Positions 1-35,750 of a stretch of 35,750 nt of DNA are shown piece by piece. This DNA is from Nitrospirota bacterium. GTDB taxonomy: Bacteria > Nitrospirota > Thermodesulfovibrionia > SZUA-242. The DNA lies in assembly GCA_003235715.1 (NCBI GenBank), contig QJVM01000027.1, positions 1 to 35,750 of the forward strand. Reading direction: 5' to 3'. The translations under genes were made by a program, and so were the position numbers. The notes under the pieces are model-generated. The model was not told the DNA's origin, searched no databases, and saw only the letters and a list, made by a program, of their open reading frames with translations. How positions within the stretch are numbered: position 1 is the stretch's first letter; every line of letters begins with the position of its first letter.

Positions 1-1989
1 GTTTCCTTCCGATTCCCCGAAATCAAAGGATAATTCCATCGGCCCGTCCTCATCAGACGAATCCGGACCCTCATCCTCAAGGCTCTGCTGTTTCGGTCCC
101 GTTGCAAAGACCTTCACACGATTGATCTCCTTGGAGGCCACACGGTTCCCGCGGGCCGTTGCAGAACGCACCGGAAGGTCCGAGAAATCCATCTCCTCCT
201 CCAGCACTTTCAGCCGGGGCTTCTTCCTGTAATGAACCCGAATCCGGAAATCCTTCCCGGTCGAGAAGGCCTGAAGGGAATCCGGCTTCCCGAAGAGCGC
301 ATAGTCCTTGTCAAGAATGAACTTCTCCACCTGGAATCGCTTCACGTAGGAAAATCCGGATGCCTTTTCCTTGTAGATCAGGTTGAAGACGAGCTTCCGA
401 TCCAGCAAGCCGACCCACGGAGCCTTTTCGCCCACAAAAATCTTCTTGGGCACGGCCGTGACCCTGTAGGTCCCGTCCTTTCGGATGGCCAGGATCCGGT
501 CATAGGGGGTGAGGGTCATGAGTTCGCCTTCGCGGACCTCGGTCCCAAGGTATCCGGTGTTTTCGTCATAGCGGACTTTCACGTGGGACATGTCCACCTT
601 CCGGGCCTCCACCACACCAAAGGTCTCGATGCGCGTCCGTCGGGAGAAGGACTTTCCGTAACGTGCGATGAGGCTGTCCAGGTACTTGACCGTGAAACCC
701 GTCATGTCCTTCAGATCCTTCCGGATCTCCTTCATCCGCTTGAGAATCTCCTGGATCTCCTTCTGGTTTTTGTCGATATCGAACCGGGAGATGCGACGGA
801 TCGGAATCTCCAGAAGCATCTCCACGTCCTCCGGGGTGATGTCGCGGGGAATCTGTTTGCGGAACGGCTCCAGTCCGGTCAGAACAGTCTTTCGTACCCC
901 CTCAGCCGTCTTTTCCTCCTCGATCCGTTTGTACACACGGTTCTCGATGAAAATCTGAACCAGCGTTTTTCGGTGCTCGGCCACCGCCTGGCGTTCCAGT
1001 TCGATCCGGAGTTCCTTCTCAAGGTCGTTCTTGAGCTTGGAAACGTTTCGCGCCAGCACTTCGGGAACCGTCATCTGGCGGGGTTTGTCCCCATCGATCA
1101 ATACCAGGTTGGCAGAAAGGGACACCTCGCAGTCCGTAAACGCGTACAGCGCCGGCTCGAGTTCCCTGGCCGTGACCCCCCGACCGGGAACAATCTCAAT
1201 CTCCGCGGATTCGGCCGTGAAATCGTTGATCTGGTGGATCTTGATCTTGCCCTTCTTCGAGGCGTCCTCGATGGAGGCGATGAGACTTTCGGTCGTGGTG
1301 GAATACGGCACCTCCCGAATCACCAGCTGCTTGGGCGACCGGATCTCGATGGTTGCCCGGACACGGACACGGCCGTTGCCTTCTTCATATTCGGAAACGT
1401 CGATTCGGCCACCCTGCGGGAAATCGGGTGCAAGGCTCACGGTCCCGCCCTTCAGAATCTCCTTCTCCGCCTGGATAAGTTCGACGAAGTTGTGGGGCAG
1501 AATGCGCGTGGACAGCCCCACGGCGATTCCCTCGGCCCCCATCGTCAGAAGCACCGGTACCTTGGCCGGAAGCGTTACCGGTTCCCGGTTCCGGCCGTCG
1601 TAGGAGTCGACCGTTTCCGTGATGTCCGGGTTGAAGAGCACCTCGCGGGCGAGGGGCGTCAAACGGCACTCGATGTATCGGGCCGCAGAAGCGGGATCGC
1701 CGGTAACGATGTTCCCGAAATTTCCCTGCCGGTCGATAAAGAATTCCCGGTTGGCGAGATTCACGAGGGCATCCCCGATGGAGGCATCGCCGTGGGGATG
1801 GTATTTCATGGCATGGCCGATCACGTTGGCGACCTTGTTGAACTTGCCGTCATCCATCTCCCAGAGCGAATGGAGGATGCGCCGCTGAACCGGCTTCAGG
1901 CCGTCGTCGATATGCGGGATCGCCCGGTCCTTGATGACGTAGGAGGCGTACTCGATGAAGTTCCGGTCGATGAGTTCTCTCAGATACAT
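1..1989 (-). CDS. parC: DNA topoisomerase IV / gyrase-type subunit A (3' end beyond window)
   Basis: This is the DNA-breaking and rejoining subunit of a type IIA topoisomerase, acting with the ParE-type subunit encoded just upstream. The reading frame is open from an ATG at 1989 to the window edge (663 codons), so the C-terminus is missing. The N-terminus MYLRELIDRNFIEYASYV and the region YHPHGDASIGDAL are typical of GyrA/ParC. The catalytic tyrosine is Tyr105 in SAARYIECRL. The end that can be seen is acidic and low in complexity (SSDEDGPMELSFDFGESEGN), which suggests the true stop is close. The start lies 21 bases after the parE stop, so the two are surely co-transcribed. The short N-terminus resembles the topoisomerase IV A subunit of Bacteroidetes more than classical GyrA. 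Family assignment is firm; parC rather than gyrA is inferred from the ParE partner. Confidence 0.9.
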   Translation of the reverse strand, partial: MYLRELIDRNFIEYASYVIKDRAIPHIDDGLKPVQRRILHSLWEMDDGKFNKVANVIGHAMKYHPHGDASIGDALVNLANREFFIDRQGNFGNIVTGDPASAARYIECRLTPLAREVLFNPDITETVDSYDGRNREPVTLPAKVPVLLTMGAEGIAVGLSTRILPHNFVELIQAEKEILKGGTVSLAPDFPQGGRIDVSEYEEGNGRVRVRATIEIRSPKQLVIREVPYSTTTESLIASIEDASKKGKIKIHQINDFTAESAEIEIVPGRGVTARELEPALYAFTDCEVSLSANLVLIDGDKPRQMTVPEVLARNVSKLKNDLEKELRIELERQAVAEHRKTLVQIFIENRVYKRIEEEKTAEGVRKTVLTGLEPFRKQIPRDITPEDVEMLLEIPIRRISRFDIDKNQKEIQEILKRMKEIRKDLKDMTGFTVKYLDSLIARYGKSFSRRTRIETFGVVEARKVDMSHVKVRYDENTGYLGTEVREGELMTLTPYDRILAIRKDGTYRVTAVPKKIFVGEKAPWVGLLDRKLVFNLIYKEKASGFSYVKRFQVEKFILDKDYALFGKPDSLQAFSTGKDFRIRVHYRKKPRLKVLEEEMDFSDLPVRSATARGNRVASKEINRVKVFATGPKQQSLEDEGPDSSDEDGPMELSFDFGESEGN

Positions 1990-2010
1990 AGCCCTGGTCC
2001 CGATATCCTT

Positions 2011-3846
2011 CTACACCATCTTTTCCATGATGTACTGACGCCGGTCCGGCGTGTTCTTTCCCATGTAGAATCCCAGGAGATCCGGGATCCGCTTGATCTC
2101 CCTGACCTGGACCTCGCGCAACCGCATCTTTTCACCGATGAACTGGCCGAACTCGCCCGGGGAAATCTCGCCGAGGCCCTTGAAGCGGGTGATTTCCGCC
2201 TTCGGTCCGATGGTACGAACCGCCTCTTCCTTCTCTTTTTCGCTGTAGCAGTAAAGAGTGCGCTTGGTGTCGCGGACCCGGAAGATGGGGGTCTCCAGAA
2301 TGTAGACGTGCCCGTTCAGCACTAGGGGCTCAAAGTACGTCAGAAAGAACGTGAGCAGCAGGTTCCGGATATGCAGGCCGTCCACGTCCGCGTCCGTGGC
2401 AATCACGATTTTCTGGTACCGGAGTCCGTCCATGGATTCTTCGACGCCCAGCGCCCTCATGATGTTGTAGAGTTCCTCGTTCTTGTAGATCCGGTCCAGT
2501 TTCTCTCCGTAGCAGTTCAGGGGCTTCCCCTTGAGCGAGTAGATGGCCTGGCACAGCACATCCCGCGCGCTGACCATGCTGCCGGCCGCCGATTGCCCTT
2601 CGGTCAGAAAGATCATGCTCTTCCGGCCCTCGACAGAACCATTGTCCGAGAGGTGAATCTTGCAGTCCTTCAGCTTGGGGATCTTGATGGCCGTTTTCCG
2701 GGCCAGTTCCCGGGCTTCCTTTTTCACCGACTGAAGATCCAGGCGGATCTTCTCGTTCATGGCAATCTTTGAAATGATGGCCTCGGCCGAGTCCCGGTTC
2801 CGGTGGAGGAGATCCTCCACATGCTTCTTCACCTCGGAAACCACCCACGACCGGATCTCCATGTTTCCGAGCCTGCTCTTGGTCTGGGATTCGAAGACCG
2901 GGTCGTCAATCCTGATGGATATGGCTCCGAGCAGTCCTTCCCTCACGTCCACGGCCGAAAAGTTCCTGCCCGCAAACTCGTTGATCCCCTTGAGGATGCC
3001 TTCCCGGAAGGCCGACTGATGCGTCCCGCCGTCCGGCGTGTACTGTCCGTTCACAAAGGAATAATAGGTATCGCCATAGGCCTCGGTATGCGTGAGGGCA
3101 AACTCCAGTCGCTCCGAGGTGTAGTGGAGCAACGGATAGAGGGCCGACTCGCCGATCTCCGCATCCAGAAGGTCATAGAGCCCCCGTTCCGACCGGATCG
3201 TCCGGCCGTTGTAATTCAGTCCCAGGCCTGCATTCAGGCAGGCATAATGCCAGAGCCGCTTCTCGAGAAAACTCTCCTGAAATTCGTAGTCAGGAAAGAT
3301 CTCGTGGTCCGGCGTGAAGCTGATCTCCGTCCCGGTGCGGTCCCTGGTCTTTCCTGAAAGGTCTTCCTTGAGAATCCCCCGTGCAAAGACGGCCTCCCGG
3401 AACTCGCCGTCCCGAACCGATCGGATACGGAACGACTCGGAAAGGGCGTTCACCGCCTTGCAGCCCACGCCGTTCAGGCCCACGGAAAACTTGAATACCT
3501 GGGTGTCGTATTTGGCCCCGGTATTGATCCGGGAAACACACTCCACCACCTTCCCGAGCGGGATGCCCCTGCCGTAGTCCCGAACCGTGACGCGGTCCTC
3601 CTGGATCTCTACGTCAATCTTCTTTCCGAAGCCCATGATGTATTCGTCTACGGCGTTGTCGATAGCTTCCTTCAGAAGCACATAGATTCCGTCATCGTGA
3701 TTGGAGCCGTCGCCCAGGCGCCCGATATACATGCCGTAACGGAGACGGATATGTTCCAGGGAAGAGAGGGTCTTGATCTTGCTCTCGTCATAAACCGGCA
3801 GAGCCGCCGGACGGTCAGTACGGGTCAGTCTTTTTCCTGCCTTCAA
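2011..3846 (-). CDS. parE: DNA topoisomerase IV subunit B, Bacteroidetes-like type
   Basis: ATPase subunit of the type IIA topoisomerase, 611 residues. It has a GHKL ATPase domain (EAIDNAVDEY and DYGRGIP, about residues 60-115), a transducer domain, and a TOPRIM domain with ATDADVDGLHIRN and FKGLGEISPGEF. The start is TTG at 3846, preceded by AAGGAG eight bases upstream. It overlaps the stop of the DUF1189 gene by four bases, which suggests translational coupling. The N-terminal block LRYGMYIGRLGDGS and the block GHVYILETPIFRVRDTKRTLYCYS match the topoisomerase IV B type known from Bacteroidetes. One oddity is the TOPRIM motif usually written EGDSA, which here reads EGQSA. The metal-binding Glu is kept, and the substituted residue is not one of the metal-binding acids. 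Family assignment is firm. Confidence 0.92.
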   Translation of the reverse strand: MKAGKRLTRTDRPAALPVYDESKIKTLSSLEHIRLRYGMYIGRLGDGSNHDDGIYVLLKEAIDNAVDEYIMGFGKKIDVEIQEDRVTVRDYGRGIPLGKVVECVSRINTGAKYDTQVFKFSVGLNGVGCKAVNALSESFRIRSVRDGEFREAVFARGILKEDLSGKTRDRTGTEISFTPDHEIFPDYEFQESFLEKRLWHYACLNAGLGLNYNGRTIRSERGLYDLLDAEIGESALYPLLHYTSERLEFALTHTEAYGDTYYSFVNGQYTPDGGTHQSAFREGILKGINEFAGRNFSAVDVREGLLGAISIRIDDPVFESQTKSRLGNMEIRSWVVSEVKKHVEDLLHRNRDSAEAIISKIAMNEKIRLDLQSVKKEARELARKTAIKIPKLKDCKIHLSDNGSVEGRKSMIFLTEGQSAAGSMVSARDVLCQAIYSLKGKPLNCYGEKLDRIYKNEELYNIMRALGVEESMDGLRYQKIVIATDADVDGLHIRNLLLTFFLTYFEPLVLNGHVYILETPIFRVRDTKRTLYCYSEKEKEEAVRTIGPKAEITRFKGLGEISPGEFGQFIGEKMRLREVQVREIKRIPDLLGFYMGKNTPDRRQYIMEKMV

Positions 3847-4658
3847 ACCGATATCTCCTTGCTTCGGGTGATGGACGTACGCATGGTCTGGTACACATAG
3901 GCGGCGGCGACCAACTGGTAAAAGAGGCCGATCATGGGGACCTGGACGTTAAGAAAAAGGAAGATCCCCTCGATGAGGGCCGCCGGGGTGAGCGACACCG
4001 CGGTGAGTCTCAGAACAGCATCGAAATCAAGGGTCGTTGCGCGGGCCAGCATGACCAGGCGAGCAAGAATGCCAAAGGCCAGCATCTGGAATATCCGGTA
4101 AAGATACCCCATGACCACCAGAAACGGATAGGCCAGAAGGGGGAGAACCGTTGCAAAAGCCTCGGCCCCCTCGGTAACCTGTTCCCGGTTGATGGTGAGT
4201 GTTCCAAAATCGGCCAGCGGAGCCTCTGTCACCTGCCCACCGAGGCCGCGAAACTGAACCGCCGAGCGTGTCAGGAGAAGTACAGCATCAGTATTTTCGA
4301 GGGACGCGACCTTGCCCGTGGTGTCAAAGATGGCCACGGGTGTCCCCCCAGCCTCAAGAACAAAGGGCTGTTCGGCATCCACCTCGGCCACGCCGTCATG
4401 AATCCGGACCTCGGGCATGGGTTCAATAATGGACGGCAGGTCCTCCGCCACAAAGCCCTTAAAGGTTCTGGTAAGTCCCGCGGAGTGGAGCACGGAAACC
4501 AGCGCCACCAGCGCGAGAAGGTACAGGAACCCTCTGCCGTTCCAGCGCAGTCGCACCTCCTCATAGAGTTCTACGGAATGAAAGGATTTCAGGAGGACGA
4601 TGGGGAAAGGGGTCTTTCGGAATTTCGCCCGCTGGCCATCGGGGAGATCTTGCGTCAT
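3843..4658 (-). CDS. DUF1189-like membrane protein
   Basis: Predicted integral membrane protein of 271 residues and unknown function. After a soluble N-terminus there is one membrane segment at about 45-62. An extracytoplasmic domain of roughly 100 residues follows, containing VAIFDTTGKV, and then several hydrophobic segments from about 168 to the end. This layout and the DTTG block match the DUF1189 family as I know it. The gene overlaps parE by four bases (TTGA), so it shares a transcript with the topoisomerase genes, but nothing in the sequence ties it to DNA topology. No clear ribosome binding site precedes the ATG, and no other in-frame ATG offers a better start. Confidence 0.7.
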   Translation of the reverse strand: MTQDLPDGQRAKFRKTPFPIVLLKSFHSVELYEEVRLRWNGRGFLYLLALVALVSVLHSAGLTRTFKGFVAEDLPSIIEPMPEVRIHDGVAEVDAEQPFVLEAGGTPVAIFDTTGKVASLENTDAVLLLTRSAVQFRGLGGQVTEAPLADFGTLTINREQVTEGAEAFATVLPLLAYPFLVVMGYLYRIFQMLAFGILARLVMLARATTLDFDAVLRLTAVSLTPAALIEGIFLFLNVQVPMIGLFYQLVAAAYVYQTMRTSITRSKEISV

Positions 4659-4748
4659 TGGCGTGATTTTATCGAAGCACCGGACCTGAGTTCAATGCGC
4701 CCGGGGAACTTACAGGGCTCTTCTCCCAATTCCAGTGGCGTGCCCGTT

Positions 4749-5267
4749 TCAGGGGCGGGCTCCGGAAAGCCATTTACGTATCCCCGGTTCCGCCGTTTTC
4801 TCCCATTCCGGGGACATCCGGCGCTCCAGAAACTGGCTGAAGAGCTTTTCCACCGTGCGAGTCACCGCTTCCACCAGGCAGAGTCTTTCGAGTGCAAGCG
4901 CCTGAGGATGCTCCTCACCGTCCCGCTCCGGTCTCGGAATCTTCAGCGAATGGAGGTCAAGGCTGTCTGAATCAAGAATAAAGCGCCACTCCTGCTGGTC
5001 CATGTGCAGCAGATATTCGGCCTTGCGTATCCGTCGGCCCGAACTCAGAGCCCAACGGGCATCGTCATGTTCCGACGCATCCCCTCTCCACGTCAAATCT
5101 GATGCCGTCCGGCCTTCGGCGGATTCCAGGGCAAGGCGCCCTCCCAGCCAGAGTTCGACGGCCTTGCCGTCGGGCAACCGAAACAAACCATTGTTTCGCT
5201 CACTTTCGTACCAGAGCCAGAGCAGGAACTCACGGCCGGCACTTTCGTTCTGAACCTTCACCGCCAT
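4749..5267 (-). CDS. RdgC-like protein, C-terminal half as a separate gene
   Basis: Soluble protein of 172 residues. The pattern FLLWLWYESE near the N-terminus, a central region of aliphatic and acidic stretches, and LEARLxxxEAVTRTVEKLFSQFL-like helices at the end resemble the second half of deltaproteobacterial RdgC-type proteins. The upstream gene supplies the first half. The two genes share one base (TGATG), so they should be translated together and probably act as a pair. RdgC in E. coli is a ring-forming DNA-binding protein linked to recombination. That this pair has the same role is inference. No transmembrane or signal sequences are seen. A weak 5-bp hairpin spans the stop codon. Confidence 0.55.
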   Translation of the reverse strand: MAVKVQNESAGREFLLWLWYESERNNGLFRLPDGKAVELWLGGRLALESAEGRTASDLTWRGDASEHDDARWALSSGRRIRKAEYLLHMDQQEWRFILDSDSLDLHSLKIPRPERDGEEHPQALALERLCLVEAVTRTVEKLFSQFLERRMSPEWEKTAEPGIRKWLSGARP

Positions 5268-5863
5268 CAGGCCGTCTTCCTTTCAGACCTCGACACGGCT
5301 CTGTCCCGGAGAGCCCGCTCGGTGCGTGATTTCAGGGTGTCCCGAACAAGAGCCATTCCAAAGGTCCGCTCGAAGAGTTCCATAAAGAGGGTACATGAGC
5401 TCTGTCCGGTCCCGGTGAAGAGCACACGGCCGTCCTCAAGGTTCCAGGCGACGTCAAAAATCCTTATACTCGGAAGGGTTTGTTTGAGAAGAAACGCGTG
5501 AATGCGCTCCCGGATTTCGCGCTTCTCCCTTCGGGACAAACGCTCAACACCCCGCTCCTCCATCAGCCTTTGGGCCTCCCGATCGGAACGGTACTTCACC
5601 AATCGTGGAGAAACAGACTTCCGGTCCAGACGAAAGGAAAAAAGGAGGTAAGGTCCCGCAAATATGGCCTCTTCAGACGGGGGCTCAAAAGGATTCCCGG
5701 GAAAGGCCCATCCGTATGCCTGCGGGGCTTCGTTCACCTCGTCCCGGGCTGTAAAGGCGTAGCGTTCCATGTCCATCGGATAACGGATTCGGTAGTCCCC
5801 GGGAGGTTGTCCTGAAGGACGGAACTCAACAAGGCTCATGGAACGTGAATCAAGAAAGTTCAT
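5267..5863 (-). CDS. rdgC: Recombination-associated protein RdgC-like, N-terminal half
   Basis: Protein of about 198 residues resembling the N-terminal and central part of RdgC. The visible RdgC-like blocks are AYGWAFPG (the GW region), LLFSFRLDRKSVSPRLVKY, the charged helix LSRREKREIRERIHAFLL, and LPSIRIFDVAWNLEDGRVLF followed by LFERTFGM. The start is uncertain. ATG at 5863 gives MNFLDSRSMSLVEF, which fits RdgC N-termini as I recall them but has only a weak ribosome site. An in-frame TTG at 5893 has GGAG six bases upstream and would add ten residues. It ends by sharing one base with the next gene, which looks like the missing C-terminal half. RdgC binds DNA and modulates RecA in E. coli; function here is inferred. 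Confidence 0.65.
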   Translation of the reverse strand: MNFLDSRSMSLVEFRPSGQPPGDYRIRYPMDMERYAFTARDEVNEAPQAYGWAFPGNPFEPPSEEAIFAGPYLLFSFRLDRKSVSPRLVKYRSDREAQRLMEERGVERLSRREKREIRERIHAFLLKQTLPSIRIFDVAWNLEDGRVLFTGTGQSSCTLFMELFERTFGMALVRDTLKSRTERALRDRAVSRSERKTA

Positions 5864-5983
5864 AGTCTTCAAACCGCACTGTCCCTCGATCAAACGCGGC
5901 TCCGCTTTGGAATTCGAATCCCCTTACAAAGGGAGTCTGCTGGTCGACGGCACCTGCTACTCTGATTGGGCACGGCAACCTCT

Positions 5984-6005
5984 GAAGGCCGGGCCCCCGG
6001 CCTTC
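5984..6005 (-). terminator. Perfect GC-rich stem-loop after the last che gene
   Basis: A 10-bp inverted repeat (GAAGGCCGGG / CCCGGCCTTC) with a 2-base spacer lies nine bases after the stop of the final cheY. It is likely the end of the chemosensory transcript. There is no T-run after it on the minus strand, so it is not a textbook rho-independent terminator. It may instead protect the 3' end or work with Rho. Confidence 0.45.
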
Positions 6006-6013
6006 TCCAAAAA

Positions 6014-6382
6014 CTATTTCTCCAGGAATTGGCTTACGATCCCGACCAGTTCCTGAGTCTGGATCGGCTTCGCGAGATAAGCATTGGCGCCCAGCGCAAG
6101 GGCCCGTTGCCGATCTTCCTCAGCCCCTTCCGTCGTGATAATCACGATGGGAATATCCTTGTACTCAGGGGTGCCCCGTAGGTGGTGAACCAGCTTCAGG
6201 CCATCCATCACCGGCATATTGATATCGGCAACAATCACGTCGAATTGCCGCTCCCCAATCAGCCGCAGAGCTTCCACCCCGTCCATCGCCTCAGTCACCC
6301 TGGCATCCTTCAGGCGTCGAAGCGCGAAGGACACGAGTTGCCGCATGGTGGGCGAGTCTTCGACAATTAGAATTTCCGCCAT
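6014..6382 (-). CDS. cheY: CheY-like single-domain response regulator
   Basis: A 122-residue receiver domain with no output domain. The acidic pocket is Glu8-Asp9, the phosphoacceptor is Asp53 in VADINMP, the switch Thr lies in IVIITTEG, and the conserved lysine is Lys105 in AKPIQ. It is the last gene of the chemosensory locus, after cheB, with an AAAGGG ribosome site just before its ATG. It probably accepts phosphate from the CheA of this locus and passes the signal to an unidentified output or acts as a phosphate sink. A second CheY-like gene opens the locus at 19987. The two share the same plan but differ in sequence. Confidence 0.9.
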   Translation of the reverse strand: MAEILIVEDSPTMRQLVSFALRRLKDARVTEAMDGVEALRLIGERQFDVIVADINMPVMDGLKLVHHLRGTPEYKDIPIVIITTEGAEEDRQRALALGANAYLAKPIQTQELVGIVSQFLEK

Positions 6383-6518
6383 AACCCTTTAACCCGACAG
6401 GGCGACCAAGACCTCCCCCAACTCACAGCGGGAAACGGCCTTTTCTCCCCCTCGTCCGCAGAAAGTGAGCCTTCTTCAAAGGAATATGCCTGGGGCGGGA
6501 AGCGACTCCGATCCCGGT

Positions 6519-7625
6519 TCAGCCCGCATGACCCTGCCGGCCGAATGAACCAGCTTCCGGGGTAACACCACAGATACGGACCATCTCGCCTGGAATCCGG
6601 TCCAGAGGCAACACCTGACGCGCCGCACCGGCCAGAATTGCATCCTGAGGCATGCCGAAGATAACCGCTGTTTCCTCGGATTCGGCAATAGTATAACCAC
6701 CGTTTCCGGTGATTTCCAACATGCCCTTGCGTCCGTCACCCCCCATCCCGGTGAGAAGGATTCCCATGAGTTTTCCCCCACATAGGCGGGCCGCCCCCTC
6801 CATCATCCGGTCGATGGAGGGAACGTAGGAATCCCCATCGCCGGCGTGACGGGTCTGGACAAAAATGCGGCCGCCGGCCTCTCCAAAGTGCGCGTGAGTG
6901 CCGCCTGCCGCGATATAGGCCGTACCCGGACTCAATGTTTCCCGGCCGCTGACTTCCTGTACACGGATGGGGCAGGTCCGGTTCAGCCTTTCCGCAAAAG
7001 TCCGGGTGAATCCGGCGGGCATATGCTGGCTGATAATAATCGGTACCGGAAAGTCTGCCGGAAGCTCCGAGAGAATGAACTGGATGGCCGACGGGCCTCC
7101 CGTGGAGGCTCCGATGGTGACCGCTCGGAGCGTCTGCACGCTCTGGTGGGACTGCCGTATGCGAACACTGCGCGAGAGAAGTTCCACCCTGCGGCGTACC
7201 TTGTCCATTCCCGCCGTGGCCAGGACTGCAATCCTGGAGGATAGTTCCCGGGACATGGAGACCATATCTGCCGTTCCCTGGCCTCTGGGCTTCGCAATGA
7301 AGTCCACTGCGCCGAGGTCCATGGCCTGAAACACCGAGGAGGTTTCGCTCTGGGCGCTGACCACAATCACCGGAATGGGGTGGTGGTGAAGCATCCAGCG
7401 AAGGAAGGCAAATCCGTCCATGACCGGCATCTCGAGGTCCAGAATAACAACGTCGGGTTGGAGTTGGACCACACGACTGATGGCTTCGTGGCCGTTGCCT
7501 GCCGTACCCACGACTTCAAATCCGCCCACGGAGCGTACGATCTGTCCGAAGGCGTGCCGGGTCAGCGCAGAGTCGTCCACCACAAGGACGCGAACCGGCT
7601 TGTCCAGTGCCGCCGGGCCCTTCAT
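6519..7625 (-). CDS. cheB: Chemotaxis response regulator protein-glutamate methylesterase CheB
   Basis: A 368-residue two-domain protein that removes methyl groups from, and deamidates, chemoreceptor glutamate sites. The N-terminal receiver domain has Asp17-Asp18 and phosphoacceptor Asp63 (ILDLEMP). The C-terminal esterase has the catalytic triad Ser174 (GASTGGP), His201 (SQHMPAGFT) and Asp297 (GMGGDG). The domains are joined by an arginine-rich linker at about 140-165. The ATG overlaps the cheR stop by four bases (ATGA), so the methylation and demethylation enzymes are translationally coupled. Length and motif order are standard for CheB. A 136-base gap separates it from the following cheY. 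Confidence 0.95.
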   Translation of the reverse strand: MKGPAALDKPVRVLVVDDSALTRHAFGQIVRSVGGFEVVGTAGNGHEAISRVVQLQPDVVILDLEMPVMDGFAFLRWMLHHHPIPVIVVSAQSETSSVFQAMDLGAVDFIAKPRGQGTADMVSMSRELSSRIAVLATAGMDKVRRRVELLSRSVRIRQSHQSVQTLRAVTIGASTGGPSAIQFILSELPADFPVPIIISQHMPAGFTRTFAERLNRTCPIRVQEVSGRETLSPGTAYIAAGGTHAHFGEAGGRIFVQTRHAGDGDSYVPSIDRMMEGAARLCGGKLMGILLTGMGGDGRKGMLEITGNGGYTIAESEETAVIFGMPQDAILAGAARQVLPLDRIPGEMVRICGVTPEAGSFGRQGHAG

Positions 7626-8485
7626 GGAAGCCCTCCGGGGACCGCTTTCTGGTATACCATGTCATTCTTCAGGTGGCGGAGAGAAAATGCTGTGGAGATG
7701 TTCATAAGAGATTCCGAATGCCCCAGAAGGAGCCAGCCTCCACCCACCAAGCGATCATTAAAGTTCTCCATGACCTTTTTCTTGGCTGTCAGATCAAAAT
7801 AGATCAGGACGTTCCTGCAGAAGATGATGTCCATCGGCTCCAGAAGCCGGGTCCTGACAGAATCCAGAAGGTTCAGATTCCCCAAGGACACATACCTCTT
7901 GACCCCGTCCACAATTCGGTAGGAACCGTCCTCCTCCTGTTCAAAATATTTCCTGAGATAGTAGGCGTCAGTCGTTCTAAAGGAATTCTGGCGATAGACC
8001 CCGAGCCGGGCAACGCCAAGGACCCGCTGATTGATATCGCTTCCAAGAATCTGGATATCCCAGTCCCGGAGCTCAGGGTCCTCCATGATCAACATGGCCA
8101 GGGTATAGGGCTCTTCACCCGTGGAACATCCCGCCGACCAGATCCGGAGTCGGCGCGTCCTCCCTTTCCTATTCTTAAGTTCCGGGAGAATTTCCCTGCT
8201 GAACGCATCGAGTTGGCGCTGCTCACGAAAAAAATACGTCTCGTTAATCGTGAGCACGTCCATGACGTCGACCAGCTCCTCCTCCTTCCGCCGGTCATAG
8301 CGGAGAAACCGGTAATACTCCTTGAAGTCCGAGATATGGAGGATTTTCAATCTCCGGGCAAGCCGCTTTTCAAAGAGCCCCCTCGAACCCTCGTCAAAGA
8401 AAATGCCGCAATAGTCGTGGAAGTAATCCCTTAACAGCCGGAACATTTCGTCGGACAGGGTAACGGATTCGTCAAGCTTGAGCAT
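7622..8485 (-). CDS. cheR: Chemotaxis protein methyltransferase CheR
   Basis: S-adenosylmethionine-dependent methyltransferase that methylates glutamates on chemoreceptors, about 287 residues. It has the small N-terminal helical CheR domain, then the Rossmann-like catalytic domain. The SAM-binding motif is WSAGCSTGEEPYTLA, followed by LGSDIN and FCRNVLIYFD. There is no TPR extension. The ATG at 8485 has GGGAG eight bases upstream and lies inside the end of the HEAT-repeat gene (14-base overlap); a TTG one codon upstream is a less likely start. It overlaps cheB by four bases. Confidence 0.95.
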   Translation of the reverse strand: MLKLDESVTLSDEMFRLLRDYFHDYCGIFFDEGSRGLFEKRLARRLKILHISDFKEYYRFLRYDRRKEEELVDVMDVLTINETYFFREQRQLDAFSREILPELKNRKGRTRRLRIWSAGCSTGEEPYTLAMLIMEDPELRDWDIQILGSDINQRVLGVARLGVYRQNSFRTTDAYYLRKYFEQEEDGSYRIVDGVKRYVSLGNLNLLDSVRTRLLEPMDIIFCRNVLIYFDLTAKKKVMENFNDRLVGGGWLLLGHSESLMNISTAFSLRHLKNDMVYQKAVPGGLP

Positions 8486-10472
8486 CAAGACACTCCCGGA
8501 TCACGAGAGTGACCGAAGGGTCCTCCTCCCGGGTCAGGTGATCCCGGAGGGCCCGCACCGCTTCGCCCGAACGGGAACGTGCGAGGGTTTCCGCCACAGA
8601 CTTGCGAACAGACCAGTCCTCATCCTCCAGCAGAGGCAGGATAGCGCCCTCGGCTTCCGGTCCCCCGACCACAGACGAAACAGCCTGGACCGCACTCCTC
8701 CGGATTTCAGCATCGACATCCTTCAGTGCCGTCTGCAGAACCGGAAAACACTTCTCGCCGCCAACCCTTGCGAGCGTCTCCATAGCGGCGACCCTGACGA
8801 GTCCGCACGGATCCTCAAGCATGCTGACCAGCGTCTGTTCGCTCTCCTCTGAGGTAAAATGCGCAAGCGTCTGTGCCGCTGCCGCCCTGACCCAATCATC
8901 CTCATCACGAGCCACCAGGAGGATATTTTCCAGAGCATGTCTGCTGCCCGTCTCACCAAGGGTGAGTGTTGCGACGCGGCGGATCTCCGGGATTTCATCC
9001 GTGAGGGCCGTCTGAAGGGCTTTCTCGGCGTCTTCACCGCCGATTCGGGAGAGCGCCTCCACGGCCGCCATACGCACAGGGACCTCGGCGTCCTTCAGGG
9101 CAAAGGTCAGGGCGTCGACGGCCGATTTCTCGCGAAGGAGTCCCAGCAGCATTGAGTAGTTCCGGCGGAGAACAGGGTTCTTTTCCTTGAGCATGCTGAT
9201 GGCCCGCGGTCGGGACACACCAACCGGCAGACGGGACAGAGCGAGAACCCCGGCTTCCTGCACATCCTGATACTGATCCGTCAGGAGTCGTTCAATCTCC
9301 GGCACCGCACCGGTGTCCCCCAACTGTCCCAGGGCCAGTGCGGCATAGGCCCGAACATGTCCATCGCTGTCCCGGAGACGCTCACGAAGATGGGCGCCAA
9401 ACTCAGGATGCGCTGTTTCCCTGGCGACACGGCATACCATTCGCCGACGGTAGGGCACTGGCTCACGGAAATACGGGATGAGCGCGGCCGGACGGGCCCG
9501 GGCAATATTCATCAAGGATTCCCAAACCGGCTCCTCGAGGTCCTCGTCCCCTGAAAGCTCGAGGAGAAGCGATAGGGCCCTCTCATCCTCGAGAAATCCA
9601 AGTAGAAGAACAGCCGCCTGTCGCAGTTCCCGCTCTTCTGCCTTGGCGAGGTGGATCAGAAGTTCAAGGGCAGTGCCCGCAAGTTCTCGCTCGATAATTC
9701 CGGCAAACGTCTGGACGGGCGACGCACGGTACATGGAGACCAGCGCACGAAGGGCCTCCAGCTGCACTGGCCTGGATGTGGACGCCAAATAAGGGACTAC
9801 GGCCTCGAAAGCGTCGGGGTGAGCAAGCCGACCCAACGCTCTCAAGGCAGGCTCCCGCAGGGCACGCCTCGACAGTGCCCGAATCAGGGGAGGAACGGCC
9901 CGGGGATCCCGGAACTTGCCCAGAGCATCCGCCGCGGGAAAGGCCACCCAAAGCTCACCTTTCTCCAGGATTTGGATCAACGCGTTCAAGACAGAGGCAT
10001 CCCCGATAATTCCAAGGTGCTCGACCGCGGAGGCCTGAACGTTCTCATCGGAGTCGTGAAGGGCCTCGAGCATGAGTGGAACGCAGGCCGGGTCGCCCAC
10101 TTCGCCAAGGATGTCGATGATGAACTTTCTACGGTCTCGGTCTCCTGATCTGAAGGCGTCCATGAGGCATACGGTCGCCAGTCTTCCGAAACGGATGAGC
10201 GCCTCGATGGAGGAGTTCCGGGCTCCTGCGTTGGCGCGATCATCGAGAAGTTCCAACAGTCCCGGTAGATACTCAGGCCGCCGCCGCGTCACGATGGACT
10301 CCACGGCCGCCTTGCGCACCCTCCAGTCCCCGTCCCTGAGCAGGCTGAGAAGGGCCCCGCGACAAGATTCGTCCGGACATCCCGCCAGGCCGAGGGCGGC
10401 CTGCCGCCGGACCTCCACGTCGGTGGAGCCCGCCTTCTCAAGAAGGCTCTTATGCTCTGTCTGATGCGTCAT
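8472..10472 (-). CDS. HEAT-repeat protein in the chemosensory locus
   Basis: A 666-residue protein made almost wholly of HEAT / PBS-lyase-like repeats of about 31 residues. Recurring units have the form DxDxxVRxAAxxALxxxG, for example DGDWRVRKAAVESI and DSDENVQASAVEHLG. Such solenoids are protein-protein scaffolds. No catalytic motif, signal peptide or membrane segment is seen. The ATG at 10472 has AAAGAGG nine bases upstream; a TTG two codons earlier is possible but too close to that site. It overlaps cheW by 23 bases and cheR by 14, so it is firmly inside the che operon. A role in organising or regulating the receptor-kinase array is inference from position only. Confidence 0.88.
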   Translation of the reverse strand: MTHQTEHKSLLEKAGSTDVEVRRQAALGLAGCPDESCRGALLSLLRDGDWRVRKAAVESIVTRRRPEYLPGLLELLDDRANAGARNSSIEALIRFGRLATVCLMDAFRSGDRDRRKFIIDILGEVGDPACVPLMLEALHDSDENVQASAVEHLGIIGDASVLNALIQILEKGELWVAFPAADALGKFRDPRAVPPLIRALSRRALREPALRALGRLAHPDAFEAVVPYLASTSRPVQLEALRALVSMYRASPVQTFAGIIERELAGTALELLIHLAKAEERELRQAAVLLLGFLEDERALSLLLELSGDEDLEEPVWESLMNIARARPAALIPYFREPVPYRRRMVCRVARETAHPEFGAHLRERLRDSDGHVRAYAALALGQLGDTGAVPEIERLLTDQYQDVQEAGVLALSRLPVGVSRPRAISMLKEKNPVLRRNYSMLLGLLREKSAVDALTFALKDAEVPVRMAAVEALSRIGGEDAEKALQTALTDEIPEIRRVATLTLGETGSRHALENILLVARDEDDWVRAAAAQTLAHFTSEESEQTLVSMLEDPCGLVRVAAMETLARVGGEKCFPVLQTALKDVDAEIRRSAVQAVSSVVGGPEAEGAILPLLEDEDWSVRKSVAETLARSRSGEAVRALRDHLTREEDPSVTLVIRECLDAQA

Positions 10473-10938
10473 GGCCAAGGGCCTCTTTCACTTGCCTCAT
10501 TTCGCCGGCCGACAGCAGACGGTCCACATTGAGAATTACAATCATCCTCCGGTCTGTCTTTGCAATGGACTCCATGTATTCGGACTCAATGCCGCCGAAG
10601 ATGGACGGGGGCTGGCTTATGCAGGAATTCTCCAGTTGGAGGATTTCTTCCACATCATCCACGCGGATTCCCAGACGCTCCCGTCCCTTCTTCAGAATAA
10701 TGACCCGGTTTTTCGCGGCAGGGTTGGGCTTCAGACCAAAGCGGGTTCTAAGGTCCATTACGGGAATCACGCGTCCCCTTAATTCGATCACCCCCCTAAG
10801 AAAATCGGGCATATTCGGGATGAGCATGCACTCCTGGTCCTGAAGGATTTCCACGATCCGCCCCACACCTAATGCAAACGCCTTGTCCGCCATCCTAAAG
10901 ACGGCAAACTGGCCTGTGACCTCTTTTGTTCGCATCAT
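10450..10938 (-). CDS. cheW: CheW coupling protein (second copy)
   Basis: A 162-residue single CheW domain that bridges chemoreceptors and the CheA kinase. The conserved block is FLRGVIELRGRVIPVMDLRTRFGL, followed by LGIRVDDVEEIL and a C-terminal MIVILNVDRLL. Two ATG codons stand in tandem at 10938 and 10935. The first overlaps the stop of the upstream receptor gene (ATGA). Compared with the CheW at 15868, it lacks the long N-terminal extension. Each CheW in this locus may serve one of the two receptors or occupy different array positions; this is inference. Confidence 0.92.
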   Translation of the reverse strand: MMRTKEVTGQFAVFRMADKAFALGVGRIVEILQDQECMLIPNMPDFLRGVIELRGRVIPVMDLRTRFGLKPNPAAKNRVIILKKGRERLGIRVDDVEEILQLENSCISQPPSIFGGIESEYMESIAKTDRRMIVILNVDRLLSAGEMRQVKEALGHDASDRA

Positions 10939-12914
10939 GCCCGGAATCTTCCCGTCATCGCGTAGAGTTCCTCGGCCTGAGCGGAGAGTTTCGAGATCTG
11001 TTCATCCAGGCATTTCAGGATCTGGGTGTTCCTTGAACACAGCTGGTTCACGTTCGCAAATGCCTCGGTGAGTTCAGGGATGAGCGACCTCTGCGGAGAG
11101 GTCGCCTCCGCGATCTGGAAAAGCTTCTCGTTCGTGCGCTGCAGGTTTTCGGACATTGCCCGGATGCCTTCATGCTGTTCCTGCGTTCCCCTTCGCAGCA
11201 TCTCCACCACGCTTCGAACCGTGCCCACATGTCCACTGAGCGGGGGCAGTCCCTTCTCCTGCCTTGCCAGTGCGCCCGTCACCTGCTGTGTCATGGCCTG
11301 GATATTCGCCACCAGATCGCCCACGTGACGTATGGCCTCTCCCTGCTCGACCGTGGCACGCTGGATGTTAAGAGCCATTTCCGCAGAGCGACGGGCGTGA
11401 TCCAGCATCCCTGTCAGGGCCTCTTCGGTTCGGCCGACGAGGGTCTCCCCTTCCTGGACACGGGACATCCCCCGGGCCGTGCTGTGAATGGCCTCCGCAA
11501 TCTCCTTCTGGATGGCACCGACGATCACGGAAATTTCCCGCGTCGAACCCGCCGTCCTTTCAGCCAGGCTCGCAATCTCGTCGGCAACCACGCCGAAGGC
11601 CTTGCCCTGCTCACCTGCCTGGGCAGCCAGAATGGCGGCGTTCAGACTGAGCAGGTTTGTCTGTTCGGTTACCTCTCGAATGACGCCCAGCACCTTGGTG
11701 ATGTCCTTGGACCTCACTCCCAACTGGTCCATGATCTCCGCAGACGCAGAGACTTCCTGCCTGATCTTGGACATCCCCTTTCGTGTCTCATGGACCGCGG
11801 CCATGCCCGTCCCGCTGGCCTTCTCCGTCACCTCGGCCGCCCGTATGGCCGCATCGTGGGCACTGGCCTCAACACCTCGAACAGAGGCACCAAGTTCGTG
11901 GAGGGCACTTATGGCATTGTCAACCGTCTCCGACAGGGCCGACATGCCCGAGGAAATCTCGCGTGATGAGTCCGATATATCGGAGACCGAAGCGTAGGTC
12001 CTTTCAGCAGATTCGAAAAGTTCATCCGCCGAGTGGGCAACCTCTCCCATGCTGGACCTCATCTCCAGCATGGCCGATACATTTTCATAAAGCAGGGCCG
12101 AAAGCATTTCCGAACTTTCGTGCACATCCCGTTGAGACGCGTCGAGGGCGGACACAAGACGGCCGGCCTCGTCGAGACCTCCCGATTCCACCTGGGCATC
12201 CCCGGAGAACGGAATGAGGCAGTCCCCGGCGGTCAGGCTCTCCCTTCTAAGTCCGGCAGCCACCGCAGCCGAACGCGCTCCCATGTCCCGCAGCGCAACG
12301 AGTTCCTTCTGGATGGCACGCGATAGGGCCGCGAGCCGATCCCTTTCGCTTCCGTGTCCAGGAGTCCCGGCCTCTTCTGCAGGCACGAGCCCGGATACCT
12401 GGGAAACAAAATCCTTCAGGGGCCGCCGGACCAGCTGCCTCCACCCCAAATGCCCTGTAACAGCCAGAAGACAGAGCAGGAAAGCGGTCCCGCCGTATGC
12501 GCGCCCCCTCTTCCTTTGAACCTTCCCGGAAAGAACAGGCTCGGAATAATCGAACACGAGGATTCCGGACATTCCGCTCCAACCCTGAACCGGGTACTCG
12601 AATCGGATGCCCCTGGCAGGTGCCGAACCCCGGGATTCTCTTACGGATCTCTTTACACCGATGGGAGATCCGCCACCTTCCCACGTGACTCCCAGAAGGT
12701 CCCCATCCTTCTCTAGAAAGGCGGCCAGCATCTGTTGGAAACCTTCCGCATCCCGGGGGGATACGCCCACCGTTCCCAAGGTTTCTGAAACAGCCCTGTA
12801 ATGTTCCCTGCTCTCTTCCAGCAGGACGCTTCGGGCTGCGGCGAGCCAAGCCTGGGCCCCGCATATCCAGAGCACGCCCAACGCCGAGGCGAGATAGAAG
12901 AGGTTCCGTTTCAT
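10935..12914 (-). CDS. Methyl-accepting chemotaxis protein
   Basis: Chemoreceptor of about 659 residues from ATG 12914, preceded by GGAG and starting five bases after the previous receptor's stop. An ATG at 13046 is in frame but would lie inside the upstream gene. The order is a membrane segment (about 5-27), a small extracytoplasmic domain (28-138), a second membrane segment (about 139-158), a degenerate HAMP-like linker, and a cytoplasmic signalling coiled coil. The hairpin tip reads TEQTNLLSLNAAILAAQAGE. The conserved glutamate of the usual AAIEAARAGE is replaced by Leu, as in the neighbouring receptor. The sensor domain matches no ligand-binding fold I recognise. Confidence 0.88.
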   Translation of the reverse strand: MKRNLFYLASALGVLWICGAQAWLAAARSVLLEESREHYRAVSETLGTVGVSPRDAEGFQQMLAAFLEKDGDLLGVTWEGGGSPIGVKRSVRESRGSAPARGIRFEYPVQGWSGMSGILVFDYSEPVLSGKVQRKRGRAYGGTAFLLCLLAVTGHLGWRQLVRRPLKDFVSQVSGLVPAEEAGTPGHGSERDRLAALSRAIQKELVALRDMGARSAAVAAGLRRESLTAGDCLIPFSGDAQVESGGLDEAGRLVSALDASQRDVHESSEMLSALLYENVSAMLEMRSSMGEVAHSADELFESAERTYASVSDISDSSREISSGMSALSETVDNAISALHELGASVRGVEASAHDAAIRAAEVTEKASGTGMAAVHETRKGMSKIRQEVSASAEIMDQLGVRSKDITKVLGVIREVTEQTNLLSLNAAILAAQAGEQGKAFGVVADEIASLAERTAGSTREISVIVGAIQKEIAEAIHSTARGMSRVQEGETLVGRTEEALTGMLDHARRSAEMALNIQRATVEQGEAIRHVGDLVANIQAMTQQVTGALARQEKGLPPLSGHVGTVRSVVEMLRRGTQEQHEGIRAMSENLQRTNEKLFQIAEATSPQRSLIPELTEAFANVNQLCSRNTQILKCLDEQISKLSAQAEELYAMTGRFRA

Positions 12915-12918
12915 GTCC

Positions 12919-15789
12919 CTATTTCCAGCTCCCCCTTCCGAGTTTCTCCAGCATCTGCCGGACGGCATCGTAATCCTGATCCGTGGCGGGAATAAAGGCC
13001 GTGTATTCGGGGTTGATGGATTCGAGCACCTGCCGTCCTCTCGCATCGGATACGTTTAGGGAGAAGAGGGCCCGCTTGAGCAGTTCCTCCTTTGGCGGGG
13101 CCAGGAAAGGCGACACGCAAATATTGAACTCGGCAATCTCCTCCGAACGGGCCAGGATCCTCAAGCCCTGACTCGCGTACTTGAAGGCCACGGACTCCAT
13201 GAGCCCTCCTGCGTCGTATTCCTTCCGAAGCACAGCCTCCGCCACTTCGTCATGATGGCCGAGGTATTCGTGGGCGCGCAGGTCATCAAGACCCAATCCG
13301 ACTTCCATAAGCATCGCCCGGGGAGCAAGGTGACTGGAAGTGGAACGTTCGTCTCCAAAAGCGAAACTACAGCCCTTCAGGTCCGAAAGGCTCCGATACC
13401 CTGAGTCATCCCTGACCACGATAGCCGCTCGGTGCGCAGGCGCACGCTCAGACCTTTGAGCGCGCGCGATAACTCGAGCGTTACACGCCTCCTTCGCCTC
13501 GATATAGGTCGTGGGTGTCATGAAGGCCAGGTCAATACGGTCATCCTCAAGGTCCCGGATGGTTTCCTGGAAGTCCACCGTTACCCGAAGTTCTATTTCC
13601 AGACCCAAACGTTCTGTCAGGTATTCCGAAAAGGGAAGAAACTTCCGGTACATTTCCGAGGGGGACTCCAGCGGAACGACACCAAGACGGAGGGTCTTTT
13701 CAGCCCGCAACCGGCTGTTGGTCTTGAACCGCCCGACTTCCGTGGCCAGAAGGTCACTGTCCTTGGCCACTTCGCGCACCATGCGATTCATGGCGCCTGA
13801 AATATCCCGGTTCTGTTCCGGAAGGTTCCGAATCTTCTCAAGGGAACCCAGGATCTGGTCCGTACCTACCTTTTGCTCACGGACCCCGCGGGATATGCGC
13901 TGAATTCCTTCCGAGACCCGCTCAACGGCTTCGGCGATCTGCCGACTGCTCCCCGACTGCTCCACCATGGATTTCTCCACCTGGGAGGTAAGTATTCGTA
14001 TGTGATCCGCCGATGCATTGATCAATTTCGAGCCCTTGTTCTGTTCGCTCGTAGCCTTGGCAATCTGTTCCACGCGATCTCTCACATGGGCCATGGCCGT
14101 CGTAACCACCTGCACGCTCTTGGCCTGCTCGGCGGTAACCCGTTCTATGGCGCAGGACATTTCTGAGGAACGGCTGGAAACTTCAACCATTCGGGCAAGT
14201 GCGGCCATGGCGGCCTCCGACAGTTGAATGCCTTCGGCAACCCTCTCGGTGGCATCCTGCATGTGCGACGTAACTTCGCCGACATCGGTCTGTACGGAGC
14301 GAATCAGTTCTGCGATTTCTTTCGTCGAATCTGCCGTTTTTGCCGCAAGTCCCTTAATCTGGCGGGCCACCACGGAAAACCCGCGCCCGTGGTCCCCGGC
14401 CTGAGCGGCCAGGATAGACGCGTTCAACGAAAGAAGCGTCGTCTGGTCGGTGACTTCGTCGATCACCCCCAGAATGCTTCCGATATCCTCCGAACGGGCA
14501 CTGAGACGCTTGATTTGTTCCGACGTGCTCACCACGCTGGCGCGAATCCGGTTCATCCCCTCCACGGTCTTGTGGACGGTCTCCATTCCCTCTCCGGACG
14601 CGGATTGGGCAACAGCCCGGGACAGGCTGACGGAATCCTTGGCACTCCGTTCCACTTCCCGGATGGACGCGCCAATCTCCTCAATCGCCGCCATGGTGTC
14701 CTCCGCGGAGAGAGCCAGTTCACCGGCAGCCCCAGCCACCTCGTTTATGGCCGAAGACATCTCCTCGATGGAGGCAGACGTTTCGTCCACGGCCTCAAAG
14801 AGGTCCCGCGTACGCTGCACCACCTGTTCACTCGAGGCGAACATCTCCGAGGACGTGGCGGCCGTCTCCTCGGCCGATCGGGAGAGTTCGTCGACGCTCC
14901 CCGTAATGATGGACATGGACATGGTCAGTTGTTCCACCGAACTTGAGATGCTTTCGATCGCCCCGGCCTCGAGGGTTGTCCCCTGAAGAAGGTCCCGGGC
15001 ATCCTGACGTAACCGTTCCGTCATGTGTCCAACCCGGTCCGCCACATCCCGGATTCGGTTAACGATCAGAGCCACTTTGAGAAGAGCGTGCTTCAGGTCC
15101 CGGACCATGACCCCAAGTTCATCCCTGGATGTGGATTCCACGTTAAATCCGAGGTCTCCTTCGGAAAGACGGTGGGAGGCCTCGACGACCTCCTTGACGG
15201 GTTTGAGAATCACCTTCCGCAGCATGAGGATGAGGCAGAGGGAAAGGGACAGGATTCCGGCCAAAGACCCCCAAACCGCAAACCACACATACCTTGAGAA
15301 ACGGTTTCGCACCTCGGTCGTGTCGAGCGTGACCATGACCACGCCCAGAATCTCGGCGTCCCGGGCGTGACAGGTCGCGCACGTCTCTCTGTTCAGCATG
15401 GGCCGGTAGAATAACGTTTCTGTCTCGGTTTCGACGGTAACGGGCCCTTTTCTGGTCTGAAGCTTCCGGAGGATCTCCTCGGGGATGATGGGGAGTCCCT
15501 TTTCAAAAGCTCTCCCTCCACGGCCGTTCATGACCTCGACATCCTTGACGCCGGAGATTTCGTGAAGGTCGGCAACGAGGGTCCTGGTTACGTCTAGCTG
15601 CCCCTGCTCCATGGAAGCTTCAACACTTCGTGTGACAACCTCGGCAATGCGCCCGGAGTTCCGCAGGGACAGGTCGCTGAGACCACGGCGCTGCAAGGTC
15701 AGCACAGTGGTACCGATGACTGCAGCGCCGGCCACCATCAACCCGGTTACGAGGGCAAGCACCTTGACATCAATCCGATTCGTCATCAT
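12919..15789 (-). CDS. Chemoreceptor with c-type heme motif and C-terminal PhnD-like domain
   Basis: A 956-residue receptor. Membrane segments at about 9-31 and 168-190 enclose a periplasmic domain of about 135 residues. That domain contains one CxxCH motif (ETCATCHARD, Cys137-Cys140-His141), suggesting covalent heme and redox or gas sensing. A HAMP domain (about 190-243) and a methyl-accepting signalling coiled coil (to about 690, tip QTTLLSLNASILAAQAGD) follow. The last 255 residues (LRLGVVPLESPSEMYRKFLP, IDLAFMTPTTYIEA, FGDERSTSSHLAP) look like a PhnD/phosphonate-type periplasmic-binding-protein fold. No membrane segment follows residue 190, so that domain should be cytoplasmic, which is unusual. 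Tandem ATGs at 15789 and 15786 have a poor ribosome site. A strong hairpin lies in the 78-base gap upstream. Confidence 0.88.
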   Translation of the reverse strand: MMTNRIDVKVLALVTGLMVAGAAVIGTTVLTLQRRGLSDLSLRNSGRIAEVVTRSVEASMEQGQLDVTRTLVADLHEISGVKDVEVMNGRGGRAFEKGLPIIPEEILRKLQTRKGPVTVETETETLFYRPMLNRETCATCHARDAEILGVVMVTLDTTEVRNRFSRYVWFAVWGSLAGILSLSLCLILMLRKVILKPVKEVVEASHRLSEGDLGFNVESTSRDELGVMVRDLKHALLKVALIVNRIRDVADRVGHMTERLRQDARDLLQGTTLEAGAIESISSSVEQLTMSMSIITGSVDELSRSAEETAATSSEMFASSEQVVQRTRDLFEAVDETSASIEEMSSAINEVAGAAGELALSAEDTMAAIEEIGASIREVERSAKDSVSLSRAVAQSASGEGMETVHKTVEGMNRIRASVVSTSEQIKRLSARSEDIGSILGVIDEVTDQTTLLSLNASILAAQAGDHGRGFSVVARQIKGLAAKTADSTKEIAELIRSVQTDVGEVTSHMQDATERVAEGIQLSEAAMAALARMVEVSSRSSEMSCAIERVTAEQAKSVQVVTTAMAHVRDRVEQIAKATSEQNKGSKLINASADHIRILTSQVEKSMVEQSGSSRQIAEAVERVSEGIQRISRGVREQKVGTDQILGSLEKIRNLPEQNRDISGAMNRMVREVAKDSDLLATEVGRFKTNSRLRAEKTLRLGVVPLESPSEMYRKFLPFSEYLTERLGLEIELRVTVDFQETIRDLEDDRIDLAFMTPTTYIEAKEACNARVIARAQRSERAPAHRAAIVVRDDSGYRSLSDLKGCSFAFGDERSTSSHLAPRAMLMEVGLGLDDLRAHEYLGHHDEVAEAVLRKEYDAGGLMESVAFKYASQGLRILARSEEIAEFNICVSPFLAPPKEELLKRALFSLNVSDARGRQVLESINPEYTAFIPATDQDYDAVRQMLEKLGRGSWK

Positions 15790-15835
15790 GTTTCATGTGC
15801 CAGACGGCAAAACCTCTTCTTGAAGCGTGTGAGAC

Positions 15836-15876
15836 GGACCTTCTCCCGCCCCCCCCACGGAGGCGGGCTACGGTCC
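15836..15876 (-). other. Intercistronic stem-loop at the cheW stop codon
   Basis: On the minus strand GGACC and CCCGCC pair with GGCGGG and GGTCC around a G-rich loop, with a 4-by-4 internal loop. The structure covers the cheW stop codon (15870-15868) and the gap before the heme receptor gene. No T-tract follows it. It could stabilise or process the transcript, or lower expression of downstream genes. Confidence 0.45.
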
Positions 15877-16653
15877 GGTTTCTATCACCAGCAGTTCATC
15901 AAGATTGAGCATGGAGACGAAACGGTGCTCGGTCCGGATCACACCGGTGATAAACCGCGACTCTTCCTCAGAGAGGGTGTTCAGGGACGGCAGGATATCC
16001 TCGGTCCAGGTGGTGAGAACGCCGCTGATGCTGTCCACTTTCGCGCCCACCGGTTCATGGCCTTTGGAGAAAACCAGGATCCTCGGCGCCAGCGGTGCTT
16101 CGCCCCGGATACCGAGTCGCTGCCTCAGGTCGAACACCGGAATCACCCTCCCCCTGAGGGACATGATGCCCAGAAGATAGGAAGGAGTTCGCGGAACCCT
16201 CGTCACTGCACGGTAGAGCTGGACTTCTTTCATCTCCAGCAGGTTGACTGCGTATTCTTCGTCACCCAACCGGAAAGCCAGGAACTTTATCTGATTCCCC
16301 CGTCGGGTCCTGTCCTGAATTTCATCCCGGTCCAGGTAATCGTCGACGTCCGTTTCATCGTCATATTCCGGAAGCGTTTCCACCTCTGCCGGTGTGGGCT
16401 CCGGCGAAAGCGGGACGCCTGGCGTCAAGGTTTCAAGAACCTCTGCGGGCTCTTCCGGGGACAGCCCGCTTCCCGCCGGTAGCGGTTCAGGTTGAAGAAC
16501 AGGCGGTCCCGAAGGCGGGCCGTCGGCCTCAAGCGGGGACTCCCCACCGGATAGGGTGCCCTCCGGGGTCTCCCGATCTACGCGCGCACGTCTCTGCCTC
16601 CGCTCTTCCTCCCGCGCCTCGCGGATCTGCTTACGTATCTTGGATATGTCCAT
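15868..16653 (-). CDS. cheW: CheW domain protein with long N-terminal extension
   Basis: A 261-residue protein. Residues 1-30 are a highly charged helix (REAREEERRQRRAR), 30-95 are proline- and glutamate-rich, and about 96-115 are very acidic (DDETDVDDYLDRDE). A standard CheW domain begins near residue 120 (IKFLAFRLGDEEYAVNLLEM, then LLGIMSLRGRVIPVFDLRQRLG). It couples receptors to CheA. It sits between the AAA ATPase gene and the heme receptor gene. The extension of about 115 residues is not part of a normal CheW and looks disordered; it may tether a partner. Start is ATG 16653 with a weak AGGATG site. Confidence 0.9.
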   Translation of the reverse strand: MDISKIRKQIREAREEERRQRRARVDRETPEGTLSGGESPLEADGPPSGPPVLQPEPLPAGSGLSPEEPAEVLETLTPGVPLSPEPTPAEVETLPEYDDETDVDDYLDRDEIQDRTRRGNQIKFLAFRLGDEEYAVNLLEMKEVQLYRAVTRVPRTPSYLLGIMSLRGRVIPVFDLRQRLGIRGEAPLAPRILVFSKGHEPVGAKVDSISGVLTTWTEDILPSLNTLSEEESRFITGVIRTEHRFVSMLNLDELLVIETGP

Positions 16654-16769
16654 GAATCATCCTACAACGCGTCTCTGCCGGAAACCCATATCTTATTCCG
16701 GCCCCTCCTTCCGGGCCTCACGCCAGGGGGGCCTCATCCTGCCCGCTCATACTTCAAAGGTTGCCTTCC

Positions 16770-17618
16770 CTACTTTTGAGAACCCTCTTTTTCCCACACC
16801 AGGGCTGACGTCGGGACCAGGTCAAAGTCTCGGGCCACGTTGGCCACAATATCGGCATGGATCGAGTCCACCTCACGGATAAACCCTTCGAGCAGGGCGT
16901 TGGAAGCAAGGTTGTTGATGAGGCGAGGCACCCCCGCCGCATAGCGGTAAAGCGCCTCCACGGCGTCATCTTCAAAGAGCGGTTCCTGTCGGCCCGCCAC
17001 GGAAAGCCGATGTTCGATATAGGGCTTAACCTCTCCGGGCAGAAGAGGCCCGAGGTGATACTGCATACCGATTCTTTGGCGGAGGGGTTTCTGAGCAGGC
17101 TGTTTCAGTTTGCGCTGGAGGTCCGGCTGCCCGAGGAGAACCACGCTGACGAGGTTCTCCTCGTCCAGTTGAAAATTCGTGAGGAGCCGGATCTCCTCAA
17201 AAGTTCCCCGCCCGGAAACAAGCTGTGCCTCATCGATAATGACTACGGGAGTCATTCCCCGGCCATACAGGTCGTATAGGCGTCCATAGATCGCCTCCAG
17301 AATATCCTCCTTCTGGAATCGGCCCTCCTCCAGTCCCAGGCGCCGCGCCAGAGTCCGAAGAAACTGCGCCGGTGTGAGACGTGGGTTCAGTACAGTGATC
17401 ACCTGGTGGGTATCGGCGGGAAGAGTGTCCATGAGGGCTCTCGAGAGCGTCGTCTTCCCACATCCCACTTCACCCGTGAGGACCACCAGTTCCTTTTCGA
17501 GAACCGCATACTCGAGACGGGCCAACGCCTCTTCGTGTCGCTTCCCCAGAAAGAGAAAACGGGGGTCCGGCGTCTTGCTGAAAGGCCGGCACGTTAATCC
17601 GTAAAAGGTCTCGTACAC
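16770..17618 (-). CDS. ExeA-like AAA+ ATPase inside the che operon
   Basis: A 282-residue ATPase starting at GTG 17618, three bases after the cheA stop. The N-terminus MYETFYGLTCRPFSKTPDPR is characteristic of ExeA/GspA-type ATPases of secretion and surface systems. Walker A is GEVGCGKTT (49-57), Walker B is VVIIDEAQ (about 125-132), and sensor and arginine regions follow (LLGQPDL, LRQRI). There is no membrane segment or peptidoglycan-binding domain after the ATPase core, unlike full-length ExeA. Tight linkage to cheA suggests a role in the chemosensory system, such as array placement or coupling to an envelope machine. That role is inference; the ATPase family is firm. Confidence 0.88.
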   Translation of the reverse strand: MYETFYGLTCRPFSKTPDPRFLFLGKRHEEALARLEYAVLEKELVVLTGEVGCGKTTLSRALMDTLPADTHQVITVLNPRLTPAQFLRTLARRLGLEEGRFQKEDILEAIYGRLYDLYGRGMTPVVIIDEAQLVSGRGTFEEIRLLTNFQLDEENLVSVVLLGQPDLQRKLKQPAQKPLRQRIGMQYHLGPLLPGEVKPYIEHRLSVAGRQEPLFEDDAVEALYRYAAGVPRLINNLASNALLEGFIREVDSIHADIVANVARDFDLVPTSALVWEKEGSQK

Positions 17619-17621
17619 AGC

Positions 17622-19622
17622 CTACCCCGCACCGGATGGGGCCTTTTGCGTCCGGCTGGTTGCCTCCTCCATCAGGGCTTCCACGTCCAGAACCAGGATG
17701 ATCTTGTGCTTACCAACTTCGGCCGCCCCGGCAATGCCCCTCAGGTTCTCCAGATGCCTTCCCAAAGCCTTGATCACGATTTCCTGCTGCCCGATGAGGT
17801 CATCCACCACAAAGCCCATCCTCCGCCCACCAAAACCGGTAACGACGACATAGGTGGCCTCGGCCCGTCGCACGCTCTCCAGCCCGAATATCTTCTGCAA
17901 CCGGACGAGGGGAAGCAATCCGCCCCGGAGTTCGAGGACCTCCTTCCCCTCGATGTACTGTATATCCCCCTCATCAATGAGGAGAGTCTCGGCCGTGGAT
18001 ACAATGGGCACAGCAAACGTCTCCCCGGCCACCGACACCAGAATGGCCTTGATGATCGCTAGCGTGATCGGAATCGTCACCGTGACGGTGGTCCCTTTTC
18101 CGACCTCCGTCTCCACTTCTACAAATCCACCCAGAGACGAGACCTTGTCCTTGACCACATCCATCCCCACCCCTCGTCCCGAGACCTCACTGACCGCCGA
18201 AGCTGTGCTCAGCCCGGGTTCGAAGATGAGCTTGACCACTTCCGGGTCATCCAACTCGGCCCCGGCACTCACGAATCCTTTCTCAACCGCCTTCTTGAGA
18301 ACCTTGTCCAGCTGGACCCCGGCACCGTCGTCAGTGATTTGAAAAACCACGTGATGGCCTCTTGGAAAAGCCCTGAGCGTCACGACGCCCCTCTGGGGCT
18401 TGCCCGTTTTCTCCCTCTCTCTGAAGGGTTCGATGCCGTGGTCAATCGCGTTCCGGATGAGATGCATGAGAGGGTCGATCACCTCCTCGGCCAGTAGGGT
18501 ATCGATTTCCGTTTCTTCACCGTAAAGCTGCAGATCGATTTCCTTACCCCGGTCCTGGGTGTATCGACGGACGACTCTCGTCAACCGGGAAAAGATCTGA
18601 CCCACCGGCACCATCCGGACCTCGAGAATCTGGTTCTGGAGTTCGTTCAGACGTTTCTCCAATCCCTTGGCCACCTTCTGAAGATCCGCCCCATGGGACG
18701 AATATCCGTGATCTTCCAGAAATTCCGCTCCGATCCGGGCCACCGCACCCTTGGTCAGGACCAGTTCCCCCACCGTGTTCAGAATCGCATCCAGTTTGGA
18801 AACATCCACCCGCACAGTGTTTGAAGAACTCTTCAGGAGAGGGTCCTGCCGGCCCGAAGGTTCGGCCTCTTGACCAGCCTCGGCCGGCTTCGGGCCCGAA
18901 GGCGAAACCAGCTCTTCCACGATCGCGCCCTTGAACAGCTCCTTCATTTGTTCCCTGGACCGGGTTGTCCCCACCACCAAGTCGAACCCGAGGTTACCGG
19001 GCTCAACCTTTGTAGACTTGGGCATCGTTGCGATCAATTCGCCGAGGGTTCCGATCTTCGCCGTGACAGACTTGAGCTCCTCCTCAAAAGCCATGAGATC
19101 GAACTCCACGCTTACCGTAAACACGCCTTTGCCTGCGGCAACCCCTGTCCGAAGACGGTGCTCTTCATACTCGGACAGGACCCGGGAAATGGATTCCGGG
19201 ATTCCCGGGACACGTCCCCGGGGCTCTTCTGGCACCCCTCCCTTGGTTCGAAACTCTGCGATCTCCGACAGGACCTCTTCTACCGAAGTGCCTTCCGACT
19301 TTCCGCCCGCCACTTCACCAAGCAGCGTCTTCAGAAAGTCCACGATGGAGAGGAGAAAGGCCACGGTCCGCTCGTCAAAAGGTCTCTTCCCCAACCGAAG
19401 TTCATCCAGCAGGGTCTCCGTGCCGTGACTGAGATCTGAAATCCCCTTCTGTCCGAAAAGACCAGCCAACCCCTTCATGGTGTGCATGGATCGAAAGACA
19501 CCGTTGAGCGTATCGGGGCGGGGGCTGCCAGGCAAGGCGTCTCGAAGGTCGAGAAGACCGTCTTCGGTCTCCCGGAGCAGCTCCTCGGCCTCCGAGATGA
19601 ATTCCTTCATGGGGTCGGTCAT
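17622..19622 (-). CDS. cheA: Chemotaxis histidine kinase CheA
   Basis: A 666-residue sensor kinase that phosphorylates CheY and CheB. The HPt domain carries phospho-accepting His47 in SMHTMKGLAGLFG. A P2-like region lies at about 165-235 and is not the textbook E. coli type. The dimerisation helix pair spans about 270-345. The ATPase N box is LIRNAIDHGIE (388-398), G1 is DDGAGV (431-436), the F region is FEPGLSTA, and G2 is GRGVGMDVV (482-490). A CheW-like regulatory domain runs from about 520 to 655. The start overlaps the stop of the upstream cheY by four bases (ATGA). It is the only CheA in the window, so both receptors, both CheW and both CheY probably work with it. Confidence 0.96.
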   Translation of the reverse strand: MTDPMKEFISEAEELLRETEDGLLDLRDALPGSPRPDTLNGVFRSMHTMKGLAGLFGQKGISDLSHGTETLLDELRLGKRPFDERTVAFLLSIVDFLKTLLGEVAGGKSEGTSVEEVLSEIAEFRTKGGVPEEPRGRVPGIPESISRVLSEYEEHRLRTGVAAGKGVFTVSVEFDLMAFEEELKSVTAKIGTLGELIATMPKSTKVEPGNLGFDLVVGTTRSREQMKELFKGAIVEELVSPSGPKPAEAGQEAEPSGRQDPLLKSSSNTVRVDVSKLDAILNTVGELVLTKGAVARIGAEFLEDHGYSSHGADLQKVAKGLEKRLNELQNQILEVRMVPVGQIFSRLTRVVRRYTQDRGKEIDLQLYGEETEIDTLLAEEVIDPLMHLIRNAIDHGIEPFREREKTGKPQRGVVTLRAFPRGHHVVFQITDDGAGVQLDKVLKKAVEKGFVSAGAELDDPEVVKLIFEPGLSTASAVSEVSGRGVGMDVVKDKVSSLGGFVEVETEVGKGTTVTVTIPITLAIIKAILVSVAGETFAVPIVSTAETLLIDEGDIQYIEGKEVLELRGGLLPLVRLQKIFGLESVRRAEATYVVVTGFGGRRMGFVVDDLIGQQEIVIKALGRHLENLRGIAGAAEVGKHKIILVLDVEALMEEATSRTQKAPSGAG

Positions 19623-19987
19623 ACCATCAGGACTTTTTTGACCAGATCCTTCAAGGCATCTCCCTTGAACGGCTTGGTGACATAGTCAAAGGCACCAAGG
19701 GCCATCCCCCGCCGGCGATCTTCCTCCCCGCGCTCCGTCGTAATGATAATGAGCGGAATCTCCCGGTAGGTCGGGTTGCTCTTGACGAAATTGATGAGCT
19801 CGAGCCCATTGATGTCGGGCATGTTGATGTCCGTCAGGATAAGATGGAACGTTCGCGAGGGAAGCAGCCTCAGCGCTTCGAACCCGGATTCGGCCTCCAC
19901 GATATCCAGTTCCTCCACCTCCTCAAGGGTGGAGCGGATCATGGCCCGGGTCGTAGTGGAATCTTCGACAATCAATACGGATCTCAC
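19619..19987 (-). CDS. cheY: CheY-like response regulator at the head of the che locus
   Basis: A 122-residue receiver domain from GTG 19987, which has GAGGGGG seven bases upstream. A longer frame from 20035 would add an arginine-rich stretch that is not part of the fold. The acidic pocket is Glu8-Asp9, the phosphoacceptor is Asp53 (LTDINMP), the switch Thr is in IIITTERG, and the lysine is Lys105 (TKPFK). It ends overlapping the cheA start (ATGA). It probably receives phosphate from that kinase. The nature of the output (motor, pili or another process) cannot be read from this window. Confidence 0.92.
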   Translation of the reverse strand: MRSVLIVEDSTTTRAMIRSTLEEVEELDIVEAESGFEALRLLPSRTFHLILTDINMPDINGLELINFVKSNPTYREIPLIIITTERGEEDRRRGMALGAFDYVTKPFKGDALKDLVKKVLMV

Positions 19988-20178
19988 GGTGTTTCCCCCT
20001 CGTCGGCGCCGGCCGTACCATTCACCGAAGCCCAAATGCCCATCATAGGGACGGGATGAGGCATGGCAAAGTCAACGCCTAGATTATTATCCTTCGTCAC
20101 TCTCGTAATCGGTATTAAAGCTCGATCCGAAATTCAGAGCGGCCCCCAGCCGCGACAGGGGCTGGACCTGGTCCCGTG
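19988..20178 (-). promoter_or_regulatory. Leader region ahead of the che locus
   Basis: This 191-base gap between queC and the first cheY is the only sizeable non-coding stretch before the che genes, so it probably holds their promoter. It contains an AT-rich patch (about 20080-20120) in GC-rich surroundings and a TTGACT hexamer (20075-20070). The best TATGAT downstream (20047-20042) is 22 bases away, which is too far for a normal promoter. No convincing sigma-28 or sigma-54 site was seen. A CCAGCC/GGCTGG hairpin just after queC may end its transcript. Confidence 0.3.
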
Positions 20179-20898
20179 TCATCCCCCGCCCCGGCCCGGG
20201 AGGGGTCGCAAGGGGTCGCTCAGGCCCGCCTCCGTAAACCCCCGTTCTCGAAGGATACAGCTATCACAGTCCCCACAGGGTTTGCCCTCTGCATCCGGAT
20301 TGTAACAACTCCAGGTGGACGCGAAATCGACACCCAGGCTTCGGCCCAGAAGAATAATCTGCGCCTTGGTCAGCTGGATGAGAGGCGTACGGATGTATAG
20401 ACGCTTGCCCCCCTCGGTCGTCATTCGCGTGGCCAGATTCGCCATCTGTTCAAAGGCCGCCACATACTCGGGACGACAATCAGGGTAGCCGCTGTAATCC
20501 AGAGCATTCATGCCGGCAAAGATATCGCAGATACGCAGGACTTCCGCCCAGGCCAGGGCATAAGAGAGAAAGATTGTATTGCGGGCCGGTACGTACGTCA
20601 CAGGGATCTCTGAAGGCCCTCCTTCAGAGGGAATACGTCCCTTCGGAACCTCGATCGCCCTTGATGTCAGGGCCGAACCGCCAATACGCCCGAGTTCCAG
20701 GGAAAGGACGAGGTGTTCGACGCATTGGAGCTTCCGTGCCGTCTCTCCTGCAGCCTCCAGTTCCTTCCTGTGCCGTTGCCCGTAATCAAAAGAAAGAGCG
20801 TAGAGTCGGTACCCCTCGGACCGTGCGACAGCGGCCGACGTGGCGGAATCAAGCCCCCCACTCAGCAGAACCACAGCTCCCGGTCGCTCAGCAGCCAT
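20179..20898 (-). CDS. queC: 7-cyano-7-deazaguanine synthase QueC
   Basis: A 239-residue enzyme that converts 7-carboxy-7-deazaguanine to preQ0 with ATP and ammonia, in queuosine tRNA modification. The PP-loop is [10 protein letters not shown] (about 11-20). The family blocks [25 protein letters not shown] and [20 protein letters not shown] are all present. The four zinc-binding cysteines are Cys198, 208, 211 and 214 (CYNP...CGDCDSC). It stands alone here, without queD, queE or queF. The ribosome site lies within a GGGAAAG/CTTTCCC inverted repeat immediately before the ATG. The end [11 protein letters not shown] is slightly longer than usual and low in complexity. Confidence 0.95.
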
Positions 20899-20899
20899 C

Positions 20900-20915
20900 G
20901 GGAAAGCCCTTTCCC
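20900..20915 (-). promoter_or_regulatory. Inverted repeat over the queC ribosome binding site
   Basis: GGGAAAG, a 2-base spacer and CTTTCCC form a perfect inverted repeat ending two bases before the queC ATG. The Shine-Dalgarno-like AAAGGG is inside it, so folding would hide the site. It does not match the preQ1 riboswitch pattern. Confidence 0.35.
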
Positions 20916-20953
20916 TCCATGGCCGGGAAGCTTCGGGTCAAGACGGAAGAAGG

Positions 20954-20967
20954 ACGGCGCACGCCGT
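20954..20967 (-). terminator. Possible stem-loop after the DUF4388 gene
   Basis: ACGGCG and CGCCGT pair across a 2-base spacer about 30 bases after the DUF4388 stop, followed on the minus strand by the pyrimidine-rich CCTTCTTCC. This is short and lacks a true T-run, so it is a weak terminator candidate. Confidence 0.25.
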
Positions 20968-20996
20968 ACGGGCGACGCACCGACAGGGAAGTCGGG

Positions 20997-22064
20997 TTAA
21001 CGGATATCGTCATCGCTGCCGAGGACACCGTCCATACCGGCGGCCGTAAGCCTGAAGCCCCGGTGCCCGGATAGGGGTTCGTAGCGATAGACATTTTGAC
21101 GCACCGACGCAGGAAGACTGGCCAACTCGTCGAGAGTCTGGGGGTACTCACCGGTACGGACCGCATAGCTTTCCGCCTTAAACCTGAGGAGTTCAAGGGT
21201 AACCCCCTGGTCAAAACGCTCCAGATAGGGGGCGACTCCCGTAGCCTGGACCATGGCCCATATGACCATCACCAGGATGAGGCCGCCTCCCATGAGCGTG
21301 AAGGCCGAAGACTCGGAAATCTTGGTCCGGCGACGTACCGGCGCCGGTTCATGCACGACCTCTTCTTTGATGCGGAGTTCCCGGACGAATCCCTTTTCCA
21401 CGAGGGACACCAGCCCGCGGGCGACCTCGATCTGGTCGAGCATGGTGATGTCCATTATGGTGTTCACGTCGCTGTGCCCGTCTACCTGGGCATATACCGA
21501 GGCTTCGGCACGATCGAGATCTTCCGGCGGATTCTCCGTTCTCTCATAGACCGCGTTCAGATTGACCTTGCCTTCATAATAAGTCCATTCGTCCGTGACG
21601 CGCAGCCCTTCCATGAGAAGGTGCTCCGTATCGAGAGAGACGGCCACCTTGGTGTCCACGCTGATTTCCTGGGCCAGGAACTCGTAGTTTCCCTCTTTCC
21701 AGCTGAACACCTGGATCACCGTCTGGGTCATCTGAGCGGCCAATACCTCGAGGAGACTCTCAAGGGGAACCTTCCCCATTTCCAGAAGCGTTCTCCCAAG
21801 TCGCTCTGCCGACCGCTTGCTCAAATCCAGGGCCTTCTGAAGGTCTGATTCTGTAATCAGACCCCGTTGGATCAGCATGCGCCCAATCCGTGCACCCTCC
21901 TCACGTCTCTTGGAGGATGCCCCTGCGATATTGCCCTCCAGGAAAACGATACGGACCGAATCCAGCTTGCCCCGCAGAGACAAAATTCCTGTCTTCCGCT
22001 GGAAATAGATGAGCTGAAGAATGTCCGCCAGCCCGAAATCTTTGAGATTGCCCTCGAGCGCCAT
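20997..22064 (-). CDS. DUF4388 (PATAN) protein with membrane anchor and pseudopilin-like tail
   Basis: A 355-residue protein from ATG 22064, which shares one base with the upstream stop (TGATG) and has AGGGGG ten bases before it. Residues 1 to about 155 form a DUF4388/PATAN domain (MALEGNLKDFGLADILQLIYFQRKTG, then GRMLIQRGLITESDLQKAL). A linker leads to one membrane segment (about 254-275). The last 65 residues (YPQTLDELASLP, FRLTAAGMDGVLGSDDDI) resemble the C-terminal part of type II secretion pseudopilins such as GspG, including the DG..GxDDDI end. PATAN proteins often occur with receiver-domain and motility or secretion systems. The domain combination is visible; function is unknown. Confidence 0.8.
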   Translation of the reverse strand: MALEGNLKDFGLADILQLIYFQRKTGILSLRGKLDSVRIVFLEGNIAGASSKRREEGARIGRMLIQRGLITESDLQKALDLSKRSAERLGRTLLEMGKVPLESLLEVLAAQMTQTVIQVFSWKEGNYEFLAQEISVDTKVAVSLDTEHLLMEGLRVTDEWTYYEGKVNLNAVYERTENPPEDLDRAEASVYAQVDGHSDVNTIMDITMLDQIEVARGLVSLVEKGFVRELRIKEEVVHEPAPVRRRTKISESSAFTLMGGGLILVMVIWAMVQATGVAPYLERFDQGVTLELLRFKAESYAVRTGEYPQTLDELASLPASVRQNVYRYEPLSGHRGFRLTAAGMDGVLGSDDDIR

Positions 22065-23791
22065 CAGCGAAACGCCCCCTTGCGTATGCCTATCCAACTG
22101 GAAACCATGCTCAGAACCACAAGCGCAACCCCCGCCATCCGGATGCCGTTGTCCGCCCCTGACTCATACAGAACCCAGAAAAAACGGGACACCCCCGAAA
22201 CCAACAGAATCCCGACCATGAAGAGGACGGAAAGGAGGAAACCCGCCCACCATCGACCTGAGTAATAATGCCCCACACCGGGGATCGCCGCCAGAATGCG
22301 CGCCCGCCGAACCCGGAGATCATAGTTCTTCTGGATCCGCAGGATCCTCGCGATACGTTCCTGCGGGTCGACCCCTCCGATCTGGAAGGACCCCGCAAAA
22401 CAGTCCTGGCAGATATTGACTCGGGAGGCACGCTTGTCACACACGGCGCAACGGATAGCACCGCACTTACGGCAACGGTAGGCCGCGCCCTTGTTCGCCG
22501 TCCGTTTTTCGACCACTCCAAAAAGGAAAAAAACCAAAAGGCTGGCCACGGGAGCCCAGGGAAGGGGAATCGGCCCCATAAACGGCTTCCAGACAGCCGA
22601 CTGGATATGCTGTACCTCGTCCGCGGAACCCATCACCAAGCTCAAAAGCCTCGTCTCTGGCAGGACTTCTTCCAGGACAACCTGCCCGGACGCCATGAAC
22701 CTGAATACCGCATCCGGGTCCGCGGCCTGAAGGGTCCTGAAGACCGCGTCTCCCTCATCAAATCGAAGTTCATCCCTGTACATCTGGCTCAGATTATATT
22801 CGACCACGGACCTCCCTTTCCCCCTTGCCTTCTCGAATTGCCCCACGGCAACACGGGTCTGACCGAGACGGTAGTAGCAGACTCCGGAGTTATTGAGCAC
22901 CTTGTAGTACAGGTCCCAAGTCGGTGGAATCGTTCCATAGAGCGCAAGGGCTCTGGAACAGTCTCCGCTGCGGGATGAGGCCAAAGCGAGGCTGAAGGTC
23001 TCTTCCGGCGTCTTGGCTGAGCTCAAGATTTCACGCACATAAGCCGGGGGCCGGCCTTCACGGAGGCCGACCAGCGCCTTGGCGCGCGCCGACGCCGGAA
23101 GTGCAAAGTTGGCCGCCACAGCAGAAACCACCGGATAGGCCAGAAGAAGAAGGACGGGGATGGACATAAGAAACGCCTTCTCTTTCCGTGAAAGATACTT
23201 CCAAAGAAGAACCGAGAAGAAGACCAGCGGCGGAATCAGGCCCAGCACGACCGTGGCCGCGGCCAGGGCCAGCAGCCACCAGCGGAGCTTTCCCTCGGCA
23301 TATTCATGGTTAACAAGGGGGACCGAAACCATAAACAGCACCACCCAGCCCGCCAGGAGCGCGGGCACGGCTGAAAGCAGAACAAGGACGGAAACCGTTC
23401 CCAGGCCCGAAACGAGCCAGGAAACGTTCCTGACGGAAGCCCCCAGAGCGCTGAGGAGCCAATTGAACCCAGAAAAAGGCTCGGAAAGAATCAGACGACG
23501 GGCGAGAAAAAAACGGGGCTCTGGAGATTCCGGGGCCAGCTTCGACGCCTCTTCGGCCAGGGACATCGCCATTTCTGCATCACCGCGTTCCGCGGCAGCG
23601 CGCGCCGCTTCCATTTTAACGCTCGCCGCCGCCCCCGCAAGGGTCTTTGCACTTTCACCGGTCGCCGCCTCCACCCGGCGCGCACCGGACAGAAAGAGCA
23701 GGGCGAGAAACCCTGCGACCACAATACCGCCGAAGAGGACGGCGATCAGGCTGTTATCCTTAGCGGAAAAACGGCTTATTCTTGGGAACAT
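22064..23791 (-). CDS. Multi-pass membrane TPR protein with zinc ribbon
   Basis: A 575-residue protein of unknown function, starting at ATG 23791. A longer frame to 24028 runs antiparallel-free into plsY and is unlikely. Membrane segments lie at about 16-35, several between 128 and 230, one near 412-426, and three near 500-565. Between them are TPR-like helices at about 55-90 and 265-365. A zinc-ribbon-like cluster of three CxxC pairs follows (Cys440, 443, 448, 451, 461, 464 in YRCRKCGAIRCAVCDK and NICQDCF). It precedes the DUF4388 gene with a one-base overlap, so the two are probably partners. I recognise no named family. Confidence 0.78.
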   Translation of the reverse strand: MFPRISRFSAKDNSLIAVLFGGIVVAGFLALLFLSGARRVEAATGESAKTLAGAAASVKMEAARAAAERGDAEMAMSLAEEASKLAPESPEPRFFLARRLILSEPFSGFNWLLSALGASVRNVSWLVSGLGTVSVLVLLSAVPALLAGWVVLFMVSVPLVNHEYAEGKLRWWLLALAAATVVLGLIPPLVFFSVLLWKYLSRKEKAFLMSIPVLLLLAYPVVSAVAANFALPASARAKALVGLREGRPPAYVREILSSAKTPEETFSLALASSRSGDCSRALALYGTIPPTWDLYYKVLNNSGVCYYRLGQTRVAVGQFEKARGKGRSVVEYNLSQMYRDELRFDEGDAVFRTLQAADPDAVFRFMASGQVVLEEVLPETRLLSLVMGSADEVQHIQSAVWKPFMGPIPLPWAPVASLLVFFLFGVVEKRTANKGAAYRCRKCGAIRCAVCDKRASRVNICQDCFAGSFQIGGVDPQERIARILRIQKNYDLRVRRARILAAIPGVGHYYSGRWWAGFLLSVLFMVGILLVSGVSRFFWVLYESGADNGIRMAGVALVVLSMVSSWIGIRKGAFR

Positions 23792-23838
23792 GTTCTCTCT
23801 TGTCGGGCGATGCCCCGGAAAAATTGACCCCCGCCCCC

Positions 23839-24423
23839 TTACGACGAAGGGGCACCCATCCGCGGCTCCGTACCCCGGAGCAACCTGGAAATGTTCTGCC
23901 GATGCATGAGGGAAGACAGGATGGCCAGAATCAGGACAACGGGCCGTTCCGCCGAATACAAGACAGCGCCTGTCACGGCCGTAACAGCAAAAGCAGAAAG
24001 CGCGGCGAGGGAAGAAATCCTCTTCCACCTAAAGGTCCCGACCCAGACGGCCGCAAACAAGAGCCCGAGAAACGGCACATAGGCCAGGAGCACGCCAAGG
24101 CTTGTGGCCACGCCCTTTCCTCCCCGAAACCCAAGAAAGAGAGGAAAATTGTGGCCGAGCACGGCCGCAATACCACACAGCCCGATTTCCAGACGCCCCT
24201 TGAGAAGCATCATCCCCAACAAGACCGCCACACATCCCTTTAAAAGGTCACCCAGAAGCGTGACGAGGGCCGCCTTCTTTCCAATGGCCCGCATCACATT
24301 GGTGGCCCCGATGTTTCCGCTTCCAATGGAACGCAGGTTCACGCCGCGGGCCGCCGCCAGGAGGGGGCCGACGGTGATCGACCCAATAAGATAGGAGATC
24401 GCGCAGGCCAGGACCAGACTCAT
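23839..24423 (-). CDS. plsY: Glycerol-3-phosphate acyltransferase PlsY
   Basis: A 194-residue integral membrane enzyme that transfers the acyl group from acyl-phosphate to glycerol-3-phosphate, the first step of phosphatidic acid synthesis. The three family motifs are present: GSGNIGATNVMR (motif 1), GHNFPLFLGFRGGKGVAT (motif 2) and HRQNISRLLRGTE (motif 3). The ATG at 24423 overlaps the pgsA stop by four bases (ATGA); the frame upstream of it is not supported by the family. Adjacent pgsA makes this a phospholipid pair. Confidence 0.95.
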   Translation of the reverse strand: MSLVLACAISYLIGSITVGPLLAAARGVNLRSIGSGNIGATNVMRAIGKKAALVTLLGDLLKGCVAVLLGMMLLKGRLEIGLCGIAAVLGHNFPLFLGFRGGKGVATSLGVLLAYVPFLGLLFAAVWVGTFRWKRISSLAALSAFAVTAVTGAVLYSAERPVVLILAILSSLMHRQNISRLLRGTEPRMGAPSS

Positions 24424-24944
24424 ACCTGTCTGATGAATCCCAGAAAGTACTGGACCCCTGAGGTAAGACCCAGGATGAGAGCGAGCCAGATGCAGACAAT
24501 GCCCACCCAATACAGGTCCAAAGGCCCCAGAATCCCTGAATAGCTCACCAGGAAGATGATAATCGCCGCAATCTGGAAGCCGGTTTTGTACTTGCCGCCG
24601 GTCTCGGCCGGCATCACCAGGTCTCTCGACAGCGCCACCAGACGGAGACCCGTGACCAAAAATTCACGAACGATAATCACAATCGCGATCCCTGCCGGAA
24701 CCAGTGAAAGATCGACCAGCACAATAAGGGCCGTAATGACCAGCACCTTGTCTGCAATAGGGTCCAGAATGATTCCGAGTTTGGTCACCTGCCGCGACCT
24801 ACGGGCGAGGTAGCCGTCCAGGAGGTCCGTGAGGGAGGCGAGAACAAAGATAAGGCATCCCCATACCGGATGCTTCTCCACCAGAAAAACAAAAAGCGGA
24901 ACCAGCAGGACTCGGCTGAGGGTTACGGCAGTAGGCAGATTCAT
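24420..24944 (-). CDS. pgsA: CDP-diacylglycerol--glycerol-3-phosphate 3-phosphatidyltransferase
   Basis: A membrane enzyme of 174 residues that makes phosphatidylglycerol phosphate from CDP-diacylglycerol. The CDP-alcohol phosphatidyltransferase motif is intact: DLLDGYLARR, then GIILDPIADK with the two later aspartates. Several hydrophobic segments surround it. The start MNLPTAVTLSRVLLVPLF at ATG 24944 matches family N-termini and shares one base with the kdsC stop (TGATG). An in-frame ATG at 24980 lies inside kdsC and is unlikely. It overlaps plsY by four bases. Confidence 0.94.
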   Translation of the reverse strand: MNLPTAVTLSRVLLVPLFVFLVEKHPVWGCLIFVLASLTDLLDGYLARRSRQVTKLGIILDPIADKVLVITALIVLVDLSLVPAGIAIVIIVREFLVTGLRLVALSRDLVMPAETGGKYKTGFQIAAIIIFLVSYSGILGPLDLYWVGIVCIWLALILGLTSGVQYFLGFIRQV

Positions 24945-25477
24945 CACGAGGGTCCTGTAAGCCCTGCCAGCGTGTCCCACTGCCCTTTGGCTCTCAGGAT
25001 GACTTCCACCAGTTCCCGCACAGCCCCCCTCCCGCCGCGGTTCCGGGCCACGAAAAGGGCCACCTTCCTGGCTTCCGGATCAGCGTCCGCCGGAACAGCG
25101 GGGAGCCCCACGACCTGCAGCAGGGACAGATCCACGACGTCGTCACCCATGTAGCAGACCTCGTGGTCGGAAAACCCGTGGAGTTCCTTCAGCCCCTGGT
25201 AAACCGCCAACTTGTCGTGCACACCCTGGTGGACCTCCGGGATGCCCAGTTCCTGGGCCCTCCTTTCCACCACCTGAGATCTGCGGCCTGTGATGAGGGC
25301 AAGAAGGATCCCGGCCCGTGAGGCCAGTTTGACCGCATGACCGTCACGGACATGAAACGCCTTGTACTCGTTCCCCACGTTATCCAGAATGATGGATCCG
25401 TCCGTCATCACACCGTCTACGTCCAGAATGATGACGCGGACCTTCTCCGCAATACGTCCAATGCCCTTATCCGTCAT
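24944..25477 (-). CDS. kdsC: 3-deoxy-D-manno-octulosonate 8-phosphate phosphatase KdsC
   Basis: A 177-residue HAD phosphatase that removes phosphate from Kdo-8-phosphate to give Kdo for lipopolysaccharide. HAD motif I is ILDVDGVMTDG (Asp19 and Asp21), motif II is the Thr in ALITGRRS, and motif IV is YMGDDVVDLSLL. The short capless form and the length fit KdsC. The ATG has GGGGAGG five bases upstream. It follows kdsD after 42 bases and is coupled to pgsA. The lptC, lptA and lptB genes that often follow kdsC are not here. Confidence 0.94.
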   Translation of the reverse strand: MTDKGIGRIAEKVRVIILDVDGVMTDGSIILDNVGNEYKAFHVRDGHAVKLASRAGILLALITGRRSQVVERRAQELGIPEVHQGVHDKLAVYQGLKELHGFSDHEVCYMGDDVVDLSLLQVVGLPAVPADADPEARKVALFVARNRGGRGAVRELVEVILRAKGQWDTLAGLTGPS

Positions 25478-25519
25478 CGGGCCTCCCCTTTCAAGTCACA
25501 TCCCCCATCGTACACACGC

Positions 25520-26479
25520 TCAGACAATTCCGGCTTTCAGAAGGTCGTGCAGGTGGATGACGCCGTGAATCCGTGACTCGTCCTCAAGCACGACGATCGA
25601 GGTGATGGCATGCTTTTCCATGAGGGCCAGCGCCTCCGCAGCCAGAGCGTCCGGCAGGGTGGTCTTGGGGTTTCGCGTCATGACTTCTTCGGCCGTCCTC
25701 AGGAGAAAATCGGCCTGTTCCCGCTCGAGACCTCGCCGAATGTCTCCATCCGTGATAATTCCGAGAAGGCGATCCTCGGCATCGACCACGGTCGCCATCC
25801 CCAACCTTCCGGATGAAACGACGAACAGCGCATCCCGAATCAACGTTCGGGGGGCAATGCGGGGCACCGATTCCCGGTCATGCATCAGGTCCCCCACGGT
25901 GAGAATCAGTTTCTTGCCGAGGGTGCCGCCCGGATGAAACATCGCGAAATCCTCTCGCCTGAAATTCCTGTGCTGGAGAACGACCATGGCCAGCGCATCC
26001 CCCATGGCGAGAGCAGCCGTCGTTGAGGCCGTGGGGGCCAACCCGAGCGGACACGCCTCCTCAGAAACCGATACGTCCAGGGCAAGGTCCGACCGTCGGG
26101 CCAGCGTGGAATCCGGTGCTCCCACAAGAGCGATAATCTGGATATCCATCCGCCGCAGAACAGGAAGCAGACGGATAATCTCCTCGGTTTCCCCGCTGTT
26201 GGATAGGACGAGGGCCACGTCCCCCCGTGCGACCATCCCGAGGTCGCCGTGACTTCCCTCCGCCGGATGGAGAAACAGGGACGGGGTTCCGGTGGAAGCC
26301 AGCGTCGAGGAGATCTTCTTCCCAACAATTCCGGATTTGCCCATGCCCGTCACCACCGTGCGCCCGCGGCATTCCAGAATGAGACGAGCGGCCTTTTCGA
26401 ACCGATCGTCGAGCCGCGCAGCCATCCGGATGATGGCTTCGGATTCAATTCTGAGGACGGCTTTGGCCTGTTCCAGCAT
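25520..26479 (-). CDS. kdsD: Arabinose-5-phosphate isomerase KdsD
   Basis: A 319-residue enzyme that interconverts ribulose-5-phosphate and arabinose-5-phosphate, the first step towards Kdo. The SIS domain (about 30-175) has TGMGKSGIVGKKISSTLAST, HPAEGSHGDLGM and SNSGETEE. A linker FHPGGTLGKKL follows. The two CBS domains (about 200-315) are VGDLMHDRESVP...IITDGDIRRGL and EVMTRNPKT...HLHDLL. Length and order are standard. The gene starts inside the end of the DUF1573 gene (35-base overlap), so translation of the two is probably linked. Confidence 0.95.
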   Translation of the reverse strand: MLEQAKAVLRIESEAIIRMAARLDDRFEKAARLILECRGRTVVTGMGKSGIVGKKISSTLASTGTPSLFLHPAEGSHGDLGMVARGDVALVLSNSGETEEIIRLLPVLRRMDIQIIALVGAPDSTLARRSDLALDVSVSEEACPLGLAPTASTTAALAMGDALAMVVLQHRNFRREDFAMFHPGGTLGKKLILTVGDLMHDRESVPRIAPRTLIRDALFVVSSGRLGMATVVDAEDRLLGIITDGDIRRGLEREQADFLLRTAEEVMTRNPKTTLPDALAAEALALMEKHAITSIVVLEDESRIHGVIHLHDLLKAGIV

Positions 26480-26948
26480 CGTCTTTCACCGTAACATTCA
26501 ACGTGACGATCAGAGTAACGATCGGCCGCGCAGGGTCATTGGAACGAACCCTGATACTCTTAGTCAATCTTCCTTTCTTTCCGGCCGTGGTCACCGTCGC
26601 CTTGAGTTCCCCCCGTCCCCCCGGCTCTATCGTGCTCGAACTGAGCACGGTCGCGGTACACCCTCAACTGGAACGGACCTCCACAATCTGGAGCGGGGCG
26701 TCCCCGTCGTTGAAGAAGACAAACCCCTTTTGGGCCGTTTCGCCCTGGGGAACATCACCAAGGTTTTCGGTCTCGGACACAAAACGGATTCTTGGGGCAT
26801 CCTTGGCCGACTCGGTCGACGGAAGCGGCGGAGGGGCCTCGCCAGGCGTTTCTCCAAAAACCGTTCCCGTCCACGGGAAACACCCCAAAGCCATCACCAG
26901 TATCATGGCCAGGAAGGCTTTTATATCAGCCGGAAAAGTTTTAGGCAC
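26445..26948 (-). CDS. DUF1573 protein, candidate selenoprotein (in-frame TGA at 26666-26664)
   Basis: A 167-residue frame if one TGA is read through. GTG at 26948 has AAGGAGG six bases upstream and overlaps the kdsA stop; it gives an N-terminus PKTFPADIKAFLAMILVMAL that looks like a signal peptide. After a proline-rich linker comes a DUF1573 Ig-like domain: NLGDVPQGETAQKGFVFFN, DGDAPLQIVEVRSS, then TGA, then GCTATVLSSSTIEPGG and IRVRSNDPARPIV. The family normally has SCGCT at this point, so codon 95 (TGA) replaces the first cysteine and Cys97 remains. The frame is otherwise intact on both sides. A hairpin follows as expected for a bacterial SECIS. Alternatives are a nonsense mutation or a sequencing error. 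DUF1573 function is unknown. Confidence 0.75.
26631..26649 (-). promoter_or_regulatory. Candidate bacterial SECIS hairpin
   Basis: CGTGCTC and GAGCACG form a perfect 7-bp stem around the loop AGTTC on the minus strand. The stem begins 14 bases after the TGA at 26666-26664, and the loop G is 22 bases after it. Bacterial SECIS elements sit just downstream of the UGA with a small apical loop carrying a G, often GU, that SelB reads. Size, distance and loop content all fit. Being inside coding sequence, it could still arise by chance. Confidence 0.6.
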
Positions 26949-27768
26949 CGACGGCCTCCTTGATCCGCAGGAGTTGCGTCCAGAGCGTCTCAACATCGTC
27001 CATGGCCAGCATATTGGGCCCGTCGCAAAGGGCACGGTCAGGATTCTCGTGAACCTCGAGAAACAGAGCGTCGCACCCAGCCGCGACAGCCGCCCGGGCT
27101 AAAACAGGAACAAATTCTCTCTGGCCCCCTGACTGCCCCCGCCCTCCCCCCGGGAGCTGAACACTGTGGGTTCCATCAAAGACGACAGGCACCCCGAAGC
27201 CCCGCATGATAGGTACAGCGCGCATGTCCACCACGAGATTGTTATAACCGAACATCGTTCCTCTCTCCGTAATCGAAACCTGGGTGCACCCCGACCTCCT
27301 GACCTTGTCCACCAAATGTTCGACCTCCTGGGGCGATAGGAACTGTCCCTTCTTGACGTTCACCGAGCGTCCTGTTTGAGCCGCCGCAACCAGCAGATCG
27401 GTCTGACGACAGAGAAAGGCCGGGATCTGAAGCACGTCGACGCTGGCCGCCGCGACCCTGGCCTCCGCCACGGAATGCACATCCGTGAGCACCGGGACAC
27501 GAAAAGTTTCCCGGATCTCCCTCAGAATCCGGAGTCCTTCCTCCAGGCCCGGCCCTCGATAAGCCGTCAGGGAAGTGCGGTTGGCCTTATCGTAGGAACT
27601 CTTGTAGACAAAGGGGATATTCAGTCGTCTGGCCAGGCTCACGAGACGTTCGGCCGCGGCCAAGGCTCCTTCGCGGCTCTCGATAACGCATGGACCCGCA
27701 ATGAGAGGAAGCCCGGGCCCCCCGATGGTTACGTCTCCGGCTCTGACTGGCTGCACGTGGGTCGCCAT
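26941..27768 (-). CDS. kdsA: 3-deoxy-8-phosphooctulonate synthase KdsA
   Basis: A 275-residue TIM-barrel enzyme that condenses arabinose-5-phosphate with phosphoenolpyruvate to Kdo-8-phosphate. The blocks LIAGPCVIES, YKSSYDKANRTS, VDVLQIPAFLCRQTDLL, NVKKGQFLSP and VVFDGTHSVQLPGG are diagnostic. The residue after GP is Cys27, as in the metal-dependent KdsA of Aquifex; the E. coli metal-independent type has Asn there. No clear ribosome site precedes the ATG. The stop lies eight bases inside the next gene (DUF1573), whose own ribosome site is part of this gene's end. Confidence 0.96.
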   Translation of the reverse strand: MATHVQPVRAGDVTIGGPGLPLIAGPCVIESREGALAAAERLVSLARRLNIPFVYKSSYDKANRTSLTAYRGPGLEEGLRILREIRETFRVPVLTDVHSVAEARVAAASVDVLQIPAFLCRQTDLLVAAAQTGRSVNVKKGQFLSPQEVEHLVDKVRRSGCTQVSITERGTMFGYNNLVVDMRAVPIMRGFGVPVVFDGTHSVQLPGGGRGQSGGQREFVPVLARAAVAAGCDALFLEVHENPDRALCDGPNMLAMDDVETLWTQLLRIKEAVGA

Positions 27769-27884
27769 AGTTTTGAAAGGGGAACGTACAGGCCCCTCAC
27801 CCGAGGACGGAATCAGTCGATCTTCTGATCGGCCGCCGGTTCTGCTCCCGCGGGCTCGTGAGTATCGATCGAGGGTTGTTCACT
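27769..27884 (-). other. Gap between OmpA-like gene and kdsA with two small hairpins
   Basis: This 116-base gap contains a CGATC-AGAA-GATCG tetraloop hairpin and, nearer kdsA, an AGGGG/CCCCT stem with a 10-base loop. No clear promoter or T-tailed terminator is visible. The hairpins may separate expression of the lipoprotein from kdsA. Confidence 0.3.
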
Positions 27885-28892
27885 TTACATGGGCGCCAGA
27901 ACCAGGCGGATCCGCCGGTTCCTCGCCCGGTTCTCCGGCGAATCATTCTCGACCACTGGATGGTATTCACCATAACCGACGGCCACGAGGCGGGAGGGGT
28001 CAATCTTTACCGTATCCTGGAGGAACCGAACCACGGTCGTCGCCCGGGCCGTGGAAAGCTCCCAGTTCGAGGAATACTGGCCCTTGATACGGTCGCTGAT
28101 CGGCACGTTGTCCGTATGCCCTTCCACCCGGAACTGCCGGTCCTGAATCTGGGAAAGGATATCTCCCACTTTCTTGAGCACCTGCCTTCCCTGGGCATTG
28201 ATGTCCGCACTTCCTGAAGAAAACAGGATACGGTCCACCATCTGAACCGATAGCTGGTCCTTCATTCTGGCGATTTGAATCTCGCCTTCCTCAATTTCCT
28301 GCTTCAGTTCCCCCACCAGGCTGTCGTACGTCTCCGTCAGGCTGCTCAGTTTGCGCTCATGTTCGGCCACCACTCCCTGCAGTTTGCGGTTCTCCTCCTC
28401 CCGGGCCGCCAGTTCTGTGGACAGTTGCCCGATGCGCTCGTCACGTTCGATGACTTCGCTCTGGAGGTCCTTCTTTTCCCGTTCCAGATCGGCATTCAGC
28501 GAGGCGAGACGACTGGATCGCTCCACCAGTTCACCAATCTGGGCCGACAGGGTCTTCCGACTGTCCAACAGTTCCTCACGCAATTCGGAGGTCGTATCGT
28601 CGAGACGATTGGCTTCCGCCTCGATAACCTCCAGACGCTTCCCCAGTTCCTCGGCCGTCAGCCGGAAGATATCTCTCTCCTTGACCGCCGCTGTGTAGTC
28701 GCTTCGGAGCCCCTCATGCTTGGCCTTCAATGCAGCGTCTTCAAGAAGCAGTTGGGAGTGCTTCTTCTGGAGTCCATCATATTCGGTCCGAACATGATCC
28801 AGTTCCGATACCTTTGCGTCGAACGTGGAGGTGGATACGCAGCCGCTCAGAAGCCCGGCCAAGATAACCAGATCCAAAATCTTCGTTCCCAT
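27885..28892 (-). CDS. OmpA/MotB-family lipoprotein with long coiled coil
   Basis: A protein of 335 residues from ATG 28892, which has GGAG seven bases upstream. An ATG at 28907 inside pyrG is in frame too. A lipoprotein signal ends in the lipobox LLSGC (Cys18). Residues about 22-205 are a long charged coiled coil (for example LREELLDSRKTLSAQIGEL). Residues about 220-335 are an OmpA-type peptidoglycan-binding domain (FSSGSADINAQGRQVL, VEGHTDNVPI, NWELSTARAT, NRARNRRIRLVL). It probably spans from a membrane lipid anchor to peptidoglycan. It sits between pyrG and kdsA. No specific name can be given. Confidence 0.88.
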   Translation of the reverse strand: MGTKILDLVILAGLLSGCVSTSTFDAKVSELDHVRTEYDGLQKKHSQLLLEDAALKAKHEGLRSDYTAAVKERDIFRLTAEELGKRLEVIEAEANRLDDTTSELREELLDSRKTLSAQIGELVERSSRLASLNADLEREKKDLQSEVIERDERIGQLSTELAAREEENRKLQGVVAEHERKLSSLTETYDSLVGELKQEIEEGEIQIARMKDQLSVQMVDRILFSSGSADINAQGRQVLKKVGDILSQIQDRQFRVEGHTDNVPISDRIKGQYSSNWELSTARATTVVRFLQDTVKIDPSRLVAVGYGEYHPVVENDSPENRARNRRIRLVLAPM

Positions 28893-28896
28893 TCGT

Positions 28897-31301
<2,405 letters not shown>

Positions 31302-31362
31302 CCGATACTTTACAGAAAGGCCCGGGGCCCGTCAAACCGCACCCGGCCTGCGGCCAAAGAGA

Positions 31363-31384
31363 AAGGGGCTGAAATCAGCCCCTT
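31363..31384 (-). terminator. Terminator after tRNA-Ala
   Basis: A perfect inverted repeat AAGGGGCTGA / TCAGCCCCTT with a 2-base centre (effective loop about 4 bases) is followed on the minus strand by TTCTCTTT. It lies 32 bases downstream of the tRNA 3' end and probably ends that transcript before kdsB. Confidence 0.65.
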
Positions 31385-31416
31385 CATATCCCGCCTCGCA
31401 AGCGGGGTTTTGAGCA

Positions 31417-31492
31417 TGGTGGACGATAAGGGATTCGAACCCTCGACCCCCACGTTGCGAACGTGGTGCTCTCCCAACTGAGCTAATCGCCC
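31417..31492 (-). tRNA. tRNA-Ala (anticodon CGC)
   Basis: The 76-base cloverleaf includes an encoded CCA. The acceptor stem is GGGCGAT with ATCGTCC, and it contains the G3-U70 pair that is the main identity element of alanine tRNAs. The anticodon stem CCACG/CGTGG encloses the loop TTCGCAA, giving anticodon CGC for codon GCG. The T arm contains GGTTCGAATCC. The discriminator base is A. Confidence 0.96.
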
Positions 31493-31523
31493 ATGATTAG
31501 AGGTTGTCCCCCGAACGGCTTCT

Positions 31524-31529
31524 AGTATA
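31524..31529 (-). promoter_or_regulatory. Putative -10 element of the tRNA-Ala gene
   Basis: TATACT lies about 30 bases upstream of the tRNA 5' end. No good -35 hexamer is seen at normal spacing; the upstream bases are GC-rich and part of a hairpin. It is the best candidate for a tRNA promoter here. Confidence 0.4.
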
Positions 31530-31532
31530 ACA

Positions 31533-31560
31533 GCCCCCGTCCCTGGAGGACCCTGGGGGC
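31533..31560 (-). terminator. Stem-loop after speD
   Basis: GCCCCC pairs with GGGGGC and an inner GTCC with GGAC, leaving a 3-base bulge, about 28 bases after the speD stop. There is no proper T-run after it. It may end the speD transcript ahead of the tRNA promoter. Confidence 0.4.
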
Positions 31561-31587
31561 CTCCTGCGACCTCCCTCCGACGCCGGT

Positions 31588-32400
31588 TCAGCTGTCGGAA
31601 GAAGTGGTGAGGCTCGAAGGGTAGACGTTTTTACAGTAGAAAATCTCGGTCATTTCCCGTTCGAGCAGGGTACTCACCTTCGCGCGCATCTCCTCCGAGA
31701 GGTCCTCACTCGTGGATCCAAAAAGATACCCGTCCAGATTGAATTCACTCAGGATCATCTTGGTGTGAAAAAGGTTCTCGCCGTAGATGTTGAAATCCAC
31801 CGTCCGGTATTTACGCAGCAGTTTCTTGCTGACATATTCCTGGATCGAAAGAATCTTGTGGTCCATGAAATGCTTCCTGCCCTTGGTATCCCGGGTAAAG
31901 CCCCGGACCTTGTAATCCACGAGCACCACGTCAGATTCAAAACTCGAAATCAGATGGTTCAGGGCCTTCAGCGGCGAAACCTGGCCACACGTGCTCACAT
32001 CAATGTCCACCCGAAAGGTGGAAATGCCCGAACGCTTGTTGCTCTCCGGGTAGGTATGGGAACAGATATGGCTCTTGTCCAGGTGCGCGAGTTCCGTCCT
32101 TGGGGTGTTCACCGGCTGCTCCGCGATGAGCATGGTCACACTGGCTCCCATGGGGTCATAGTCCTGGGAGGAGACGTTCAGGATATTGGCCCCGATGATC
32201 TCGGCCACATCGTGCATGATTTTCCGGAGGCGGTTCGAATTGTACTCCTCGTCGATATATTCAAGGTACTCCGCCCGCGCCCGGGGGGTCGTGGTGTAGC
32301 AGATGTCGTAGATATTGAAGCTCAGGGTCTTTGTGAGATTGTTGAAACCCTCAAGCCGTATTCTCTTCTTTCGTGAACGCTTTCTCGTCTTCCTTGCCAT
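31588..32400 (-). CDS. speD: S-adenosylmethionine decarboxylase proenzyme (E. coli type)
   Basis: A 270-residue proenzyme whose product gives the aminopropyl donor for spermidine synthesis. The self-cleavage site is in [16 protein letters not shown]: cleavage before Ser110 would form the pyruvoyl group. Cys138 in [12 protein letters not shown] matches the conserved cysteine after it. Length and motifs match the E. coli enzyme (264 residues) and not the short Thermotoga/Bacillus type. The start chosen is ATG 32400 ([20 protein letters not shown]), with GGGGGG about seven bases upstream; an ATG at 32445 would add an unlikely leader. It is a single-gene unit with its own promoter. speE is not in the window. 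Confidence 0.94.
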
Positions 32401-32468
32401 GGTCCAGCCCCCCTTCTCAAAAGGAGAAGAAATTGCCAGATACATCGTCCCCTTCCGGGAAACTGCAT

Positions 32469-32497
32469 ATTATAGACTATAGCGCCTCCTGCGTCAC
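32469..32497 (-). promoter_or_regulatory. Sigma-70-type promoter of speD
   Basis: A perfect TATAAT (32474-32469) is preceded at 17 bases by GTGACG (32497-32492), which matches four of six bases of TTGACA. It lies about 65 bases upstream of the speD start and just after the fhs terminator. Confidence 0.65.
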
Positions 32498-32510
32498 GGA
32501 TTCGGGGCCA

Positions 32511-32541
32511 AAGAAAAACCGGGGGCGGTCACCCGCCCCCG
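32511..32541 (-). terminator. Rho-independent terminator of fhs
   Basis: CGGGGGCGG and CCGCCCCCG form a 9-bp stem with a 4-base loop, followed on the minus strand by GTTTTTCTTT. It sits 40 bases after the fhs stop. Confidence 0.9.
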
Positions 32542-32580
32542 ATTATGTTTAAGCCCTATCTGAACAAACGGACAGGCCAC

Positions 32581-34356
32581 TCAGAAGACGCCCTTGACCT
32601 TACCGGTGTCCACGTCCACATCCACGCGCCGGTAGGCCGGGTTGGACCCCGTTCCCGGCATGAGGCTGATCTTGCCGGCCACCGGAACCACAAACCCGGC
32701 TCCGCCATACGTCAGAATATCTCGGATCTGGAGCCGCCAGCCCTTGGGAACCCCTTTGATGGCAGGGTTGTCCGATAGGGAGAGGTGGGTCTTCACCATA
32801 CAGAGACCCAGCTTCGCGACTTCGGGGTCCTTTTCCATGCGGGACAGCTTGGAAAGCGCGTCGCCGGCAAAATCCACGCCGTCGGCGCCGTATACCTCGG
32901 TGGCAATGAGTTCGATGCGGTTCTTGAGAGACATCTCGAGGTCGTAAAGGAACTTGAAGTCGTTGGGCTCCTCGCAGGCTTCAATCACCGCATCGGCGAA
33001 CTCGAGGGCCCCGTCCCCGCCCTTCTCCCAGTGCCTCGACAGGGCCACACGCGCGCCTGCCTGTTCCGCCAGCCGTCGGACCGCCTTGATCTCGTTTTCA
33101 GTGTCCGTATAGAACGCATTGATGCAGACGACCGGGTTGATGCCGGCCTTCTTGACATTGTTGATGTGATGGATCAGGTTGGCGCATCCCTTTTCCACCC
33201 AGCCCACGTTCTCGCTCTTGTACTCCTCCGGCATCGGCTTGCCCGGAACCGGGATGGGAGCCCCGCCGTGACACTTGAGCGCCCGGATCGTGGCGACCAC
33301 CACGGCGGCGTGGGGTTTCAGTCCCGAGAACCGGCATTTGAGGTTCCAGAACTTCTCAAACCCAATATCCGCGCCAAAGCCGGATTCCGTCACATGATAA
33401 TCCCCGAGTTTGAGGCCCACCTCATCCGCTATGATGGAGGACTGGCCAATGGCAATATTGGCGAAGGGTCCTGCATGAACTAGGACCGGTTGTCCCTCGA
33501 TGGTCTGCATCAGATTCGGATTCAGGGCTTCCACCATCCAGGCGGTCATGGCTCCCGCCACCTCAAGATCTTCCGTCGTGACCGGGTTGCCCTTCTTGTC
33601 GTAGGCCACCACGATCCTGCCCATGCGCTGACGCATGTCCTTCAGGTCCTTGGCCACCGCGAGGATTGCCATTACCTCCGAAGATACGGCGATACCGAAC
33701 TTGCTCGTCATCTGAAAGCCGTCCGCCTTGCCGTTGACCCCGGGAATCCCGATGATGATGTTCCGCAGGGACTGGGCGCAAAAATCAATAATCCACCCCA
33801 TTTCCACGTTCGTCGGGTCGACGTCCAGCCGGCGCATCTTCGAGAGACGGACCAGTTGTTCATCATCGTAATTGCGTTCGTGCTGCATCCGGCTCGTCAG
33901 GGCCACCATAGCCAGGTTATGGGCGTTCATGATGGCGTTGATGTCGCCGGTTAGCCCAAGCGAGAAGGGCGTGAGGGGAATGCACTGCGACAAGCCACCG
34001 CCCGCAGCGGAACCCTTGATGTTCATGGTGGGACCGCCCGAGGGCTGGCGGATGGCGGCAATCACGTTCTTCCCCCGCTTGCCGAGACCCTGGGTCAATC
34101 CCATCGTGGAGGTGCTTTTTCCTTCCCCAAGAGGGGTGGGGGTAATGGCCGTAACATCGACGTATTTCCCCTGGGGCTTCTTTTCAAGGCGTTTCAGAAT
34201 ACGGCTGAAATCCAGTTTGGCCACGTAATGGCCGTGCGGGAGCAGTTCCTCCTTCTCGAGACCCAGTTTCTCCCCGAGTTCGTATACGGTCTTCATGTTC
34301 TTTTCCGCCGCTTCGGCAATTTCCCAGTCCGCGTGTTTGGTTGGATCGAGTGGCAA
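32581..34356 (-). CDS. fhs: Formate--tetrahydrofolate ligase
   Basis: A 591-residue enzyme that joins formate to tetrahydrofolate using ATP, giving 10-formyl-THF. It is the entry of formate into C1 metabolism and the second step of the methyl branch of the Wood-Ljungdahl pathway. The ATP site is [12 protein letters not shown] (about 71-81). Family blocks [33 protein letters not shown] and GLSDNP-like [10 protein letters not shown] are present. The start is TTG 34356 with a strong AAGGAGG eight bases upstream. It is about 30 residues longer than clostridial enzymes. A terminator follows. Upstream is a formate dehydrogenase gene, which fits formate as the shared metabolite. Confidence 0.96.
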
Positions 34357-34419
34357 GGTTGTGTCCTCCTTTTACGCTCAGATATGAAAGGCAGGCTCGT
34401 CGCCTCTTCAGAATTGCTG

Positions 34420-34451
34420 TGCCCCGGGAAGCCAGACGAATCACCGGGGCA
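34420..34451 (-). other. Intercistronic stem-loop before fhs
   Basis: TGCCCCGG and CCGGGGCA form an 8-bp stem around a 16-base loop, starting ten bases after the stop of the cyclic-nucleotide-binding gene. No T-run follows. It may set the ratio of upstream to downstream message. It does not resemble a folate riboswitch. Confidence 0.4.
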
Positions 34452-34460
34452 GATACCCTG

Positions 34461-34919
34461 TCAATAATTGATGAGCGCGTTCAGAAACTTCTCGTTCATC
34501 CTCCGAATGTTCAGTCCCTGGATGACCGCGATGTTCTTGATGATCTTCAACATGATGCCGGGCTCCTGCTGCTCCAGGGCGTAGAACTGCTCGCCGGACA
34601 TCACGTACAGTTCTGTGGGTTCCAGCGCACGCGCATCGGTGGCATGGGTCGTCTTCTCCAGGAGAGCGATCTCCCCCAGAAAATGTCCCTTGGTCAGCAC
34701 GACCAGGGATTGGCGCCATCCGTCCGTCGTGGTCTTGGATACCTCTACCCGTCCGGAACGGATCAGGTACAGCCCCTCGGAGGCCGACCCCACGCGGAAC
34801 ACATGGTCGTCCCGGTCCACGGTGATGCAGGCAAAGTGCTGCGCCACCCGCGCGATGTCGTCGGCTTCAATGTTCTGGAAAAGCGTCTGGGCCCTGAGGT
34901 CGGAAACCAAGTCATTCAC
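34461..34919 (-). CDS. Stand-alone cyclic-nucleotide-binding domain protein
   Basis: A 152-residue protein holding one cNMP-binding (CRP-type) domain: LFQNIEADDIARVAQHF, then DDHVFRVGSASEGLYLIRSGRVEV, then the phosphate-binding cassette region GHFLGEIALLEKTTHATDARAL. The cassette lacks the classic arginine at the usual position (HATDA), so it may not bind cAMP normally. After the domain there is only a helix of about 30 residues and no helix-turn-helix, so it is unlikely to be a transcription factor. The ATG overlaps the formate dehydrogenase stop by four bases (ATGA). A regulatory or accessory role towards that enzyme is inference. Confidence 0.85.
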   Translation of the reverse strand: MNDLVSDLRAQTLFQNIEADDIARVAQHFACITVDRDDHVFRVGSASEGLYLIRSGRVEVSKTTTDGWRQSLVVLTKGHFLGEIALLEKTTHATDARALEPTELYVMSGEQFYALEQQEPGIMLKIIKNIAVIQGLNIRRMNEKFLNALINY

Positions 34920-35750
34920 GGGGTATCATGCTCCTTTGAAATAGCCTCGATCCGGACCGGCGTCACCTTGAACCCCGGCGTACTGGAGTGTTCATCCAGC
35001 TGGCGGTCATCCGTAAGCAGGTTCGCCGCGGATTCTGCGTAGTGCAACGGGACAAAAACCTCTCCGGACCGTACCCGTCGGGTCACCCGGACCCCGACTT
35101 CCATGCTGCCACGAACAGACGTGACCCGCACCCGGTCTCCCTCGCTGATCCCCATGTCCGCGGCATCCTGAGGATTCATCTCCATGTAGGCCTGTCCCGC
35201 GTGGGCCTCGATGGGCTCGGCACGCCGCGTCATGGACCCGTAATGGTACTGAAAGAGGTTCCTTCCGGTGTTCATGATAAACGGATAATGCTCATCCGTC
35301 CATACCCGCGGAGCCTCATAGGGGACAGCCGTAAAAGGTACCTTCCCCCGTGGAAAGCCTCCCTTGTAGAGAAATTCGGTTCCGGGATGGCTTGTGGTCG
35401 GGCACGGCCACTGAAGTCCGCCGGCCTCAAGGCGGGAATAGCGGATGCCCTCCAGCGCGGGCCACAGGCGGCCCATCTCCTGAAAGATCTCCGCGGCGGA
35501 TTCGTGGCCCGTATGATACCCAATCCTTTTTGATAAATCGACAAGGATGCGCCAGTCCTCGCGGGCTTCTCCCGGAGGCTGCAGGGCCTTGCGAACCCTC
35601 TGCACGCGCCGCTCGGTATTCGTGAAAGTTCCGTCCTTCTCCGCAAAGCACGCGGCCGGGAGCACGACGTCGGCCAGTTCTGCGGTCTCGGTCATGAAGA
35701 TATCCTGAACCAGCAGGAAATCCAGGGCCCGCAGGGCCTTCCGGGTATGT
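34916..35750 (-). CDS. fdhA: Formate dehydrogenase alpha subunit, molybdopterin type (C-terminal part)
   Basis: The frame is open through the right edge, so only the last 278 residues are seen. The blocks LDFLLVQDIFMTETAELADV, LPAACFAEKDGTFTNTERRV and GEAREDWRIL are characteristic of bacterial formate dehydrogenase alpha subunits. The C-terminus (NTGRNLFQYHYGSMTRR, then MNPQDAADMGISEGDRVRV) is the molybdopterin dinucleotide-binding domain. It oxidises formate or reduces CO2 to formate. The active-site region with Cys or Sec lies outside the window. It is followed by the cNMP-domain gene and fhs, forming a formate-handling unit. A related molybdopterin oxidoreductase cannot be fully excluded. 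Confidence 0.88.
   Translation of the reverse strand, partial: HTRKALRALDFLLVQDIFMTETAELADVVLPAACFAEKDGTFTNTERRVQRVRKALQPPGEAREDWRILVDLSKRIGYHTGHESAAEIFQEMGRLWPALEGIRYSRLEAGGLQWPCPTTSHPGTEFLYKGGFPRGKVPFTAVPYEAPRVWTDEHYPFIMNTGRNLFQYHYGSMTRRAEPIEAHAGQAYMEMNPQDAADMGISEGDRVRVTSVRGSMEVGVRVTRRVRSGEVFVPLHYAESAANLLTDDRQLDEHSSTPGFKVTPVRIEAISKEHDTP

Follow-up and report, generated by a model that had tools for sequence, protein, structure and literature searches.

Binding proteins of the PtxB/PhnD family are known as extracytoplasmic catchers, and here we describe a conserved version that appears to sit on the inner end of a chemoreceptor. Sensing, and not transport alone, is served by the PtxB-like binding proteins AioX, ArrX and XAC2383. 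In PtxB, an S-T-S motif and a His grip the oxygens of phosphite (PMC5700983). In the numbering of the Pseudomonas stutzeri protein, the oxygens are gripped by S124-T125-S126, H155, Y49 and Y94, and Y203 sits over the P-H as a cap fastened by D16; our placing of Y49 and Y203 comes from alignments combined with the residues Y55 and Y208 given for T. erythraeum in PMC5700983. The substitution Y208F in T. erythraeum PtxB strongly lowers the binding of both phosphite and phosphate (PMC5700983), and loss of the Tyr cap within the PtxB/PhnD family accompanies larger ligands, e.g. glycerol phosphates, as in GpxB (PMC12718374). Among chemoreceptors, TlpD provides a solved precedent for a C-terminal sensor on the returning MCP helix, its CZB domains lying astride the coiled coil (PMC12871147, preprint).

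The stretch of DNA analysed here (the window) comprises 35,750 nucleotides of contig QJVM01000027.1 from a Nitrospirota bacterium. A single open reading frame at 12919-15789, free of internal stops, encodes a chemoreceptor (MCP) of 956 residues with a C-terminal, putatively cytoplasmic Phosphonate-bd domain (ORF and Pfam); this gene, the features within it and the che genes around it all lie on the minus strand. Hydropathy gives two transmembrane segments, TM1 (residues ~8-26; 15712-15768; 2.12) and TM2 (~172-190; 15220-15276; 2.21), followed by HAMP (190-234; 15088-15222; Pfam E 8.8e-8) and by the MCP coiled-coil hairpin (~235-686; 13732-15087), whose two arms of about 220-230 residues were delimited from Pfam MCPsignal and the AlphaFold2 (AF2) helices. 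MCPsignal itself (PF00015) covers residues 394-570 with E 7e-41, and the CheA/CheW-binding end of the hairpin, with AGDHG at 464-468 (14386-14400; sequence and model), reads AAILAAQAGDHG. MCPsignal with a hairpin tip, HAMP with two transmembrane segments, and CheA, CheW, CheR and CheB genes in one cluster together identify the protein as an MCP.

The last part of the protein (~699-950; 12940-13695) is a type II binding-protein domain of the PtxB/PhnD fold. PF12974 (Phosphonate-bd) matches residues 702-940 over its entire profile (1-242 of 242) with E 7e-60 and a score of 202.8 bits (cut-off 27), and the receptor also passes NCBIfam TIGR01098 (phosphate/phosphite/phosphonate substrate-binding; 135.7 against 112). 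Residues 690-956 were modelled with AlphaFold2 at pLDDT 92.0 and pTM 0.85, and the model has the two-lobe type II fold. In Foldseek against the PDB, PtxB structures of Prochlorococcus, Pseudomonas stutzeri and Trichodesmium rank first (5lv1, E 7.6e-30, TM 0.86; also 5o2j and 5jvb), then ArrX and PhnD (3p7i, E 1.8e-26); by sequence the nearest is P. stutzeri PtxB (E 2.6e-31). The view of the initial annotation that a PhnD-like binding-protein fold follows HAMP and the signalling coil is thus upheld by Pfam, model and fold comparison. Comparison with other genomes showed, in addition, that the MCP-Phosphonate-bd fusion recurs. The 99 fused domains collected stand on two MCP backbones, a long form with the tip AAILAAQAG and a C-terminal arm of about 222 residues, and a short form with the tip AAIEAARAG and an arm of 131 residues.

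The gene lies within a che cluster whose members were assigned by Pfam, with synteny for the AAA and HEAT genes. Their order is a receiver-domain protein (19619-20035), CheA (17622-19622), an AAA ATPase (16770-17618), a CheW-domain protein (15868-16653), the 956-residue receptor, a second chemoreceptor without a binding domain (10935-12914), CheW (10450-10938), a HEAT-repeat protein (8472-10478), CheR (7622-8488), CheB (6519-7625) and a CheY-like receiver (6014-6382). The same gene order was observed at most Nitrospirota long-form loci, where the HEAT gene (between CheW and CheR) and the AAA gene (between CheA and CheW) belong to the constant set; a che cluster of this composition is possibly an undescribed chemosensory class. 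The two receptors of the cluster could share one array, because the C-terminal arm of the second matches in length (225 residues). Both have the tip AAILAAQAG and so lack the Glu and Arg of the canonical AAIEAARAG, residues that in the receptors of E. coli are close to the trimer contact. The source genome has five MCPs, one clear and one weak CheA, and a match of FliG type. A QueC gene (20179-20898) stands between the receiver gene and the DUF4388 gene of the cluster, as it does among the fetched loci only at L028, L034 and L035. Tandem Phosphonate-bd proteins (two domains, 550-630 residues) are common in this class, and one of them in the source genome (L144) has a receiver protein nearby.

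On the outer side, the putative periplasmic sensor domain (~31-170; 15280-15699) resembles PF21563, Mcp40H-20_sensor-like (Pfam E 0.0015), and PDB 3b47 (E 7.8e-5). The window protein scores 19.3 bits, under the PF21563 cut-off of 27, while 15 of 16 family members match at E<=0.01, the best at 7e-9. Within this domain lies a CxxCH haem-c attachment motif, CATCH (137-141; 15367-15381). In an alignment with orthologues from 15 other genomes (39-51% identity to the window protein; one of them, L032, without ectodomain), C137, C140 and H141 are nearly invariant. A CxxCH motif is present in the N-terminal part of 58 of the 99 fused proteins, and the others have a different ectodomain (L120-L127, L134, L137) or none (the 20 short receptors and L032, L034, L047 and L076), where a few apparent losses may stem from truncated contigs or disrupted frames (L062, L087) and L004 is a truncated version of the window gene. 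To judge from these sequences, the constant part of the fused receptors is the binding domain, the ectodomain being exchanged or absent.

We hold it reasonably probable that the protein works as a two-input transmembrane chemoreceptor, in which an outer haem-c sensor and an inner flytrap for phosphoryl-type oxyanions control CheA through the coiled coil. Outside, the CxxCH domain, if occupied by haem, would probably read redox state or a gas. Inside, the 'Venus flytrap' of PtxB/PhnD type at the end of the C-terminal helix would bind a cytoplasmic oxyanion of phosphoryl type, either phosphate or some small phospho-compound, and closure of its two lobes on the ligand would alter the packing of the coiled coil beside HAMP. 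This change might then travel the ~220 residues to the tip and set the activity of CheA. A mechanism the same in outline as that of TlpD is proposed by analogy. Sensing of an internal ligand appears to be the best-supported function of the C-terminal domain, a cytoplasmic phosphate or phospho-metabolite is our best guess for the ligand, and the cells would probably steer by an internal phosphorus-type signal plus an external one.

The anion site bears directly on this reading. S816-T817-S818 (13336-13344) align with PtxB S124-T125-S126, the motif that binds phosphoryl oxygens, and H846 (13252-13254) is the counterpart of H155. Over the fused domains S816 and P823 are conserved in 99 of 99, H846 in 96 (97%) and T817 in 90 (91%), against a median column of 60%. 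The remainder of the pocket differs from PtxB: in the window protein Y49 is replaced by F740, Y94 by H786, the cap Y203 by F888 and the latch D16 by L707. Short forms keep both pocket tyrosines and likewise have the Phe cap and the Leu. Conserved and changed residues taken together indicate that the half gripping the phosphoryl group is constrained while the half selecting the rest of the ligand has been altered; and the effect of Y208F, with the changed lobe-1 side of the pocket in the window's lineage, means that the ligand may be quite different. At one locus (L137, 3771-13999) two MCP fusion genes with an altered anion-site motif (SST/SAT, the His partly lost) flank a gene for a separate binding protein, and these fusions may bind something else.

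The changes in the lobe-1 pocket and the cap suit another explanation, namely that the domain keeps the binding-protein fold as a docking or spacing module and has given up small-ligand sensing. Its partners could be CheR/CheB, the membrane, the HEAT or AAA protein, or neighbouring receptors, and the two conserved accessory genes, HEAT and AAA, share its operon. The S-T or the His is, moreover, altered in 10 of the 79 long forms. However, S816, P823 and H846 are within the 20 most conserved of 264 columns across the 99 domains, and the short forms, whose fetched flanks contain neither HEAT nor AAA genes, retain the S-T...H site in 20 of 20. We therefore regard a pure docking role as unlikely, though it is the main rival to internal-ligand sensing.

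A specific response to phosphite or arsenate, on the model of PtxB or ArrX and coupled to arsenate respiration or to reduced-phosphorus oxidation, seems decidedly less probable still. Of the solved structures PtxB and ArrX come closest, but the capping Tyr to which PtxB owes its preference for phosphite has given way to Phe in 97 of the 99 fused domains, and every one of them has Leu or Ile in place of its partner Asp. A role in transport is also unlikely. ABC substrate-binding proteins are exported and have a partner permease and ATPase, whereas this domain is internal to an MCP. Among the genes of the che cluster, Pfam recognised none for a transporter. Two Acidulodesulfobacteriota genomes contain no further PF12974 protein, so that the fused domain is their sole copy, and a profile search of the window's genome gave no PhnE match over the cut-off; it is on this sole copy and the lack of a PhnE match that we base the judgement.

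Internal sensing further depends on the side of the membrane and on the position along the hairpin. Hydropathy agrees with the earlier statement that no membrane segment intervenes: beyond the two N-terminal segments, no 19-residue mean exceeds 1.0 after residue 400 of the 956. Because TM2 is the last membrane segment, the topology usual for MCPs would place the C-terminal domain in the cytoplasm. Members of the family usually act extracytoplasmically (Pfam description), which might suggest a missed membrane segment or dual topology with the domain outside the cytoplasmic membrane. This is very improbable: 98 of the 99 fused proteins have no hydrophobic segment past the N-terminal membrane region, the single weak peak (L121, residues 850-868) falls within the folded domain, and the domain directly follows the cytoplasmic MCP module.

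The full-length AF2 model (monomer) shows a hairpin of helices, interrupted at 464-468, and a confident C-terminal domain; the N-terminal arm extends about 230 residues from HAMP and the C-terminal arm about 220, its helix ending at 686. The initial annotation had put the domain at the array end of the receptor, and this location did not stand, the tip being in the middle of the hairpin with arms of about equal length. The domain begins where the returning helix meets HAMP, at the membrane-proximal end, a position that rests on the arm lengths because the global confidence of the full-length model is low (pTM just 0.40). Tip and domain are 221-229 residues apart in the 78 long-form proteins with a recognisable tip and 130-133 in the 20 short-form proteins. 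With the spacing fixed in each form, the binding domain stays at the end of the C-terminal arm despite the differing length of the hairpin.

The fusion is widespread. In a phylum survey (E<=1e-75) the domain subfamily was found in 92 of 396 Nitrospirota genomes and 63 of 174 genera; the matches listed are all in open frames of 639-1417 residues, and every match fetched is an MCP fusion. About 60 loci came from a named genome collection, almost all of them under the titles Nitrospirota/Nitrospirae or Thermodesulfovibrionia; the collection also yielded 15 receptors of some 640 residues, one titled Candidatus Acididesulfobacter (Acidulodesulfobacteriota) and one Deltaproteobacteria, the rest grouping with them; distribution beyond Nitrospirota and Acidulodesulfobacteriota was seen through one pattern-based scan. 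The Acidulodesulfobacteriota fusion is the shorter receptor without any ectodomain. Nitrospirota short-form receptors (L129-L133) lie off the main che cluster, mostly near large receiver-containing proteins (455-1142 residues). Among the annotated matches listed in a tblastn search of plasmids, only separate PhnD-like proteins were present. The source draft genome comprises 271 contigs, but an assembly or gene-calling artefact joining two genes has next to no probability and is refuted by the identical join, with fixed spacing, in dozens of independent genomes.

In a tree without long branches (tandem-PBP rows and L008 left out, long forms thinned) the fused domains group in a single clade (99/97) that excludes every separate binding protein in the sample and splits into the long form (97/95) and the short form (100/99); a first tree that included the long-branch tandem-PBP rows put domain 1 of L005 among the fused domains. 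Independent capture of two unrelated binding proteins is unsupported, the long-form and short-form domains being sister clades. Both a single gain that later passed from one MCP type to the other and two separate gains from close relatives would explain the origin. The fused receptors make up a conserved family of long standing. This family and the haem-c motif of the periplasmic domain had both been overlooked in the earlier interpretation, which is supported in part.

The conserved domain build apparently has not been described so far, on a known kind of receptor (an MCP with a C-terminal sensor): in the open-access literature searched, no published description of an MCP with a C-terminal Phosphonate-bd domain was found. 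More tentatively than for the two-input reading, we propose that these proteins may constitute a chemoreceptor class joining an external (often haem-c) signal with internal phosphorus status, by means of a secreted-type binding protein relocated to the receptor's cytoplasmic end, on two MCP backbones in Nitrospirota and Acidulodesulfobacteriota. One molecule would combine an exchangeable outside sensor with a constant inside sensor. Such a receptor offers a testable case of chemotaxis under the control of an internal metabolite, and bears on how a signal enters the hairpin from the C-terminal arm.

With the PtxB/PhnD binding proteins (PF12974, TIGR01098) the receptor domain shares the fold, coverage of the whole domain and the S-T...H phosphoryl site; it differs in that it is not secreted, has no ABC transporter and is fused to the MCP C-terminus, with Phe and Leu for the capping Tyr and latch Asp of PtxB. 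AioX, ArrX and XAC2383 have the PtxB-like fold, and their solved structures lie near the model of the receptor domain, but they are separate periplasmic proteins whereas here the domain would be a cytoplasmic-side fusion. The haem-c chemoreceptors of Geobacter (PF21563; PDB 3b47, 3b42) share the periplasmic CxxCH sensor and the TM-HAMP-MCP order; the window receptor has a longer hairpin, and the Geobacter proteins are not known to carry a C-terminal binding domain. Finally, the CZB chemoreceptors (H. pylori TlpD, Salmonella McpA; PMC12871147) share a cytoplasmic sensor at the end of the C-terminal MCP helix, far from the kinase tip. CZB is, however, a small zinc-binding helical bundle, whereas the window receptor carries a two-lobed domain of 250 residues on a transmembrane protein with HAMP.

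Follow-up and report, generated by a model that had tools for sequence, protein, structure and literature searches.

An ATPase inside a chemosensory operon

What is an ExeA-type ATPase doing between cheA and cheW? The question is raised by a contig of a Nitrospirota bacterium (QJVM01000027.1, assembly GCA_003235715.1), of which positions 1 to 35,750 form the window, meaning the whole stretch of DNA analyzed here. A first-pass annotation had described such an ATPase starting three bases after cheA and followed by a cheW, and that description is borne out. The frame at 16770-17618 lies on the minus strand (read on the plus strand, this stretch contains stops), begins with GTG, encodes 282 amino acids, and starts 3 bases past the stop of cheA (19622-17622). 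A gap of 116 bp separates it from the CheW-domain gene that follows (16653-15868, 261 amino acids), whose product is called CheWx below. In a profile search the ATPase matched Pfam AAA_22 at 3.6e-26. Among NCBIfam models it scores best against TIGR03015, the XrtA/PEP-CTERM ATPase, but its 241 bits fall short of the cut-off of 324.5 bits; relatives from other che loci score similarly (242 bits in L033, 233 bits in L035). The protein has a MYETFYGL-type start, and both Walker motifs of its AAA_22 domain are intact. In an alignment of 26 sequences, Walker A is GEVGCGKTT (residues 49-57; 17448-17474, minus strand), with G49, G52, G54, K55, and T57 invariant, and Walker B is the equally invariant D129-E130 (17229-17234, minus strand); R182 and G229-x-P-R232 are also kept. 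We take all four to be AAA+ landmarks. The stretch is a real gene for an intact AAA+ ATPase.

The AlphaFold2 model of this protein is a single AAA+ unit with a mean pLDDT of 92 and disorder in the last 9 residues. Neither the 282 amino acids nor the model contains a C-terminal transmembrane and peptidoglycan-binding region. The annotation was right that a peptidoglycan-binding part is missing, but for short ATPases of the TIGR03015 type, whose model is 269 positions long, this is nothing out of the ordinary. Foldseek placed MuB first (8xvb, E 1.4e-10, TM 0.67/0.76), a profile search also matched MuB (6.3e-13), and TnsC, ORC/Cdc6, and RuvB were among the other top structural matches.

All genes of the operon lie on the minus strand, in the order cheY, cheA, ATPase, cheWx, MCP1, MCP2, cheW2, a HEAT-repeat gene, cheR, cheB, and cheY2. 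The first CheY-type receiver (19619-20035) overlaps cheA by 4 nt, and CheA itself (17622-19622, 666 amino acids) has Hpt, dimerization, kinase, and CheW-like domains by family search. Family searches also identified the second receptor MCP2 (10935-13046), a tail-less second CheW (10450-10938), the 668-amino-acid HEAT-repeat protein (8472-10478), and CheR (7622-8488). CheB (6519-7625) was named by sequence and position and the second CheY-type receiver (6014-6382) by sequence. The HEAT-repeat gene overlaps both cheW2 and cheR and is kept in most relatives of the operon. The receptor MCP1 (12919-15789) carries a CxxCH motif, read directly off the sequence, and, by family search, HAMP, an MCP signal domain, and a C-terminal PhnD-like binding domain. 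The CxxCH, likely a heme site, sits in the N-terminal part, and the PhnD-type domain at the opposite, C-terminal end, which is probably cytoplasmic. MCP1-like proteins of similar length and similarity recur across the relatives, and L102 has a PstS-like binding protein encoded separately beside MCP1. Upstream, at 20997-22097 on the minus strand, is a gene for a DUF4388 protein that carries a c-di-GMP-binding motif of the MshE type. Immediately upstream of cheY, most related loci have a DUF4388 gene. Several relatives also encode a coiled-coil and GAF protein of about 273 amino acids between cheB and the second cheY (as at L104:18461-19282), a gene not found in the window.

Conservation of the cheA-ATPase pair

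Is the ATPase a regular part of this operon? In a first set of 61 genomes, the source MAG plus relatives, 22 contain this CheA (E below 1e-140), with the ATPase directly downstream in 21 of them. These pairs span 13 family codes, with ATPase identities of 54-70%. A wider set of 295 genomes of the phylum contained the CheA at E below 1e-110 in 89. The che loci read number 94, made up of 70 newly fetched ones out of these 89, the earlier genomes, and two named records; L031, L032, and L034 were excluded from the count as they were judged to duplicate G018, G308, and G240. The locus table was built from stop-to-stop frames and profile searches, because in several loci a greedy gene list hid cheWx or the ATPase gene behind longer antisense frames. 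The ATPase is present in 76 of the 94 loci and directly downstream of cheA in 75 of those 76, most frequently with an 8-nt overlap at the junction. In the remaining genome, G123, cheA is cut by a contig end, and the ATPase, cheWx, and the hook described below lie together on another contig.

Six genomes (G010, G037, G043, G051, G157, and G169) have the operon split, with cheY-cheA-ATPase at one site and cheWx-MCP1 and the rest at another, so that the ATPase stays with cheY-cheA. Adjacency that recurs across so many genomes argues that the ATPase is not a stray insertion, and there is good support for the proposal that it belongs to the core, or standing, set of genes in a chemosensory operon. 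That it merely shares a transcript with cheA is very improbable: it is indeed missing from some genomes, but it keeps its place beside cheA in two phyla and through operon splits, and a motif in its putative partner matches its presence. Loci without the ATPase retain the remainder of the operon, and it must therefore be dispensable for some arrays.

The second phylum is represented by L035, a record titled Proteobacteria bacterium SKW305. It has cheY-cheA-ATPase-cheWx, an ATPase of 48-50% identity, and a CheWx that begins MDIAEIRKK. Arrangement and hook are present in all three sampled species of its phylum; in the other two, CheWx starts MNIAEIRKKKKK. Beyond this start, the CheWx proteins of the second phylum are only 25-34% identical to that of the window by BLAST.

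A hook at the start of CheWx

What sets the neighboring CheW apart is its N terminus, a near-invariant motif followed by a variable tail and then the CheW domain. In the window, the hook is MDISKIRKQIR (residues 1-11; 16621-16653, minus strand), part of a helix predicted at residues 3-27. The variable linker covers residues 28-118 (16300-16572), and the CheW domain residues 124-255 (15889-16284; PF01584 at 6.5e-31). In the AlphaFold2 model of CheWx, residues 1-20 have a mean pLDDT above 80, and the helix gives way to disorder up to about residue 99 (pLDDT below 50 at 28-99) and then to the CheW fold.

Every readable CheWx of the ATPase-bearing genomes starts with M-[DN]-[ILVM]-x-x-[ILVA]-R-[KRQ]-[KQMR], a few from GTG, as in the VDISKIRKM of G026. 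This expression was loosened after inspection of the data; 51 of 71 fit the stricter form derived from the first set. The commonest version is MDIAKIRKK (33 of 71), and others include MDILAARKK, MDLLEIRKK, and MDLVELRKK. In a first tally of 70, all had R at position 7 and 68 had K at position 8. From the start of the motif to the CheW domain there are 38 to 184 residues of low-complexity tail, which drifts in length and sequence while the first nine residues stay near-fixed.

How specific is this start? The fetched loci contain 1,968 open reading frames of at least 100 amino acids, and 61 of these start this way; 60 match CheWx and one, in L153, is CheWx by position. A degenerate DNA pattern of the hook gave 15 matches in the 61 genomes, one per genome and all at CheWx starts, and none in reversed controls. 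The hook is private to CheWx. Two trivial causes of the conservation were considered and rejected. A conserved DNA signal does not fit, since wobble positions vary among the 15 matched stretches. Gene overlap does not fit either: the ATPase gene and cheWx frequently overlap by 20 nt, but 25 of 67 adjacent pairs have no overlap and six pairs are unlinked.

Gain and loss of ATPase and hook

The annotation had proposed CheA and the extended CheW as proteins to test for interaction with the ATPase, and its pointer to the extended CheW was right. Among the 94 genomes, 75 have both ATPase and hook, none has the ATPase only, none has the hook only, and 18 have neither; the remaining one, G078, is unreadable because the contig does not reach the start of its CheWx. 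The hook is thus present in 75 of 75 readable ATPase genomes and in 0 of 18 without the ATPase, where absence means absence at the che locus, G002 alone having been searched genome-wide. In that search the best match had 39% identity. G157, G169, and G265 are counted with the hook, and G076 has neither trait. The six genomes with split operons keep the hook although their ATPase and cheWx genes are unlinked.

The Fisher p of 1.6e-18 for the 71/17 subset is uncorrected for kinship; the fair test is the one on the tree. On an IQ-TREE tree of CheA (G123 omitted, rows with an unreadable CheWx uncounted, and 88 of 93 rows bearing both traits), the ATPase and the hook undergo five changes apiece, and these coincide every time. 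All 5 independent pairs are concordant, for a sign test of 0.0625, the lowest value that five pairs allow. A FastTree run, with G123 scored as ATPase-less, gave 7 changes of the ATPase and 6 of the hook.

The individual losses are instructive. The annotation had held that an otherwise identical che locus without the ATPase would count against its idea. Loci without an intact ATPase do exist (G002, G188, G159, and G248), but the hook is gone there too, which strengthens the link instead of breaking it. In G248, what lies between cheA and cheWx (locus L220) is an ATPase gene that runs only from its start to just before Walker A, apparently a decaying gene judging from its sequence; the CheWx of this genome is hookless, while its sister G304 has both traits. 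In G188, CheWx carries a different, lysine-rich tail of 159 residues and no hook. Taken together, the pattern suggests that the tag may plug the ATPase into the sensory array.

Seven ATPase-less genomes (L236, L237, L246, L247, L256, L259, and L261) have a receiver-type gene of 304-344 amino acids between cheA and cheWx; the one scored, in L247, is a receiver-GGDEF. ATPase-less CheWx proteins often open with lysine-rich tails (L219, L236, L246, L255, and L257 are examples), reminiscent of nucleic-acid- or membrane-binding tails. Such tails occur in at least 9 of the 18 ATPase-less genomes. Tail charge as a general cause was rejected, as the medians hardly differ between ATPase-bearing and ATPase-less groups.

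What might the ATPase do for the array?

The reading that we favor, at a probability of about 0.6, is that the hook recruits a dedicated ATPase partner to the array, which the ATPase then assembles, clusters, or positions. The CheW domain would build CheWx into the array. The hook, residues 1 to 9-11 with the pattern M-[DN]-[ILVM]-x-x-[ILVA]-R-K-K, lies in a short predicted helix, is tethered by a flexible linker whose length varies, and would dock onto the AAA+ unit of the ATPase. The ATPase shares its fold with MuB/TnsC, which form filaments or rings; it would become concentrated on the array and could use ATP for the array's assembly, clustering, or positioning, and perhaps also relay to an output other than flagella, e.g., type IV pili. 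Physical docking of the hook on the ATPase seems likely in view of their joint conservation. Oligomerization of the ATPase may be presumed, by homology only. As for purpose, organization of the array, through assembly or placement, is our tentative first choice, at somewhat less than even odds, because the layout of CheWx matches that of ParP (see below). Placement or remodeling, as the annotation had suggested, is plausible.

What if the ATPase instead faces outward, relaying to pili or polysaccharide? In this main rival, it belongs to an envelope machine for type IV pili or exopolysaccharide export that is under array control, and the hook joins sensor to machine. The nearest curated family, TIGR03015, is indeed linked to exopolysaccharide, and the system looks mostly non-flagellar: of the 22 genomes that carry this CheA, 6 gave a FliG_C match (a weak one, within a 470-amino-acid frame, in G000) and 16 gave none, whereas 33 of 39 other genomes gave one, and pilT is present in 61 of 61. 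The connection to type IV pili raised by the annotation therefore stands only in an indirect form. The receiver-type genes in the ATPase's place and the upstream DUF4388 gene, with its c-di-GMP-binding motif in the window copy, would also suit an output role. On the other hand, no pilus or export gene is constant in the operon in the loci read, and the conserved tag belongs to an array protein. We consider this alternative unlikely, roughly one chance in a few.

Could hook and ATPase be functionally unlinked? The basic start of CheWx would then bind membrane or DNA, and the joint losses would be single deletions. The two genes are adjacent and often overlap by 20 nt, so one deletion could remove the ATPase together with the start of cheWx in G002, G159, or G248, and at least 9 of the 18 ATPase-less CheWx proteins open with lysine-rich tails. 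The deletion objection is met best by the split operons and the second phylum, which show the pairing. Moreover, nine residues remain near-fixed while the adjoining tail drifts, and the tail of G188 is no truncation, being a different, lysine-rich sequence of 159 residues. Such independence is improbable.

Slightly less probable again is a tether to the nucleoid, in which the ATPase, binding DNA as MuB/TnsC do, holds the array to the chromosome and ATPase-less lineages use a basic CheW tail in its place. MuB is the top fold and profile match, many ATPase-less genomes have lysine-rich tails, and Frz arrays of M. xanthus are nucleoid associated, with the N-terminal region of FrzCD involved in DNA binding (PMC6952110). 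However, the ATPases are mostly acidic, with a median pI of 5.8, which does not favor DNA binding, and the lysine-rich tails are confined largely to one clade of the CheA tree.

Comparison with known systems

The favored reading, recruitment of the ATPase by the hook, has its nearest parallel in Vibrio. ParP combines an N-terminal ParC-binding part with a CheW-like domain and couples array formation to placement (PMC5706961). The architecture of CheWx and the co-occurrence of hook and ATPase fit a ParP-style plan, a putative ATPase-binding region joined to a CheW domain, and the coupling of ATPase to array by a two-part protein that is proposed for CheWx is like that of ParC/ParP (PMC5706961). 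The differences are clear as well. ParC is a ParA-like ATPase, while the protein here is of the ExeA/MuB type, an AAA_22 AAA+ protein with a MuB-like fold. ParP is an extra protein with an AIF domain of its own, while here the operon's first CheW carries a hook of only about 10 residues. Polar placement is no more than a candidate role for the ATPase here.

A terminal hook on a flexible linker is also known from the MuB/TnsC branch, with which the ATPase shares its fold. In ShCAST, TnsB decorates TnsC through a terminal hook of 15 residues, carried on a linker that is flexible and not conserved (PMC9371665). In the che loci there is no transposase or DNA target, and the hook is N-terminal and on a CheW. 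M. xanthus Frz is likewise a chemosensory system in which a divergent CheW shapes array distribution; the account consulted mentions no ExeA/MuB-type ATPase for Frz, and DNA contact there is through the receptor (PMC6952110).

GspA/GspB (ExeA/ExeB) of type II secretion pair an ExeA-type ATPase with a cognate partner encoded beside it (PMC9239104); the window's ATPase has no gspB neighbor and no secretin-binding partner, but che genes instead. Among the openly licensed papers whose titles were searched, none concerned an ExeA-type ATPase in a chemosensory operon or a CheW hook. The present locus represents a kind of chemosensory operon to which an AAA+ ATPase regularly belongs. It offers a precise candidate peptide-ATPase contact, residues 1-11 of one CheW, and it suggests that there is more than one way of tying arrays to ATP-driven machinery. 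It also gives a handle on the partners of the many short ExeA-like ATPases in export and pilus clusters.

The closest curated family of the ATPase brings a partner of its own, the XrtA/PEP-CTERM pair of a TIGR03015 ATPase and a TIGR03018 tyrosine autokinase. Like CheWx, the kinase has a short N-terminal motif and a tail before its domain: near TIGR03015 ATPases it shows an MSIIEQA-like start, about 100 residues, and then the domain. Unlike the XrtA pair, the window's ATPase has che genes around it, no exopolysaccharide or exosortase cluster, and a CheW as partner. The N termini of GspB and MshN probably resemble MSIIEQA-type starts as well. Might terminal hooks on floppy linkers be a general recruitment code of the ExeA/XrtA/MuB branch, adopted by arrays in at least two phyla? 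This is a speculative extension that we think doubtful. If it is true, every CheWx in an array would act as a line cast for an oligomer under ATP control, and assembly, placement, or output of the array would become ATPase driven. Chemosensory arrays would then have a second, unrelated counterpart to the ParA-type ATPases that serve them in other bacteria. MSIIEQA-like starts occur in L043, L045, L046, L050, L056, L061, and L062, with TIGR03018 scored in L046 only, and the proteins encoded right after the ATPase in L041 and L036 start MSIIYDALKK- and MSRVYRALER-.
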